DNA of 64,000 bases from Yersinia bercovieri ATCC 43970. GTDB lineage: Bacteria; Pseudomonadota; Gammaproteobacteria; Enterobacterales; Enterobacteriaceae. Under the pieces are notes generated by a model. That model was given only the letters and a program-made list of their open reading frames with translations, had not been told where the DNA came from and did no database searches. The stretch spans positions 868,001-932,000 of the forward strand of contig NZ_CP054044.1 of NCBI RefSeq assembly GCF_013282745.1. Reading direction: 5' to 3'. A program made the position numbers and the translations under genes. Of the stretch, positions 1 through 64,000 are shown in pieces (the first letter of the stretch is position 1; each line of letters begins with the position of its first letter).

Positions 1-75
1 GCGAAGGATAATCGCCCGCAATAGAATAGCATTTTAGCATGTCAAAAGTGAATAACTGTGGCACAGAATATGCAC
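1..75. other. Intergenic edge downstream of zapE
   Basis: No coding region is visible in these 75 bases, which lie just beyond the 3' end of the minus-strand zapE gene. In E. coli the rplM-rpsI operon lies next to zapE, so its promoter could start here, but nothing in this short stretch proves that. Confidence 0.4.
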
Positions 76-1203
76 TTACGGCAGATGCGGCAAAGAGAGA
101 TACTCTTCACTCTGCATCTCTTGTAGCCGCGATAAGCAGCGCTGATATTCGAATTTGAGGCGCTCACCACCATAAATCTCGAACATAGAAGTTTCAGCCG
201 CAATGATAAGCTTCACTCGCCGCTCGTAGAACTCATCGACTAACGCCAGAAAACGCCGAGCGGTATTCTCATCTCGCGTCTCCATGCGGTGGACATTGTG
301 CAACAAAACAGTGTGATAGAGTTTCGACAGTGCAATGTAATCCAACTGGCTGCGAGCCTCTTCACACAAAGTATGGAAATCCACCGCCAAAACGCCCTGT
401 GCCGCGCAAATGGCGGGCAGTGGCCGATGATTCACCTCCAGTACAGGGGCGCGCTCATCCACTTTACCCGCTAACTTGACAAAAATCTCATCCATCGCCT
501 GCGCGGTTTGTTGACTGAGCGGCGTCAGATAGAGATTCGCTTGAGTTAACGTGCGCAAGCGGTAATCAATACCAGCATCAACATTCATCACGTCACAATA
601 CTGCTTGATCAATGCAATAGCCGGCAGAAAGCGGGCGCGCTGTAACCCATTTTGGTACAGATTATCCGGTGGAATGTTGGATGTCGCGACCAGTGTAATG
701 CCTCTGGCGAAGAGTGCGTCCAGCAGTGTTGCCAGCAGCATGGCATCCGTAATATCGGTGACAAAAAACTCATCAAAGCACAGCACATCAGTCTGCATCT
801 TGAAGTTATCGGCGATAATTTCAAGTGGATTTTCATGACCTTGTAGCTCGGCCAGCTCTTGATGTACCCGCAACATAAAGCGGTGGAAGTGCAATCGCAG
901 CTTGCGATCACCCGGCAGGCTGTGGAAAAACATATCCATCAGCCAGGTTTTACCGCGCCCGACGCCACCCCACATATATAGGCCCTGAACCGGACGTATG
1001 ACTTTTTTGGCTGACGTGCGCCCAATCAAACGGCTCAACCGCCCACGTAAACCGGTGCCAGTCGGTGGCTCATTCTGGCGCTGTTGCAGTGCGTGATAAA
1101 TTTGGTCTAGTTGGGCTACAGCGCGCCGTTGCACATCATCAGATTGATAGTCACCAGCATCAAGTGCCTGCTGGTAAAGTGTTGTAGGTGTACTTGATTG
1201 CAT
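76..1203 (-). CDS. zapE: Cell division protein ZapE, AFG1-like ATPase
   Basis: This 375-residue protein has the length of E. coli ZapE (YhcM). ZapE is a cytoplasmic P-loop ATPase that associates with the Z ring under stress and destabilises FtsZ bundles. The Walker A loop GGVGRGKT is at about residues 79-86 and the Walker B segment DVLCFDEFF at about 139-147. The RARFLPAI segment and the C-terminal FYERRVKL and RLQEMQSEEYL blocks are typical of the AFG1 family. I chose the start at MQSSTP, which aligns with the family N terminus; an in-frame upstream start would add only four residues. It is divergent from zapG, as in E. coli. Confidence 0.95.
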   Translation of the reverse strand: MQSSTPTTLYQQALDAGDYQSDDVQRRAVAQLDQIYHALQQRQNEPPTGTGLRGRLSRLIGRTSAKKVIRPVQGLYMWGGVGRGKTWLMDMFFHSLPGDRKLRLHFHRFMLRVHQELAELQGHENPLEIIADNFKMQTDVLCFDEFFVTDITDAMLLATLLDALFARGITLVATSNIPPDNLYQNGLQRARFLPAIALIKQYCDVMNVDAGIDYRLRTLTQANLYLTPLSQQTAQAMDEIFVKLAGKVDERAPVLEVNHRPLPAICAAQGVLAVDFHTLCEEARSQLDYIALSKLYHTVLLHNVHRMETRDENTARRFLALVDEFYERRVKLIIAAETSMFEIYGGERLKFEYQRCLSRLQEMQSEEYLSLPHLP

Positions 1204-1425
1204 GTTTATCACCAATCCCTGATAAAATAGTTATCTACTTTTCGCGCTACTTTCTCACTGATTTATCGTGCAATCGCAGCATTTACCGACTCTATCTCTG
1301 CGGAAAAAACCTGATAACCAAAAGCAAAGTTGCATCAGGATTCCACTCAGACAAGGTTAGCGGTTATAGTGGCTATTATTAAGTGAAAAGTCCTGCTGAA
1401 CAATGAAGTCAAAAAAGGAGTCATC

Positions 1426-1830
1426 ATGACCTGGGAGTATGCGCTTATTGGGTTGGTTGTTGGTATCGTGATTGGCGCGGTAGCTATGCGCTTTGGCAAC
1501 CGCAAATTGCGTCAGCAGCAAGTGCTGCAAAATGAGCTGGAGAAGAGCAAAACAGATTTGGAAGAGTACCGTCAGGAACTGGTTGGGCACTTCGCCCGCA
1601 GTGCTGAGTTGCTGGATAATATGGCTCGCGACTACCGCCAGCTCTATCAGCATATGGCGAAAAGCTCCAATAACTTACTACCGGACTTACCGTTGCAGGA
1701 TAATCCATTCCGCTACCGTCTGACCGAATCTGAGGCCGATAATGATCAGGCACCAGTGAAAATGCCGCCTCGCGACTACTCTGAAGGGGCATCGGGCTTA
1801 TTACGCCCGGAGCATCAGACCCGCGATTAA
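1426..1830 (+). CDS. zapG: Cell envelope protein ZapG (YhcB, DUF1043)
   Basis: This 134-residue protein has one N-terminal membrane helix (about residues 4-22, ALIGLVVGIVIGAVAM) followed by a charged, coiled-coil-prone region (about 25-75) and a low-complexity tail. This is the layout of YhcB/ZapG, an inner-membrane protein linked to the divisome, peptidoglycan synthesis and envelope integrity in enterobacteria. An AGGAG ribosome site lies 7 bases upstream of the ATG. It is divergent from zapE and followed by degQ, the conserved gamma-proteobacterial order. A perfect hairpin lies 14 bases after the stop codon. Confidence 0.92.
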   Translation: MTWEYALIGLVVGIVIGAVAMRFGNRKLRQQQVLQNELEKSKTDLEEYRQELVGHFARSAELLDNMARDYRQLYQHMAKSSNNLLPDLPLQDNPFRYRLTESEADNDQAPVKMPPRDYSEGASGLLRPEHQTRD

Positions 1831-1844
1831 GCACATATATACCA

Positions 1845-1870
1845 TGCTGACTACGCAATCGTAGTCAGCA
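1845..1870 (+). terminator. Hairpin after zapG
   Basis: A perfect 11-bp stem (TGCTGACTACG and its complement) closes a CAAT loop just after zapG. The downstream sequence has only a weak T tract, so this is either a terminator or an mRNA-stabilising hairpin. Confidence 0.5.
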
Positions 1871-2077
1871 CATTTACACTTCTATACTCACCCCTCCTTG
1901 AATTGCTCCACAGCGAACCTTATATCAAGCGGTATCTCAGGCTACGTATTTTAAGGTAACAGTAGCCTTTTGAAATAAGTGAATTTTTTAGCTAACTCAG
2001 AGTCTGAACTTACAACGGGCCTGTAACAGCCATCCACCCTATTCATTCACCGTTAGGTATTGAGAGAGTTTAAATCA

Positions 2078-3451
2078 ATGAAGAAAAAGTCATTATTTCT
2101 TAGTGCGCTGGCAATGAGTGTCGGCTTAGGTCTCGCTAGTGTTCCTATGGTGAACGCCGCAGCACTTCCAGCGGCCGTGGCCGGGCAGGCAGTTCCTAGC
2201 CTGGCACCAATGCTGGAAAAAGTTTTGCCCGCGGTTGTCAGCGTTCATGTTTCTGGGACGCAAGCACAGCAACAGCGCTTGCCAGAAGAGTTCAAATTCT
2301 TCTTTGGCCCCAATGCACCCGCCGGTAAAGAGAGCAATCGTCCCTTCGAAGGGCTGGGGTCTGGCGTCATTATTAACGCTGAAAAAGGTTATGTGCTGAC
2401 CAATAATCACGTGATCAATAATGCGGATAAAATTCGTGTTCAGCTCAATGATGGCCGTGAGTATGATGCCAAACTGCTGGGCCGTGATGAGCAAACTGAT
2501 ATCGCACTATTGCAGTTAACTGATGCCAAGAATCTGACATCCATTAAAATTGCTGACTCCGATAACCTGCGGGTGGGTGATTTCGCGGTCGCAGTCGGTA
2601 ACCCATTTGGTTTGGGGCAAACCGCGACTTCAGGGATCATTTCCGCCTTGGGCCGTAGTGGCTTGAACCTTGAAGGGTTGGAAAACTTTATCCAGACTGA
2701 CGCCTCCATCAACCGTGGTAACTCTGGTGGCGCTCTGGTTAACCTCAATGGCGAATTGATTGGGATTAACACCGCGATCCTGGCACCGGGCGGCGGTAAC
2801 ATCGGCATCGGCTTCGCAATCCCAAGCAACATGGCGCAGAATCTCAGCCAGCAGTTGATTGAGTTTGGCGAAGTGAAACGCGGGTTGTTGGGTATCCGTG
2901 GTAGCGAAATGACCGCAGACATGGCAAAAGCCTTTAATATCGATGCTCAGCGTGGCGCATTCGTCAGTGAAGTATTGCCAAAATCAGCCGCATCTAAAGC
3001 GGGCATCAAAGCCGGTGATGTGTTGGTTTCCGTTGATGGTAAGCCAATAAGCAGCTTTGCGGAGTTGCGCGCCAAAGTGGGCACCACTGGGCCGGGTAAA
3101 GCCGTTAAAGTTGGTTTGCTGCGCGATGGAAAACCACTTGAAGTTACAGTCACGCTAGAGAATAGCAGCCCAACTTCAACCAGTGCAGATACTTTATCTC
3201 CCTCATTGCAGGGTGCATCCCTGAGTAATGGCGAGATCAAAGGCGGTAGCAAAGGGGTTAAGGTTGAGAGTGTCACTAAAGGCTCACCAGCCGCACAGTC
3301 TGGCTTGCAGAAAGATGATGTGATTATTGCCGTAAACCGTGTGCGAGTTCAGGATATCGCCCAATTACGGAAAGCTATCGAAGCCAAACCTGCTGTAATC
3401 GCACTGAATATTGTCCGTGGTGACGAGAATATTTACCTGCTAATACGCTAA
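2078..3451 (+). CDS. degQ: Periplasmic serine endoprotease DegQ
   Basis: This HtrA-family protease is predicted at 457 residues. The signal peptide (about 1-27, ending VNA) sends it to the periplasm, where DegQ degrades and chaperones misfolded proteins. The trypsin-like domain holds the catalytic triad His111 (TNNHVINN), Asp141 (TDIALLQL) and Ser216 (GNSGGAL). Two PDZ domains follow, at about 255-350 and 370-455. I chose the ATG at 2078 because MKKKS begins a good signal peptide; an upstream TTG would prepend six residues. DegP and DegQ are similar, but the position directly before degS and the length favour DegQ. Confidence 0.93.
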   Translation: MKKKSLFLSALAMSVGLGLASVPMVNAAALPAAVAGQAVPSLAPMLEKVLPAVVSVHVSGTQAQQQRLPEEFKFFFGPNAPAGKESNRPFEGLGSGVIINAEKGYVLTNNHVINNADKIRVQLNDGREYDAKLLGRDEQTDIALLQLTDAKNLTSIKIADSDNLRVGDFAVAVGNPFGLGQTATSGIISALGRSGLNLEGLENFIQTDASINRGNSGGALVNLNGELIGINTAILAPGGGNIGIGFAIPSNMAQNLSQQLIEFGEVKRGLLGIRGSEMTADMAKAFNIDAQRGAFVSEVLPKSAASKAGIKAGDVLVSVDGKPISSFAELRAKVGTTGPGKAVKVGLLRDGKPLEVTVTLENSSPTSTSADTLSPSLQGASLSNGEIKGGSKGVKVESVTKGSPAAQSGLQKDDVIIAVNRVRVQDIAQLRKAIEAKPAVIALNIVRGDENIYLLIR

Positions 3452-3464
3452 TTTGCAGAAAAAT

Positions 3465-3489
3465 CGGACACAGCACCATGCTGTGTCCG
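3465..3489. terminator. Perfect hairpin between degQ and degS
   Basis: An 11-bp perfect stem (CGGACACAGCA and complement) closes a CCA loop, 13 bases after the degQ stop. There is no T run downstream on the plus strand. On the minus strand the stem is followed by ATTTTTC, so it looks like an intrinsic terminator only in the antisense direction. It may attenuate degQ-degS read-through or protect the degQ 3' end. Confidence 0.5.
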
Positions 3490-3539
3490 CCAAACTCATG
3501 CTATTCTCCGGATATCCATTCATTCACGCCTTAAACCTC

Positions 3540-4640
3540 ATGTTTCTTAAGCTATTGCGTTCAATTGTTTTGGGGCTAATTGTCGCCGGTCTTTTACTGG
3601 TCGCAATGCCTATGCTGCGTAATCCGGGTCACTTTTTTTCCGGTAACAGCAGTAGCTTAGATGAAGAGACGCCCGCCAGTTATAACCAAGCGGTGCGCAG
3701 AGCAGCACCAGCAGTGGTTAATGTGTATAACCGTAGCTTAAGTCCGACCCAAGATGGGCTGGCCATTCGTACACTAGGTTCTGGTGTTATCATGAGTGAT
3801 AAGGGTTATATCCTGACCAATAAGCACGTTATCAATAATGCTGAACAGATCATTGTGGCATTACAGAATGGTCGTATATCAGAGGCACTCCTGGTGGGTT
3901 CAGATAATCTGACCGACTTAGCCGTTTTGAAAATTGATGCGGTGAATCTGCCGGTCATTCCCATCAATATTAATCGTATACCCCATGTTGGTGATGTCGT
4001 GCTGGCCATCGGTAATCCCTATAATCTGGGTCAGACAGTCACTCAAGGGATCATCAGCGCGACCGGGCGTATTGGCTTGAGTGCTTCCGGGCGGCAAAAC
4101 TTTCTCCAGACAGATGCCTCAATCAATCAGGGTAATTCCGGTGGTGCGCTAGTGAATACCTTGGGCGAATTAATGGGGATTAATACCCTATCTTTCGATA
4201 AAAGCAGCAACGGTGAAACACCAGAAGGTATTGGTTTTGCTATTCCAACCGCACTGGCGACCAAAGTCATGGAAAAGCTGATTCGTGACGGGCGGGTGAT
4301 CCGTGGCTATATCGGCGTGACTGGCGAGGAGTATCCCCCCTTCAATGCCAGCGGTAATGGTTCATCAGACCGGATACACGGCATTAAAGTGAATCGAATA
4401 TCGCCAGATGGCCCAGCCGCGAAAACCGACCTGCAAGTGGGTGATATCATTCTTAGCGTGAATAACAAGCCTGCAACGTCTGTGATTGAAACTATGGATC
4501 AGGTTGCAGAGATCCGCCCCGGCACCACAATTCCAGTCTTATTCTTGCGCAACGGCCAGCAAATGACGATGCAGATAACCATCACGGAATTCGATCAAAA
4601 TGCGGAGCTTAGTAGTCAGCAAGAGTCGCTACAGCCATAA
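3540..4640 (+). CDS. degS: Inner-membrane sigma-E stress sensor protease DegS
   Basis: DegS is the inner-membrane-anchored periplasmic protease that senses unfolded outer-membrane proteins through its PDZ domain and makes the first cut in RseA, releasing sigma-E. The predicted 366 residues start with one uncleaved membrane helix (about 5-25). The protease domain has His96 (TNKHVINN), Asp126 (TDLAVL) and Ser200 (GNSGGAL), and a single PDZ domain covers about 265-355, unlike the two PDZ domains of DegQ. I chose the ATG before FLKLLRS because it aligns with the family; the open frame extends 29 codons upstream without a plausible signal. It lies 88 bases after degQ. Confidence 0.94.
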   Translation: MFLKLLRSIVLGLIVAGLLLVAMPMLRNPGHFFSGNSSSLDEETPASYNQAVRRAAPAVVNVYNRSLSPTQDGLAIRTLGSGVIMSDKGYILTNKHVINNAEQIIVALQNGRISEALLVGSDNLTDLAVLKIDAVNLPVIPININRIPHVGDVVLAIGNPYNLGQTVTQGIISATGRIGLSASGRQNFLQTDASINQGNSGGALVNTLGELMGINTLSFDKSSNGETPEGIGFAIPTALATKVMEKLIRDGRVIRGYIGVTGEEYPPFNASGNGSSDRIHGIKVNRISPDGPAAKTDLQVGDIILSVNNKPATSVIETMDQVAEIRPGTTIPVLFLRNGQQMTMQITITEFDQNAELSSQQESLQP

Positions 4641-4650
4641 TTTTTAGTCA

Positions 4651-4691
4651 AAAAAATACCAGCTCGTAACTATCGGCTGGCATTTTTATTG
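4651..4691. terminator. Bidirectional terminator between degS and murA
   Basis: A CCAGC/GCTGG stem, extendable past one mismatch, has an A-rich left flank and a CATTTTTATT right flank. It can therefore work as an intrinsic terminator for degS (plus strand) and murA (minus strand), which converge here. Confidence 0.7.
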
Positions 4692-4709
4692 GTCTGATTT
4701 AGCGAACTT

Positions 4710-5993
<1,284 letters not shown>

Positions 5994-6061
5994 TCAAATT
6001 CGAATTCACTGCCCGCCTTAGCTGTTTACGATAACGTTAAACAGCCCACCAGCCAGCAGTA

Positions 6062-6316
6062 TTAAAAGCCGTTTAGCTTGCGATCCCGCTGCCACTCTTG
6101 CGGCGTATAAGCCTTAATCGATAAAGCATGAATACGGTTATCAGCGATATATTCCATCAAAGGCGCATACACAGCCTGCTGTTTTTTCACCCGGCTCATG
6201 TCAGCAAACAACTCACCGACCACAATCACCTGAAAGTGGCTGCCATCACCGGTAACATGCGCTTCTTGTAGTGCCAATGCTCGCATCAGCACGTCTTTAA
6301 TTTCGTTAGTATCCAT
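6062..6316 (-). CDS. ibaG: BolA-family protein IbaG (YrbA)
   Basis: This 84-residue BolA/IbaG protein is a small cytoplasmic partner of monothiol glutaredoxin in iron-sulfur and acid-stress handling. The family core is visible: [15 protein letters not shown] at about residues 21-35, then KQQAVYAPL and the conserved [14 protein letters not shown] near the C terminus. It is co-directional with murA, matching the E. coli ibaG-murA pair, and is separated from the mla operon by a terminator. Confidence 0.93.
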
Positions 6317-6404
6317 AAGATTCTTTCTATTTTATGAGGATCGATAGTGTTATGAGGAGCATAGCCAGCCAAACATATTAGTGGAATACGGCGTGCTCCG
6401 AAAC

Positions 6405-6442
6405 TAAAGAAAAGCCCCTGTCTCATTATTATGTTCAGGGGC
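6405..6442 (-). terminator. Terminator after mlaB
   Basis: A perfect GCCCCTG/CAGGGGC stem with a 15-base loop is followed on the minus strand by TTTTC. It lies downstream of mlaB and upstream of ibaG, so it should end the mlaFEDCB transcript. Confidence 0.7.
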
Positions 6443-6508
6443 CTAAAAACTTTAGTTTTTTGTTTTGGAAATAGGCGACACAAAAGCTCGCCGACTTAAT
6501 TCCATTGA

Positions 6509-6817
6509 CTACGTACTGACTGTTTCTACCGGAATGATATCCCGAAGGTTGTAAAGCTCAATCAGAGTCGATAACCGATCACTGACACCGGTTATAGTGA
6601 GTGAGACCCCTTGTTTGCTTCGCAGTTCACGAAAGTGCACCAGTAGCGCCAAACCGGATGAGTCGACACGCTGTAATTGGCTGACATCAATATGGGTTTT
6701 ATCGGCCAGCAGTGCCGCGCGCTGCTGCCAAAGAGGCAACAGCGTTTCACGATCCAACTCACCTTGTAGTACCAGCGTCTCCTGCTGGGAGTGCCAGTTC
6801 AGTTCATTTGCCATCAT
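6509..6817 (-). CDS. mlaB: STAS-domain subunit MlaB of the phospholipid transporter
   Basis: MlaB is the cytoplasmic STAS subunit of the MlaFEDB complex, which moves phospholipids between the outer-membrane route and the inner membrane to keep outer-membrane asymmetry. The 102-residue protein is one STAS domain. The conserved VDSSGLALLVHF stretch (about residues 50-61) contains the helix-initiating DSSG motif. The start codon overlaps the mlaC stop as TAATG, so translation is probably coupled. A second in-frame ATG follows immediately, so the start is uncertain by one codon. Confidence 0.93.
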   Translation of the reverse strand: MMANELNWHSQQETLVLQGELDRETLLPLWQQRAALLADKTHIDVSQLQRVDSSGLALLVHFRELRSKQGVSLTITGVSDRLSTLIELYNLRDIIPVETVST

Positions 6818-7443
6818 TATTTCTTGTCTAAGGTAATCGGCTGTTTCGCTGCAATCAGCAGTTGTTGAGTCAAGCCATCAACCCCCTTCTGGCGCAGGAT
6901 AGATGCCCACTCATTTTGCTTGGTGCTGATCATGCTAACCCCTTCGGCTATCATGTCATACGCCTGCCAGTTACCCGTTTGGCTATTTTTACGCCATTGG
7001 AAATCTAAGCGCACCGGTGGGCGACCATTGGGGTCAAGGATAGTCACACGAATAGCCACAATATTGGCATCACCCAGTGGTTGGTCTGGGGCAACGTCGT
7101 AAGTTTGGCCGTGGTACAGCGCCAATGCCTGACCATATGCCTGTTCCAGATATTGGCCGAAGGCATTGAAATAAGCCTCACGTTGCGCTGGTGTTGCCGC
7201 TTTATAATAGCTACCAAGCACCAGTGCGCCGGCATACTTGATCTGGACAAATGGCAACAGCTCTTCACGGACGATGGTGCGTAAATAGTCTGGGTTTTGT
7301 TTGATCTTAGGCTGTTCAGTTTTCAGGCGCGTGAATGTTCTTTGCGCCGCTTCATCCATCAGACGGTACGGGTTGGTTTGATCGACAGCATTTGCCAGTG
7401 GGGCAACCACCAGCAATGCGACCATAAGTAAGCGTTTAAACAT
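6817..7443 (-). CDS. mlaC: Periplasmic phospholipid-binding protein MlaC
   Basis: MlaC is the soluble periplasmic carrier that shuttles phospholipid between the MlaA-porin complex and MlaFEDB. The 208-residue protein has a clear Sec signal peptide ([19 protein letters not shown], cleavage after about residue 19). It then shows the Tol-tolerance Ttg2D fold, with the family segments [25 protein letters not shown] and [18 protein letters not shown]. It sits between mlaD and mlaB in the standard mla order, 12 bases downstream of mlaD. Confidence 0.95.
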
Positions 7444-7455
7444 TCAGATTCCCTT

Positions 7456-8025
7456 TTATGGATGTTGAGTTGCAGGCAAACTACCATTTGCTGCCGGTGT
7501 TAGTTCGCCAGCTGTTGGTGCTGCTGGCTCACTCGCTGGCGCACCAGAATTACCATCCCCGCCACTTTTGTACAAGAACTGACCGATAAGATCCTCCAGA
7601 ACCAGCGCTGATTTGGTGTCTTGAATCACGCCACCATCTTTCAAAATAGTAGTACCCATATCTGGATCTTCAAATCCGACATTTAGCGCGAGGAACTGCT
7701 CACCTAACAATCCGGAGGTGCGGACTGCCAGTGAACTGGTATCTGGGATATGGTTATAGCGCTGTTGAATATCCATCGCTACACGAGGGCTGTAGTTTTT
7801 GGTATCCAGAGTAATATCTGCTACCCGCCCAACCACCACGCCACCAATCTTGACCGGCGAATTGGTTTTCAGACCACCAATATTGTCAAAATTTGCGTAA
7901 ATCCGGTAAGTTGGCTGATTGCCCACCGATTTAATGTCTGCTACTTGTAGGCAGAGGAATATGACTGCCAGTATAGCAATCAGTATAAACGCGCCTACCC
8001 AGACTTCACTTCTCTTCGTTTGCAT
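7456..8025 (-). CDS. mlaD: MCE-domain lipid transport subunit MlaD
   Basis: MlaD forms the periplasmic hexameric MCE ring of the MlaFEDB phospholipid transporter. The predicted 189 residues contain one N-terminal membrane helix (about 9-27) and the MCE domain (about 38-118), including GGLKTNSPVKIGGVVVGRV. A helix with the VLEDLIGQFLY segment follows. The C-terminal tail is rich in Ala, Pro and Gly and slightly longer than in E. coli. I chose the start at MQTKRSEVW, which leaves a 4-base gap to mlaE; an upstream start would overlap it and add five residues. Confidence 0.94.
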   Translation of the reverse strand: MQTKRSEVWVGAFILIAILAVIFLCLQVADIKSVGNQPTYRIYANFDNIGGLKTNSPVKIGGVVVGRVADITLDTKNYSPRVAMDIQQRYNHIPDTSSLAVRTSGLLGEQFLALNVGFEDPDMGTTILKDGGVIQDTKSALVLEDLIGQFLYKSGGDGNSGAPASEPAAPTAGELTPAANGSLPATQHP

Positions 8026-8029
8026 CGAC

Positions 8030-8812
8030 TCAGTTCCCAAACATCAGTGCTGTCAGCACAAAATCTAATCCCAATACCGCCAGCGATGAATGCACCACGG
8101 TACGGGTCGTTGCCCGGCTAATCCCTTCAGAGGTTGGGATCGCATCATAACCATTGAACAGCGCAATCCAGGTCACGGTAATGGCAAATACCAGACTCTT
8201 AATCAGGCAATTTAGTAAATCTGTACGCCACTCAACCGCATTCTGCATCGCCGACCAGAAGAAACCGCCGTCGATCCCTTTCCAGTCAACACCGACCACC
8301 GAGCCGCCCCAGATACCCACGGCAACAAAAATCGCGGTCAATAATGGCATGCTGATAAGACCCGCCCAGAACCGAGGCGCGACTACCCGCCGCAGCGGAT
8401 CAATAGCCATCATTTCCAGGCTGGAGATCTGCTCCGTCGCTTTCATCAAGCCTATCTCAGCGGTCAAGGCAGAACCCGCGCGACCAGCGAACAGCAGCGC
8501 CGTCACCACTGGCCCCAGCTCACGTAGCAGTGACAGTGATACCATCATGCCGAGGCTAGCTTCCGCGCTATAGGTGGTCAGGATCAAAAAGCCTTGCAAC
8601 CCCAGAACCATGCCGATAAACAGACCGGAAACCACAATAATCAGCAGGGATTGCACCCCGACGCTATACAGCTGCTTGACCAATAATGGCCACTGCTTTC
8701 GCGGTTCAGGCCGCCCAACGAGGGCATTGAACAGCATTAAACCTGCGCGACCAAAGGAGGCGCAGACATTAATGCCCCGGCGACCTAAAGACGCTAACGC
8801 CTGTACTAACAT
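8030..8812 (-). CDS. mlaE: Permease subunit MlaE
   Basis: MlaE is the integral-membrane permease dimer of the Mla ABC transporter. The 260-residue protein matches the family length and shows its hallmarks: [26 protein letters not shown], then [25 protein letters not shown] with the coupling-helix region [17 protein letters not shown], and several hydrophobic helices to the C terminus. It starts 10 bases after mlaF and is followed closely by mlaD. Confidence 0.96.
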
Positions 8813-8822
8813 GAATACTCCA

Positions 8823-9626
8823 TCAGCCTAATAGCTCGGTTTTATAATCCCCGGCAGGGAAACGGAAAGGCACCGGCCCGTCGGCAATACCATCGAGGAA
8901 CTGGCGTACCCGCATATCGTCGTTGGCTTGTAACTGCTCAGGTGTTCCTTCAGCAATAACATGCTGATCTGCAACAATATAGGCATAATCGGCAATGCTG
9001 AGCACTTCGGGTACATCATGGGAAACCACCACACAGGTGACCCCCAGCGCATGATTCAGCTCATCAATCAACTTCACCAGCACACCCATGGTAATGGGAT
9101 CCTGGCCGACAAACGGCTCATCAAACATAATCAATTCAGGATCAAGAGCAATCGCCCGCGCCAATGCCGCACGACGCGCCATACCGCCAGAAAGCTCCGC
9201 GGGCATCAGATTAGCCGCGCCACGCAACCCCACTGCCTCCAGCTTCATCATTACCGTGCTGTGCAGCAGCTCTTCTGGCAAACGGCTATGTTCACGCAGT
9301 GGAAAAGCCACATTTTCGAAGACGGTTAAATCAGTAAATAGCGCCCCGGATTGAAATAACATGCTCATTTTCTTGCGCACATCATACAAACGCTGACGTG
9401 AAAGCGTCGGAATATTATCACCATCAAACCAGATTTCGCCGGCATCTGGAGCAAGTTGCCCACCAATCAGACGCAGCAGCGTGGTTTTACCTATACCTGA
9501 AGGCCCCATAATCGCAGTCACTTTGCCGCGCGGGACCGTCATATTGATATCGGCGAATATCGGACGCTCACCACGGGTGAAACTCATCCCCTGGATCTCT
9601 ATCAAATTCGACGCCATTTGATTCAT
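8823..9626 (-). CDS. mlaF: ATP-binding subunit MlaF
   Basis: MlaF is the ATPase of the MlaFEDB phospholipid transporter. The predicted 267 residues carry Walker [10 protein letters not shown] (about 40), the Q-loop ([11 protein letters not shown]), the ABC signature LSGGMARR and Walker B ELIMFDEP followed by the H-loop VVSHD. The C-terminal extension [21 protein letters not shown] is the segment that contacts MlaB in the neighbouring protomer. I chose MNQMASN as start by alignment with E. coli; the frame is open 11 codons further up. It is the first gene of mlaFEDCB and divergent from yrbG. Confidence 0.94.
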
Positions 9627-9898
9627 TATCATTCGTCCTTTGAGCCTTTTATTACTCATCCAGCCGCCAATGCTACATCAAATGGCCGCAACGAGCGCAA
9701 TTGGGAAGTAGTTTGGCAATTTATTACTGTTTTTTCGTAGCCAAAGTTGCCATAAGTTTTACTTTTCTGACTCTCGCAGTCAAAATTAGAGCCTAAGCAA
9801 AAATAAGTGTGAACACCTATTGTCAGCCATTTTTTGCCAACGGGCTATCTGTTACCAGCAGCCAATGGATCGGGATTATACCTAATAAAGGACTCTGC

Positions 9899-10873
9899 AT
9901 GTTTCTTGCGATAACACTATTAATCATTGGCTTGGTTTTATTAGTGTATGGCGCTGATCGATTAGTCTACGGCGCAGCGGTGTTATCCCGCTCTTTCGGT
10001 ATTCCGCCGCTCATTATTGGGATGACCATTGTGGGGATCGGCACATCGCTGCCAGAGTTGATTGTTTCGGTGACTGCGGCCCTCAATAACCAGACCGATA
10101 TGGCGGTCGGCAATGTGCTTGGTTCCAATATTACCAACCTGTTGCTGATTGTGGGTGGCGCCGCCTTAATACGCCCGTTGACCGTGCGCTCAGAGATTTT
10201 GCGCCGTGAATTACCCTTAATGTTGCTGGTCACGGTGCTGTGTGGCTTCCTATTGGCCAATAATCATCTCAGCCGTGGGGATGGGATTATTTTGCTGCTG
10301 GCGGCGGCGGCATTTATTGTCCTGATGCTTAAAATTGCGCGACTGGCCCATGCGGAGGGAAATGATATCCTGACCCGCGAACAGTTGGCTGAATTACCGC
10401 AGGACAGTAGCACCACCGTGGCCCTATTGTGGTTAGTGCTGGCCTTCATTATTTTGCCGCTGTCGGCCAAAATGATTATTGATAATGCGACGGTTATTGC
10501 CCGCGTCGCTGGCGTCAGTGAGCTGGTCATTGGCTTGACCGTGATTGCTATCGGCACCAGTTTGCCTGAACTGGCGACATTCATTGCTGGCGCGTTGAAG
10601 GGCGAAGATGATATGGCGGTCGGTAATATCATCGGATCAAATATTTTTAATATTGTGATTGTGTTAGGTGTACCTGCGCTGCTATCCCCGGGTGATATTA
10701 ACCCAGAAGCTTTTCAGCGGGATTATTGGGTGATGCTCGGTGTTAGCGTGATATTCACGATTCTTTGTCTGGGCCGTAAACATCGAATCGGCCATATGGC
10801 GGGTGCTCTGTTATTATGTGGGTTCATCGCTTATCTTGCGGTGCTGTTTTTCGCCCCTTTTAGGGTGGTGTAG
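9899..10873 (+). CDS. yrbG: Sodium/calcium exchanger family protein YrbG
   Basis: This inner-membrane cation antiporter of the CaCA superfamily is predicted at 324 residues, like E. coli YrbG. The two inverted repeats each hold an alpha motif: GIGTSLPELIVSVTAAL and AVGNVLGSNITN (about residues 40-80), then AIGTSLPELATFIAGALKG and AVGNIIGSNIFN (about 220-255). These carry the Glu and Asn residues that bind cations. I chose the ATG before FLAITLLI; a 30-codon upstream extension is unlike the family. It heads the kdsD-lptB gene cluster. The physiological ion is unknown. Confidence 0.92.
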   Translation: MFLAITLLIIGLVLLVYGADRLVYGAAVLSRSFGIPPLIIGMTIVGIGTSLPELIVSVTAALNNQTDMAVGNVLGSNITNLLLIVGGAALIRPLTVRSEILRRELPLMLLVTVLCGFLLANNHLSRGDGIILLLAAAAFIVLMLKIARLAHAEGNDILTREQLAELPQDSSTTVALLWLVLAFIILPLSAKMIIDNATVIARVAGVSELVIGLTVIAIGTSLPELATFIAGALKGEDDMAVGNIIGSNIFNIVIVLGVPALLSPGDINPEAFQRDYWVMLGVSVIFTILCLGRKHRIGHMAGALLLCGFIAYLAVLFFAPFRVV

Positions 10874-10978
10874 CATAAGTAATGCTACCTAAAACAGTGC
10901 CACACAAAGCAGTGCTGCATAAAGCCGCGCGATAATAAATTGTGGCCTATAAAAAAGTGCTGTGTACGGGAACCAAGT

Positions 10979-11965
10979 ATGTCTTCTTTTGATTCGCAAC
11001 CAAGAATGGATTTTCAGCAGGCGGGTAAACAGGTATTGCACATTGAGCGCGAAGGACTGGCACAGCTCGATCAATACATTAATGACGATTTTTCCAGCGC
11101 CTGCGAAGCGATATTTAATTGCCATGGCAAAGTGGTGGTGATGGGGATGGGTAAATCGGGCCATATTGGCTGCAAAATTGCAGCGACCTTTGCCAGCACC
11201 GGTACACCTGCATTTTTTGTCCACCCTGCGGAAGCCAGTCATGGCGACCTTGGCATGGTCACGCCGCAAGATATCGTCTTGGCTATCTCCAATTCAGGTG
11301 AGTCCAACGAAATTCTTGCGCTGATCCCGGTGCTCAAGCGCCAGAAAATCAAGCTGATCTGCATGAGCAACAACCCTGAAAGCACCATGGGTAAAGCCGC
11401 CGATATTCACTTGTGCATTAAAGTTCCGCAAGAAGCTTGCCCGCTAGGTCTGGCCCCTACCACCAGTACCACCGCCACTTTGGTTATGGGTGATGCCCTC
11501 GCTGTGGCATTGCTACAGGCGCGCGGGTTCACCCAGGAAGATTTTGCCCTCTCCCATCCGGGCGGAGCACTTGGGCGCAAGTTGCTGTTGCGAATCAGCG
11601 ATATCATGCACACTGGCGCGGAGATCCCACACGTCAGCCCTGATGCTTCATTGCGTGATGCACTACTGGAAATTACTCGGAAAAATCTGGGTTTAACCGT
11701 AATCTGTGACGATCTGATGATGATTAAGGGTATCTTTACCGACGGTGATTTACGCCGGGTATTCGATATGGGCGTTGATTTGAATAGTGCGAAAATCGCC
11801 GACGTGATGACTAGCGGCGGTATTCGAGTTCGTCCGACCATGTTGGCGGTCGATGCGCTCAATCTGATGGAGTCACGTCATATTACGGCGGTGTTGGTGG
11901 CTGACGGTGAGCAACTGCTCGGCGTGGTGCATATGCACGACATGCTAAGAGCCGGTGTCGTTTAA
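10979..11965 (+). CDS. kdsD: Arabinose-5-phosphate isomerase KdsD
   Basis: KdsD interconverts ribulose-5-phosphate and arabinose-5-phosphate, the first step to Kdo for lipopolysaccharide. The predicted 328 residues equal the E. coli length. A SIS domain (about 35-175) contains the VVVMGMGKSGHIGCKIAATFASTGTPAFFVHP signature and the SNSGESNE phosphosugar loop. Two CBS domains follow from about 205 to the end. I chose the ATG before SSFDSQP by alignment. kdsC follows 13 bases later. Confidence 0.96.
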   Translation: MSSFDSQPRMDFQQAGKQVLHIEREGLAQLDQYINDDFSSACEAIFNCHGKVVVMGMGKSGHIGCKIAATFASTGTPAFFVHPAEASHGDLGMVTPQDIVLAISNSGESNEILALIPVLKRQKIKLICMSNNPESTMGKAADIHLCIKVPQEACPLGLAPTTSTTATLVMGDALAVALLQARGFTQEDFALSHPGGALGRKLLLRISDIMHTGAEIPHVSPDASLRDALLEITRKNLGLTVICDDLMMIKGIFTDGDLRRVFDMGVDLNSAKIADVMTSGGIRVRPTMLAVDALNLMESRHITAVLVADGEQLLGVVHMHDMLRAGVV

Positions 11966-11978
11966 CAAAGGATAAATT

Positions 11979-12542
11979 ATGAGCAGCACCGTCTATTTGG
12001 ACACATGCTACGGCCCAGTCGCTGACAGTGTCATACAGCGCGCGGCAAACATTCGCCTGCTAATCTGTGATGTGGATGGCGTGATGTCCGATGGCCTGAT
12101 TTATATGGGGAATCAGGGCGAAGAGCTGAAAGCGTTCAATGTGCGTGATGGCTATGGTATCCGCTGCCTGATAACCTCAGGTATTGAAGTGGCGATTATC
12201 ACCGGCCGCCGCGCCAAATTACTGGAAGACCGCGCCAACACCTTAGGCATTACCCACCTTTATCAAGGGCAATCTGATAAGCTGGTCGCCTATAAGGAGT
12301 TGTTGCAAGCAGTAAACTGCCAGCCTGAGCAGGTGGCTTACATTGGCGACGACCTGATTGATTGGCCAGTGATGGCGCAAGTGGGGTTATCTGTCGCGGT
12401 GGCGGATGCCCATCCGTTGCTGCTCCCCAAAGCGCATTATGTGACGCAAATCAGTGGCGGACGCGGTGCAGTACGCGAGATATGTGATTTGATATTATTG
12501 GCCCAGGATAAACTCGACGGCGCCAAAGGATTGTCGATATGA
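11979..12542 (+). CDS. kdsC: Kdo-8-phosphate phosphatase KdsC
   Basis: KdsC removes phosphate from Kdo-8-phosphate to give Kdo for lipid A glycosylation. The 187-residue HAD-superfamily protein lacks a cap domain. Motif I is CDVDGVMSDG (nucleophile Asp and general-acid Asp at about 31 and 33), motif II is TGR and motif III-IV is YIGDDLIDWPVM. The C-terminal GGRGAVREICDLIL is the tail that closes the neighbouring active site in the tetramer. The stop overlaps the lptC start by 4 bases (ATGA), so expression is likely coupled. Confidence 0.96.
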   Translation: MSSTVYLDTCYGPVADSVIQRAANIRLLICDVDGVMSDGLIYMGNQGEELKAFNVRDGYGIRCLITSGIEVAIITGRRAKLLEDRANTLGITHLYQGQSDKLVAYKELLQAVNCQPEQVAYIGDDLIDWPVMAQVGLSVAVADAHPLLLPKAHYVTQISGGRGAVREICDLILLAQDKLDGAKGLSI

Positions 12543-13102
12543 GTAAAACAAGACTATGGATAACCCTATCCCTGGCATTGATTGCTTTGGCATTGATTGG
12601 CTGGAATATGTCCGGCTTTAACCAGCAGGACACGCAAACAGTGGCTGATAATAATGAGCCATCTTCGCAAAGCCAACATACCACCACCGTGGTGTTTAAT
12701 CCGGTCGGGCAATTGAGTTATAAATTGATCGCGGAAGACGTTCAGAACTTCAGTAGCCAGCAACTGACTTGGTTTACCAAGCCGGTTATGACGATGTTTG
12801 GTGATAATGCGGTTGCAACCTGGACAGTTCGGGCAGATCGCGCCAAGCTGACCGATGATAAAATGCTCTATTTGTATGGTCATGTTGAGGTCGATAGCCT
12901 GACTCCAGATGCACAATTAAAGAAAATTAAAACTGATAACGCCCAGGTTAATTTGATCACTCAGGATGTATCCTCAGACGATGAAGTTACCCTCTTTGGT
13001 GTTGGATTCACGTCTAACGGCATGAAAATGCGCGGGAACTTGCGGGACAAAACCGCTGAGCTGATTGAAAAGGTTAAAACCTCTTATGAAATCCAAAAAT
13101 AA
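12539..13102 (+). CDS. lptC: LPS export bitopic protein LptC
   Basis: LptC links the inner-membrane LptBFG extractor to the periplasmic LptA bridge for lipopolysaccharide transport. The 187-residue protein has one N-terminal membrane helix (about 7-23) and a periplasmic beta-jellyroll, with family segments such as YKLIAEDVQNFS, MLYLYGHVEVDS and GVGFTSNGMKMRGNLR. It overlaps kdsC upstream and lptA downstream. In E. coli a sigma-E-responsive promoter for lptAB lies inside this gene; I did not identify one here. Confidence 0.95.
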   Translation: MSKTRLWITLSLALIALALIGWNMSGFNQQDTQTVADNNEPSSQSQHTTTVVFNPVGQLSYKLIAEDVQNFSSQQLTWFTKPVMTMFGDNAVATWTVRADRAKLTDDKMLYLYGHVEVDSLTPDAQLKKIKTDNAQVNLITQDVSSDDEVTLFGVGFTSNGMKMRGNLRDKTAELIEKVKTSYEIQK

Positions 13103-13631
13103 AATTCGCCATCTTTTACTTGCCAGTTCACTTTTGGCTGCAAGCCTGCCAGCACTGGCTTTAACCGGCGATACTGATCAGCCCGTTAATGTGGTCTCCG
13201 GCAAGCAAGCGCTGGATATGCAGGCGAATACAGTCACCTTTACTGACAACGTGATTATCAAGCAAGGCACTATCGAGATTAAAGCGGATAAAGTGGTTGT
13301 CACCCGCCCTGGTGGTGATCAGAGCAAAATGGTCATTGAAGGTTTTGGTAACCCGGTCACCTTCTACCAGATGCAAGACAGCGGTAAGCCGGTCAAAGGC
13401 CATGGTCAAAAATTGCGTTACGAAGTCGCGAATGACTTTGTGGTGTTGACTGGCAATGCTTATCTGGAGCAACTTGATAGTAATATCAAAGGTGATCGCA
13501 TCACTTATCTGGTGAAAAAACAGCATATGGAAGCCTTCAGTGACAAAGGCAATCGCGTCACAACCGTACTATTACCGTCCCAATTACAAGACAAAGGGCC
13601 AGCAGCTTCAGGCCAAAAGAAGAGTAAGTAA
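13086..13631 (+). CDS. lptA: LPS transport periplasmic protein LptA
   Basis: LptA is the periplasmic protein that stacks into the filament carrying lipopolysaccharide from LptC to LptD. The predicted 181 residues begin with a Sec signal peptide (about 1-26, ending PALA). The beta-jellyroll OstA-type fold has the conserved QANTVTFTDNVIIKQGTIEI and HGQKLRYEVANDFVVLTGNA stretches. I chose the ATG at 13086, inside the 3' end of lptC, because MKSKNK begins the signal peptide. lptB follows 6 bases after the stop. Confidence 0.95.
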   Translation: MKSKNKIRHLLLASSLLAASLPALALTGDTDQPVNVVSGKQALDMQANTVTFTDNVIIKQGTIEIKADKVVVTRPGGDQSKMVIEGFGNPVTFYQMQDSGKPVKGHGQKLRYEVANDFVVLTGNAYLEQLDSNIKGDRITYLVKKQHMEAFSDKGNRVTTVLLPSQLQDKGPAASGQKKSK

Positions 13632-13637
13632 TCATTT

Positions 13638-14363
13638 ATGGCAACATTAATCGCAGAAAAGCTGGCTAAGGCGTACAAAGGCCGTAAAGTGGTCGAAGAC
13701 GTGAGCCTGAGTGTAAAGTCCGGTGAAATTGTCGGCCTGCTTGGGCCAAACGGCGCAGGTAAGACCACCACCTTTTATATGGTCGTCGGCATTGTCCAGC
13801 GTGACGCCGGGCGCATTGTGATTGATGACGAAGATATCAGCCTCTTGCCTCTCCATGAACGCGCTCGTCGTGGCATTGGTTATTTACCGCAAGAAGCTTC
13901 CATCTTCCGCCGCCTGAGTGTATTTAATAATCTGATGGCGGTGCTGGAAATTCGTAAAGACCTCACGGCTGAGCAGCGCCAGGAACGGGCTGATGAGTTG
14001 ATGGAAGAGTTTCATATCACCCATCTACGTGACAGTCTGGGGCAGTCACTCTCTGGTGGTGAACGCCGCCGTGTTGAAATTGCCCGCGCATTGGCGGCAA
14101 ATCCTAAGTTTATTCTGCTGGATGAGCCATTTGCCGGGGTTGACCCAATTTCTGTTATTGATATCAAAAAAATTATTGAGCATCTGCGCGACAGTGGTCT
14201 TGGTGTACTGATTACCGACCATAACGTGCGTGAAACGTTAGACGTTTGTGAGCGGGCTTATATTGTAAGCCAAGGGCACTTAATCGCTCACGGCACACCA
14301 CAGGAAATTTTGGCTGACGAACAAGTTAAACGTGTCTATCTGGGTGAAGAGTTCCGTCTCTAA
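13638..14363 (+). CDS. lptB: LPS export ATPase LptB
   Basis: LptB is the cytoplasmic ATPase dimer of the LptB2FG transporter that extracts lipopolysaccharide from the inner membrane. The 241 residues match the family length. Visible motifs are Walker [10 protein letters not shown] (about 37-45), the Q-loop YLPQEASIF, the signature LSGGERRR, Walker [14 protein letters not shown] and the H-loop LITDHN. It is the last Lpt gene of the cluster and sits 62 bases before rpoN. Confidence 0.97.
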
Positions 14364-14425
14364 TCTTCTTCCAATACAGATTGTAAGGCCGTTTTTCAGC
14401 CATTAAGGAAAATTGATACCGCATT

Positions 14426-15859
14426 ATGAAGCAAGGTTTGCAACTCAAGTTCAGCCAACAACTGGCAATGACTCCGCAGCTTCAACAGGCTATTCGTCTG
14501 TTGCAACTCTCTACACTTGAACTCCAGCAGGAGATTCAGTTAGCGCTGGAGAGCAACCCCCTGCTTGAGCAAACGGATCTTCATGAAGAGATAGACGCCA
14601 AAGAGACAGTAGACAGTGAAGCGCTTGATACTCGCGAAGCGCTGGAACAAAAAGATATGCCAGAAGAGTTGCCGCTGGATGCCACCTGGGATGAGATCTA
14701 CACCGCAGGTACGCCATCAGGAATGGGCAACGATTACAGTGATGATGAGCTACCGGTCTATCAGGGTGAAACCACCCAAACACTGCAAGATTATCTCATG
14801 TGGCAGGTGGATTTAACCCCCTTCTCTGAAACCGATGCCGCCATCGCGACCTCCATTGTCGACGCAGTTGATGAAACCGGCTATCTCACCGTCCCGCTGG
14901 AAGATATTCTGGAAAGCATGGGTGACGAGAACATCGCGCTAGACGAAGTCGAAGCCGTACTCAAGCGGATACAGCACTTTGATCCCATTGGCGTGGCAGC
15001 GCGTAACCTGCGTGAATGTCTGTTGGTGCAGCTATCGCAATATGCCAAAGATACCCCTTATCTTGCCGAAGCTCGCTTGGTCGTTAGTGACTATCTGGAT
15101 TTGCTAGGCAACCATGATTTCCGCACAATGATCCGTTTAAGTCGGCTAAAAGAAGATACACTTAAGGAAGCGATCGCCCTGATTCAGTCACTGGACCCAC
15201 GACCGGGCCAGTCGATCAATACCGGCGAATCTGAGTATGTCATTCCCGATGTTTTGGTCCGTAAAGACAAAGATCAATGGACGGTCGAGCTAAATGCCGA
15301 TAGCATTCCACGCCTAAAAATTAATCAACACTATGCTGCCATGGGTAATAATACTCGTAATGATAGCGACGGGCAGTTTATCCGCAGCAATCTGCAAGAG
15401 GCAAAATGGTTGATAAAAAGCCTTGAAAGCCGCAATGAAACGCTGCTGAAGGTCGCGCGTTGTATTGTAGAGCAGCAGATCGCATTTTTTGAAAATGGGC
15501 CTGAGTTTATGAAACCCATGGTACTGGCTGACATTGCCCAAGCCGTAGATATGCATGAATCGACCATCTCCCGCGTGACCACGCAGAAGTTCCTGCACAG
15601 CCCTCGGGGGATTTTCGAGTTGAAATATTTCTTCTCCAGTCACGTCAACACCGAGAGCGGAGGCGAAGCCTCTTCCACCGCAATTCGTGCACTGGTGAAA
15701 AAATTGGTTGCGGCAGAAAACCCTGCCAAACCCCTTAGCGACAGTAAGCTGACCACACTATTATGTGAACAAGGCATCATGGTGGCACGGCGAACCGTCG
15801 CGAAGTACCGAGAGTCGTTATCCATCCCGCCGTCGAATCAACGTAAACAGTTGGTTTGA
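14426..15859 (+). CDS. rpoN: RNA polymerase sigma-54 factor RpoN
   Basis: RpoN is the sigma factor for nitrogen-regulated and other enhancer-dependent promoters. The 477 residues equal the E. coli length. Region I is Gln- and Leu-rich ([20 protein letters not shown] onward) and is followed by an acidic region II. The core-binding domain is at about 110-300. The helix-turn-helix is in the C-terminal part, and the RpoN box [10 protein letters not shown] lies near residue 455. It is followed by hpf, ptsN, rapZ and npr, the classic rpoN/PTS-Ntr cluster. A candidate sigma-54 promoter for the Anbu operon lies at 20889-20903. Confidence 0.98.
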
Positions 15860-15882
15860 CCTGAACTGAGAAGGAAGAGACT

Positions 15883-16170
15883 ATGCAGCTCAATATTACC
15901 GGACATCATGTTGAAATAACCGAAGCATTACGTGAGTTTGTTAACACTAAATTTGCCAAACTTGAGCAATATTTTGATCGCATTAACCAAGTGTACGTGG
16001 TTTTAAGTGTCGAAAAAGTAAAACAAATTGCAGAAGCCACGGTACATGTGAATGGAGGCGAGTTGCACGCGAGTTCAGAGCAGGAAGATATGTACGCCGC
16101 AATTGATATTTTGGTTGATAAACTGGCCCGCCAGTTGAACAAGCATAAAGATAAATTGAAACAACATTAA
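15883..16170 (+). CDS. hpf: Ribosome hibernation promoting factor HPF
   Basis: HPF binds the 30S decoding centre and helps dimerise 70S ribosomes in stationary phase. The 95-residue short-form protein has the S30AE/YfiA fold. It shows MQLNITGHHVEITEALREFV at the N terminus, the ASSEQEDMYAAIDILVDKL segment and a basic tail (NKHKDKLKQH). It lies 23 bases after rpoN with a good GGAAG ribosome site. Confidence 0.96.
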   Translation: MQLNITGHHVEITEALREFVNTKFAKLEQYFDRINQVYVVLSVEKVKQIAEATVHVNGGELHASSEQEDMYAAIDILVDKLARQLNKHKDKLKQH

Positions 16171-16226
16171 GAATCCTTGTAGCTATTATACCTAACGAAG
16201 GTTCTATACGCGCGACATAACCCGAG

Positions 16227-16254
16227 CCAGCGGTGAAGAACAGATCACCGCTGG
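16227..16254 (+). terminator. Hairpin between hpf and ptsN
   Basis: A perfect 10-bp stem (CCAGCGGTGA and complement) with an 8-base loop is followed by only TTTGGG. It may be a partial terminator or an RNA-processing/stability element between hpf and ptsN. Confidence 0.55.
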
Positions 16255-16289
16255 TTTGGGCTTAAAATAGCGCTTAAGTGAAAGATGAG

Positions 16290-16772
16290 ATGATCAACGA
16301 TCCAGCATTGCAATTAAGCTCGGTATTAAATATCGAGTGCACCAAAAGCGCCGTACATTGCTCAAGTAAAAAACGGGCTTTGGAAATTATCAGCGAGTTG
16401 GCTGCCAAACAGCTAAACCTGCCTTCACAGGTCGTTTTCGATGCTGTATTGACCCGTGAGCGCATGGGCAGTACCGGCATTGGTAGTGGCATCGCGATAC
16501 CTCATGGCAAACTGGAGGAAGATACGCTGCGCGCCGTGGGTGTGTTTATCCGCCTGGAACAACCCATTGCCTTCGATGCTATTGATAATCAACCTGTTGA
16601 TCTATTATTTGCCTTGTTGGTTCCGGCAGATCAATGTAAAACTCACTTACACACTTTGTCTTTAGTGGCCAAGCGATTAGCTGATAAAACAGTGTGTCGC
16701 CGTCTACGTGCAGCACACAGTGATGATGAGCTTTATCAGATCATTACAGAGTTACCGCCAGAAACGGCGTAA
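16290..16772 (+). CDS. ptsN: Nitrogen PTS enzyme IIA-Ntr (PtsN)
   Basis: PtsN is the output phosphoprotein of the nitrogen-related PTS and controls potassium uptake and other targets through its phosphorylation state. The predicted 160 residues form one EIIA-fructose-type domain. The phospho-accepting His72 sits in GIAIPHGKLEED. I chose ATG 16290 (MINDPALQL) because it aligns with the E. coli start; a GTG four codons upstream is the alternative. The partner NPr is encoded two genes downstream. Confidence 0.95.
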   Translation: MINDPALQLSSVLNIECTKSAVHCSSKKRALEIISELAAKQLNLPSQVVFDAVLTRERMGSTGIGSGIAIPHGKLEEDTLRAVGVFIRLEQPIAFDAIDNQPVDLLFALLVPADQCKTHLHTLSLVAKRLADKTVCRRLRAAHSDDELYQIITELPPETA

Positions 16773-16889
16773 ACGGGTAAAGGGTGCCTAGCAGCGCGGG
16801 TCTATTCGCAAACCCGCCTGTTATAGCCGGAATGTCGATTCGTAATAGTGGCGATGAGCGCCAAAGAGATACCAAGGGGAGTCACTCAC

Positions 16890-17744
16890 ATGGTGCTGAT
16901 GATTGTCAGCGGCCGTTCCGGTTCAGGGAAGTCTGTTGCTTTACGCGCATTGGAAGATATGGGCTTTTACTGTGTCGATAACTTGCCCGTGGTTCTGCTG
17001 CCGCAATTGGCAAACACACTTGCCGGTAGGAATATCTCAGCGGCAGTGAGCATAGACGTGCGCAATATGCCAGAATCTCCCGAGGTATTTGAACATGCCA
17101 TGACTCAATTGCCAGACAGTTTCTCACCGCAGTTGCTGTTTTTGGATGCTGACCGCAATACCTTGATTCGTCGCTACAGTGATACCCGTCGCCTGCACCC
17201 GCTTTCGGCGAAAAATCTGTCATTAGAAAGTGCTATTGATGAAGAGAGTATCCTGCTGGAGCCTCTGCGCTCACGGGCTGATCTGGTTATTGATACCTCA
17301 GAAATGTCAGTGCACGAGTTAGCTGAGATGCTGCGTACCCGCCTGTTGGGTAAACGTGAGCGCGAACTAACGATGGTGTTTGAGTCATTTGGCTTCAAGC
17401 ACGGAATTCCCATTGATGCCGATTATGTTTTCGACGTACGTTTCCTGCCGAACCCACACTGGGACCCGAAACTACGCCCGATGACGGGTCTGGACAAGCC
17501 GGTCATCTCCTTCCTTGATCGCCATACTGAAGTGCACAATTTTGTTTACCAGACACGCAGCTATCTGGAACAGTGGCTGCCCATGCTGGAAACCAATAAT
17601 CGCAGTTATCTGACGGTTGCCATTGGTTGTACCGGCGGTAAGCACCGCTCGGTCTATGTAGCTGAACAATTGGCAGATTATTTCCGCGCTCGTGGCAAAA
17701 ATGTCCAATCACGCCACCGTACTCTGGAAAAACGTAAACAATGA
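16890..17744 (+). CDS. rapZ: RNase adapter protein RapZ
   Basis: RapZ binds the small RNA GlmZ and presents it to RNase E, coupling glucosamine-6-phosphate level to glmS expression. The predicted 284 residues match E. coli. Walker A GRSGSGKS is at about 8-15. The C-terminal metabolite and RNA-binding domain includes [11 protein letters not shown], and the extreme C-terminal basic patch is [12 protein letters not shown] chose the ATG before VLMIVSG by alignment. The last 4 bases overlap npr (ATGA). Confidence 0.97.
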
Positions 17745-18013
17745 CCGTCAAACAGACCGTTGAGATCAAGAACAAGTTGGGGATGCACGCCAGACCCGCA
17801 ATGAAATTGTTCGAGCTGGTTCAGAGTTTTGATGCAGAAGTGATGTTACGTAATGACAGCGGGACCGAAGCCGAAGCCAGCAGTGTGATTGCACTGCTGA
17901 TGCTAGACTCCGCTAAAGGTCGCCAGATTGAGGTTGAAGCGACCGGCCCTGATGAGATTCAGGCGCTGAGTGCGGTTATTGAGTTGTTTAATTCGGGGTT
18001 CGACGAGGAATAG
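17741..18013 (+). CDS. ptsO: Nitrogen PTS phosphocarrier protein NPr
   Basis: NPr (PtsO/Npr) is the HPr-like carrier that passes phosphate from EI-Ntr (PtsP) to PtsN. The 90 residues carry the active-site His16 in [11 protein letters not shown] and the second HPr-type region [15 protein letters not shown]. Translation is probably coupled to rapZ by the ATGA overlap. It ends the rpoN cluster. Confidence 0.96.
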
Positions 18014-18425
18014 AGTTAGCGGCACACTTGCTGCTTAACATTTCCGATAGCCGCATTTATTGATTATTTATGATCAATTTGCGGCTAAAATAGATCAGCA
18101 ATAATTTTATTGCGCCACATCTGACTATTATCCATAAAAATACAACCTAAATTATTTAAGCTACAAATCAATTTCTGTAATTAATCATCAGTTTACAATC
18201 AACCTCGAATAAAAACTTCATTCAGAATGATAAATTGCGGGTGATAATTTTCTAATATCAAATATGCCCCATGGCATCTTATTGATATCCATATAGCTAC
18301 TGATGTCATTGGCGCTGGCGATTGTTGTCTCACTGCTCATTGCATTAGTGACGATCCCCGTCATTTTGCAACTGTTTCCCATTTGAAACCAAACCCAACA
18401 AGTAATCGTTTGCTAATCATAAAAA
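18014..18425. other. AT-rich intergenic region npr to pyrBI
   Basis: This region of about 410 bases is AT-rich and contains no convincing conserved gene. The only open frame that drew attention is a 27-codon hydrophobic one at 18303-18386, listed separately. No strong intrinsic terminator for npr is visible. Confidence 0.5.
18303..18386 (+). CDS. Candidate 27-residue hydrophobic peptide
   Basis: The open frame encodes 27 residues, MSLALAIVVSLLIALVTIPV followed by ILQLFPI. Nearly all are hydrophobic, enough for one membrane helix. No good ribosome-binding site precedes the ATG, and a stop lies three codons upstream. It could be a tiny membrane protein or the decayed 3' end of a transporter gene; the helix resembles the last helix of AEC-type carriers. 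I do not recognise it and the call is weak. Confidence 0.2.
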   Translation: MSLALAIVVSLLIALVTIPVILQLFPI

Positions 18426-18441
18426 ATGCGGCTTTTGCCCC

Positions 18442-18482
18442 TTGCAGAGAAATGGCACGCGAGTATAATTCGCCACAATTTG
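18442..18482 (+). promoter_or_regulatory. pyrBI promoter with UTP-sensitive start
   Basis: TTGCAG and TATAAT are separated by 16 bases, and 7 bases after the -10 comes the initial transcribed sequence AATTTG (18477-18482). In E. coli pyrBI the same AAUUUG start supports reiterative UMP addition at high UTP, which aborts initiation. The spacing and the following GCCGGGAG are as I recall the E. coli promoter, so the same control is likely. Confidence 0.8.
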
Positions 18483-18494
18483 CCGGGAGATATG

Positions 18495-18638
18495 ATGAAA
18501 AGCTGCTTAGATTTCGCTCAACATCGTCGTTTTGTTGAAAATGACCCAATTGAGGGTCGACAAAATGGCCAGCCAGCTGGCAGCAAACTGCCGTGGTTTC
18601 TCCCGTTGCTAAACCGATCCTGTAAGGCCCCTCGTTGA
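18495..18638 (+). CDS. pyrL: pyrBI leader peptide (PyrL-like)
   Basis: The leader frame is preceded by GGGAGA. It starts at one of two adjacent ATGs (18492 or 18495), encodes 47-48 residues and stops inside the attenuator stem at 18636-18638. Its core LPWFLPLLNR corresponds to LPFFFPLITH of E. coli PyrL. In the E. coli mechanism a ribosome that follows closely behind polymerase paused at low UTP prevents terminator folding. The stop placement inside the hairpin fits that mechanism. Confidence 0.75.
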   Translation: MKSCLDFAQHRRFVENDPIEGRQNGQPAGSKLPWFLPLLNRSCKAPR

Positions 18639-18651
18639 GGGGCTTTTTTTT
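18627..18651 (+). terminator. pyrBI attenuator
   Basis: A perfect 7-bp GCCCCTC/GAGGGGC stem with a GTT loop is followed by eight Ts. It lies 89 bases before the pyrB start and overlaps the leader-peptide stop codon, so it is the transcription attenuator of pyrBI. Confidence 0.9.
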
Positions 18652-18739
18652 GTCTGTCGATCGGGCTGAATTTCACCTTAACTGCATTACAACCGATTAA
18701 AAGCCCGCGACCACGGGCAGTCACAGAGGAGAGCGAAAA

Positions 18740-19675
18740 ATGGCCAACCCGTTGTATCACAAACATATCATCTCAATTAACGACTTATGTCGCGATGACC
18801 TGGAACTGGTGCTACGCACCGCGGCCAGCCTGAAGAACCACCCGCAACCTGAGCTGTTAAAACATAAAGTGATCGCCAGTTGCTTTTTCGAAGCCTCAAC
18901 CCGCACCCGTCTGTCGTTTGAAACCTCGATTCATCGCCTGGGCGCATCCGTGGTCGGTTTCTCTGACAGCAGTAATACGTCGCTAGGCAAGAAAGGCGAG
19001 ACACTGGCCGATACCGTGTCGGTGATCAGCACCTATGTGGATGCCATCGTCATGCGCCACCCACAAGAGGGCGCGGCCCGACTGGCAGCACAATTCTCCG
19101 GCAATATACCAGTGGTCAATGCTGGTGATGGTGCAAACCAGCATCCGACGCAAACCCTGCTCGACCTCTTCACCATTCAGGAGACCCAAGGGCGGCTGGA
19201 TAACATCAATATTGCTATGGTCGGTGACCTGAAATATGGCCGCACTGTGCATTCACTGACCCAGGCGCTGGCAAAATTCGACGGCAATCGCTTCTTCTTT
19301 ATCGCCCCGGATGCGCTGGCAATGCCCGCCTACATCCTGCAAATGTTGGATGAAAAAGGGATCGAATACAGCCTGCACCAAAGCATTGAAGAGGTGGTCG
19401 CGGATCTGGATATTCTCTACATGACTCGCGTACAAAAAGAGCGCCTTGACCCGTCAGAATACGCCAATGTCAAAGCACAATTTGTCCTGCGTGCTGCGGA
19501 TTTGAATGGGGCGCGGGATAATCTCAAAGTGCTGCACCCACTGCCACGCATCGATGAGATAACCACCGATGTCGATAAAACGCCTTACGCCTACTATTTC
19601 CAACAGGCAGGTAATGGGATTTTTGCCCGCCAGGCGCTACTGGCACTGGTCTTAAACGCTGAATTGGCTCTTTGA
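18740..19675 (+). CDS. pyrB: Aspartate carbamoyltransferase catalytic subunit PyrB
   Basis: PyrB joins carbamoyl phosphate and aspartate to N-carbamoylaspartate, the committed step of pyrimidine synthesis. The 311 residues match E. coli. The carbamoyl-phosphate site STRTRLSFE (about residue 53) and [11 protein letters not shown] (about 134) are present, as is the aspartate-binding HPLPR segment. A GAGGAG ribosome site precedes the ATG. pyrI follows 13 bases later, forming the class-B holoenzyme operon. Confidence 0.98.
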
Positions 19676-19688
19676 GGGAGAATTGCAC

Positions 19689-20162
19689 ATGACTCAGGAT
19701 TACAAACTACAGGTTGAAGCGATCAAATGTGGCACCGTGATTGACCATATTCCGGCGCAGATCGGATTCAAATTGCTATCACTATTCAAACTGACCGCGA
19801 CAGATCAGCGTATTACCATCGGCTTGAACTTGCCCTCTAAGCGCTCAGGCCGTAAGGATCTGATTAAAATAGAAAATACTTTCCTGACTGAGCAACAAGC
19901 CAACCAATTGGCGATGTATGCCCCAGACGCGACCGTCAATCGCATCGATAACTACGAAGTGGTGAAGAAGCTCACCCTCAGCCTGCCAGAGCAGATCGAC
20001 GGCGTCCTCACCTGCCCGAACAGCAACTGCATCAGCCATAATGAGCCGGTCGACTCCAGCTTCAAAGTGAAAGCCAAATTGGGCGAGATCCACCTGAAGT
20101 GCAAATATTGCGAGAAAGAGTTTGATCATCAGGTGGTGCTGCAAGCGGATGAAGTTCTGTAA
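19689..20162 (+). CDS. pyrI: Aspartate carbamoyltransferase regulatory subunit PyrI
   Basis: PyrI binds the allosteric effectors ATP, CTP and UTP and holds the PyrB trimers together. The predicted 157 residues include the nucleotide-binding domain with [22 protein letters not shown]. The C-terminal zinc site has four Cys in CPNSNC and CKYCEKEF. I chose the ATG at 19689 rather than the TTG two codons upstream. It is slightly longer at the C terminus than E. coli PyrI. Confidence 0.97.
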
Positions 20163-20291
20163 ATGGATGACAAGCGGTAAGCGAATTAACACGGCGGCCG
20201 GTAGCAAACTTAGTTCGCGCGGGTTGCCGTTATTCACCCCAGCTTTATAATGATGGAAATAATTTCTGTATCACATAAACCAGGAGTCACC

Positions 20292-20678
20292 ATGTCACGC
20301 ATTATCAGCACTGAACTCGCCCCTGCCGCCATTGGCCCTTATGTCCAGGGTGTTGATCTGGGCAGCATGATCTTCACTTCCGGCCAGATCCCGGTTGATC
20401 CTAAAACCGGCCTGGTGGCTGATGAGGTTTCAGCTCAGGCACGTCAGTCACTGGAAAATGTGAAAGCTATCGTCGAAGCGGCTGGCCTGAAAGTTGCCGA
20501 TATCGTGAAAACCACGGTATTCGTGCAAGATCTGAATGATTTCAGCACAGTTAACGCCACTTACGAAGCCTTCTTCAATGAGCACAGTGCGCCATTCCCT
20601 GCGCGTTCATGTGTTGAAGTGGCGCGTCTGCCGAAAGATGTCAAAATCGAAATCGAAGCTATCGCGGTACGTCGTTAA
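20292..20678 (+). CDS. ridA: 2-iminobutanoate/2-iminopropanoate deaminase RidA
   Basis: RidA hydrolyses reactive enamines and imines released by PLP enzymes such as threonine dehydratase. The predicted 128 residues have the YjgF/Rid fold with the active-site Arg in PARSCVEVARLP (about residue 105) and the IGPYVQGVDLG N-terminal segment. An AGGAG ribosome site precedes the ATG at 20292; the upstream 14 in-frame codons are not typical. It lies downstream of pyrBI as in E. coli and has its own strong terminator. Confidence 0.97.
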   Translation: MSRIISTELAPAAIGPYVQGVDLGSMIFTSGQIPVDPKTGLVADEVSAQARQSLENVKAIVEAAGLKVADIVKTTVFVQDLNDFSTVNATYEAFFNEHSAPFPARSCVEVARLPKDVKIEIEAIAVRR

Positions 20679-20694
20679 TTCTGCTGTATTGCGC

Positions 20695-20724
20695 CACGGC
20701 TGGTGATTGCCAGCCGTGTTTTTT
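20695..20724 (+). terminator. Terminator after ridA
   Basis: A perfect 9-bp CACGGCTGG/CCAGCCGTG stem with a 6-base loop is followed by six Ts. It is a textbook intrinsic terminator ending pyrBI-ridA. Confidence 0.95.
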
Positions 20725-20772
20725 GCTCCACCATAAATACTTCCCCCCTTTTCCCTGTGCGCCATGGCAGAT

Positions 20773-20847
20773 CATCATGCTAATGATGTGGCAATTTTCT
20801 GCCCATCAATAAAGCAGCAGACTCACTGATTGCACCCTAATAGTGCT
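20773..20847 (+). promoter_or_regulatory. Two dyads upstream of the Anbu operon, one NtrC-like
   Basis: The dyad TGCACC-N6-GTGCT at 20831-20847 matches the NtrC site consensus (TGCACY-N5-GGTGCA) at all but two positions. It is centred about 75 bases before the predicted sigma-54 start. A second perfect dyad, CATCAT-N4-ATGATG, lies at 20773-20788 and has no known reader. The NtrC assignment is inference from consensus. Confidence 0.5.
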
Positions 20848-20888
20848 GAAATCGCGCTAATCCCCCCTATTTTGCCTGTTTTACGAGC

Positions 20889-20903
20889 TGGCACAGTTTA
20901 TGC
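20889..20903 (+). promoter_or_regulatory. Sigma-54 promoter of the Anbu operon
   Basis: TGGCACAGTTTATGC carries the invariant GG and GC of the -24/-12 promoter with the required 10-base spacing. It matches the full TGGCAC half and TGC of the second half. The first gene starts 40 bases downstream, leaving room for a start near 20914. The enhancer-binding protein is unknown, though an NtrC-like dyad lies upstream. Confidence 0.65.
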
Positions 20904-20942
20904 GTAATCCTCACTACAGCCGGTTCTGTTTGCGAGGTAATA

Positions 20943-22379
20943 ATGCTGAACATCGACCTTTCCACATCACGATTTTTCGATGAAATGTTACTGGCGCAGG
21001 GGCAACACCGAAGCCATTACGACGCCTACTGGCAGTGGTTACAACAGGCCGATCAACTGACCATTGCGCGCAAGCGCGAAGAAGCTGCGCTGCTGTTTCA
21101 CCGGGTGGGCATTACCTTCAATGTGTATGGTGACGATGATGGCGCCGAGCGCTTAATCCCGTTTGATAGCGTGCCACGTATTATTCCTGCCAGTGAATGG
21201 CAGATGTTGGACCGTGGCATTCGCCAACGTGTTCAAGCGCTGAATGCGTTTCTGCATGATATTTACCACGATCAACACATCCTAAAAGCAGGGATTATTC
21301 CGGCTGAACAAGTGTTAGCCAATGACCAATATCAGCCCTGTATGCAAGGGGTGAACCTGCACCGCGACACCTACGCACATATCATTGGCGTGGATATGGT
21401 TCGTAATAGCGATGGCCTCTATTATGTGTTGGAGGATAATCTGCGCACCCCATCCGGCGTCTCCTATATGCTGGAAAACCGCAAAATGATGATGCGGCTC
21501 TATCCGGAGCTGTTTGCGCAACAGCGCATCGCGCCGGTTGAGCGCTACCCTTCCCATTTGTTGCAAACACTGCGCGAAAGCACGCCAATCAACGATCCTA
21601 CCGTGGTGGTGCTGACCCCTGGGCGCTTTAATAGCGCCTATTTTGAGCACAGTTTTTTAGCGCAGCAGATGGGGGTCGAGCTAGTTGAAAGCGCGGATCT
21701 GTTCGTCAAAGAGGGGGCGGTCTTTATGCGCACCACCGCCGGCCCTTGCAAGATAGATGTTATCTATCGGCGAGTGGACGACGCCTTCCTCGACCCACTG
21801 GCTTTCCGCCCGGACTCCATGCTCGGTGTCCCTGGGCTACTATCAGTCTATCGGGCAGGTGGGGTGGTATTGGCTAACGCAATTGGTACTGGCGTTGCAG
21901 ATGATAAATCTATCTATCCGTATGTGCCGGAGATGATCCGTTTTTACCTCGCCGAAGATCCTATTCTGGCGAATGTCCCCACCTGGCAATGCCGCCAACC
22001 TACTGATTTATCTTATGTCTTGGCGAATCTGGATCAGATGGTGGTGAAAGAAGTTCATGGCGCAGGGGGCTATGGCATGTTGATCGGCCCCGCGGCCACC
22101 CAAGCGGAGATTGCCCAATTCCGCCAGTTGCTACTGGCGCGACCACAAAACTACATTGCACAAGAGACCCTCGCTCTCTCGACCTGCCCGACCTTTGTAA
22201 ACAACGGCCTTGCCCCACGCCACATTGATCTGCGCCCTTTTGCCCTCTCCGGCGCGGAAATTCGTCTAGTGCCCGGTGGCCTGACCCGCGTGGCACTGGC
22301 GGATGGTTCACTGGTGGTGAACTCCTCACAAGGCGGCGGCACCAAAGACACTTGGGTATTGGAGGATGATGCATGTTAA
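20943..22379 (+). CDS. Circularly permuted ATP-grasp protein (Anbu operon)
   Basis: This 478-residue protein belongs to the circularly permuted ATP-grasp type 2 family (older name DUF404/DUF407). The family is predicted to ligate amines or amino acids to carboxylates using ATP, but its substrate is unknown. Conserved stretches include NVYGDDDGAERLIPFD, YVLEDNLRTPSGVSYMLENR, VVKEVHGAGGYGMLIGP and LRPFALSGAEIRLVPGGLTRVAL. It is first in a tight operon with alpha-E, transglutaminase and Anbu genes, and its stop overlaps the next start. The operon probably performs a peptide or isopeptide ligation and cleavage cycle; that is inference. Confidence 0.88.
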   Translation: MLNIDLSTSRFFDEMLLAQGQHRSHYDAYWQWLQQADQLTIARKREEAALLFHRVGITFNVYGDDDGAERLIPFDSVPRIIPASEWQMLDRGIRQRVQALNAFLHDIYHDQHILKAGIIPAEQVLANDQYQPCMQGVNLHRDTYAHIIGVDMVRNSDGLYYVLEDNLRTPSGVSYMLENRKMMMRLYPELFAQQRIAPVERYPSHLLQTLRESTPINDPTVVVLTPGRFNSAYFEHSFLAQQMGVELVESADLFVKEGAVFMRTTAGPCKIDVIYRRVDDAFLDPLAFRPDSMLGVPGLLSVYRAGGVVLANAIGTGVADDKSIYPYVPEMIRFYLAEDPILANVPTWQCRQPTDLSYVLANLDQMVVKEVHGAGGYGMLIGPAATQAEIAQFRQLLLARPQNYIAQETLALSTCPTFVNNGLAPRHIDLRPFALSGAEIRLVPGGLTRVALADGSLVVNSSQGGGTKDTWVLEDDAC

Positions 22380-23302
22380 GCCGAACAGCCAGCGAGCTTT
22401 ATTGGATGGCCCGCTATCTTGAGCGGGCAGAGAACATCACCCGAGTGCTGGATGTCACCAACCGGCTATCGATGATGCCCACCAGCACCCGCGTGAATTT
22501 TGATCTATTGGTGCCCCTCAGTTTGAGCAACACGCAGGCCCTGTTTGCCGAACACTACCCGCAGGTGTCGATGACCCACCTGCTCAATTTTTTCGTGCTC
22601 GACAGCCATAATCCCAGCAGTATCTTCAGCTGCTTACAGATGGCCTGGAACAATGCCCATGCGGTGCGCGGCAGCTTGTCATCCGAGGTCTGGGAAAGTA
22701 TCAACGCCACCTGGATTGAGATGAAACAGCTGCGCCGACAGGGGATCAGCGCCGCCGGTATTGATGCCTTTTTTGACTGGGTTAAAGAGCGCTCACATCT
22801 CTTTCGTGGTGCGGTTTACGGCACTTTACTGCGCAGCGATGCACTCTATTTTATTCGTCTGGGCACCTTGATTGAGCGGGCTGACAGCACCGCTCGCCTG
22901 TTGGATGTGAAAAACCAGTTGCTGGATAGCGATGATGATCCGGTGCGCGAATACTACCGCATGGACACCTTGCTGCGGGCCGTCAGTGCCCGTGAGGCGT
23001 ACCACAGCTTGTACAAGCAGCAACTCAGCCGCGAGGCGATTGCGGAACTGCTGATTTTACGCAATGAGATCCCCCGCTCCCTGCTGGCCTGCATCAACGA
23101 CATGGAACAGCAGTTGGAATTGATTGGCGGCAGCCGCAGTCATCAGCCACGGCGGTTGGTCAGTATCTTGCTTGCCGAGCTGCGTTTTAGCAGCATTAAC
23201 GATGTGATGGCCGATGGCCTACACCTCTATCTGATGGATTTTTTAGGCAAGATCAATGCGATCGCTGACAGCATTCGTCAAACCTATCTGGAGGTCCAAT
23301 GA
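22373..23302 (+). CDS. Alpha-E domain protein (Anbu operon)
   Basis: This 309-residue protein is of the alpha-E family (DUF403), which is all-helical and always found with ATP-grasp and transglutaminase genes. Recognisable segments are MLSRTASELYWMARYLERAENITRVLDV at the N terminus, IRLGTLIERADSTARLLDVK in the middle and the conserved SREAYHSLYK-like and FNDPRSL-like region (here LRNEIPRSLLACI). Its molecular role is not established. It overlaps the genes on both sides by a few bases, so the four proteins are probably made together. Confidence 0.88.
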   Translation: MLSRTASELYWMARYLERAENITRVLDVTNRLSMMPTSTRVNFDLLVPLSLSNTQALFAEHYPQVSMTHLLNFFVLDSHNPSSIFSCLQMAWNNAHAVRGSLSSEVWESINATWIEMKQLRRQGISAAGIDAFFDWVKERSHLFRGAVYGTLLRSDALYFIRLGTLIERADSTARLLDVKNQLLDSDDDPVREYYRMDTLLRAVSAREAYHSLYKQQLSREAIAELLILRNEIPRSLLACINDMEQQLELIGGSRSHQPRRLVSILLAELRFSSINDVMADGLHLYLMDFLGKINAIADSIRQTYLEVQ

Positions 23303-24120
23303 GACTGAATGTCGATCACAGCACCCACTACACCTATGCACAGCAAGTGCAGCACAGCACGCAGTATCTGCGCCTAACGCCACAGGATTCGGCGCACCAG
23401 CGAATTCTCTCTTGGCAACTGACCTTACCGGAAGATGCCATCTGCACCACTGATGCCTTTGGCAATGTGCTGCACGTACTGACGCTGGATAAGCCCCATC
23501 AAGCCATCACCATTCAGGCCCAGGGGGTGGTGGAGATTGAAGATAACATGGAGGATGACAGTGGCGACCACCTATCCCCACTGGTGTTTCTGCGCCACAG
23601 TCCACTGACTCAGCCGGATTTCGCCATTCGCCAATTTGCATCCGGTTATTGTCAGGGCGTGACCCATGCGGATGCACAATTGGATTGCCTGACACTGATG
23701 ATGGGCGAGCTGCTGGCAAAAATGCCCTACAGCCCCGGCACCACCACGGTTCAGGACAGCGCAGCCCAAGCTTTTGCCGCCGGGCAAGGGGTATGTCAGG
23801 ATCACACCCACGTCTTTCTTGCCTGTTGCCGAAGTTTAAATATTCCGGCACGCTATGTAAGCGGCTATCTTTATACAGAATCCTCCAGTCATGTTGCGAC
23901 CCATGCTTGGGCCGAAGTGTGGCTGGATGGGCATTGGCAGAGCTTTGACGTCACCAATAACACCTGCAAACCGAATCAGCATTTGAAACTGGCGGTGGGC
24001 ATAGATTATCTGGATGCCTGCCCAGTGCGCGGCATTCGCCGAGGCGGTGGTTATGAGGATATGCAAACCATTGCTGCCGTGCATATGTTATCGACCCCGC
24101 GACGCGATATGTCGCAATAA
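23299..24120 (+). CDS. Transglutaminase-like cysteine peptidase family protein (Anbu operon)
   Basis: This 273-residue protein has a bacterial transglutaminase N-terminal domain (about 1-85) and a transglutaminase-like core. The catalytic Cys is in GVCQDHTHVFLACCRSLNIPARYVSGYL, the His in VATHAWAEVWLDG and the Asp in FDVTN. All three catalytic residues are present, so it should be active as a peptidase or an amide-forming/transferring enzyme. It starts within the alpha-E stop (ATGA) and ends 14 bases before the Anbu gene. Confidence 0.9.
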   Translation: MRLNVDHSTHYTYAQQVQHSTQYLRLTPQDSAHQRILSWQLTLPEDAICTTDAFGNVLHVLTLDKPHQAITIQAQGVVEIEDNMEDDSGDHLSPLVFLRHSPLTQPDFAIRQFASGYCQGVTHADAQLDCLTLMMGELLAKMPYSPGTTTVQDSAAQAFAAGQGVCQDHTHVFLACCRSLNIPARYVSGYLYTESSSHVATHAWAEVWLDGHWQSFDVTNNTCKPNQHLKLAVGIDYLDACPVRGIRRGGGYEDMQTIAAVHMLSTPRRDMSQ

Positions 24121-24134
24121 AAGGATACCGTGCA

Positions 24135-24869
24135 ATGACTTACTGTGTGGCCATGCGGCTGTCGTCCGGGTTAGTGTTTGCTTCCGACTCCCGAACCAAC
24201 GCCGGAGTGGATCATATTTCCACTTTTCGTAAATTGCATCTGTTTCAGCAACCGGGCGAACGAACACTGGTGGTGCAAAGCGCGGGCAATTTGGCGACCA
24301 CACAGAGTATTGTCAGCTTGCTGCAACGCCGCTGTCTCGATCCTGAGCAAACCAACTTGATGAATGTCGCCTCAATGTACGAAGCCGCCACCCTGTTGGG
24401 TGAAACGGTGCGTGAGGTGATTAACCGGGACAGCGGCGCACAGCAAAATAGCGGCGGCACCGATTTTAACTGTAACCTGTTGTTAGGTGGTCAGATTAAG
24501 GGTGAAGGGCTACGGCTGTTCCACATCTATCCGCAGGGTAATTTTATTGAAGCCACTCAGGACACCCCCTATTTTCAGATTGGCGAGAGTAAATATGGGA
24601 AGCCCATTATTGATCGCGTGTTGAGCTACGACACCCCACTGGATCAGGCGATGCAATGTGCACTGATTTCGATGGACTCGACTTTACGCAGTAATTTATC
24701 CGTGGGCTTGCCGCTGGATGTGATGATCTACCCCCTCGACAGTTTCAGCACCGAACAGCAGTATAGAATCACCGAGGATCACCCCTATTTTATGATGATC
24801 CGTAAGGGCTGGGGCGAGGGTTTGGTGAGTATTTTTGCGCAGTTACCGGGGTTGAAATTGGGGAGGTGA
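24135..24869 (+). CDS. Anbu, proteasome-type N-terminal nucleophile protease
   Basis: This 244-residue protein is of the Anbu family (ancestral beta subunit, bacterial relatives of 20S proteasome beta subunits and HslV). After removal of Met the mature N terminus is Thr (MTYC). The other catalytic residues are Asp18 (ASDSRTNAG) and Lys33 (TFRKLHLF). Yersinia Anbu has been reported to assemble into open helical rings, but its substrate is unknown. It closes the ATP-grasp/alpha-E/transglutaminase operon. No separate ATPase unfoldase is encoded nearby, unlike hslUV. Confidence 0.9.
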   Translation: MTYCVAMRLSSGLVFASDSRTNAGVDHISTFRKLHLFQQPGERTLVVQSAGNLATTQSIVSLLQRRCLDPEQTNLMNVASMYEAATLLGETVREVINRDSGAQQNSGGTDFNCNLLLGGQIKGEGLRLFHIYPQGNFIEATQDTPYFQIGESKYGKPIIDRVLSYDTPLDQAMQCALISMDSTLRSNLSVGLPLDVMIYPLDSFSTEQQYRITEDHPYFMMIRKGWGEGLVSIFAQLPGLKLGR

Positions 24870-25021
24870 TTCGGTTTTGGTGATAGGTTTCGGTTGATAA
24901 TCGTTCAGGCGATTGGTTCGGTTGTTAACGCTTCACGGCTTGCCTTGCCTGCATAATAGATCGGATCTGGTTTCGGTTGATATTCGTTCAGTGATCACCT
25001 GACCCTCGTCGCCTCAACCGA

Positions 25022-25047
25022 GCAGGAGGGCAGGCCGGCCCTCCTGC
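25022..25047. repeat. Hairpin inside the 24.9-25.5 kb element
   Basis: A perfect 10-bp stem, GCAGGAGGGC and complement, closes a 6-base loop. It is one of several strong local stems within the element and is not followed by a T run. Confidence 0.7.
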
Positions 25048-25427
25048 ACCTGCGGCTTGCGCGAAATATTGTGGCTGCGCCATCCCCTCCGGCAGCTTGC
25101 CGGCTAATCGAACCGGGGCTGACTCGCTCCCAGCTCGACAACCCCTTTCGCCGCGTCCATGCGGCTCATTCGGCCTGCAATCTTTGTCGGCAATATTCCT
25201 GATTGCGCTTAAGGTCAAAAGAGAAAGTCAAAATCAAAACCCTGTTTTTAGGTTTTGAAGTTAAAAGCACATTTGAGCTGCCGAGTGAAGAGTGGAGGTA
25301 GGACGCGAGGCATGGATGCCGAGCGAGCCGTGCTTGAGCAGGAGCGAATCACGGCGGTCCGTCAGCGTAATGATGAGCGAGGGCACCCACGAAGTGGGCA
25401 AGCGATACGTGCGCTAGCGCAGGGGTT

Positions 25428-25459
25428 CCAAGGGGGTTACGCGCTTGTAACCCCTTTGG
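25428..25459. repeat. 13-bp RNA-compatible hairpin inside the element
   Basis: CCAAGGGGGTTAC pairs with GTAACCCCTTTGG around a 6-base loop. The only non-Watson-Crick position is a G-T, which would be a G-U pair in plus-strand RNA but an A-C mismatch in minus-strand RNA. That asymmetry hints at a plus-strand transcript. Confidence 0.6.
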
Positions 25460-25550
25460 CGGTTGGTTCATCGGAGGCAAGGTGAGCGGTGACGCTTTAA
25501 CAACCGAACCTACCACTAACTGAATATCAACCGAAACCAGATCCGATCCA

Positions 25551-25585
25551 ACTGAACTGAATTGAATTGAATTGAATTGAATTAA
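25551..25585. repeat. Pentanucleotide tandem repeat upstream of treC stop
   Basis: Seven consecutive 5-base units are present: ACTGA twice, ATTGA four times and ATTAA once. They lie between the inverted-repeat element and the treC stop codon. The array is a short simple-sequence repeat that may vary in copy number between strains. Confidence 0.8.
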
Positions 25586-25591
25586 ACTAAC

Positions 25592-27253
25592 TCACCCTTT
25601 GATCCAATAAACCCCCTCATACCCCCGCAACACCATCTCCTGCGGTTGGAAGGCGCTTTCACCGTAGCTGCTCATCAATAGTTGCCAATTGCCACCCAGC
25701 TCAATCCCCTCTGGCTGCCATGCCTGCGGTTCACCACTCAGGTTCGCCACCACCAACAACTGCTTACCCTGCCAACTGCGAAAATAGCACCATAAATCAG
25801 GATGTTGCGGACAAAGATCCTGATAATCGCCAAACGTGAACAGATCATGTTGCTTACGCAGGGCGATTAAGTATTGGTAGGCATAAAACACTGAGTCAGC
25901 ATCCGCCAGTGCAGCATCGACATTAATATCACCATAGTTACTGCATGGCTCAATCCACGGCGTCCCTTGGCTGAATCCCGCATTGCGGCTGCGATCCCAC
26001 TGCATTGGTGTTCGGCCATTATCGCGGGATTTCACTGCCAGAATCGCCAATAACTCATCAGGTTCGCGCCCTTTGGCACTCAACTCAGTAAACATATTCA
26101 GGCTTTCTACATCACGGTATTGGCTGATAGAGCTAAAGTTAGGATTGGTCATCCCAAGCTCTTCGCCCTGATAGATATAGGGGGTGCCCTGCATACCGTG
26201 CAGCACCATCGCCAGCATCTTGGCCGCCGGCAGACGCAAAGCACCTTCATCGCCAAAGCGCGACACAATGCGCGGCTGATCGTGGTTGCACCAGAACAGC
26301 GCATTCCAGGCGCGATTATGCATCCCCTGCTGCCACTGGTTAAAAATCTGCTTTAGCTCAACCCGATCCGGCGGTATCAGCGACCACTTCTCGCCATTGA
26401 GATAATCCACTTTCAGATGATGAAAGTTAAAGGTCATCGACAGCTCATCGCCACCCAGTGCGGCATAACGCTGGCAATGTTCAAGGCGGGTGGAGGACAT
26501 CTCACCCACCGTCATCAGGCCGCGTGGTTGAAACACATCGCGGCTCATCTCTTGTAAAAATTCGTGGATACGGGGGCCATCGGTGTAGAAACGGCGGCCA
26601 TCGCCCTCAAAATCATCAGGAAAGTCCTGCTGTTTAGAAACCAGATTGATCACGTCCAGCCGCAAACCATCGACGCCAATATCAGCCCAGAACTCGCACA
26701 CTTTTTTCAGTTCATCGCGTACCGGCTGATGCTCCCAGTTCAAATCCGCCTGTTCGGTGGCGAACAAATGCAGGTAATATTGACCACTGGCGGCGTGCCA
26801 TTGCCAGGCGTTACCGCCAAATTTCGAGCGCCAGTTATTCGGTAAGTTATCACCCTCACCATCACGCCAAATGTAGAACTGACGATAAGGGCTGTGGCGA
26901 TCCTGCGCAGCTTTAAACCAGGCGTGCTCGGTGGAGGTGTGGTTAAACACCATATCCATCACGATACGGATCCCGCGCTGATGGGCTTGCGCGACCAGAT
27001 TTTTGAAGTCGTCCAGTGTGCCGTAAGCCGGGTCGATGGCGCAGTAATCCGCGACGTCATAGCCGTTATCCACTTGTGGCGAGAGATAGACGGGTGTCAG
27101 CCAAATGGCGTCAATGCCGAGTTTTTGCAGATAATCCAAACGTTGCGTCACCCCCGCCAGATCACCAAAGCCATTGCCGGTGCTGTCCTGAAAACTCTTC
27201 GGGTAAATCTGATAAATGACGCCGTTTTGCCACCAAGGGATAGGATTATTCAT
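25592..27253 (-). CDS. treC: Alpha,alpha-phosphotrehalase TreC
   Basis: TreC hydrolyses trehalose-6-phosphate to glucose and glucose-6-phosphate in the cytoplasm. The predicted 553 residues match E. coli TreC. This GH13 enzyme shows WWQNGVIYQIYPKSFQDSTGNGFGDL at the N terminus. The nucleophile is in GLRLDVINLVSK, the acid/base Glu in TVGEMSST and the third Asp in NHDQPRIVSRFGD. I chose MNNPIPWW as start; 21 in-frame upstream codons are atypical. It is downstream of treB and its 3' end abuts a repeat element. Confidence 0.96.
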   Translation of the reverse strand: MNNPIPWWQNGVIYQIYPKSFQDSTGNGFGDLAGVTQRLDYLQKLGIDAIWLTPVYLSPQVDNGYDVADYCAIDPAYGTLDDFKNLVAQAHQRGIRIVMDMVFNHTSTEHAWFKAAQDRHSPYRQFYIWRDGEGDNLPNNWRSKFGGNAWQWHAASGQYYLHLFATEQADLNWEHQPVRDELKKVCEFWADIGVDGLRLDVINLVSKQQDFPDDFEGDGRRFYTDGPRIHEFLQEMSRDVFQPRGLMTVGEMSSTRLEHCQRYAALGGDELSMTFNFHHLKVDYLNGEKWSLIPPDRVELKQIFNQWQQGMHNRAWNALFWCNHDQPRIVSRFGDEGALRLPAAKMLAMVLHGMQGTPYIYQGEELGMTNPNFSSISQYRDVESLNMFTELSAKGREPDELLAILAVKSRDNGRTPMQWDRSRNAGFSQGTPWIEPCSNYGDINVDAALADADSVFYAYQYLIALRKQHDLFTFGDYQDLCPQHPDLWCYFRSWQGKQLLVVANLSGEPQAWQPEGIELGGNWQLLMSSYGESAFQPQEMVLRGYEGVYWIKG

Positions 27254-27298
27254 AGCAGACTCTTTATTCGTAGAAAAACAGAAACCGTGGGAAAAATG

Positions 27299-27325
27299 AC
27301 GCCGCCAGTGTATCACCAGCGGCGT
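27299..27325 (-). terminator. Intercistronic hairpin treB-treC
   Basis: A perfect 7-bp ACGCCGC/GCGGCGT stem overlaps the spacer between treB and treC. On the minus strand it is followed by CATTTTTC. It resembles a partial terminator that would lower treC expression relative to treB, or an RNA-processing site. Confidence 0.55.
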
Positions 27326-27333
27326 TTCATGAC

Positions 27334-28749
27334 TTAAACCGGCAGCTCGCCGCGACTCTCTTTACGTTTATAAACCATAATCGTCAGCAGCAGTGGCACC
27401 ACAATCGCCACCAACATCGCCAAAGCATAGATGCCCCAGAACTGTGGCTTAATGGATAAAATACCCGGCAGACCGCCGACACCGATGCCGTTCGCCATCA
27501 CCCCCGTCAATCCGCAAATCAGGCCCGCCAGTGCAGAGCCAATCATGGCGCACAGCATCGGGAAGCGGTATTTCAGGTTGATACCATACATGGCCGGTTC
27601 AGTGACCCCGAGATAAGCCGAGATGGCCGCTGGCACCGAGATTTCGCGCTCATTAATTTTGCGGCTAATAATGATGATGCCCAGTACCGCCGAAGCCTGC
27701 GCGATGTTAGAGAGTGCAATCAACGGCCAAACTGGCGTGCCGCCCATGCTCTGAATCATCTGCATATCAATGGCTAACGTGGTTTGATGCACACCAGTGA
27801 TAACCAACGGCGCATATAGGAAACCAAACAGCGCGGCACCAATCGGCGCGAAACTGCCGGTCATCACTGCTTTCACACCCCATGCCACCCCATCACCAAT
27901 CATGCGGCCAAATGGCCCAATCAGTGTATGGGCGAGGAACACCGCCAGCAGCAGGGAAACCACCGGCACCACCACCAGATAGAGGTAAGCGGGGATGATT
28001 TTCTTCAGGTTGGTTTCAATCCAACCCAGCGCTAAACCCGCCAGAATCGAGGGGATAACCTGCGCCTGATAACCCACTTTTTCAATGGTGAACCAGCCAA
28101 AATTCCACACCTCAGGAATTTGTTGGCCCAGCAGATAGGAGTTCATCAGCTGCGGTGAAACCAGCGTGATACCCAGCACAATCCCCAATACCGGAGTGCC
28201 GCCCATTTTCTTCACTGTCGACCAGCAGATAGCCACCGGCAGGTAGAAGAAGATAGCTTCGCCCAGCAGCCAGAGGAAGTCATAAATGGTTTTCCACGCC
28301 GGATACATCTGCGCCAGCGTTTTACCGTCGCTCATCGGGATATCACCGATCACGTTACGGAAACCGAGGATCAAACCGCCGCTGATCAGCGCCGGTAACA
28401 GCGGGAAGAAGATCTCGGCAAAGTGAGAAATACCGCGCTCAAACCAGGTCATATTCTGCCGCGCCGCCAGCTTGGTTTGCTCTTTATCCACTTCATTCAG
28501 GCCAATTTTGGCGATCAGCGCCTGGTAGTAATCGTCCACTTCTGGCCCGATAACCACTTGAAATTGCCCGGCATTGGTAAAGCAGCCTTTGACCATCGAT
28601 AGATTTTCGATCTCTTTTGGCGAGGCTTTAGAGGGATCATTTAACACAAAACGTAGCCGGGTAATGCAGTGGCTGACGGAGGCAATATTCTCTCTGCCTC
28701 CCACCAGTACGATCAATTGATCGATATCTTGTTGTTTTACTTTGCTCAT
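27334..28749 (-). CDS. treB: Trehalose-specific PTS enzyme IIBC (TreB)
   Basis: TreB imports trehalose and phosphorylates it to trehalose-6-phosphate. The 471 residues contain an N-terminal EIIB domain with phospho-Cys28 in SVSHCITRLRF. A large EIIC domain with about ten membrane segments starts near residue 110 (FFPLLPALISGGLILGFRNV) and contains GVHQTTLAIDMQ and GITEPAMYG-like VTEPAMYGINLKYR. No EIIA domain is present, so it must use EIIA-Glc (Crr) as in E. coli. treC follows 80 bases downstream. Confidence 0.96.
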   Translation of the reverse strand: MSKVKQQDIDQLIVLVGGRENIASVSHCITRLRFVLNDPSKASPKEIENLSMVKGCFTNAGQFQVVIGPEVDDYYQALIAKIGLNEVDKEQTKLAARQNMTWFERGISHFAEIFFPLLPALISGGLILGFRNVIGDIPMSDGKTLAQMYPAWKTIYDFLWLLGEAIFFYLPVAICWSTVKKMGGTPVLGIVLGITLVSPQLMNSYLLGQQIPEVWNFGWFTIEKVGYQAQVIPSILAGLALGWIETNLKKIIPAYLYLVVVPVVSLLLAVFLAHTLIGPFGRMIGDGVAWGVKAVMTGSFAPIGAALFGFLYAPLVITGVHQTTLAIDMQMIQSMGGTPVWPLIALSNIAQASAVLGIIIISRKINEREISVPAAISAYLGVTEPAMYGINLKYRFPMLCAMIGSALAGLICGLTGVMANGIGVGGLPGILSIKPQFWGIYALAMLVAIVVPLLLTIMVYKRKESRGELPV

Positions 28750-28936
28750 TTCAACGTACCTTTCAACGGTGGGATAGCGTGCTGAGTGATAAAGCTTTTT
28801 TTTTATCTGTAAGGTCTATCTTGAATAAAAAAGAGTGAAAACGGCCGTCGGCACTATGGGGGTCGCCAGTATTAAAACCATCACCGATTAAATATTCGAC
28901 TAATTAAAGATTAGCTACGTATTTATATTTATGGAA

Positions 28937-28950
28937 TGGGAACGTTCCCA
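28937..28950. promoter_or_regulatory. TreR operator
   Basis: TGGGAACGTTCCCA is a perfect 14-bp palindrome upstream of treBC and close to treR. It matches the GGGAACGTTCCC type of site used by TreR of the LacI family. Its position between the likely -10 and the CRP site would block polymerase. Confidence 0.85.
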
Positions 28951-28953
28951 ACT

Positions 28954-28969
28954 TGCGTTGAAGATCACA
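28954..28969. promoter_or_regulatory. Candidate CRP site for treBC
   Basis: Read on the plus strand, TGCGT-N6-TCACA agrees with TGTGA-N6-TCACA at 8 of 10 positions. The centre lies about 41 bases upstream of the predicted treB transcript start, the usual class II position. The E. coli tre operon is known to need CRP. Confidence 0.5.
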
Positions 28970-29076
28970 GTTTGGCAATTTTTTGTGCCAGATAAGTCGC
29001 CAAAAACAGGAGCGCTGCCGCTGTTTACCCACCACTCAGGATGGGATAGCGGCTAACAGCAGAGTAAGATGAGGTA

Positions 29077-30024
29077 TCAGGTCAGTTGACCGGGGATGAT
29101 AATCTGTTGAATTGGCTGACTATTATTAAGCTGATCCAGCAGTTGTTGTGCTGCTTTCACCCCTGCGCTGCCATAACCCAATTCAACTGACAGGGTATTG
29201 GGGAACAGAAAGTGCAGTAGCGGCGTATTACCAATGCCACACACCTGAATATGTTGCTGCCCCTGCTGCTGTAAGTACTTACTTACCCCCATGGCGATGG
29301 TATCAGAGGCACATACCAGTGCCGAGGTATCCGGTTTTATCACCTGCGGTGCCAGTTGAAAACCACTCTGATAGCTCAACTCACCCAGTGCAACCGTAGG
29401 TATCAGGCCGTGCTGCTGGCTGTAATCAAGGTAGGATTGGTGGCGGCGCATACCCGTGGTGGCATCCGACGGCTGCACGCCGATATAGCTGATATGACGA
29501 TGACCCGCATGGCGTAACTTATCCATCAGCAGGCGCACCGCCCCCTCATCGTCATAGCAGACGGAGGAGTAACCGGCGTATTCCCGCGCCAACACCACCA
29601 TTTTCTCTTGCCACGGCGAGAGCATATCTGCGGTTAACCCAGTGAAACCAAACAGAATCACCCCATCCACATTGCGCTGTTGCAGCACATGCAGATGCTC
29701 GCTGACCAAAGTGGCATCAAACTGGCTCTCCATCAGAATCGGGTCGTAACCTTGCTGGTAGAACAGTGGCAGCATGGTGCGTACCGCCTGATTCTCAGAC
29801 GGTGAATCCAGACGCGAGACAATAATCGCTACCACTTTATCGCTCTGCCCTCGCATGGCACGAGCTGATTTTGACGGGGTAAACCCCTGCTGACGAATAA
29901 TCGCCTCAACCCGTTCCCGCGTCTGTGGGCTGACACTGCCTTCGTTATTCAATACCCGCGAAACCGTGGATTTTCCAACTCCACTCATGCGGGCAATGTC
30001 CTTAATGGTTAAGCGGTTTTGCAT
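29077..30024 (-). CDS. treR: Trehalose operon repressor TreR
   Basis: TreR is the LacI-family repressor of treBC, induced by trehalose-6-phosphate. The 315 residues equal the E. coli length. The helix-turn-helix (TIKDIARMSGVGKSTVSRVLNNEGSVS) occupies about 5-32, followed by the hinge and a periplasmic-binding-protein-like effector domain. It lies immediately upstream of treB in the same direction, with a palindromic operator in the gap. Confidence 0.95.
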   Translation of the reverse strand: MQNRLTIKDIARMSGVGKSTVSRVLNNEGSVSPQTRERVEAIIRQQGFTPSKSARAMRGQSDKVVAIIVSRLDSPSENQAVRTMLPLFYQQGYDPILMESQFDATLVSEHLHVLQQRNVDGVILFGFTGLTADMLSPWQEKMVVLAREYAGYSSVCYDDEGAVRLLMDKLRHAGHRHISYIGVQPSDATTGMRRHQSYLDYSQQHGLIPTVALGELSYQSGFQLAPQVIKPDTSALVCASDTIAMGVSKYLQQQGQQHIQVCGIGNTPLLHFLFPNTLSVELGYGSAGVKAAQQLLDQLNNSQPIQQIIIPGQLT

Positions 30025-30198
30025 GGTTTACCTAATGTTTAGGTTTAGAAATATATAATAAACTGATTATTTATACTTGATGGCATACAGGGAAGCATAG
30101 CATGCACAGAATCAGACTCAGCGCATGATATCCCAATGACCGGCGACATATTGTCACCCTAACGGATTATCTTCTCGTCAGGGTGATTTTTGCCGTGT
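30025..30198. other. treR 5' region and candidate terminator
   Basis: This part of the treR-mgtA gap includes an AT-rich stretch with TATATAAT-like sequence just upstream of treR. It also holds a TCACCCT/AGGGTGA stem (about 30155-30187) followed by ATTTTTG on the plus strand. The stem could be a terminator protecting the mgtA region, but its loop of about 19 bases makes it weak. Confidence 0.4.
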
Positions 30199-30214
30199 TA
30201 ACCATGGTTATGCC

Positions 30215-30231
30215 GTTTAGTGTCTGTCTAG
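30215..30231 (+). promoter_or_regulatory. Candidate PhoP box for mgtA
   Basis: CGTTTA-GTGTC-TGTCTA agrees with the PhoP direct repeat (T/G)GTTTA-N5-(T/G)GTTTA at 10 of 12 positions with exact spacing. A TATCAT -10-like hexamer lies 17 bases downstream at 30249-30254. mgtA is PhoP-controlled in Salmonella and E. coli, so a box here is expected. Confidence 0.55.
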
Positions 30232-30321
30232 CTGTTTGGTGGCTAAGCTATCATTAGCGACCTATTTTTATCGCGTACCAGAGGGGTAGAAGTCGCGTAG
30301 CGCCTACCCTAGTTATTAATT

Positions 30322-30385
30322 TACCGGAGGTTAATGACCCAGTGGACCCTGTTCCCTCAACCGCACCCGATGGGTGCCTCCGGTA
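30322..30385 (+). promoter_or_regulatory. Ribosome-site-sequestering hairpin in the mgtA leader
   Basis: TACCGGAGG (30322-30330) contains the ribosome site of the leader peptide and is the exact complement of CCTCCGGTA (30377-30385) within the leader coding region. When paired, the 9-bp stem hides the ribosome site; ribosomes on the leader would disrupt it. This is a self-contained translation-coupled switch. Confidence 0.65.
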
Positions 30386-30408
30386 AGGTCTCTCCTCGTC
30401 TGAGGTGA
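30334..30408 (+). CDS. MgtL-like proline-rich leader peptide
   Basis: A 24-codon frame with a GGAGG ribosome site lies about 230 bases before mgtA. It begins MTQWTLFPQPHPMG, so residues 8, 10 and 12 are proline with alternating spacing. Salmonella MgtL also has alternating prolines (P-x-P-x-P-x-P), whose slow or unstable translation controls read-through into mgtA according to proline and magnesium. The sequence itself is unlike MgtL outside this pattern, so orthology is inferred from position and pattern. Confidence 0.55.
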   Translation: MTQWTLFPQPHPMGASGKVSPRLR

Positions 30409-30492
30409 TTGCCTGACCGGATAATAATCTGGTCGGCCGTCACCGCGCACTTTCCCCGTGTTGGTCTCTGCTGATGATTTTTTGCTCTCTCA

Positions 30493-30511
30493 CGGCAGCT
30501 TTGCTGTGGGC
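30493..30511 (+). promoter_or_regulatory. Second hairpin in the mgtA leader
   Basis: CACGGCA and TGCTGTG form a 7-bp stem (one G-T) in the leader about 55 bases before the mgtA start. A further weaker stem lies near 30414-30434. They are probably the alternative structures of the leader; no T run follows, so any termination would be Rho-dependent. Confidence 0.45.
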
Positions 30512-30566
30512 GCAACATGATGGCGCTAGATAAGCGGCGTCATCAAATGACAGTAAGGTTAGCACC

Positions 30567-33299
30567 ATGCACGTTAAAAACTTCACCCGACAATTGCTCA
30601 ATGCATTGAGCCGCAGCCTGCCCCGCCGCCTGATCCGCCGGGAAACCATGCTAGAGGGTTTGCCGCAGGGAAGTGCGGCTCAAGATCTGCCCGTCGCCCT
30701 GACTCAGCAGCGCTTGCAGTGCGCCAATGAGACGCCACAGCAGCTCTACCAGCGCTTTAAGAGCCACCCTGAGGGGTTGACCGAGCAGGAGGCGCAGGCG
30801 ATTCGCCTCAACAGCGGCAATAATGAAATTGAGAATCAGCAGACAACTCGCTGGTGGGTCCACCTATGGCACTGCTACCGCAACCCATTTAACTTGCTGC
30901 TAACCATTCTGGCACTGATCTCCTATGCCACCGAAGACCTCACCGCCGCACTGGTGATTGGTGCCATGGTCTTGATCTCCACCCTGATGCACTTTATTCA
31001 GGAAGCGCGCTCAAGCCGCGCGGCGGATGCATTGAAAGCCATGGTCAGCAACACCGCGACCGTGATCCGCAGCGATGCCCATACCGGCAAGAGCGAACAT
31101 CGTGAATTGCCCATCTCACAGTTAGTGCCCGGCGATATCATCAAGCTCTCGGCTGGCGACATGATCCCGGCAGATTTGCGCATTTTGCTGGCAAAAGACC
31201 TGTTTATCAGTCAGGCCGCATTGACCGGTGAATCACTGCCAGTGGAGAAACTGGCCCAGTGCCGTGAGTGTGAGGAGCAGAATCCACTGGAGCGCGATAC
31301 CCTGTGCTTTATGGGCACCAATGTGATCAGCGGCTCGGCGCTGGCGATAGTCATCGGCACCGGCAATCAAACCTATTTTGGCCTATTGGCTGAGCGGGTG
31401 ACCCATCAGGATGAGCAACCCAACGCCTTCCAGAGTGGCATTAGTAAAGTCAGTTGGCTGCTGATCCGTTTCATGTTGGTGATGACGCCAATTGTGTTAC
31501 TGATCAACGGCTTTACCAAAGGTGACTGGTGGGAAGCCGCGCTTTTTGCGCTCTCTGTCGCCGTCGGTTTAACCCCAGAAATGTTGCCGATGATCGTCAC
31601 CTCGACCCTGGCAAAAGGGGCGGTGAAGCTGTCGCAACAGAAAGTGATCGTCAAACGACTGGATGCCATTCAGAACTTTGGCGCGATGGACACTCTGTGT
31701 ACCGATAAAACCGGCACCCTGACTCAAGATAAGATCGTGTTGGAGAGTCATACCGATGTGTTTGGTGCCAACTGTGAGCGCGTGTTGCACTACGCCTGGC
31801 TCAACAGCTACTACCAAACCGGGCTGAAAAATCTGCTGGATGTGGCGGTGCTCTCCTCCATGGCGGGATCTGCCATCGCCGAGTCTCAGGCCGCCGACAC
31901 ACTGGCGGGTTACCGCAAAATCGATGAGATCCCCTTTGATTTCGAACGCCGCCGCATGTCTGTGGTGGTCAGCGATAAATCGGATTATCACGAGCTTATC
32001 TGCAAAGGGGCGCTGGAAGAGATGCTCTCCATTTGCCGCCATGTCCGTCAGGGGGATGAGGTTATCCCCATCACTGATGCGCTGCTGGCCCGTATTCGCC
32101 GCATTACGGATGAGCAGAACCAGCAAGGGCTGCGGGTGGTGGCCGTCGCTACCCGCATTCTACCCGCCTATCAGCGGGATTATGCCGTTATCGATGAATA
32201 TGACCTGATTTTGGAAGGCTATATCGCCTTCCTCGATCCACCGAAAGAGAGCACTGCCCCTGCGCTATTGGCGCTGAAAAACAGTGGTGTTAACGTAAAA
32301 ATTCTCACTGGTGACAATGAGTTAGTGGCGCGTAAGGTCTGTAAAGATGTTGGATTATCTGTCGAGCAGGTTTTGCGCGGCAATGATATTGAGCAGATGA
32401 CAGAGGCAGAACTGACCGAAGCTACCCGCACCACCACCGTGTTTGCCAAACTGACCCCGATGCATAAAGAACGTATCGTGCAAAACCTGCGGGCCGGAGG
32501 CCATGTGGTGGGTTTTATGGGGGATGGCATCAATGATGCGCCAGCGCTACGGGCGGCTGACATTGGGATCTCCGTCGATTCGGCGGTGGATATCGCCAAA
32601 GAAGCCGCCGATATCATTTTGCTAGAAAAGAGCCTAATGGTGCTGGAACAGGGGGTGATCGAAGGCCGCCGCACCTTCGCCAACATGCTGAAATACATCA
32701 AAATGACTGCCAGCTCCAACTTTGGTAATGTCTTCAGCGTATTGATTGCCAGCGCATTTTTACCCTTCTTGCCGATGCTGCCTCTACATCTGTTAATCCA
32801 AAATCTGCTGTACGATATTTCGCAGATTGCCATCCCGTTCGATAACGTCGACGAAGAGCAACTGGCGAAGCCACAACGCTGGAACGCCGGCGATCTGGGG
32901 CGCTTTATGGTGTTCTTTGGCCCGATAAGTTCTATTTTTGACGTATTGACCTTTAGCCTTATGTGGTGGGTATTTAAGGCCAATACGCCGGAAATGCAGA
33001 CCTTGTTCCAGTCCGGTTGGTTTATTGAGGGGCTGCTGTCTCAGACATTGATCGTGCATATGATTCGTACCCGCAAGATTCCATTTATCCAGAGCCGCGC
33101 CTCATGGCCACTGTGCTTAATGACACTGGCGGTGGTGGTCATCGGTATCGGGCTAACCTTCTCACCACTGGCGGGATTCCTGCAATTACAAGCGCTGCCA
33201 CTGGCTTACTTCCCGTGGCTGATAGTGATCCTGGCCGGATATATGGTGACGACGCAGTGGGTGAAAGGGTGGTTTGTGAGGAGATATGGCTGGCAGTGA
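30567..33299 (+). CDS. mgtA: Magnesium-importing P-type ATPase MgtA
   Basis: MgtA is a P3B-type ATPase that brings Mg2+ into the cytoplasm at low external Mg2+. The 910 residues compare with 898 in E. coli. Recognisable are the N-terminal basic region, TGESLPVEK (actuator), the phosphorylated Asp in DKTGTLTQD, KGALEEML (nucleotide binding), TGDNE and GDGINDAPALRAADIGISVD. Ten membrane segments are expected. The 5' leader and PhoP-type promoter described above precede it. The regulator gene downstream is convergent. Confidence 0.96.
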   Translation: MHVKNFTRQLLNALSRSLPRRLIRRETMLEGLPQGSAAQDLPVALTQQRLQCANETPQQLYQRFKSHPEGLTEQEAQAIRLNSGNNEIENQQTTRWWVHLWHCYRNPFNLLLTILALISYATEDLTAALVIGAMVLISTLMHFIQEARSSRAADALKAMVSNTATVIRSDAHTGKSEHRELPISQLVPGDIIKLSAGDMIPADLRILLAKDLFISQAALTGESLPVEKLAQCRECEEQNPLERDTLCFMGTNVISGSALAIVIGTGNQTYFGLLAERVTHQDEQPNAFQSGISKVSWLLIRFMLVMTPIVLLINGFTKGDWWEAALFALSVAVGLTPEMLPMIVTSTLAKGAVKLSQQKVIVKRLDAIQNFGAMDTLCTDKTGTLTQDKIVLESHTDVFGANCERVLHYAWLNSYYQTGLKNLLDVAVLSSMAGSAIAESQAADTLAGYRKIDEIPFDFERRRMSVVVSDKSDYHELICKGALEEMLSICRHVRQGDEVIPITDALLARIRRITDEQNQQGLRVVAVATRILPAYQRDYAVIDEYDLILEGYIAFLDPPKESTAPALLALKNSGVNVKILTGDNELVARKVCKDVGLSVEQVLRGNDIEQMTEAELTEATRTTTVFAKLTPMHKERIVQNLRAGGHVVGFMGDGINDAPALRAADIGISVDSAVDIAKEAADIILLEKSLMVLEQGVIEGRRTFANMLKYIKMTASSNFGNVFSVLIASAFLPFLPMLPLHLLIQNLLYDISQIAIPFDNVDEEQLAKPQRWNAGDLGRFMVFFGPISSIFDVLTFSLMWWVFKANTPEMQTLFQSGWFIEGLLSQTLIVHMIRTRKIPFIQSRASWPLCLMTLAVVVIGIGLTFSPLAGFLQLQALPLAYFPWLIVILAGYMVTTQWVKGWFVRRYGWQ

Positions 33300-33325
33300 T
33301 GCTAGCTGTATTACATATTGATTTG

Positions 33326-33377
33326 GCGATTGATTCGTTTGAGGTGAGAGTTAAATTCGACTCAAACAATCAATCGC
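33326..33377. terminator. Inverted repeat between mgtA and the PRD regulator
   Basis: Bases 33326-33343 pair with 33361-33377 as a 17-bp stem with a single bulged base and a 17-base loop. The stem lies between the convergent mgtA and regulator genes and covers the regulator's stop codon. It lacks strong T tracts, so it is a likely but unproven bidirectional terminator. Confidence 0.6.
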
Positions 33378-35279
33378 GATGGCCTTAAAACTATCAAAAT
33401 GCTGACTACTCAACAGACGGCTCATGGAGCGCTCGCGCACAAAGGTGACGAACAGATCGTAAATCGCCATCGCCTCTTCATAATCGGTTTTACTGATGGC
33501 CAGCAAGAAGATGACATAGGCCACTTCGCCATCCCCCCAGGCAATACCATTGGGGGCCAGCAGTGTCACCACCACCGTTCTCTTCGCCAATAAGCCCAGT
33601 GAATGTGGCAGCGCGATCCCCTCGCCTAGCATGGTGGAGACAATCGCCTCCCGCTCAACTACTGACGGGTAGAAATCGGCATCAACAAACCCTTCCGCCT
33701 CCAGCTGACAACAGACTTTCTCAAACAGCTGTGCCTGTGTTATCGGCTGGTCGATAATCATAAAGTGCTGGCGATCAAAGAACTTTTCCAACATGTAGGG
33801 GCGAGTTCGATCCACCAAGACTAGCTTGCCCAACTGCTCCAGCTGATACTCGGTCGGGAATGGCGACATCACCACCACTGGCTTGTTTTTCTCAGCTAAT
33901 CGCGAGTTGGAAATAACGAAATCTTCGTCGATATGGTGGAGAATTTCGTAATCACGTAGGGAAATGGTCTGTGTCATCACAATTTGCGGATACTTACGGG
34001 AAATCTGCGCCTGGATCATACGGGTGGTGGAGTTACCAGTATCACACACCAACATCACCTGCGGATGGCGCTGATAACCAATATTGTAATGGCGCTCCAG
34101 CCCCACCCCAATATGCAGCACCAGATAGCCAATTTCATTCTCACTCAAGCTGTAAGGGGTATATTTTCCCCAACTGGATACCGCCGCCAGCGTCACATCA
34201 TAGGCCATCGGATAGTGCTGTTTAATATTGGATAACAACGGGTTAGGAATGGTTATCTGATACTTCACCCGCGTGATCATGGTTTTGATATGGGTGAGCA
34301 GATCACAGCGCAACTGCTTATCGCCCTGCAAATTGTAATTATAGTGCGCGTTGATATAAGAGAGGATGTAATCCACCAGCGTCTCTTCATCATCAGCATT
34401 GATTTCACTTGGCCGGCTACTGCCAGACGGGTTGGTTTGCACCCGACGGGCGGCAATATTGACCCGTAAATAGGCCTCTTCCGCCGCCGAAATATCTTTT
34501 TTGGACAGTGACTTAAGCTCATTTGCCAAGCGGCCTGATGCCAGTTTCACCGCCTCATCCACATCTTCGGCGTCAAAATCGGATAACGGATAGCCATCAG
34601 TGATCCGTTTTATCGCCACCGCACAGTAAAAAATCAGGTATTGCTCACCTTCATCAGTCAGCCGCACCCCATATTGATCCAGTAGCGCGTGTAATCTTTC
34701 GGTCAAATCCGGGATGGCCTGAATGCTCAGAAACTCATTTTTTAATAATGGGTTATCGGTGTCTTGCAGTTGTAGCTGGAACAAAAGATCCGTCAGACAG
34801 GTGCGGATCGCCAACTCCGCGCCAAATAATTTCATGCCATAGCGGGGCTTGGTTTCAATCGTCAAATGGTAGCGGTTCAGCCTCTCTCTCACCTCAGCCA
34901 TATCATTTTGCAATGTGCCACGACTGACAAACCATTCATCGGCTAAATCTTCCAGCTTCAATGAAAAAGCGGAGGTCAGAAAACGGATTAACAGATAGTG
35001 CACTCGCTCATTGGCAGTGCGCGGGGTTAAATGCGTTTTACGGTTTTGCTGCTGCAGAGCACGAAAGCGCTCGGCGTCATCGATCATTAACCGATAACCA
35101 AAGCCACGGTTATGTACAAAATGTGCACCATAATGCTCAAGAATTTCATTCAACGCCGTGATATCTGCCCGCACAGTACGTGTCGAGACCGCAAAGCGCT
35201 TCGCCAGCTCATCCTGAGGCAGCGTCTCCGATTGCAGTGCATCGAACATATAGGCCAGACGTTGATAGGGAAATCTCAC
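33351..35279 (-). CDS. PRD-domain transcriptional regulator with PTS EIIB/EIIA modules
   Basis: This 642-residue regulator of the MtlR/LicR type starts at a GTG. The order is: N-terminal helix-turn-helix (ELAKRFAVSTRTVRADITALN, about 24-44), a second wing-type domain (about 85-170), two PTS-regulation domains (about 180-400), an EIIB-like domain with Cys in VCDTGNSTTRM, and a C-terminal EIIA fructose/mannitol domain with His in IALPHSLGL. Such proteins are activators tuned by phosphorylation from HPr and an EIIB partner. It is the last gene of the operon-like run to its right and probably controls it. It is not a BglG-type RNA antiterminator, because it has DNA-binding domains. Confidence 0.88.
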   Translation of the reverse strand: MRFPYQRLAYMFDALQSETLPQDELAKRFAVSTRTVRADITALNEILEHYGAHFVHNRGFGYRLMIDDAERFRALQQQNRKTHLTPRTANERVHYLLIRFLTSAFSLKLEDLADEWFVSRGTLQNDMAEVRERLNRYHLTIETKPRYGMKLFGAELAIRTCLTDLLFQLQLQDTDNPLLKNEFLSIQAIPDLTERLHALLDQYGVRLTDEGEQYLIFYCAVAIKRITDGYPLSDFDAEDVDEAVKLASGRLANELKSLSKKDISAAEEAYLRVNIAARRVQTNPSGSSRPSEINADDEETLVDYILSYINAHYNYNLQGDKQLRCDLLTHIKTMITRVKYQITIPNPLLSNIKQHYPMAYDVTLAAVSSWGKYTPYSLSENEIGYLVLHIGVGLERHYNIGYQRHPQVMLVCDTGNSTTRMIQAQISRKYPQIVMTQTISLRDYEILHHIDEDFVISNSRLAEKNKPVVVMSPFPTEYQLEQLGKLVLVDRTRPYMLEKFFDRQHFMIIDQPITQAQLFEKVCCQLEAEGFVDADFYPSVVEREAIVSTMLGEGIALPHSLGLLAKRTVVVTLLAPNGIAWGDGEVAYVIFLLAISKTDYEEAMAIYDLFVTFVRERSMSRLLSSQHFDSFKAIAIDCLSRI

Positions 35280-35325
35280 TGCTCCACTCCGTTATCCAAA
35301 CATGCTGTTTTTCAAGGCATTGAGG

Positions 35326-35357
35326 CCATCCCCTGCCAGCATCTGCGCAGGGGATGG
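35326..35357 (-). terminator. Strong hairpin after the aldolase gene
   Basis: CCATCCCCTGC at 35326-35336 is perfectly complementary to GCAGGGGATGG at 35347-35357. The 11-bp stem lies between the aldolase stop and the regulator start. No immediate T run follows on the minus strand, so it may be a partial terminator or mRNA stabiliser that separates enzyme and regulator expression. Confidence 0.6.
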
Positions 35358-35475
35358 TCTCACCAAGTGCCAGGGTCAATTTGCCACTTTGTGGATCAAT
35401 TTTAAAGCGGCTTCTGCTATCGCGGTGCTGATTCAGCGCCTACAGGCAGTGGTTGTCGAGTACCTGTATCGGTCG

Positions 35476-36216
35476 TTACACCACGATCTTTTTGACGATA
35501 TCCAATAATGTTTTTACATCTTGCGGGCGGGTATTGCCCGTTTTGCTGTCGATAATTGAGCTGTAGATGTGCGGGATGATTTTTGTCACTCCGGCATCCA
35601 GTGCGATCTGCACAATTTGCTCGAAATTATCCAGATCGATACCACCCGTTGGCTCCAGCCAGAAACCGGTCGCCGCACAAGCTTCGGCGACAAATCGATA
35701 CTCGTCGATAGAGTCCAAGCCGTTCATTGGGAAGAATTTTATCGAGCTGCCGCCCATATCTTTCAACATGGCAATAGCGGTGGTGACCGCAACGATCGCG
35801 TCTTTCTGCTGTGAGCTGAGGGGGCCGGTGGAGATCTTCACATACCCCACTTTACCGGTCGGTGAGACCAGGCCGTTAACCACCGTCTCCTGCTGCCCCA
35901 GCAGAGCGCGACTCGGGCCGACGCCAGTAAATACCTGATTTACATGCTGTGGTTTCAGCTGCTGCACAATCTGGCTAACCATCGTCGATTGCTTAGGATC
36001 ACCCGCACCCAACCCGACGGATAGAGCATTATCGATAAGTGCCGCATACTCGCGCATCTCTTTCACCGCGCTGTCGACATCAGGGTAATTTTTCGATAAC
36101 ACCCCCACCAACACATGGCCTTCGGCGGCCTGGTAGATCTCACGCGCATTCTCTTTTGAACCGGCCAGCACATTCAGACACACCCGATCACGGTAATAAT
36201 TTGGGGTCAATTTCAT
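35476..36216 (-). CDS. KDPG-type aldolase (DgaF-like)
   Basis: This 246-residue TIM-barrel aldolase belongs to the 2-dehydro-3-deoxy-6-phosphogluconate aldolase-related family that includes Salmonella DgaF. The Schiff-base Lys is probably Lys160 in GGSSIKFFPMNG. The glycine-rich phosphate loop is EPTGGIDLDNF. The expected reaction is cleavage of 2-keto-3-deoxygluconate-6-phosphate to pyruvate and glyceraldehyde-3-phosphate. It follows the DgaE-like gene by 3 bases, so the two are almost certainly co-translated. Confidence 0.85.
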   Translation of the reverse strand: MKLTPNYYRDRVCLNVLAGSKENAREIYQAAEGHVLVGVLSKNYPDVDSAVKEMREYAALIDNALSVGLGAGDPKQSTMVSQIVQQLKPQHVNQVFTGVGPSRALLGQQETVVNGLVSPTGKVGYVKISTGPLSSQQKDAIVAVTTAIAMLKDMGGSSIKFFPMNGLDSIDEYRFVAEACAATGFWLEPTGGIDLDNFEQIVQIALDAGVTKIIPHIYSSIIDSKTGNTRPQDVKTLLDIVKKIVV

Positions 36217-36219
36217 GGC

Positions 36220-37332
36220 TTAGGCTCCCTTAATCAGCTGGTTGATACAGCGGTAAATTGTTTCGAGTTGCGGTGGTGTTACACTGCGAACATCCACTTC
36301 AATCTTACCTTCGTTGGCTTTGTAGGCACGGAAATAGATGGCAATATCACCATTTTTTAGCGCATCAACCAGATCTGGTGTCGAGCGGCCGATTTTGGCT
36401 TCATCAAAACTGATCTCAGTGCGGGCAATATCGCGCCCAGCCGCATCCCAAACCACTTTGGCGCAGACGCCGTCGATGCTATTCAGTTGGGTGATGAAAG
36501 GCGTAATCTTCGCCACCATCTGCTGGCCGCTCTCTTTTTCCAGTGTCATGTAGCTTTCAATGGCGCGGGTTAGGCCGAGGATACCCTCTTTACCCACTTT
36601 CATCGCCCGACCAATGCCGTTTGATTGCAGTTTCACCCAATCAACATAGGTTTTCTTACCTAAGACCAATCCGCTGGTCGGCCCTTCAATAGCTTTGGCC
36701 CCACTGTAAATCACCAAATCAGCGCCCATTTGGTAGTAACAGAGCAGATCTTCTTCCGCTGCCGCGTCAACGATTAATGGCAGTTGATGCTTGCGGGCGA
36801 TGACCACCGCTTGCTCAACCGATAAAATGCTTTTTTGCACACAATGGTGGGATTTTATATACAAGATCGCCGCTGTATTGCGCGTGATCGCCGCTTCTAG
36901 CTGTTCAGGCAAACACTCATTGGCATAACCGGCTTCCACCACTTTACCGCCACCCAAGGTCACCATGGTATCAACTGGCGCACCAAAGTTAACATTGTGC
37001 CCCTTCGGCAGCACAATTTCATTGGGCACCGTGCGGGGTGCGGCATGAAGATTGACCAGCAAATTCGCATCATCTTTCACGATCACGGCAGCGACGGATT
37101 GCGCAACTCCGGCAGAGGCGCAAGAGACCACCACCGCGCTCTCAACATTTAGTAAATCGGCAATGTAAGCGCCGGTTTTATTCACCAGATCTTTCATTTC
37201 AAAGTAGTGATTTAGACCCAGCTCCACGGCGTCAATCACCTCTTGCCGTGGTGTTGAAACCCCAAGCATCGTCATACGGCCAGAGGCATTAATCACATGT
37301 TTTAGCTGGTATTTCTCATAAACTGAAGACAT
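36220..37332 (-). CDS. PLP-dependent D-glucosaminate-6-phosphate ammonia-lyase-like enzyme (DgaE-like)
   Basis: This 370-residue fold-type I PLP enzyme is of the SelA-like/DgaE family. The PLP Lys is probably Lys213 in YSGAKAIEGPTSG, preceded by the Asp in LIVDAAAEED. Salmonella DgaE converts D-glucosaminate-6-phosphate to 2-keto-3-deoxygluconate-6-phosphate plus ammonia. Older annotation calls it selenocysteine synthase-like, but there is no tRNA-Sec context here. It overlaps the upstream amidohydrolase by 17 bases and precedes the aldolase by 3 bases. The exact substrate could differ in stereochemistry from glucosaminate. Confidence 0.82.
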   Translation of the reverse strand: MSSVYEKYQLKHVINASGRMTMLGVSTPRQEVIDAVELGLNHYFEMKDLVNKTGAYIADLLNVESAVVVSCASAGVAQSVAAVIVKDDANLLVNLHAAPRTVPNEIVLPKGHNVNFGAPVDTMVTLGGGKVVEAGYANECLPEQLEAAITRNTAAILYIKSHHCVQKSILSVEQAVVIARKHQLPLIVDAAAEEDLLCYYQMGADLVIYSGAKAIEGPTSGLVLGKKTYVDWVKLQSNGIGRAMKVGKEGILGLTRAIESYMTLEKESGQQMVAKITPFITQLNSIDGVCAKVVWDAAGRDIARTEISFDEAKIGRSTPDLVDALKNGDIAIYFRAYKANEGKIEVDVRSVTPPQLETIYRCINQLIKGA

Positions 37333-38485
37333 CTTTTAACTTCCCTTCGTCAGTTAACACTAAGTCACCGGCCACCACCGCAGCCAGTGGCACCAGATAC
37401 TGTTCACCGGTGACCGATTTACCTTCCGAATCGCTGAATACCTGCGGCTGCTGTTTCAGCTCAAAAATAGTCAGGTCAGCATCATAGCCCTCAGCCACGA
37501 CCCCTTTATGGCTCAGGCGCAGCGCTTGGGCGGCATTTTCGGTTACACAGCTGATGACCTGTTCCAAGTTTAGGCCGATGGTGAAAAATTTGGACATCAC
37601 GCTCGCCAGGCTATGCACCGGCCCACTTATGCGGTTGCGGCAATAGATGTCGGAGCTGATGGTGTGCGGGTAGATACCTTGCTTGATGGCAAGCTCGGCA
37701 ACCTCAAAGCTGAAACTGGCGCTACCATGGCCCACATCCAGCAACACGCCGCGTTTTAGTGCGCGCTGAATAGATTCACGCAAAGCCCCCGCAGGGGTCA
37801 GAATTCGGTTGGGTTTGCCGTTATAGCAATGAGTAATAATGTCGCCCTGCGTCAGTAAATCGGCAATTTCATCCAGATCCGGCGGGTTATTGCCAATGTG
37901 CACCATCAGCGGCAACTGGTTGTTCTCTTGCTGGATCTCTTTGGCGCGAATCAGCGGCTTAATACCGTTTTTACCCACCACACTGCTACTCATTCGGGCC
38001 TTAATGCCGATAATGAAATCGGGGTTACGAGCAATCGCCTGACTGACACTTTGCTTATCAATCTGCGCCATATCAGCTAATTCGTTTTGCGTGACGATGC
38101 CGGTTTTTGCAATATTTAAAAAAGCATAAACATGGGTTTTGGCCGCGCGAGTCAGGCGGTAGAAATCATCAATATCATTGGCACCCGTGCTGCCGGCATC
38201 CACCACCGTGGTCACGCCACTGGCAACACCAACTAAATCAGCTTCGTCATGATAAATAGGCGATGCGGGGTAGCAGTGAACATGGGAATCAATCCAGCCG
38301 GCACTGAGATAATATCTCCCAGCCAGATCCAGGACTTTTTTGGCCGGATAAAAAGGGGGTTCAATTTGGTTATTTTCAACCGCAGCAATAGTCGCGCTCA
38401 CCGCCGTTATTTTTCCATCATTAATGGCAATATCCACCTGATGGCCATTAACCAATAGTGCCCGAGTGATAATAAAGTCATGCAT
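37316..38485 (-). CDS. Amidohydrolase/deacetylase family metallohydrolase
   Basis: This 389-residue dihydroorotase-like amidohydrolase has metal ligands His68 and His70 (DSHVHCYP), a possible carboxylated Lys162 (IGIKARMS), His196 (LMVHIGNN), His219 (IITHCYNG) and a late Asp (TISSDIYCRN). It belongs to the family found with EF_083x-type operons and has no proven substrate in that context. Given the DgaE/DgaF-like genes that follow, removal of an acyl group from an acylated amino-sugar acid (phosphate) is the simplest inference. Its 3' end overlaps the DgaE-like gene. Confidence 0.85.
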   Translation of the reverse strand: MHDFIITRALLVNGHQVDIAINDGKITAVSATIAAVENNQIEPPFYPAKKVLDLAGRYYLSAGWIDSHVHCYPASPIYHDEADLVGVASGVTTVVDAGSTGANDIDDFYRLTRAAKTHVYAFLNIAKTGIVTQNELADMAQIDKQSVSQAIARNPDFIIGIKARMSSSVVGKNGIKPLIRAKEIQQENNQLPLMVHIGNNPPDLDEIADLLTQGDIITHCYNGKPNRILTPAGALRESIQRALKRGVLLDVGHGSASFSFEVAELAIKQGIYPHTISSDIYCRNRISGPVHSLASVMSKFFTIGLNLEQVISCVTENAAQALRLSHKGVVAEGYDADLTIFELKQQPQVFSDSEGKSVTGEQYLVPLAAVVAGDLVLTDEGKLKDVFSL

Positions 38486-38567
38486 TATCTTTATTCTCCG
38501 TTATACCCTTCTTACTGAGTATCGCAGCGGGGTAAATATCCGGTAATTTGAATATTCCCCCCGAAGT

Positions 38568-39221
38568 TCAGGAAATCGCGACCGGGAAAATAGACCCTAA
38601 AATCATGGCACCCAAAATTGCGCCACCGGTTATAGGTTTATTCCACAGATAAAACAGTAATGCGCCACCTAAAGAGCCGATACCAATGGGAATTGATGCA
38701 GTAATCGCGGACAGAATAATCAGTGGCCCCAAAAAGCGGCCCGATGAGTTACCTGCGCCCATCATGACATCTGCACCGTAAGTCGAATTACTTTGGTTAA
38801 TCGTAAATTTACGTGCCAAAATAATCAGATAGCCGATAGCTAGACCAATTATCAGGCCGGTCACCAAGGAGGCGGCAAAATTGGCCACCGGGAACACAAA
38901 TCCAGCCCCCAGCAATAATGCCGGCACACCCAAACCTACGCCGGTTTGAATCGCACCACCGATATCTAAAATACCGACCAGCGAACCTTCAATAATACGG
39001 GCAAATAAGAAGCTGGCACCAAATGCAGCCACTGCCCCATAAACCCCGGTATCCATTCCTGCACGTAGCATTGAAACAAATGCCACTTCGTTAAATGCGC
39101 CGATACCATATAAATAGTACATATGAGTACCCGCAAACACGCCGGAAGATAATAGCCCTACAAAGATCGGAAAGGACCAGTCGGCATACCAGAAATTATT
39201 CTTGGTTTGTTCATCCATCAT
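38568..39221 (-). CDS. DUF4310 family membrane protein
   Basis: This 217-residue, strongly hydrophobic protein is of the DUF4310 family. About six membrane segments can be drawn (near residues 14-40, 58-76, 80-110, 113-140, 160-185 and 193-215). A conserved loop STYGADVMMGAGNSSGRFLGP lies before the last two. No known transporter signature is visible. It is always seen with DUF4311, DUF4312 and SFCGS proteins, so it is probably one half of a membrane complex for substrate uptake; that is inference. Confidence 0.8.
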   Translation of the reverse strand: MMDEQTKNNFWYADWSFPIFVGLLSSGVFAGTHMYYLYGIGAFNEVAFVSMLRAGMDTGVYGAVAAFGASFLFARIIEGSLVGILDIGGAIQTGVGLGVPALLLGAGFVFPVANFAASLVTGLIIGLAIGYLIILARKFTINQSNSTYGADVMMGAGNSSGRFLGPLIILSAITASIPIGIGSLGGALLFYLWNKPITGGAILGAMILGSIFPVAIS

Positions 39222-39239
39222 TAAGCTCCTCTCGCTGTG

Positions 39240-40022
39240 TTATTTTCCGCTCAATGCGTTATGAATGGTATCGAGCCACACGGGCACACCCAGACTGAAT
39301 GACTCCAGGAATTTCATGTCGAATCCACGGAAGAAGCCACTGAGCACGAACAGCAGCACAATCACTGTCATCATGATTTTTGTGACTTTATTCCAGCCGC
39401 TCTCCTCAACCCCTTTACCAATTAAAATACCCAGAACCAGACCCGGAACGGCATTACCCATAATTAACTGCGCCAGGCCGCCGAAAATAGTGGCCCAGAA
39501 ACCAGAACGACGTCCGGCATCAATGGCGGCTAGCCAGAAAATAACCGGCATCACGGTGTTAACCAGAATATTAGCGGCCGGCACCAAGACCTTAATTGCC
39601 GTAACCTGTAATGCAGCCGGAACCGCTGAAGCGGTAGTATTGAGGAAGCTGACGACAATAACCCCGATAATGCCGCAGGCAATCGCCATCTTTTTCGGGT
39701 TATGCATGGTTTCCGCCACATTGCGATTTTTAATCATCAATGCTGCAGCACCCCAGTTCGGAATAATGCGGTGGTCGACATCCTGAGTAAAGGCCCCAGC
39801 GGCAACCGACGAGGCCCAGGCGTTGAAGAAGAAGCCTAGCCCGAAGGAGAAATGCGATGCCGGATCGCCCTCACACGAGTTCAACTCGCCCAAGGTACGA
39901 AATGCGCCCATGCCCTGTATTGTCGGCGCATGGAACATGCGGGCGGCCCCAACACCAACCCCCACGCCGACCAGTCCGCCGATAATAATCGACTTAAAAA
40001 GAATAATTAAAAACATCAACAT
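39240..40022 (-). CDS. DUF4311 family membrane protein
   Basis: This 260-residue protein is of the DUF4311 family, with about six or seven hydrophobic segments. The N-terminal region is glycine/valine-rich (IIIGGLVGVGVGVGAARMFH) and is followed by a conserved cytoplasm- or substrate-facing stretch, GMGAFRTLGELNSCEGDPAS. The proline- and asparagine-containing VPAANILVNTVMPVIFWLAA suggests a pore-lining helix. It lies 18 bases upstream of DUF4310 and is probably its partner in the membrane. Confidence 0.8.
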   Translation of the reverse strand: MLMFLIILFKSIIIGGLVGVGVGVGAARMFHAPTIQGMGAFRTLGELNSCEGDPASHFSFGLGFFFNAWASSVAAGAFTQDVDHRIIPNWGAAALMIKNRNVAETMHNPKKMAIACGIIGVIVVSFLNTTASAVPAALQVTAIKVLVPAANILVNTVMPVIFWLAAIDAGRRSGFWATIFGGLAQLIMGNAVPGLVLGILIGKGVEESGWNKVTKIMMTVIVLLFVLSGFFRGFDMKFLESFSLGVPVWLDTIHNALSGK

Positions 40023-40101
40023 ATCCTTTCATCTATAAGTCACACCCAAGCAATTGAAGTTGCAGCTAGCTGCAAATAACAGTGCGGTGGGAATAGACTT
40101 T
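40023..40101. other. Spacer with short palindrome between DUF4311 and DUF4312
   Basis: This 79-base spacer contains GCAGCTAGCTGC (12-bp palindrome) in a TTGAAGTTGCAG context. A related but diverged motif occurs at 50483-50502. It could be a remnant of a dispersed intergenic repeat. Confidence 0.35.
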
Positions 40102-40398
40102 TTATTTAGAAACGAAGACAACCTTTTCTGTGTCAATAATTGTCACGTTCACGGTAATATCTAATTCAACACTGTATGTTTTTCTTTCTCGCGGCAGAAA
40201 AAAGAGTAAAAACTTCTCTTTTTTCACTGATAATTCGGCGCGTAATACTTTGACGTCTTGTGGTTCAATCCGTAACAGAATATTTTGCGTCGACTTCAAC
40301 ACCGTATTTTGGACATTACCCAGTGCATTGGCGAAAGCTTTACCCTTAGTATCGCCTTTGCCTTTTACCTGCACCTGAGTGGTATATTGTTCTTTCAT
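40102..40398 (-). CDS. DUF4312 family protein
   Basis: This 98-residue soluble protein of the DUF4312 family has no membrane segment. It is basic, with a KGKGDTKGKAFANALGNVQNTVL stretch near the N terminus and a beta-rich C-terminal half. Its start codon overlaps the SFCGS stop by one base. Function is unknown. It may act as a cytoplasmic coupling subunit of the DUF4310/DUF4311 membrane pair. Confidence 0.78.
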   Translation of the reverse strand: MKEQYTTQVQVKGKGDTKGKAFANALGNVQNTVLKSTQNILLRIEPQDVKVLRAELSVKKEKFLLFFLPRERKTYSVELDITVNVTIIDTEKVVFVSK

Positions 40399-40763
40399 TA
40401 CGGCTGACCATATTTCTTGATATACGCTTCCACTAATTTCTGCCCTAACTCTTCTTTATCCATAAATCCGAAGCCTAATACCTTGCAGCCTTCATTTATT
40501 GCGGTCACACCCTCTTCGACTGAACGCATACCGTATTTTGCTTTGTAGCCATACTTATTTTGGGCCGTAATAGCACCCGCACCGCCGCTACCACAAAATG
40601 AGATACCGAAGTCTGCTTGTTCGCTATTCATCACATCACCCAGTTTCATGTCTGCGGCAACACCGGGAATAACCACCACGCGGCCACCAGCCAATTCAAC
40701 ACCTTGCCCAACTTTTTGGCCTTTACCTAAACGGTCGCCAATTACAACGGTAATTTGACTCAT
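40398..40763 (-). CDS. Glycine-rich SFCGS family protein
   Basis: This 121-residue cytoplasmic protein is of the glycine-rich SFCGS family. Cys57 lies in GISFCGSGGAGA, a Cys-Gly-Ser-Gly loop after a beta strand. The overall pattern (beta strand, Cys, glycine-rich loop, helix) resembles the phosphorylated Cys loop of PTS EIIB domains of the galactitol/lactose type. I infer, but cannot show, that it carries phosphate on Cys57. It lies between the PRD gene and DUF4312 with minimal spacing. Confidence 0.8.
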   Translation of the reverse strand: MSQITVVIGDRLGKGQKVGQGVELAGGRVVVIPGVAADMKLGDVMNSEQADFGISFCGSGGAGAITAQNKYGYKAKYGMRSVEEGVTAINEGCKVLGFGFMDKEELGQKLVEAYIKKYGQP

Positions 40764-40786
40764 AGTCTCTTCTCCAGATGACTGTT

Positions 40787-41131
40787 TTATGGGTTATTAT
40801 CTTTCGCTACTTCAAAATGCACCGATAACAAATAAGCCTCTTCAATCGGCAAATTGGCAAACCTGTCGACAACTTGCTGGGCCATTTGCATTGAATGTGC
40901 TGAAATTTCATCAAATAATGATTTATCCACCTCAGGTAATGGCTCGCCAGTGATTGAACGTAACACCATGGCCCGAATATGTGATGTCAACATTTGCTGC
41001 TGCACATCGTTGGTGAAAATGTTTTCGGCATTTAACATCACGGTAATTTCAGCTAATACCCGCTCAGTGATGATATTTACCTCTGCGACTCCAGGTTCCT
41101 CGGCTGCATTCAATGTGACTACATCATTCAC
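40787..41131 (-). CDS. Stand-alone PRD (PTS regulation domain) protein
   Basis: This 114-residue protein consists of a single PRD domain. It has the two His residues expected as phosphorylation sites, in TSHIRAMV (about residue 49) and LLSVHFEV (about residue 107), and no DNA-binding module. It is the first gene of the operon. It may sense the HPr or EIIB-like phosphorylation state and modify the regulator at the far end of the locus, or be a subunit of the permease. Confidence 0.78.
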   Translation of the reverse strand: MNDVVTLNAAEEPGVAEVNIITERVLAEITVMLNAENIFTNDVQQQMLTSHIRAMVLRSITGEPLPEVDKSLFDEISAHSMQMAQQVVDRFANLPIEEAYLLSVHFEVAKDNNP

Positions 41132-41459
41132 GCTGACAATCCTCTATTTCTTGCTGTAACAACTTTCTGACTACAAAGAGAGCTTCGTTTACCTCCCCTC
41201 TGCGCGATGACATCACCCTACCTGCAAGCGGAATAGGTGTGTAGCGGCATTTTTTCCAGTTCAAAGTGGAAATGTCATGTACCGGGGGGATCACATTCGC
41301 AAAATAGGCGTTTACATAGCTAACTTAATCATTAACAACAAAATAACTTTTATATAAATGCACCGTGAATGCCTGCGGTGGAAAAAAGTTCGTGATCCGG
41401 ATCTCTTTCTTTTCTAGCCGGAAGCGCCTAATATCAGATCAATATTAAAGTTATTTTCG
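41132..41459. promoter_or_regulatory. Intergenic control region of the DUF4310 operon
   Basis: The divergent gap between the PRD gene and rnk has no gene. On the minus strand TTGTTG and TATGTA are separated by 17 bases (about 41307-41335), a possible promoter for the operon. I found no convincing sigma-54 or CRP site here. That differs from the sigma-54-dependent LevR-type control of mannose-type dga operons. Confidence 0.4.
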
Positions 41460-41496
41460 AACACCCCCTCTCCTATGGCGTGGGGGTGTTGTTTTT
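41460..41496 (+). terminator. Terminator-like hairpin in the rnk leader
   Basis: A perfect 9-bp AACACCCCC/GGGGGTGTT stem with a 13-base loop is followed by GTTTTTATG. It lies 37 bases upstream of the rnk start and reads in the plus direction, so it could attenuate rnk or end a short upstream transcript. Confidence 0.65.
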
Positions 41497-41527
41497 ATGT
41501 TTTGCTGAAATTGAATTGGAGAGTGGT

Positions 41528-41938
41528 ATGACCAAGCCAACCATCACGATTAACGAGCTGGATGCTGAACGTTTGGATGCGTTACTGGCGCAACCGGCCT
41601 TTGCCGGTACAGTGGTCGCACAAGCGCTCAATGAAGAGCTGGATCGTGCAGAAATTCTGCCACCTAATGCTATTCCGGCAGATGTGGTGACTATGAACAG
41701 CCGTGTGCGTTTTCGTGATCTGAATAACCAGGAGGAGCATATCCGCACCCTGGTTTATCCGGCATCACTGAAAGACAGCAACGATCAACTCTCGGTGATG
41801 GCACCTTTAGGGGCAGCATTGCTGGGCTTGCACGTCAATGACGAAATCAGTTGGAAATTGCCTGGTGGGGATGAAGCCCGCATTATTGTGCTGGAGCTGT
41901 TATATCAGCCAGAAGCCGCGGGTGAATTTCATCGTTAA
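41528..41938 (+). CDS. rnk: Nucleoside diphosphate kinase regulator Rnk
   Basis: Rnk binds RNA polymerase through a GreA-like C-terminal domain and influences NTP balance. The predicted 136 residues match E. coli. The N-terminal coiled region is short, and the FKBP-like domain contains [31 protein letters not shown] chose ATG 41528 ([12 protein letters not shown]) by alignment; upstream in-frame codons are inside the terminator-like leader. Its E. coli homologue lies at a different map position. Confidence 0.95.
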
Positions 41939-41999
41939 TCGTCATTAATCGACAATAAATGCCGATAAATGTTGATTGAAATATCTGCGCATATGATGT

Positions 42000-42028
42000 G
42001 AGGGTAATAGCCTAGGGCCATTACCCTC
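42000..42028. terminator. Hairpin between convergent rnk and cybC
   Basis: A 9-bp GAGGGTAAT/ATTACCCTC stem with an 11-base loop lies between the rnk and cybC stop codons. It is likely a shared terminator, though T tracts are absent. Confidence 0.55.
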
Positions 42029-42038
42029 CTGCCGCAGA

Positions 42039-42425
42039 TTAGCGATATTTTTTATGGTAGGTATCGCGGGTGGGCTTGAAATCTTGGGCGGCTTTTTTGG
42101 CGTCATCCAGTTTGCCTTGATTGGCCAAAGCCAGCGCACCATCAATCTGCCCAATAAGTAAATCCAAACCATGGCGGAAATCCTTCACCTCCGCACTCCC
42201 CTCACCTTTACTCTTCAGTTTGCTAGGAATGCCCTTTTGTGCATCCAGTGCCGCCACGCGCATCGCCGCTAAACCTTGCTTGATCACATCTGTAGAGTCG
42301 GCCTTCAACACTTTGCCGTAATTCTCGGCAATGGTGTCCATGTTATCCGCCACACTGGCCGCCATGGCTAACGTGCTGGCGCTGAGTAACACCGCCGCCA
42401 TTAACGCCATCATCTTCTTACTCAT
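42039..42425 (-). CDS. cybC: Soluble cytochrome b562 CybC
   Basis: This 128-residue periplasmic four-helix haem protein has a signal peptide (about 1-22, ending AMA). The axial ligands fit b562: a Met in ADNMDTI (about mature residue 7) and a His in TYHKKYR near the C terminus. There is no CXXCH, so haem is not covalently bound. The conserved MKDFRHG-type VKDFRHGLDLLIGQ is present. The physiological electron partner is unknown. I chose the ATG before SKKMMALMA, the signal-peptide start. Confidence 0.95.
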   Translation of the reverse strand: MSKKMMALMAAVLLSASTLAMAASVADNMDTIAENYGKVLKADSTDVIKQGLAAMRVAALDAQKGIPSKLKSKGEGSAEVKDFRHGLDLLIGQIDGALALANQGKLDDAKKAAQDFKPTRDTYHKKYR

Positions 42426-42623
42426 GCTCACACTCCTTATAATTATTGTTAACTGCATAGTTCTCATTGATACATTGCTCATACTTAACGTAGTCAATGG
42501 AGGGGGAAACTGGCAATGATTTCTTACTGCCAACAGAAAAAAGCCAAAACTGTGCGGATGAACAGATAAAACGCCCGTATTTCTACAGGCGGGAGATGAA
42601 ATAAGAATATGACAGGAGGGCTA

Positions 42624-43964
42624 TTATTCGCCCGCGATCTTCATCGCCGGTAATAGGACTGAACCACACTGAATGTTACTACGCAGTTCGATATCACTGC
42701 CGACACTCACGATATTGCGCAGCATATCTTTCAGGTTCCCGGCGATTGTAATCTCACTCACCGGGTACTGAATCTCACCATTTTCAACCCAGAAACCAGC
42801 AGCCCCGCGAGAGTAATCACCCGTCACGGTACTGACCCCCTGGCCCATCAATTCGGTCACCACCAAGCCTTTATCCAGTTGCTTCAGCATTCCGGCGAAA
42901 TCCTGCCCCTGACCTGCAATGCGCCAGTTATGGATCCCCCCGGCGTGCCCGGTGCTTTGCAGCCCCAACTTACGGGCTGAATAGCTGGTCAGCAGATAGG
43001 TTTGCAGCACCCCATCTTTGACGATCTCTCGTTGCAGCGTGCGCACGCCTTCACTGTCGAACGGCGTTGAAGCCAGACCACGCAATAAATGCGGATGCTC
43101 TTCAATGGTCAACCATTCAGGCAAAATCTGCTTGCCGAGGTGATCGAGCAAAAAAGTCGATTTGCGATAAATATTACCGCCGCTGATAGCCGACACTAAG
43201 TGGCCGAACAAGCCCGTCGCCACTTCGGCGGCAAACAGCACCGGTGACTCCATGGTCGGCAGCTTACGTGGCGATAAGCGGGACAAAGTGCGACGGGCGC
43301 ACTCTTCACCCACCCACTCAGGGTTGGCTAAATCTTCCATCCGCCGACCAATGGTATAGGCATAATCCCGCTCCATATCGCCATTGTGCTCGGCGATAAC
43401 ACTGCTGGAGAGTGAATGGCGGCTGGAACAATAGCTCTGTAACATGCCGTGGCTGTTGCCAAAGACCTTAATGCCGTAATGGCTGTTAAAGCTGCCACCC
43501 TCGGTATTAGTAATTCGCGTGTCTGCCTGCAATGCCGCCTGCTCTGCTCGCGCAGCCAGCAAAATACCTTGCTCAGCATCCAAATCACCCGGATGGAACA
43601 GATCCAGATCCGGTGCCTCAAAGGCCAGTAGCGATTTTTCTGCCGGCCCTGCATAAGGGTCAGGCGAGGTATAGCGGGCGATATCCAGTGCCGCTTGCAC
43701 GGTACGGGCGACCGCATCCGGACTTAAATCGGTGGTGGAGGCGCTGCCTTTGCGTTGCTGGTGATAAACAGTAATTCCCAGCGCACCATCGCTGTTGAAC
43801 TCCACGTTCTCCACTTCACCAAAGCGAGTGCTGACACTAATTCCGGTGGTTTTGCTGACGGCAACTTCAGCCGCATCAGAACCCGCACGGGCCAATTCCA
43901 ACGCTTGTGCAACAGCGTGTTCCAGCGTTTTACGCTGTTCTGCAACTTGAGTGACTACTTTCAT
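42624..43964 (-). CDS. pmbA: Metalloprotease subunit PmbA/TldE
   Basis: TldE (PmbA) is the non-metal partner of TldD in a heterodimeric protease that matures microcin B17 and cleaves CcdA-type antitoxins. The 446 residues match E. coli and show the U62-type fold with the C-terminal [22 protein letters not shown]. It lacks the HExxxH metal motif of TldD, as expected. cybC lies downstream and yjgA divergent upstream, as in E. coli. The TldD partner is encoded at 51632-53077. Confidence 0.96.
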
Positions 43965-44131
43965 CGATCTGCCATAATTAATGAGATAATCGTTCAGGAA
44001 AGTGTCGTAATACGACGACTTACACGGATAAAATAGGGGACGCCATACTTTCAGTCTATCAGAGATCTTGGTGCGATTTCGCAGAAAGCCAACAACCTGC
44101 TACGATTAGCCTCTTTTTAAGGAATTTGACC

Positions 44132-44680
44132 ATGAACAAACAGCCCGAAGACTGGCTAGATGAAGTCCCAGAAGATAAAAATGACGATGATGATGAAATC
44201 ATTTGGGTCAGTAAAAGTGAAATTAAGCGAGATGCTGAAGCGCTGAAAGATCTCGGAACCGAGCTGGTTGAGCTGGGTAAAAACGCGCTGGAGAAGATCC
44301 CACTGGATGAAGATCTGCTGGCAGCCATTGAGCTGGCGCAGAAAATCAAGAAAGAGGGCCGCCGTCGCCAGATTCAGTTAATTGGTAAAATGCTGCGCGG
44401 CCGTGATGTCGAACCCATTCAGACCGCGCTGGATAAACTGAAAAACCGTCATAACCAACAAATCTCGCTGTTCCATAAATTGGAAACGCTGCGCGATCGT
44501 TTGGTTGCAGAGGGTGATGATGTGATCCCAACCGTGTTGGATCTCTATCCCGATGCTGATCGCCAGCAGTTGCGCAGTTTGGTGCGTAATGCCCAAAAAG
44601 AGAAAGCCGCGAATAAGCCGCCAAAAGCATTCCGCCAGATCTTCCAGTATCTGCGTGAATTGGCAGAGAAACAGCAGTAA
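44132..44680 (+). CDS. darP: 50S ribosome assembly factor DarP (YjgA)
   Basis: DarP (YjgA) promotes peptidyl-transferase-centre maturation in late 50S precursors. The predicted 182 residues start with an acidic segment, [17 protein letters not shown], then the DUF615 helical domain with [32 protein letters not shown] and the C-terminal [15 protein letters not shown] chose the ATG before NKQPEDW; a start two codons earlier is possible. It is divergent from pmbA, the usual order. Confidence 0.94.
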
Positions 44681-44735
44681 TCGGGCGCAGCTCGCGCCTG
44701 TTTGATGGGACGTAACTGTCAGGCAGTTTGGGTAA

Positions 44736-44790
44736 GGCAGCGCACAGGACCCGGAGCGTACACCCAGTACGTGAGGAGTCCGGCACTGCC
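44736..44790. repeat. Imperfect palindromic intergenic element
   Basis: Three nested inverted pairs are visible: GGCAG/CTGCC on the outside, GGAC/GTCC next and GTAC/GTAC innermost. The stretch lies between yjgA and the barstar gene. The composition and the core suggest a dispersed enterobacterial repeat, but only this one copy is visible here. A long antisense open frame across yjgA extends into it and is not convincing. Confidence 0.5.
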
Positions 44791-44817
44791 CAGGCTCAAG
44801 ATGGCAAGTAGAGTAGC

Positions 44818-45084
44818 CTAATTAATATTAAAGCGCAGACTACCGGCCAGCTCCTCTTCTGCCTCTTCGAACAACAACACTATCGCCCCAAAACGGCGTT
44901 TCCGGCGGTGATTGAAATGGATAAATTCAATCTCTACCGGCAATGCTATCTCACCCGTTACCACATCCCACAGCGCATCCAGATTGGCGCCAAAGCCCTC
45001 CCTCAGCGCAAATTTTTGGGAAAATTCACGGTAAAATGCAGGAAGATCCGGTATATGGTCAAAATCGAATACCACTTTTACCAT
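44818..45084 (-). CDS. Barstar-family ribonuclease inhibitor
   Basis: This 88-residue protein has the barstar fold. The inhibitory helix and loop are conserved as GANLDALWD, including the two Asp residues that contact barnase (positions equivalent to Asp35 and Asp39). It should act in the cytoplasm to neutralise the ribonuclease encoded 4 bases upstream. In E. coli the positional counterpart, YhcO, is a barstar homologue without a ribonuclease gene beside it. The order here is ribonuclease first and inhibitor second. Confidence 0.9.
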   Translation of the reverse strand: MVKVVFDFDHIPDLPAFYREFSQKFALREGFGANLDALWDVVTGEIALPVEIEFIHFNHRRKRRFGAIVLLFEEAEEELAGSLRFNIN

Positions 45085-45088
45085 CTTC

Positions 45089-45565
45089 TCACTCCATCCG
45101 AATGAAATGCTTGTAGTGATCCTGAGTCAGATAAATCAGGCCATCATTAGAGTACAACAAACGATCACTACCACGATGGCCGCAGCGATAATTCACATCA
45201 GCCTCATGCCAGTTGCGGCCTTTGGCTTGTGGCAGTTGGCGCTCTCGGTTAGAAAAACGATCACCGCCAATAGCGCGCCCCGGCAGCACCTGACACAGAT
45301 TGCCCTCTTTTGGGTCCCAACCCTTCTCACGGGCCTGCTGCTTGGTAATGTAAAAGTCCGGCAGGCGATGGTGCGCTTGTAGATATTTCGCCACCGGTTT
45401 GGGCTGCGTTAATTGTTCGATGGATGCAGGCGTCGATAATGGTGGGCGCTCCAGATCCGGCGATTGACCGATATCACGCGCAGGGTCACAGCCATTGAGC
45501 TGTAATGCTGCCGCAATCAATAGCAACACCGCCCCCAGAATAGCGATAATGCGTTTATTCATCAT
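45089..45565 (-). CDS. Barnase-like guanyl-specific ribonuclease, predicted lipoprotein
   Basis: This 158-residue microbial ribonuclease is close to Bacillus barnase. The catalytic residues are present: Glu121 (HEADVNY), Arg135 (SDRLLYS) and His150 (QDHYKHF). A typical signal peptide ends in LNGC, so Cys26 may be lipidated. Asp27 at +2 would retain it in the inner membrane facing the periplasm. Cys91 and Cys128, absent in barnase, could form a disulfide. It could instead be a secreted or intercellular effector; no secretion genes are nearby. The barstar gene follows 4 bases later. Confidence 0.9.
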   Translation of the reverse strand: MMNKRIIAILGAVLLLIAAALQLNGCDPARDIGQSPDLERPPLSTPASIEQLTQPKPVAKYLQAHHRLPDFYITKQQAREKGWDPKEGNLCQVLPGRAIGGDRFSNRERQLPQAKGRNWHEADVNYRCGHRGSDRLLYSNDGLIYLTQDHYKHFIRME

Positions 45566-45655
45566 GGTTCTCCTTAACCCTTAGGCTTCCAATAATGGTT
45601 GTCTGCTCATCACCCATGCCCCAATGTTATAATCAAGATGGCTCATTCAGCTGGC

Positions 45656-47128
45656 TTATAAATTACCCAGATGCAGGGTTTTGACTTCCATAAATTCATC
45701 CAATCCCAGCACCGAACCTTCGCGGCCCAGACCGGACTCCTTCACACCACCGAAGGGGGCCAGCTCCGTAGAGAGCGAGCTTTCATTGACGCCAATCATA
45801 CCGCTTTCCAATGCATCAGAAACGCGGAATACCCGTTGCAGATCCTGCGTATAGAAGTAAGCTGCCAGTCCGAACGGCGTGTCATTCGCGCGCTTAATCA
45901 CTTCAGCTTCGGTTTTAAAGCGGAAACAAGCTGCCAGCGGGCCAAATGTCTCTTCTGACGCCACTTTCATCTGCTCATTGGCATCGGCAATCACTGTTGG
46001 TTGGAAGAAATTACCACCCAATTCATGGCGATGCCCGCCCACCAGCAGACGCCCACCCTTCTCAAGCGCATCTTTGACGTGATCTTCGACTTTCTCCAGA
46101 CCCGCCATATTAATCAGCGGCCCCATATCGACATCTTTATCCATCCCATTGCCCACTTTCAGTTTTTTCACCTCAGCGGCCAGATGGCTGACGAATGCAT
46201 GGTAAATGCCCTCTTGAATATAGAAGCGATTAACGCAAACACAGACTTGCCCAGCATTGCGGAATTTACAGGCGATAGCCCCGGCCACTGCCGCATCTAA
46301 ATCAGCATCATCAAACACAATATAGGGTGCATTGCCCCCCAGCTCCATGGAGATCTTTTTCATGGTAGCTGCGGCATTGCGCATCAGAGTTTTGCCCACC
46401 TCAGTTGAGCCAGTGAAGGAGATTTTACGCACCTCAGCGCTGGCCATGATGGCATCGCTAATAGCATGAGTGTCACCGGCCACACCATTGAGAACACCAG
46501 CAGGTACGCCCGCTTTATCTGCCAGTGCCAGCAAGGCAAAAGCGGACAGTGGCGTGTTATTGGCCGGTTTAATCAGCCCGGTACATCCGGCCGCTAGTGC
46601 CGGCCCCAGTTTGCGGGTGAGCATCGCCAGCGGGAAATTCCACGGCGTAATGGCAGCGACAACGCCAACAGGTTCACGGGTGGCAAAAATGCGCGCCCCC
46701 TCTTTAGTGGGCGGAATAATCTCACCATTAGCGCGTTTAGCTTGCTCACTAAACCATTGAATAAAGCTGGCGGCATAGGCCACCTCGCCTAATGCTTCTT
46801 TCAGCGGCTTACCCTGCTCGGAAACCATTATCTCAGCCAATGATTGCTGATGTTCCATAATGAGCAGATACCAACGCTGTAGAATTTCTGCCCGCTGTTT
46901 GGCCGGTTTTTTGCGCCAGGCAGGAAATGCCTCACTGGCTGCTTTAATGGCAGCTTCACTCTCTGGTTTACCGGCTTTGGCCACTTTGGCGACTAATTCA
47001 CCGGTAGCAGGGTTATAGACATCAAAAGTCTCTTGGGCCTGGCACCATTTGCCGCCGACAAAATAACCAATGTGATAAACGCCGTCGCTGTGCTGCTGGT
47101 CCTGCAAAGGGTTTTGCTCTGACATCAT
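45656..47128 (-). CDS. gabD: NAD(P)-dependent succinate-semialdehyde dehydrogenase (GabD-like)
   Basis: This 490-residue aldehyde dehydrogenase has the cofactor fold (TPWNFPLAMLTRK, FTGSTEVG). The catalytic Glu is in MELGGNAPYIVFDD and the nucleophilic Cys in NAGQVCVCVNRFYI. GabD oxidises succinate semialdehyde to succinate in GABA breakdown. No gabT or gabP gene is beside it, so another short aldehyde could be the substrate (GabD/Sad family). It is a single gene between the barnase pair and aaeB. Confidence 0.85.
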   Translation of the reverse strand: MMSEQNPLQDQQHSDGVYHIGYFVGGKWCQAQETFDVYNPATGELVAKVAKAGKPESEAAIKAASEAFPAWRKKPAKQRAEILQRWYLLIMEHQQSLAEIMVSEQGKPLKEALGEVAYAASFIQWFSEQAKRANGEIIPPTKEGARIFATREPVGVVAAITPWNFPLAMLTRKLGPALAAGCTGLIKPANNTPLSAFALLALADKAGVPAGVLNGVAGDTHAISDAIMASAEVRKISFTGSTEVGKTLMRNAAATMKKISMELGGNAPYIVFDDADLDAAVAGAIACKFRNAGQVCVCVNRFYIQEGIYHAFVSHLAAEVKKLKVGNGMDKDVDMGPLINMAGLEKVEDHVKDALEKGGRLLVGGHRHELGGNFFQPTVIADANEQMKVASEETFGPLAACFRFKTEAEVIKRANDTPFGLAAYFYTQDLQRVFRVSDALESGMIGVNESSLSTELAPFGGVKESGLGREGSVLGLDEFMEVKTLHLGNL

Positions 47129-47246
47129 GTCAACCTCCTTAGGAAAATGAGGCCCTCATCACTAGAGGGCGAGGAAGGGGTGGTTCCAGCTTGAGTATAG
47201 CCTTTGAAAAAGCGATAAGAACAGCTTAGCGCGCTTCACCTGATAT

Positions 47247-49202
47247 CTATATCAGCGCGCTCTGATAGCGATGTAACATATCCGCTAACCGTTTTACCGG
47301 CAGGGTAACCGAATCAGGCGACTGATAATCAACCAGTTTTTGCTGATATTGATCCAGTTCCTGCAACAACCGGGCGAAGTAATAGCGCCGTTTCTGATCA
47401 CCCTTCACATTGATGACACGATCAGCGGTATAGCGGATTTGTTTATGGAAGGCACTCAATTCATCATTAGCCGGAATTTCAGTGCTGTTGAGTCGTTGAT
47501 GGGCGATGATCAGCGTCAGTGCCAGACGATACTTATCGATATCGCCGGGGAACATCATCAATAGCTGATTCAGCTGCTGATAGAGCATCGGCAAATGATT
47601 TTCGCTGCGACGCGCTCTATTGGTGGTCAGGGCGGATACTGCACTGTAAACAAAGCGGTTTAGCAAGGTTCTGCCAGTCCGCTCTTTGGCATTATCGCGG
47701 ATCAATAACAAGACAATCAGGGAGACAAAGCAACCGACTATCTGCCCCAAGGCGCTGTCGAGGAACAGGCTGACATTAAATTCCATCGGGTTACTTAGCA
47801 CCATAATGTTGATGGTGCTAGCTAATGTCCCCAGGGACCCCAGCCGCCGCTTCTGCACTTCGATGCCAATAATAAAGGCCAGCAGCCCCAAGCTGATGCA
47901 CAGCAGCAACATGCTTTGCTGGGTGGCAGGGATGATAAACATAAAGTAGAGCGCCCCGATGGGCAGCGCCATGACGACCCCCAGTAGGAAGTCGATCGCC
48001 ACCATGCGCGGATTGGGTGTGCGCATCGCCAATGAGGTGACCACGGCTATCATCACCATACAGCCCGCCCCTGATGTCCAGCCAGTCCAGAGCCAAAACA
48101 GGCCGCCAATTGCGGTGGCGATGCCGGTACGTAGGCCATTGATCATCGCGTGATGCCCTTCGGCTGAGACATGTTTTACCGGCATATCACCCGCTAGAAT
48201 ACCCTCCTCTACCCGACTAATGCTGCTGTTGGTGTGAATACCTTTTGACAGCAATAAATAGCGGGTGGCGGCACCGACCCAACTGCTGATGGTATGGGGG
48301 ATCGCCTCACTGTGGCTAGCGCCGATAAACTGGCGCAGTTTTTTCATCTGCTGGCGAATCTCTGTGGTCGTTGATGCCGGTTCGCTCAACATCACTTTCA
48401 GCTCAGGGGGCAGAGTATTGGGGTGATTAACCAGAACCAAATAGCTTTCACATGCCTGCGTGATCAGCGCGAGTGATTCGGTGTGCAATACCCGCAGGCG
48501 GCGATTACAGCGCTGCCAACGAGATGACTCCATCATCAGGTAGCTGCGCATCCCATTGAGTGCGCTAGTATTTTTGACTAAATCACTCCAGGCGCGATCG
48601 ATTTCGCTCTTTTCCGCCGGACGAATACAGAGCTGCAACAGCTTATATTGATCCACCAGCACCTTATCCACCAGCCGATCAATGTCTTGCTTAATCGACC
48701 GTGGGGAGAACAATAGATCCGCCATCACCGCGCAGACGATCCCCAACACAATTTCGCTACAGCGCTCGACGGCAAACTGCGGCGTCAACAGGGGGGTTTC
48801 ACCGGTTGTGACAATGATAATCAGCGCGGTATAACCCGCCAGACCAAAAGCATAGGAGTTTTCGACCCGCACCAGTGATGAGATCCAGGTGCAAACTCCC
48901 GCCCATAGACAGCACAGCATCAGGGTAAGCACCGGCGCTCTGATAGTCAGCACGATAATAACCAAGCCACCAATACAGCCGATAAATGTGCCGATAATGC
49001 GTAGCCAGCCACGGTGACGAATTGCGCCAGAGAATGGCTCGCCACCGGCGGCAAAAGCTGGGCCAGCGGCGACAATCGCGGCAGTCAGCACTGACCAGCG
49101 CGGCGTTTCCAGTTGCAAATGAAAACCCAGAAACAGCGCGGCTACAATGGCAAAACTCAGCTTAAAGGCAAAGCGCAGACGAATGAAGGTCGGGCTGTTC
49201 AT
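47247..49202 (-). CDS. aaeB: p-hydroxybenzoic acid efflux pump subunit AaeB
   Basis: AaeB is the inner-membrane FUSC-family subunit of the aromatic-acid efflux pump AaeAB. The predicted 651 residues (655 in E. coli) contain two blocks of membrane helices, about 12-185 and 360-515, separated and followed by cytoplasmic segments. I chose the ATG at 49202, immediately after the aaeA stop, because it aligns with E. coli; three extra codons would overlap aaeA. It is third in aaeXAB. Confidence 0.94.
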
Positions 49203-49203
49203 G

Positions 49204-50139
49204 TTAGCCAAACTCGCGCAGACGGTGCATCAACTTAATCATCGGCGAGGCCTGATTAGGGTCACGATCATTTGCTCCGGTTATCACTACCGTCGCGGTG
49301 GTGCCTGCTGGATATGGATGCTGCTGATCTTCGCTATCCAAACGAATCTTCACCGGCACCCGCTGCGCCAGACGTACCCATTCAAGATTATTATCAATGG
49401 TCGCCAGCCCTTTGCTATCGACACTGCTGCTACTATTGGTCACACCGGCGGAGATACTGTCGACAGTGCCATGCAGAATGCGGTTGCTACCCAGAGGGGT
49501 GATTTCCGCCCGATAACCCGGCTTAACCCCCTCCAGCTTGGTCTCTTCCAGATAGGCCAAGATATAGAAAGTCTCTTTTTTTACCAATGCGACAGCGGTC
49601 GCACCGCGGTTAATGAACTCCCCCCCATGAACATTCAGATTGGTCACCCAGCCTTCGGCAGGCGCGCGCACTGTGGTTCGCTCCAGATCAAGTTTGGCTA
49701 AGTCACGGAGTGCAATGGCTTTTGCCAGCTGATGACGGACGGTTTGCAGCACATTGCTGGATTGGTCGATCTCCTCTTGTGACAGCGCCTGCACCCCCAA
49801 CCGCTGCCGTCTGCCAGATTCGCGCTGCTTCTCGGCAGCTAACGTTTGGTAATAGGCGACATCAGCTTCCGCTTCGGCCAGTGCCTGCTGATAGCGGGGT
49901 TGGTCAATCACAAACAGAATCTGGCCTCTCTGCACCAGTTGGTTGTCTTTAACCGGCACCTCAGTGATCAAACCGCTGACATCCGGTGCAATAGCGACTA
50001 CATCGGCGGTAAATTTAGCATCACGGGTCCATGGCGATTCAGTGTAAAAAGCCCACACCTTGAAAATAGCGATGATAGCCAGTAAGACCACTAATAAGGT
50101 GATGCCGATGCGGATTATTTTTAATGAAAAAGTATTCAC
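49204..50139 (-). CDS. aaeA: p-hydroxybenzoic acid efflux pump subunit AaeA
   Basis: AaeA is the HlyD-type membrane-fusion protein of the AaeAB efflux pump. The 311 residues show one N-terminal membrane helix (about 7-29), a lipoyl-like half domain [30 protein letters not shown], a coiled-coil hairpin and the second half [22 protein letters not shown]. It directly precedes aaeB and follows aaeX by 7 bases. Confidence 0.95.
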
Positions 50140-50146
50140 GGCGACC

Positions 50147-50350
50147 TCAGGAAGAAAAACGAGAAATTAAGTAAAAAAGGCAACCATACAGCGCGGTATT
50201 AAAGAGTGCCGGGTGCCAAACAAACTCATAAATACCCGTGGGTTGTAACAGACGGCGCACGACAAAAAAAAGGGCTAGCGAGAGAAGCAGCTCAAGAAAT
50301 ATCGGCGGGAAAGAGAGGCCGAAAATCACCATCACCGGAAGCAAACTCAT
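50147..50350 (-). CDS. aaeX: AaeX small membrane protein (DUF1656)
   Basis: This 67-residue protein has two hydrophobic segments (about 3-35 and 48-63), length and sequence typical of AaeX. It is the first gene of aaeXAB. Its role in the pump is not established. The promoter region upstream is shared with the divergent aaeR. Confidence 0.93.
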
Positions 50351-50692
50351 TCTTTAAATCCTCTCAATTATAGGATGTCAGTGAACATGCCTAGGTTAAT
50401 AGTTAAATTCTAAACTGAAACTCATTCAACCACCGCGGGCAAGGCTAAAAGCACCAGCGATAAGGTAGAGTTATAGGTTAAACTTGTAGGTGCAACTGCA
50501 AGCTGGACGAGGCGAGGTAACACTTTAGCTACGCGGCTTTCAGACTTCGGACCTTTCTCCGACAACAGTATATTAGCCTGCTTATTATCAACTTATCTAC
50601 AATGTGTGATCTAAATCACTTTTAAGCTAGAGTTAACAATCAATGTAAAATAAGCGTTTAGCGCTAAACAAATAGGTCACACAGGATAAGCA
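50351..50692. promoter_or_regulatory. aaeX-aaeR divergent control region
   Basis: The 342-base gap has no gene. It contains an imperfect dyad, CTTGTAGGTGCAACTGCAAG (50483-50502, 16 of 20 symmetric), and a near-consensus CRP site at 50605-50620. AaeR, a LysR-type activator, should bind here to control aaeXAB in response to aromatic acids; the exact site is not clear. Confidence 0.55.
50605..50620. promoter_or_regulatory. Near-consensus CRP site upstream of aaeR
   Basis: TGTGATCTAAATCACT matches TGTGA-N6-TCACA at 9 of 10 key positions. It lies 73 bases before the aaeR start and 255 bases from aaeX, so it more likely concerns aaeR. Confidence 0.6.
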
Positions 50693-51604
50693 ATGGAAAG
50701 ACTAAAACGGATGTCGGTGTTTGCCAGAGTGGTTGAATGCGGCTCTTTTACTGCGGCGGCACGGCAGTTGGAGATGAGTGTATCCTCGATAAGCCAGACC
50801 GTGTCCAAGCTGGAAACCGAGCTAAATGTTAAACTGCTTAACCGCAGTACTCGCCGCATTGGTCTGACCGAAGCGGGCCGGATCTATTATCAGGGCTGTC
50901 GGCGCATGTTGCAGGAAGTGCAAGAGGTGCATGAGCAGTTATACGCATTTAACAATACGCCAACCGGCACATTGCGAATCGGCTGTTCATCCACCATGGC
51001 ACAAAATGTGCTGGCGACCATGACAGCGGATATGCTGAAAGAGTACCCCGGTTTGTCCGTCAATTTGGTTACCGGTATCCCGGCACCTGATCTTATTGGC
51101 GATGGTCTGGATGTGGTCATTCGAGTGGGGGCATTGCAAGATTCGGGGCTATTTTCTCGCCGCCTCGGCTCTATGCCAATGGTGGTCTGCGCCGCCAAAA
51201 GCTATTTATTGCAACATGGCACCCCTGAAAAACCGAGCGATATGATCAACTTCTCCTGGCTGGAGTACAGCGTGAGACCAGACAGTAATTTCGAGCTGAT
51301 AGCACCGGAAGGGATCACCACACAAATATCGCCACAAGGTCGCTTTGTGACCAACGACTCACAAACCATGATCCGCTGGCTTAAAGCGGGCGCAGGCATC
51401 GCCTACGCACCATTGATGTGGGTGATAGAGGAGATTAAGCGCGGTGAAGTGGAAGTGTTATTCAAAAAATATCACTCTGACCCACGCCCGGTATATGCGC
51501 TATATACTGAAAAAGATAAAATGCCCCTCAAGGTTCAAGTCTGCATCGATTACTTAACCGAATACTTTAAGAGCGTTGCAGAGATATATCAGGGCTATCG
51601 TTAA
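50693..51604 (+). CDS. aaeR: LysR-family regulator AaeR
   Basis: This 303-residue LysR-type regulator has an N-terminal winged helix (VFARVVECGSFTAAARQLEMSVSSISQTVSKLE, about 8-40) and a C-terminal effector domain. It is divergent from aaeXAB, the standard position for AaeR, which senses p-hydroxybenzoate-like acids. It is convergent with tldD, whose stop is 27 bases away. Confidence 0.9.
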   Translation: MERLKRMSVFARVVECGSFTAAARQLEMSVSSISQTVSKLETELNVKLLNRSTRRIGLTEAGRIYYQGCRRMLQEVQEVHEQLYAFNNTPTGTLRIGCSSTMAQNVLATMTADMLKEYPGLSVNLVTGIPAPDLIGDGLDVVIRVGALQDSGLFSRRLGSMPMVVCAAKSYLLQHGTPEKPSDMINFSWLEYSVRPDSNFELIAPEGITTQISPQGRFVTNDSQTMIRWLKAGAGIAYAPLMWVIEEIKRGEVEVLFKKYHSDPRPVYALYTEKDKMPLKVQVCIDYLTEYFKSVAEIYQGYR

Positions 51605-51631
51605 TAGTTTATCGGCGCTTATCTCTAAACC

Positions 51632-53077
51632 CTACGCCGTGCCACCCACTGTCAGATTATCCAGCTTCAAGGTCGGTTGGCCGACCCCCACTGGCAAGCT
51701 TTGGCCCTCTTTGCCGCAGACGCCGACGCCTTTATCCAGCGCTAAGTCATTGCCGACCATCGAGATCTGCTGCATCGCTTCAATACCGGAGCCAATCAAG
51801 GTAGCCCCCTTCACCGCGCGGGTGATTTTGCCCTTTTCAATTAAGTAAGCTTCGGAGGTTGAGAACACGAACTTGCCGGAGGTGATATCCACCTGACCAC
51901 CACCAAAGTTTGGCGCGTAGAGGCCATACTCCACACTGGCGATAATCTCTTCTGGTGTTGATTTGCCCGCTAACATATAAGTATTGGTCATACGCGGCAT
52001 TGGCAAGTGCGCGTAAGATTCGCGGCGACCATTACCTGTTGGGGCAACCCCCATTAGGCGCGCGTTCAACTTATCCTGCATATAGCCTTTCAGAATACCG
52101 TTTTCGATCAATACGTTGTATTGGCCCGGTACACCTTCATCGTCAATAGCCAGTGAGCCACGGCGGCCTTGCATGGTGCCATCGTCCACCACGGTACACA
52201 GCTCGGAAGCCACCAGCTTACCCATCTGCCCACTAAAGACAGAACTGCCACGGCGGTTGAAATCGCCCTCTAAACCATGACCAACCGCTTCATGCAACAG
52301 CACACCCGGCCAGCCGGCACCTAATACCACTGGCATGGCACCGGCAGGAGCAGCTATGGCGGAAAGGTTAACTAGCGCCATTCTGACCGCTTCATTGGCA
52401 AAGTTATCTGCCCGCACTTCACCGTCAACAGTTTCCAGGAAGTAGTCATAGCCGAAACGACCACCGCCACCGCTGGCACCGCGTTCGCGTTTGCCGTTCT
52501 CTTCCACCAATACGCTGACTGACAAGCGCACCAATGGGCGCACATCGGCGGCCAGCGTGCCGTCAGTGGCCGCCACCAGCACCTGCTCATAGATGCCAGT
52601 TAAGCTAGCGCTCACTTCCTGCACCCGCTTATCGGCGGCGCGAGCGACTTTATCGACGCGATGCAACAGCGCGATTTTGTCCTCCCGCGACAAGCTCTGC
52701 AGGGGGTCTAGCAGCGGATAGAGCGCCTGGTAAGGCACCTCACCCAGTGTATGAACTTTGCCATTGCCAATATCGCGCACAATACTGCGCGCAGCATGGG
52801 CGCTTTGCTGCAAGGCGTTCAGGGTGATTTGGTCGGCATAAGCAAAACCGGTTTTTTCACCGCTGACCGCACGCACACCCACGCCCTGGTCAATATTGTA
52901 AGAGCCATCTTTGATGATGCTGTCTTCCAACACCCATGCCTCGTGGTAGCTGGACTGGAAATACAGGTCAGCATAATCGAGGCGGCGTTCAGCCAACTGC
53001 CCCAACACTGAGAACAAGTCCTGATGGTTCAGCTTGTTAGCAGCGAGTAACTGCTCACTGACAAACGAGAGGCTCAT
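51632..53077 (-). CDS. tldD: Metalloprotease TldD
   Basis: TldD is the zinc-bearing subunit of the TldD/TldE protease. The predicted 481 residues equal the E. coli length. The metal motif HEAVGH in [24 protein letters not shown] (about 260-285) provides two His and a Glu. The partner PmbA/TldE is encoded at 42624-43964. I chose the ATG before SLSFVSEQ; an upstream GTG three codons earlier is less likely. It is the last gene of the mreB-to-tldD run. Confidence 0.96.
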
Positions 53078-53089
53078 AGTTTTCACTCT

Positions 53090-53944
53090 TTAATTAGATG
53101 ATGGTTTATGCGATGACGGCACCAGCGGCGCTAAAAAGCGATTGTGCTGCAATACCGGCATTTGATTACGGATGGTTTTCAAACCTGTGGTATCAATTTT
53201 TACTTTTAAGGCAGCCACCGCATCGGGGTTCTGCCCCAATATTTTGCCCCAGGCATCGACCGCCATCGTGTGGCCCCAAGTGCGACGGGTGGCACCGTGC
53301 CGCCCTACCTGAGCGGCCGCCAAGATCACGCACTGGTTCTCAATCGCCCGCGCGCGCAATAATATCTCCCAGTGAGCTTCACCGGTCATTTGGGTAAAGG
53401 CCGCCGGGACGGTAATAATCTCCGCGCCCTGCGCGCGTAAAGCCTGGAACAAGCCAGGGAAACGCAAGTCATAGCACACCGTCATACCTAAGCGGCCTAC
53501 AGGGGTCTCCACCACCGTGGTTTCCTGCCCTGCCTGATAGGTATCCGACTCTCGATAACGGCCATGCATATCGTTGATATCCACATCAAACATATGAATT
53601 TTATCATAGCGAGCTTTTAGCTCACCCTGGTCATCAAACAGCAAGCTACTGGTGGTGATAAGGTCCGGTGACTCACGGCTTATCATCGGCATCGAGCCGA
53701 TTTGGATCCAGACACCATAGCGGCGCGCCATCTCACGCACTTCTTGTTGCAATGGCCCGTCGTTGTGCTGCTCTGCATGGTGACGATAAGAGGCGGCATT
53801 AGCAAATAACAGTGCATTTTCCGGCGTCAGAACCAGCTTAATACCCGAGTTTAACTGTTTGATCTGCTGCTCAATTTGAGCCAGATTATCACGGGTATTT
53901 TCACCACTACATAACTGTAATAATGCAACATTGGCATTTTTCAT
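53090..53944 (-). CDS. Nitrilase-family carbon-nitrogen hydrolase
   Basis: This 284-residue nitrilase-superfamily protein has the catalytic Glu in TPENALLF, the Lys in RYDKIHMFDVDI and the nucleophile Cys in MTVCYDLRFPGL. The pattern is that of the Nit1/NitA branch, whose members are deaminated-glutathione amidases or omega-amidases. Its start overlaps the yhdP stop (ATGA) and tldD follows 12 bases later. E. coli lacks a nitrilase between these two genes. Confidence 0.88.
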   Translation of the reverse strand: MKNANVALLQLCSGENTRDNLAQIEQQIKQLNSGIKLVLTPENALLFANAASYRHHAEQHNDGPLQQEVREMARRYGVWIQIGSMPMISRESPDLITTSSLLFDDQGELKARYDKIHMFDVDINDMHGRYRESDTYQAGQETTVVETPVGRLGMTVCYDLRFPGLFQALRAQGAEIITVPAAFTQMTGEAHWEILLRARAIENQCVILAAAQVGRHGATRRTWGHTMAVDAWGKILGQNPDAVAALKVKIDTTGLKTIRNQMPVLQHNRFLAPLVPSSHKPSSN

Positions 53945-56900
53945 GGCGCCTTACTCTCCTTTAACTGGCGTAATACTTCATGGATGGTCGGCTGGTCCAA
54001 ACTACCGGTGATTTGGTAGCGAATCAGCGAAACCTTGCTCCATAATGGGCCTAAAATCTTCGAGGCGGCAAATACCGCAGCCCCCACCACTGGGTTTATC
54101 GCAAAGGCGGTGGCGACACCGACGGTCGCCGAAATCTCTGGCGTGATAACCGCTTCCATGGCGATCTGGCGTTTAACCAAGTCCACATTACCGCTCATGG
54201 CAATGTCGGCGGCTAATCCATCCACCACTAAATCATTGGTGTGCATGACGCCATTTTTGATATTGGCGGTGCCGCGAATAGAATCAAACGCGAAGTCACG
54301 ACTAAACGTATCACTAAAGTCGAGCTGGAGCTTACGTAATAGTGCGTCGAAGCTGACCAGCCGCAGTAGCTGGCCTGCGCGCCCGCCGCCAAGATCCGTC
54401 AACAGCCCTCGTCCCAATCTACTCTTTAACGTCCCGTTTAAGCTATTAATCTGTGGCTGCCACGGCACCCCGCGCCAGTTTAAGTCGGCATTGATATCAA
54501 ACGAGGCATCTTTTATTGGTGTCGTCAGACCAAAGAACAAGATAGTGTCATCGATTTTTGGCCCAGTCAGTGCAACATTGAACGTGGTCTTATCGCCAGA
54601 GCTATCTTGTTGCCACTGCCCGCTCATTTTGGCCCGCCCGTTACCCGCTTCAATCAGGCCGTTGGTCAGCATCAAAATATCGCCTTTAGGTGTCAAATCG
54701 GCGTTAATCCGCCCAATATTTTGCCCCAAAATCCAGCAAGCTTTACAACGCAATTGCAGTGCTGGCCAATCGCGGAACGAGATTTTACTGGGGCTTTCTG
54801 GCGGCTGCAATGCCGCTTGCGCTAACGGATCTTGCGCCTCGCTCGCCATCCATTGAGGGTTGTAATAGAGATAATCAATATTGGCATGCCATGGCCCATG
54901 CTCTTCCATTAGCAGGCTACCCGCGACCTCCTCACCTTTTGCCGTGACTTTGGTGCCGGTGATTAGTGGTTCGATCAGCAATGTCAGTTGATGCCAGGCC
55001 TGCCCACCAACCAATAATTGTGGTGTCTCTAATCTCAGCCGCTTAGGGAGAATCACATTGGCACTGCTGCCCTTGATTTTAGGTTGCGCAGATGAGGCAA
55101 AAGGCGCACTCACTGTTGCCAACTCCGGTGCCAGCAAGGCCAGCCAGCGCTCACCATCCAATGGCGGTAATTTGAGCACCAAACCTTTCTCATCCGGCAA
55201 AGGCGGGGCTTTTTTGCTATCCGTTTTCTGATTAGCGCTTTGCCAAATAGCACGCGTCAGCTCAACGTTATCTTTTAGCAGCAACCATTGGCTATTGAAA
55301 TGGTTATGACTCCCGGCACTGCCCGACAGAGTAAATGAATCCAGTCCGCCGATGGCCTGCACATGAAGCGGAAGCGCCTGACCACTTGATTTATCTAGCG
55401 GCGGAGGTAAGTGACTGCTCACTTTTTTTAGATCCGCCGTGACATCTATTTTGTAATCCGGCTGACCATTTTTCGGTAATTGCACCACCACTTTGCCTTG
55501 CCAATTGGCACTGCCACTGAGCAATGTAGCCACATCACTCGGCACCCCCGGTAATTTAGCCGGCAGCCAGTCGCCATCTAACCCAACATTCACCAAAAAG
55601 TTCTTTGGCTGCTCTTCGGTGGTGAAATTAACTGTTAGCGGCTGCCCGAACCAGTTGGCTGATAAGCTATCGCTATCGAGATTGCCATCATTGAAGCGGA
55701 ACTTGCCGCTGATATTCTCCAGTTGGCTTTTCAGCGGCTTCACCAACAGGGTGTTATTATTCAGCGTCACTTCGCCACTGGCGTGCGTAATGTGGTTCTC
55801 TTCCAATGGAATATCTAGGTGTAAGCGCCCACTAACCTTACCCCCCACCTGTAACTCCTCCAGTGTTTCAGCGACCGAATCATTGAGCGGCGTCTTGGTA
55901 AAGTAGTCGTGAACATCGCGCCCTTCGCCAGCCACCTCGGCATCGACATAGAGCTTTTCTTTCAGATAATCGGGAATGATGGCGCTGATATTGCTGCCAG
56001 TGACCTTACCTAACATCGCATGGGGGGCGTCCATCCACAGACCTTCATTGAGGAAATTCAGGTCGATGGCTAAATTCTCTAATGCAGGCCAATCCGGTTG
56101 GAACTCGAAGGTGGCGTTACGCAGCGGCACATAGACCTGGAACTGCCCCTCTTTATGTTTATAAGGGAAATCATGAGGATTGCCATTATAGACCAGCGTG
56201 GCGTTGTCTACCTGCCCGCCCTGTAACGCCTCGGTCAGATAATCCACCAGCTTCTTGCCCATCAGGGGTTCCGGGAAGTAACGCCAGGCATCGGTGGCAT
56301 CATACAGGCGGATGCCGGTCAGGATTTTAAGCCACGGTTGCCCTTTATCAGGCTGTTGATAGTGAAAACTGCCGTTACCCCACAACGATTTCGCCCTAAC
56401 ATCCAGTTGGTCACCCCACAGCTCCCAACCTTGATCATCAATCCGCCAGTTCACGGCCCCGCTGGCCTGACTCACTTCCAATGGCGCACGGAACATATCG
56501 CCATAAGGTAATGTGCTGTTTTTAAGGCTAATATCTAGCTGCCCCTGCTCAACAGAACCACTTAATGCGCCGGCGAAGTTATTCACGCCTGGCAGCAGTT
56601 TCCAGTGCTGCCAGCTGATATCGTGCCATTTGGCTTGAAAACGGCTCTTTTGCGGCTGGCTGATAGGAATGTCTAATGCCAGCGCCTCAACAATGCCTTG
56701 CGGACGCAAATCTGCCCAGCGATTCATTAATTCAGGGGTAAACAGTGACAGTGTGGGTAATAGCGGCCCTACACGTTCTAGCTGAATATTGGTGGCGCGA
56801 ATGCGTAATTCTTGGGATTGGTCTGGGCCAATGAATTGAGTATTTTCAGGTAGCCATAGCGCCGAGAGTTGCCCTTTCGGCCAAGATTGCCCATCGGTTT

Positions 56901-57813
56901 TCAGACTCAATTGTGGCGCATCAATTTGCCAGCCATTGCCCTGACGGCGGCCTTCCAACACCAAATTGTCTACCGCGAGCTGATGGCTTTGGTCACCGAC
57001 CATCCAATTGGCTTGCCCCTGACTGAGCAGAACATTGCCACTGTAGATCTCGCCACTTTTAATGCTCAGCCAGGCCGCCAAACTGAATTCAGCACTATCC
57101 AGCCCGGTATTATTGTGCAACCAGCGGCTAATCCACGGCTTTAGGTCGATATTATCGGCCTGCAGATAAACCGTGCCATTATTTAAAATTCCCTGATTAT
57201 CATGTAGATCCATCCGCACCATCACCACGCCGTGCTGACCATTAATGGTCGAAAGGCTAATTTGCCCCTCGGCGCGGTGCCGGTTACGGGAGTTAAGCCA
57301 GGTGAGTTGCGGGATCTCTAATTCGGCACGGGGGCCAGAGGGAGTGAGGAAGGAAACACGGCTGTTGCGCAGGTCGAAATGATCCAACTGGCGCAGGAAT
57401 ATATCGGTGATATTACCGGTTTCAAGATTGCGGCTGCTGTTTTGCTGCGCATCCAGCGTGGTATTCAGGTCAAGCTGCAACTGATAAAAGGTCATATCGC
57501 GGAACTGCCAGCGCCAGTGTAGCAATGACTGCCATATATCGAGCGCAAGGGTCACCCGTTGCACCTGCCAGTTGGCTTGCGGCAATTTAGCGCTAATATC
57601 ACGCAATTCCAGCGTCGGGCCAAAGGTTTCCCACGTCCCCTGCATGAACCCCACCTCCAGTGGGATCCCGCTGATGGACTGAACTTTGGCCACGATTTGC
57701 GGACGATAATCGTTGATAAGAGGCAGCATCATGCGTAGCCCACTGACCAACAGCGCCACCACAACAATTATTGTGGCGCCTGTCGCGAACATTATCCTGG
57801 GCAGTCGCCTCAC
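53941..57813 (-). CDS. yhdP: AsmA-like phospholipid transport protein YhdP
   Basis: YhdP is a large inner-membrane-anchored AsmA-like protein thought to bridge to the outer membrane and carry phospholipids together with TamB and YdbH. The predicted 1290 residues (1266 in E. coli) have one N-terminal membrane helix (about 8-29) and long repeated beta structure. The C-terminal DUF3971/AsmA-like region contains the LVSFDALLRKLQLDFSD-type block. I chose a GTG at 57813, preceded by AGGAG, because it aligns with E. coli; the frame is open 17 codons further. It overlaps the nitrilase gene. Confidence 0.93.
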   Translation of the reverse strand: MRRLPRIMFATGATIIVVVALLVSGLRMMLPLINDYRPQIVAKVQSISGIPLEVGFMQGTWETFGPTLELRDISAKLPQANWQVQRVTLALDIWQSLLHWRWQFRDMTFYQLQLDLNTTLDAQQNSSRNLETGNITDIFLRQLDHFDLRNSRVSFLTPSGPRAELEIPQLTWLNSRNRHRAEGQISLSTINGQHGVVMVRMDLHDNQGILNNGTVYLQADNIDLKPWISRWLHNNTGLDSAEFSLAAWLSIKSGEIYSGNVLLSQGQANWMVGDQSHQLAVDNLVLEGRRQGNGWQIDAPQLSLKTDGQSWPKGQLSALWLPENTQFIGPDQSQELRIRATNIQLERVGPLLPTLSLFTPELMNRWADLRPQGIVEALALDIPISQPQKSRFQAKWHDISWQHWKLLPGVNNFAGALSGSVEQGQLDISLKNSTLPYGDMFRAPLEVSQASGAVNWRIDDQGWELWGDQLDVRAKSLWGNGSFHYQQPDKGQPWLKILTGIRLYDATDAWRYFPEPLMGKKLVDYLTEALQGGQVDNATLVYNGNPHDFPYKHKEGQFQVYVPLRNATFEFQPDWPALENLAIDLNFLNEGLWMDAPHAMLGKVTGSNISAIIPDYLKEKLYVDAEVAGEGRDVHDYFTKTPLNDSVAETLEELQVGGKVSGRLHLDIPLEENHITHASGEVTLNNNTLLVKPLKSQLENISGKFRFNDGNLDSDSLSANWFGQPLTVNFTTEEQPKNFLVNVGLDGDWLPAKLPGVPSDVATLLSGSANWQGKVVVQLPKNGQPDYKIDVTADLKKVSSHLPPPLDKSSGQALPLHVQAIGGLDSFTLSGSAGSHNHFNSQWLLLKDNVELTRAIWQSANQKTDSKKAPPLPDEKGLVLKLPPLDGERWLALLAPELATVSAPFASSAQPKIKGSSANVILPKRLRLETPQLLVGGQAWHQLTLLIEPLITGTKVTAKGEEVAGSLLMEEHGPWHANIDYLYYNPQWMASEAQDPLAQAALQPPESPSKISFRDWPALQLRCKACWILGQNIGRINADLTPKGDILMLTNGLIEAGNGRAKMSGQWQQDSSGDKTTFNVALTGPKIDDTILFFGLTTPIKDASFDINADLNWRGVPWQPQINSLNGTLKSRLGRGLLTDLGGGRAGQLLRLVSFDALLRKLQLDFSDTFSRDFAFDSIRGTANIKNGVMHTNDLVVDGLAADIAMSGNVDLVKRQIAMEAVITPEISATVGVATAFAINPVVGAAVFAASKILGPLWSKVSLIRYQITGSLDQPTIHEVLRQLKESKAP

Positions 57814-57890
57814 ACATCTCTCCTTGCGATCCGCAGCAGAGCTAGCAGCAGATCTTAATCGCACCTATCCCATGTAAGGCTAGATGGCTC

Positions 57891-59360
57891 TTACATCATC
57901 ACCACATCAAACTGTTCTTGGTTATACAGTGGTTCAATCTGAACTTTGACCTGCTTGCCGACGAAAATTTCCACCTCGGCCAGGGCATGGGACTCTTCGC
58001 CTTTCAGCGCTTCTCCCACCGCTGGAGAAGCATAGACCAGGAAGCGATCAGAATCATAAGCGTGGTGAACACGGACAATTTCGCGCAAGATTTCGTAGCA
58101 CACGGTTTCCACTGATTTCACCGTGCCACGGCCACGGCAAGTCGGGCACTCATTGCATAAAACGTGCTCAATGCTCTCCCGCGTGCGCTTGCGCGTCATT
58201 TCGACTAAGCCTAGCTGAGAGAAACCATTAATACTGGTTTTTACCCGATCTTTACTCAGGGCCTGTTCCAGTGAATGCAATACACGTCGACGATGTTCTT
58301 CGTTGCTCATATCAATGAAATCAATAATGATAATCCCCCCCAGATTGCGCATCCGCAGCTGGCGGGCGATAGCCTGAGTGGCCTCAATATTGGTATTGAA
58401 AATGGTTTCGTCAAGATTGCGGTGACCGACAAATGCACCGGTGTTGATATCCACGGTGGTCATGGCTTCTGTCTGGTCAATAATCAGGTAACCGCCTGAT
58501 TTCAATTCAACTTTACGTTCTAATGAGCGCTGAATTTCGTTTTCGACATCGTAGAGATCAAAAATCGGTTGCTTACCGGCGTACAACTCCAGTTTTTCGG
58601 TCATTTCCGGAATATATTCGCTGGTAAATTCAACCAGCAAATCGTAAGTCAGTTTGGAGTCGACGCGAATTTTATCCAGCGCAGCGCCAGCAAAGTCACG
58701 TAACACGCGCTGTGCCAGTGCCATCTCGCCATACAGCTTATATTTGGTGATATTGCGTTTTTTGCGCTCCTGAACCTTCGTCCACAAGCGTTTGAGAAAC
58801 GCCGCATCAGCCGATAACTCCTCTTCACCAATGCCTTCAGCAGCCGTGCGGATGATAAAACCGCCTTGCTCGTCGCAATAGGCTGCCACGGTTTTTTTCA
58901 ACCGCTCGCGCTCAACTTCACTCTCAATGCGCTGGGAAACGCCAACATGGGCGGCACCCGGCATCAACACCAAATAGCGCGAAGGCAGGGTGATATCGGT
59001 GGTTAAACGAGCGCCTTTGGTGCCGAGGGGATCTTTCACCACCTGCACCATTAAATCCTGCCCCTGGCGAACCAGTTCAGCAATATCGCGCACATTGAAA
59101 TTTTTCTGCTCATCCCCGGCCACGCATTCGGTGTGGGGCATGATATCGGAAGCATGGAGGAAGGCGGCCTTCTCCAGACCTATATCGACAAAAGCCGCTT
59201 GCATCCCCGGTAACACCCGGCTGACTCGACCTTTGTAGATATTGCCAACAATCCCTCGTTTGGCTTCACGCTCGATATGTATCTCTTGCAGGATGCCACC
59301 ATCAATGTAGGCAACCCGCGTTTCAGACGGTGTAATATTGACCAGTAATTCAGCTGTCAT
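57891..59360 (-). CDS. rng: Ribonuclease G (CafA)
   Basis: RNase G is the RNase E paralogue that matures the 5' end of 16S rRNA and degrades some mRNAs. The 489 residues match E. coli. An S1 domain (about 35-130) is followed by the catalytic domain with Asp residues in [10 protein letters not shown] and [15 protein letters not shown]. The zinc-link Cys pair is in [11 protein letters not shown]. Its start overlaps the maf stop by 11 bases. Confidence 0.97.
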
Positions 59361-59943
59361 GTATTCCTCTCACATTACGTAGCGCAATGAAATTACTTAG
59401 TAATTCATGGGTTTCTACCAACGGCAGACCCACCACGGCATGATAACTGCCGTTGATGGATCTGACGAAACAACCACCTTTCCCCTGAATACCGTAAGCG
59501 CCCGCTTTGTCCATGGGTTCACCGGTAGCAATATAATTACTGATTTCCAATTGGGATAACACACGAAATGTCACATCTGTCACAACCATGGCAGATAACA
59601 TATCTTGCTGATCAGCCAGCGATACTGCCGTGATTACCTGATGTTGCTGCCCAGACAATGCACTCAGTATTTGCTGGGCATGTGCGGTATCCCGTGGTTT
59701 TTCTAAAACTTGCCCATTGAGCACCACGATGGTATCGGCCCCTAATACCGGCAGATCCTGTGGTGCGACCTCCACCCCTGCACGAGCTTTATCCTGCGCG
59801 AGGCGCTGAACATACCTTTGCGCACTCTCTTCTGGCTGGCGTTGCTCTTCAACCTCTGTTTTCAGCACCTCAAACGGGACATCAAGCAGGGCCAATAATT
59901 CACGGCGACGCGGGGAACCAGAAGCTAAATACAGGGCGGTCAT
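59350..59943 (-). CDS. maf: Maf-family nucleotide pyrophosphatase YhdE
   Basis: YhdE hydrolyses dTTP, UTP and related nucleotides, and Maf proteins influence septum formation. The predicted 197 residues equal E. coli YhdE. The N-terminal signature [12 protein letters not shown] is followed by the catalytic [12 protein letters not shown] and [18 protein letters not shown] segments. I chose the ATG at 59943 by alignment. It is cotranscribed with mreBCD and rng. Confidence 0.95.
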
Positions 59944-59956
59944 GAGTCTTAAGTCC

Positions 59957-60445
59957 TTATTGCACCGCAAATTGGCGGCGAATTTTACGCATTAACAAAA
60001 ATAGCCAAGGCCAAAGAATGCCATTAACAACACTACTCCAGAATACTTCTGGCCGGAATGAGACATTAATGACTAAAAACTCAGACCAAAACACCACCAC
60101 ATCCATGGTGAGCGAAAGCAGCATCACGATAAGTGCTTGTTGCCACAGCGCCATATTGCGAAATAACTGAAACTTAAACGCCACCAGATAAGCGATGATA
60201 CTCAGTGCCAGCGCCCGCACCCCAAGTGTTGAACCTAAAATAAGATCCATAATCAGCCCGAGGACAAAGCCGGTGCCGACATTCACACGGTGCGGTAGTG
60301 CCATCACCCAATAAATTAAAACCAACGCCAGCCATGAAGGGCGGAACATATAAATTTGTTCAGGCCACGGCATAATTTGCAGCACCATGGCAATCAGGAA
60401 AGATAACCAGATAACCCAACGACCATTGCTGCTGTAACGATTCAT
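59957..60445 (-). CDS. mreD: Rod shape-determining protein MreD
   Basis: MreD is an integral membrane component of the elongasome that works with MreC, RodA and PBP2. The 162-residue protein has about five membrane helices, consistent with the family. Its start overlaps the mreC stop as ATGA, and maf follows 13 bases later. Confidence 0.95.
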
Positions 60446-61425
60446 GGCGAGACTCCCGGCGCAGTGATTGCAGTGGGTGCCACCGTAGAAGGTGCCGGTG
60501 GCCCCATCGCATCAGCGGCGGGTAGCACTTGCGACATCATGGGCGCGAGGCGTTCGTTTGCCACACGGCGGACTTCATCTGGCGGCAATGGCAGATCGCC
60601 ATTACGGTCAGCGCCCCACAACAGCAACAGGTAACGTAAGCGCTGTAGATCCGCCGTCGGACGTGCCTGAATAACAGTATAGGCGCGCTGATTGTCAACT
60701 TTCACCGAAGAGACCACCGCCACTGGGTAGCCTTCAGGGAAGCGACCGCCTAAACCGGACGTCACTAACACATCACCAACGCGAATATCTGTATTGCTGG
60801 GGAGGTGTTCCAGTAATAAGTCATCGGTACAACCACTCCCTGCGGCAATAACCCGAATATCATTTCGTAATACCTGAATAGGTAACGCGTGGGAGGCATC
60901 GCAAATCAATAATACGCGGCTGGTTAATTTACTCACCGCAACAACCTGGCCGACGACACCCCGGTCACTGATAACCGGCTGGCCTTCGTACACCCCATTG
61001 TTAGAACCTTTATCGATAACCACTTGGTCACTATAGGGATCGGTCCCGCTGGACATCACCTGAGTGACCATTTTTTGTTCGTCCTGACGCAGCGGAGAAC
61101 CTAGCAATTCACGTAAGCGGTTATTTTCCTGCTTAAATTGCCCGAGTAGCTGTAGGTCAGTGTTTTTCAGTAATAACTCTTGGCGCAATACACGATTTTC
61201 CAGCTCAAGCTGCTCGCGAGTCGCCAGAGTTTCAGAAACGTTGTCGAGAACTTTGCGTGGCCCATTGGCCAGAAAATAGAAAGGGCTTACTGCGGTGTCC
61301 ATGTAGGTGCGCACTTTAACAAACGTACCCAATCGGCTATCAGCGATAACCAAAATAATGGCGGCAAGTACGGCAAAGAACAACCGCAGTTGCAGGGATG
61401 GACCCCGACTAAAAATCGGCTTCAT
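60442..61425 (-). CDS. mreC: Rod shape-determining protein MreC
   Basis: MreC activates PBP2-RodA in cell elongation. The 327 residues contain an N-terminal membrane helix (about 12-30), a coiled coil (about 65-105) and the double beta-barrel periplasmic domain with [29 protein letters not shown]. The C-terminal tail is Pro/Ala-rich and ends APGVSP, a variable region. It lies 110 bases after mreB. Confidence 0.96.
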
Positions 61426-61535
61426 AAATTATGCGTATTCCTCGACGACATGAGGAAGAAGCGCCAAATCTAAACCTATCCCAAACTTAACGTGGGTATG
61501 AGTTCACTCGATCTGGCGTCTCTCCTTTTGGCTGA

Positions 61536-62912
<1,377 letters not shown>

Positions 62913-64000
62913 CTAATACGAATATTTTTTCTTTCCGGGAATCAAAGGCGTCGGTGGAGCAAAAAAATTGCCCTGTCCACCATAAATACCTTTCTCTTTC
63001 AGAGTTTGCCACTCTTCACGGGTAAGCACTTCCGCGGCAAAAACTTTTGCATGTGCGCCTGCACAAGCACCGGTAAGACTTTCTACAAACAACTGATTTT
63101 CATAACGTAAATTAATATTTCTGACTAACCCCGGATGAAGCTTAATCATCTCAATCCGTAGAGACTTAATATAAGAGGTGCTGACAACCGTCAATCCGGC
63201 CTGCGACACCATCACTTTGCAGCCCACACCAAGCAATAAACGTATCATCGGGCGGATGCGGTCGATATGTTGACACACATCAGCCTCTGCAAGTTCAAAG
63301 ATAATCCGCGTTCTATCCGATTTTTTGCATTGTAATAGCGTATCCCGCAGCCAACGCTGGAAAGGACGCTGCAATAATGAATCAACGCAGATAGAAAATG
63401 CCAGAGTTTCGTCCGGCCATAAAGATAATAAAGGAATTATCCGATCAATTTTTTGGCGGTCATAACGCTCAGCTAAACCAAACAGTTGCACCAAGGGGGT
63501 AAATTCAGCCGCCAGCAGCTCCTGCTTACCATCAAATATACGACTGATGACTTCACGATGATGAATCTTGCCGTCAACGGTAATGACCGGGCGTTGATAG
63601 AGTCTTGGGCCACCGCTCACCAATGTTTGTTCTAATAAAGTGCGCCATTTAACACTGCCACGCCCTCTTTCCGCTACTTGAGTATCGAATACATACCAAC
63701 CATTCCCGCCATACATCGCCGCATTTCTGGTCGCTTGCCTGGCATTATCCATAATCTGTTCGGTAGACTCGCCACCGCGGTACGCCACAATTCCAATATG
63801 CAGCAGTGATTCACGGTCAATAATATGGAGGTCGGGTAGAGTCCCGACCGCATGGACCAGTTGCGCGGCCATAACATCGGCATATTTTAAGGTTTTATGT
63901 GGCAGTAATATGGCGACCTCACTTTGATGGTAACGCGCCAGTAACGCCGAGGGGTGACGGGCCACAAAGGTAGAAAGCATATTAATCAGCGAATGCATCA
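62913..64000 (-). CDS. csrD: RNase E specificity factor CsrD, C-terminal part
   Basis: This is the C-terminal part (about 360 residues) of CsrD, which is about 650 in E. coli. The N terminus lies beyond the window edge. The visible part covers the end of a degenerate GGDEF domain and an EAL-like domain (REVISRIFDGK in the EAL position, FELAEADVCQHIDRIR). CsrD promotes RNase E decay of the CsrB and CsrC RNAs in response to EIIA-Glc. The signature active-site residues of cyclic-di-GMP enzymes are missing, as expected. It sits upstream of mreB as in E. coli. Confidence 0.9.
   Translation of the reverse strand, partial: MHSLINMLSTFVARHPSALLARYHQSEVAILLPHKTLKYADVMAAQLVHAVGTLPDLHIIDRESLLHIGIVAYRGGESTEQIMDNARQATRNAAMYGGNGWYVFDTQVAERGRGSVKWRTLLEQTLVSGGPRLYQRPVITVDGKIHHREVISRIFDGKQELLAAEFTPLVQLFGLAERYDRQKIDRIIPLLSLWPDETLAFSICVDSLLQRPFQRWLRDTLLQCKKSDRTRIIFELAEADVCQHIDRIRPMIRLLLGVGCKVMVSQAGLTVVSTSYIKSLRIEMIKLHPGLVRNINLRYENQLFVESLTGACAGAHAKVFAAEVLTREEWQTLKEKGIYGGQGNFFAPPTPLIPGKKKYSY

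Follow-up and report, generated by a model that had tools for sequence, protein, structure and literature searches.

A conserved nine-gene operon in Yersinia bercovieri as a candidate route for the uptake and breakdown of N-acylated amino-sugar acids

What is the function of a run of genes in which four families of unknown function accompany enzymes that resemble those of amino-sugar-acid breakdown? The question is raised by a locus of Yersinia bercovieri ATCC 43970 that lies in a stretch of 64,000 nucleotides (NZ_CP054044.1, positions 868,001 to 932,000), here called the window. The reading favoured here, with rather more confidence than doubt, is that the locus is a nine-gene operon for the catabolism of an N-acylated 2-amino-2-deoxy-aldonic acid which is imported by the module of DUF-type proteins, with N-acetyl-D-glucosaminate as the leading candidate for the substrate. 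The four families would then gain one testable job, the uptake of acylated amino-sugar acids, and the operon would allow oxidised amino sugars to be used.

Layout and distribution of the operon

The earlier note on this DNA had claimed eight consecutive genes on the minus strand, and all eight (246, 370, 389, 217, 260, 98, 121 and 114 aa) do lie exactly within 35476-41131. Its typing of four DUF-type families, an amidohydrolase and an aldolase was confirmed by matches above cut-off to Pfam and NCBIfam profiles, which were used to type the window proteins with matches listed down to E<=1. The curated NCBIfam cut-offs of TIGR03577, 03578, 03579, 03580, 03581, 03582 and 03583 are each exceeded by window proteins, and eight of the operon's proteins pass curated NCBI family models; these profiles assign the genes to the EF_0829-EF_0839 / AHA_3910-3917 families, already named but uncharacterised. 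The operon's first gene (40787..41131, minus strand) encodes a small PRD protein of the EF_0829 family (TIGR03582, 131.2 bits, cut-off 69.35), and a Pfam domain search adds a ninth member, a regulator at 33351..35279 on the same strand with the domains HTH_11, Mga, PRD, PRD and EIIA_2. No RNA family reached its gathering score in the window, and counts of promoter- and terminator-like sites were not above those in shuffles.

The DUF operon had been described as joined to the catabolic cassette, as if by a local event, a view that has to be given up as 77 loci show the identical nine-gene order. These come from a first set of 93 loci, 91 of which have DUF4311; the 14 DUF4311 loci without the exact order comprise nine short or cut-off stretches, four in which ORFs are split or DUF4312 has no match, and Enterococcus faecalis, where the regulator is placed in front. 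A second set of 30 loci, of which 10 also belong to the first, gave matches to the complete set of nine genes throughout. The unit is therefore widespread across distant lineages with its gene order fixed, the carriers by name being many enterobacteria, Aeromonas, relatives of Vibrio, Enterococcus and lactobacilli. It is also found on two Bartonella plasmids, both with an HPr-EI gene directly downstream (its domains typed in one of them), these being the only 2 of 104 loci where such a gene adjoins the operon. A search for further HPr-EI neighbours in Alphaproteobacteria gave no carrier among 377 genomes of one order that lies outside the class of Yersinia (guessed to be Rhizobiales), nor was there any relative on viral contigs or near-identical DNA in E. 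coli genomes. An E. coli 'ring' below the cut-off for PF14188 was set aside, as were the weak matches L088 and L089, the former resembling, by eye, a DjlA-type protein.

Between aldolase and regulator, positions 35356..35463 (minus strand) hold what is left of a lactonase gene, which other loci have at full length in the same place. The remnant gives 58% over 38 columns by tblastn with the lactonase of locus L002 (E 1e-10 in a search of the gap only), with an internal stop, and 86% over 79 bases by blastn with L005 (E 3e-23). A full-length lactonase is added to the operon in 32 of 104 loci; PF10282 was matched in 8 of 8 tested, and the N-termini look signal-peptide-like by eye in all 15 read. 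LPMO-oxidised chitin was considered as a general source of the substrate and is not supported, as the distribution of LPMO genes does not follow that of the operon: LPMO_10 is present in 11 of 30 carrier genomes and in 53 of 217 non-carriers, eight of the 11 positive carriers belong to one genus, and the window's own genome has no LPMO_10.

Enzymes and the proposed pathway

The amidohydrolase/deacetylase of the EF_0837 family (37316..38485, minus strand; TIGR03583, 550.6 bits) is the proposed N-deacylase. Residues H68, H70, K162, H196, H219 and D279 are found in 103 of 103 rows, and the metal ligands of a binuclear amidohydrolase (HxH, K, H, H, D) are thereby all kept. Solved relatives are 8wzy, 2ics and 2ogj, the latter two of which were aligned with it. 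It is only the family of this enzyme that would suggest an N-acyl group on the substrate. Literature searches for the amidohydrolase and its structures, and by DUF or TIGR names, returned nothing relevant.

The PLP-dependent ammonia lyase (36220..37332, minus strand) belongs to the DgaE family (TIGR01437, 592.4 bits, cut-off 385.3) and falls below the cut-off of the DgaE equivalog NF047797 (367 of 600 bits), thus the label 'DgaE-like' stands at the level of the family and not at that of the equivalog. R304, R335, R349, H163 and K213 are present in 102 of 102 rows, and H162 in 100 of 102. R304, R335, R349 and H163 align with Salmonella R301, R332, R346 and H163, of which the arginines are described as phosphate-binding and the histidine is also given a role in PMC9529869. 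The retention of these arginines counts in favour of the proposed pathway. The equivalent of R346 is kept in six proteins with an adjoining aldolase and is Cys in the two relatives for which no aldolase is annotated in the neighbourhood. The KDGP (DgaF-type) aldolase itself (35476..36216, minus strand; PF07071) passes the DgaF equivalog NF047796 with 399.7 bits against a cut-off of 300, as expected of the DgaF-like enzyme that had been claimed, and its best-scoring solved chain is 3lm7.

It is probable that the operon encodes a sugar-acid pathway. From the observed gene content, gene order, conserved residues and context we infer its reactions and transport as follows. The first step in some relatives would be the opening of the lactone by a lactonase that is probably periplasmic. 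DUF4311 and DUF4310, aided by DUF4312 and SFCGS, would move the acid through the membrane, where it perhaps arrives phosphorylated, a PTS-type phosphorylation being plausible. The amidohydrolase would take off the acyl group, the DgaE-type enzyme would release ammonia to give 2-keto-3-deoxy-6-phosphogluconate, and the KDPG-type aldolase would split this to pyruvate and glyceraldehyde-3-phosphate, with the two PRD proteins coupling expression to PTS phosphorylation. Taken as a whole, the earlier interpretation is partly supported, by context, the DgaF cut-off and the DgaE arginines, and is qualified by the DgaE equivalog and by the EIIA_2 domain of the ninth gene.

The DUF module as a candidate transporter

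The two polytopic membrane proteins, DUF4311 (39240..40022, minus strand; TIGR03580, 502.9 bits) and DUF4310 (38568..39221, minus strand; TIGR03579, 390.7 bits), are the candidate permease subunits 1 and 2, and share 67% and 69% identity with their E. faecalis counterparts. Their AF2 models are middling (pLDDT 73.4 and 74.4) and neither found a PDB match at E<=0.001; no PTS membrane (EIIC/EIID) family in Pfam or NCBIfam matched either protein at E up to 1. A relationship of the two to each other was rejected, with about 1% by hhalign and a score reached by 190 of 500 shuffles.

The SFCGS protein (40398..40763, minus strand; TIGR03577, 224.5 bits) is RpiB/LacAB-like by profile, with a weak match to LacAB_rpiB (PF02502; E 0.0086, 16.5 bits, below the gathering score of 24.7) and 81.6% by hhalign to RpiB. 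This likeness covers residues 44-116 and includes the CGxG loop with its Cys, C57, which is invariant in 91 of 91 rows; a second LacAB-type family gave 0.2%. SFCGS differs from the isomerases in being shorter, and as no His reaches conservation in 90% of the 91 rows it has no counterpart of the RpiB catalytic His. No EIIB model in Pfam or NCBIfam matched at E up to 1, and the protein is a candidate for a phospho-cysteine (EIIB-like) or sugar-phosphate-binding subunit. DUF4312 (40102..40398, minus strand; TIGR03578, 130.3 bits), with no hydrophobic segment, may be a small soluble partner in the module; R43 is the sole residue passing the conservation filter, which asks for 90% of rows with His/Cys and for all 98 with Asp/Glu/Lys/Arg.

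Mannose-family PTS IIA, IIB, IIC and IID were without a match among the nine genes in the Pfam and NCBIfam rows listed at E up to 1. The claim that no EIIA is present is right for the eight genes and fails for the ninth, as the regulator's EIIA_2 domain has a putatively phosphorylatable histidine, H559 ('ALPHS'), in 101 of 102 rows; an EIIA domain occurs only inside this regulator and any part in transport is putative. In the small PRD protein, H51 and H105 are present in all of the 102 distinct rows. The NagY targets listed for E. faecalis in PMC12502629 include ef0834, which from its place in the count of genes is the cluster's cellobiose-type EIIC, a point in favour of the proposed pathway, and PMC2912369 reports a fragment with the putative promoter of ef_0839 or ef_2975 recovered in a urine screen.

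That the DUF4310/DUF4311/DUF4312/SFCGS module is a transporter is probable. On a Priestia plasmid the amidohydrolase, DgaE and aldolase genes stand with a kinase, a GntR gene and a gluconate:H+ symporter, and on a Clostridioides plasmid the same three enzymes stand with PTS IIB, IIA (lactose/cellobiose-type) and IIC, MupG and a kinase; the DUF genes are absent from both, neither of which is among the six records with DUF4311. Enzymes without DUF genes beside known transporters are what one would look for with the DUF genes as the uptake system, a pattern given by two records and limited to those plasmids (five records, one unannotated, were examined among the 60 of 218 amidohydrolase and 60 of 255 DgaE matches listed). 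The proposal of a distinct uptake system gains from this context and loses from E. faecalis, where DUF genes and a PTS EIIC occur together and the module is thus not simply exchanged.

Phosphorylation during transport by the module is possible but doubtful. In its most specific form, which is rather unlikely, DUF4311/DUF4310, an RpiB-like phospho-Cys SFCGS and DUF4312 would be a PTS enzyme II unrelated in sequence to known families, phosphorylating N-acyl-aminoaldonates with the regulator's EIIA as donor; PTS-coupled uptake would be a new architecture for a textbook transport system. The missing kinase is a weak argument for it, as KdgK above cut-off is encoded outside the operon in 26 of 30 carrier genomes, the window's own included, and an operon without a kinase thus does not force phosphorylation during uptake. 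The same pathway could instead be served by DUF4310/DUF4311 as an ion-coupled secondary carrier, with a cellular kinase phosphorylating and the PTS acting only on the PRD regulators, as HPr is able to do. This overlaps the favoured reading, from which it differs in the coupling, and is less likely than not; KdgK, the plain symporter of Priestia and the lack of an EIIC/EIID family match count for it. However, KdgK acts after DgaE, yet DgaE retains its phosphate-binding arginines; three carrier genomes estimated to be 100% complete (G488, G528 and G615) have no KdgK above cut-off, and homologues of the Firmicutes operon kinases occur in 1 of 104 DUF loci, at least two of which end before the enzymes.

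It is improbable that the module is a membrane-bound sensor or enzyme complex, with an unlinked permease for uptake. The isomerase-like SFCGS, the EIIC of E. faecalis and the middling models, which gave no PDB match, would fit, but two polytopic proteins are strongly conserved in a nine-gene unit without any other transporter gene, and known transporters replace the DUF genes on the two Firmicutes plasmids. Another substrate, for instance a non-sugar D-amino acid with an O-acyl or N-acyl group, or a glucosaminate epimer, is unlikely, although less so. It would agree with the DgaE equivalog score, with a Sagittula relative of the amidohydrolase that adjoins ABC transporters and RidA, and with cog3964 enzymes, whose reported substrates are acetyl-(R)-mandelate and, with weak hydrolysis, N-acetyl-D-serine; an aldolase above its equivalog cut-off, the lactonases, the gluconate symporter and MupG point rather to sugars.

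Likeness to known systems

The E. coli yhf operon (YhfT, YhfU, YhfS, Php, YhfY) has enzymes that differ from those of the window. YhfY is similar to the small PRD protein (3e-7 in a BLASTP comparison of this one pair, 71% by hhalign; TIGR03582 28.4 bits, below cut-off). YhfU (DUF2620) is distantly similar to SFCGS, with 27% identity, 24% by hhalign and the Cys kept, and gives only 3.4% with RpiB; DUF4312 was not matched in the six yhf proteins scanned. YhfT was considered by eye, from a motif, as a fusion homologue of DUF4311/DUF4310, an idea that finds no support, with hhalign at 0.1% and 0.3% and scores reached by 269 and 89 of 500 shuffles.

The Salmonella dga operon shares with the window the DgaE-family lyase with its phosphate-binding arginines and His-163 (PMC9529869), together with an aldolase above the DgaF equivalog cut-off. 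It has the mannose PTS DgaABCD for D-glucosaminate, whereas the window operon has no mannose PTS genes and instead an extra amidohydrolase, four DUF-type genes, PRD regulators and a DgaE under the equivalog cut-off.

The E. faecalis cluster EF_0829-EF_0839 additionally includes genes for MupG, a kinase, an EIIC and a protein of 99 aa; the remaining 103 of the 104 loci gave no match to any of these four. On the favoured reading it would change from hypothetical proteins to a pathway with assayable steps.

Gene content and conservation of the operon

The eight consecutive minus-strand genes at 35476-41131 described in an earlier note are borne out by the gene listing of the window, and a ninth gene, running in the same direction, is found at 33351-35279. 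In order, these minus-strand genes encode a small PRD protein (TIGR03582), SFCGS (TIGR03577), DUF4312 (TIGR03578), DUF4311 (TIGR03580), DUF4310 (TIGR03579), an amidohydrolase (TIGR03583), a DgaE-family lyase (TIGR01437), a KDGP aldolase (TIGR03581 and NF047796) and, as the ninth, a regulator in which family models find an HTH, an Mga, two PRD and an EIIA_2 domain. Of the nine, seven belong to hypothetical families that NCBI numbered after EF_0829-EF_0839 of Enterococcus faecalis. Sites resembling promoters or terminators were no commoner than in shuffled sequence. The genome carries one copy of DUF4311, 100% identical to that of Y. aleksiciae and Y. aldovae, with Yersinia species its closest named relatives, and one DgaE-family protein above the cut-off.

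The nine genes constitute a unit. DUF4311 is present in 91 of 93 loci and the exact gene order in 77 of the 93, the other 14 loci with DUF4311 being nine short or cut-off stretches, four in which ORFs are split or DUF4312 went unmatched, and E. faecalis, where the regulator is placed in front of the other genes. All nine genes were matched in each of a second set of 30 loci picked for breadth, which shares ten with the first set and includes further families of the same order. DUF4311 proteins of named Aeromonas, Gilliamella and Vibrio are among the database matches, and the whole unit is found on two Bartonella plasmids. Occurrence is patchy, with the operon in 7 of 299 genomes of a phylum sample, above the cut-off in 30 of 247 of an order-level sample, and in none of 377 from an order of another class. 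The membrane proteins are strongly conserved, with DUF4311 of the window 67% and DUF4310 69% identical to the E. faecalis proteins.

A few irregular loci were also seen. A few database proteins (P0052, P0093, P0097, P0102) read as DUF4311-DUF4310 fusions, perhaps real and perhaps the product of sequencing errors; in the E. faecalis record (L090 18573-19315) the aldolase reads as two unannotated ORFs; and between aldolase and regulator one relative (L197 3167-5382) has a gene for a CesT-like chaperone and an ORF of 587 aa that matches no family.

The enzymes and their likely substrate

The aldolase lies above the cut-off of the DgaF equivalog, an NCBI family model, which makes 2-keto-3-deoxy-6-phosphogluconate the probable intermediate. 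The lyase scores 367 of 600 on the DgaE equivalog model, below the cut-off, and so the exact sugar may differ. It is alignable to Salmonella DgaE (7lc0), in which Arg-301, Arg-332 and Arg-346 are assigned to the phosphate and His-163 to proton transfer, according to PMC9529869. The equivalents R304, R335, R349 and H163 are kept in 102 of 102 distinct rows (the window and the full-length ORFs of 101 out of 104 loci), and His-162 in 100, with Ala in the Bartonella protein. Among eight compared proteins the Arg-346 equivalent is Arg in six lyases with an adjoining aldolase and Cys in the relatives from Rhizobium and Sagittula, which have no aldolase among their annotated neighbours, the other two phosphate arginines being kept in all eight. 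This conservation, with the Arg-346 equivalent tracking the aldolase, makes it likely that the lyase substrate is phosphorylated. The amidohydrolase retains all its metal ligands in each of 103 rows and, from its family, would be a deacylase. A general origin of the substrate in LPMO-oxidised chitin is not supported: LPMO_10 occurs in 11 of 30 genomes with the operon and in 53 of 217 lacking it, eight of the 11 are of one genus, and this genome has none.

A full-length lactonase-like gene is carried by 32 of 104 loci, between aldolase and regulator wherever the gaps were mapped. PF10282 was matched by 8 of 8 of its products tested, and a signal-peptide-like N-terminal stretch, judged by eye without a program, begins 15 of 15; the lactonase is therefore probably secreted, and a lactone would be opened before uptake. 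In the window just a short remnant of the gene is left, at about 35356-35463, whilst 7 of 11 named Yersinia loci (L002-L012) have it at full length. In Y. aldovae (L003 14500-16040) the aldolase-regulator gap is long but yielded no lactonase, and an extended ORF lies on the opposite strand.

Uptake and the source of the phosphate

That the DUF genes are an uptake system is best supported by plasmids on which the enzymes are paired with other transporters instead. A plasmid collection was queried with the amidohydrolase and DgaE (60 of 218 and 60 of 255 records listed), and five matches, one unannotated, were inspected for gene context. Among the matches listed, at least two Firmicutes plasmids have the same three enzymes without DUF genes; DUF4311 occurs in six plasmid records, and these two are not among them. 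In Priestia megaterium a sugar kinase, a GntR regulator and a gluconate:H+ symporter come after the enzymes, and the symporter suggests a sugar acid as the substrate; the Clostridioides difficile plasmid has PTS IIB, IIA, a regulator, IIC and MupG ahead of the enzymes and a sugar kinase behind them. In this comparison of two plasmid records, the part exchanged between them and the DUF loci is the uptake system. E. faecalis is a complication, as its cluster holds the DUF genes together with a lactose/cellobiose-family EIIC, MupG, a kinase and a 99-aa protein that matches no family. By gene counting this EIIC is ef0834, listed in PMC12502629 among the targets of NagY, an antiterminator that has been studied in E. 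faecalis in connection with N-acetylglucosamine metabolism. The E. faecalis kinase scores best on KDG/KDPG-kinase-type models, all below cut-off, and the E. faecalis, Clostridioides and Priestia operon kinases are related (36-40% identity).

It is possible, if somewhat doubtful, that the substrate is phosphorylated during uptake. In favour of this, relatives of the Firmicutes operon kinases occur in just 1 of 104 DUF loci, the operon encodes an EIIA_2 domain and a pair of PRD proteins, and on both Bartonella plasmids an HPr-EI gene (domains typed in one) lies immediately downstream, although its product could act on the PRD regulators alone. Also in favour, SFCGS has an invariant Cys in a CGSG loop (91 of 91 rows), neither it nor DUF4312 having a conserved His, and three carriers estimated 100% complete have no KdgK above the cut-off. 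Against it, KdgK is encoded above the cut-off elsewhere in 26 of 30 carriers, this genome among them, and DUF4310 and DUF4311 have no PTS-family match by sequence. Structure models of these two membrane proteins, of middling confidence, gave no PDB match at E<=0.001. On the plasmids of Bartonella sp. HY406 and HY761 (L091 8047-10062, L093 15405-17420) the operon and HPr-EI gene are followed by type VI secretion genes.

The earlier proposal that the DUF module takes up an acylated amino-sugar acid stands in part: that it would transport a sugar acid is backed by the transporter exchange and the probably secreted lactonase, whilst the transport, the substrate and the acyl group are all inferred.

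Comparison with yhf and dga

In Pfam, SFCGS reaches LacAB_rpiB at E 0.0086, below cut-off, and DUF2620 at 0.036. Compared as profiles, SFCGS scores 81.6% against RpiB, the latter built from five sequences of one genus, and 24.4% against DUF2620 (YhfU), with eight unrelated profile pairs at 0.1-0.3%; against an RpiB likeness, SFCGS gives 0.2% with a second LacAB-type family and YhfU 3.4% with RpiB. A DUF2620 (YhfU-type) locus is also present in this genome (G000:C1:193807-194145; L104, L169).

No relation was found between the yhf membrane protein and DUF4310 or DUF4311. The uncharacterised yhf operon of E. coli is like the DUF operon in that YhfU, a DUF2620 protein, is encoded together with a membrane protein and with YhfY, a small PRD protein similar to that of the DUF operon. 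The DUF operon is best read as a dga-type pathway served by an uptake module that has not been studied, and the possibility of something more novel is a serious one.
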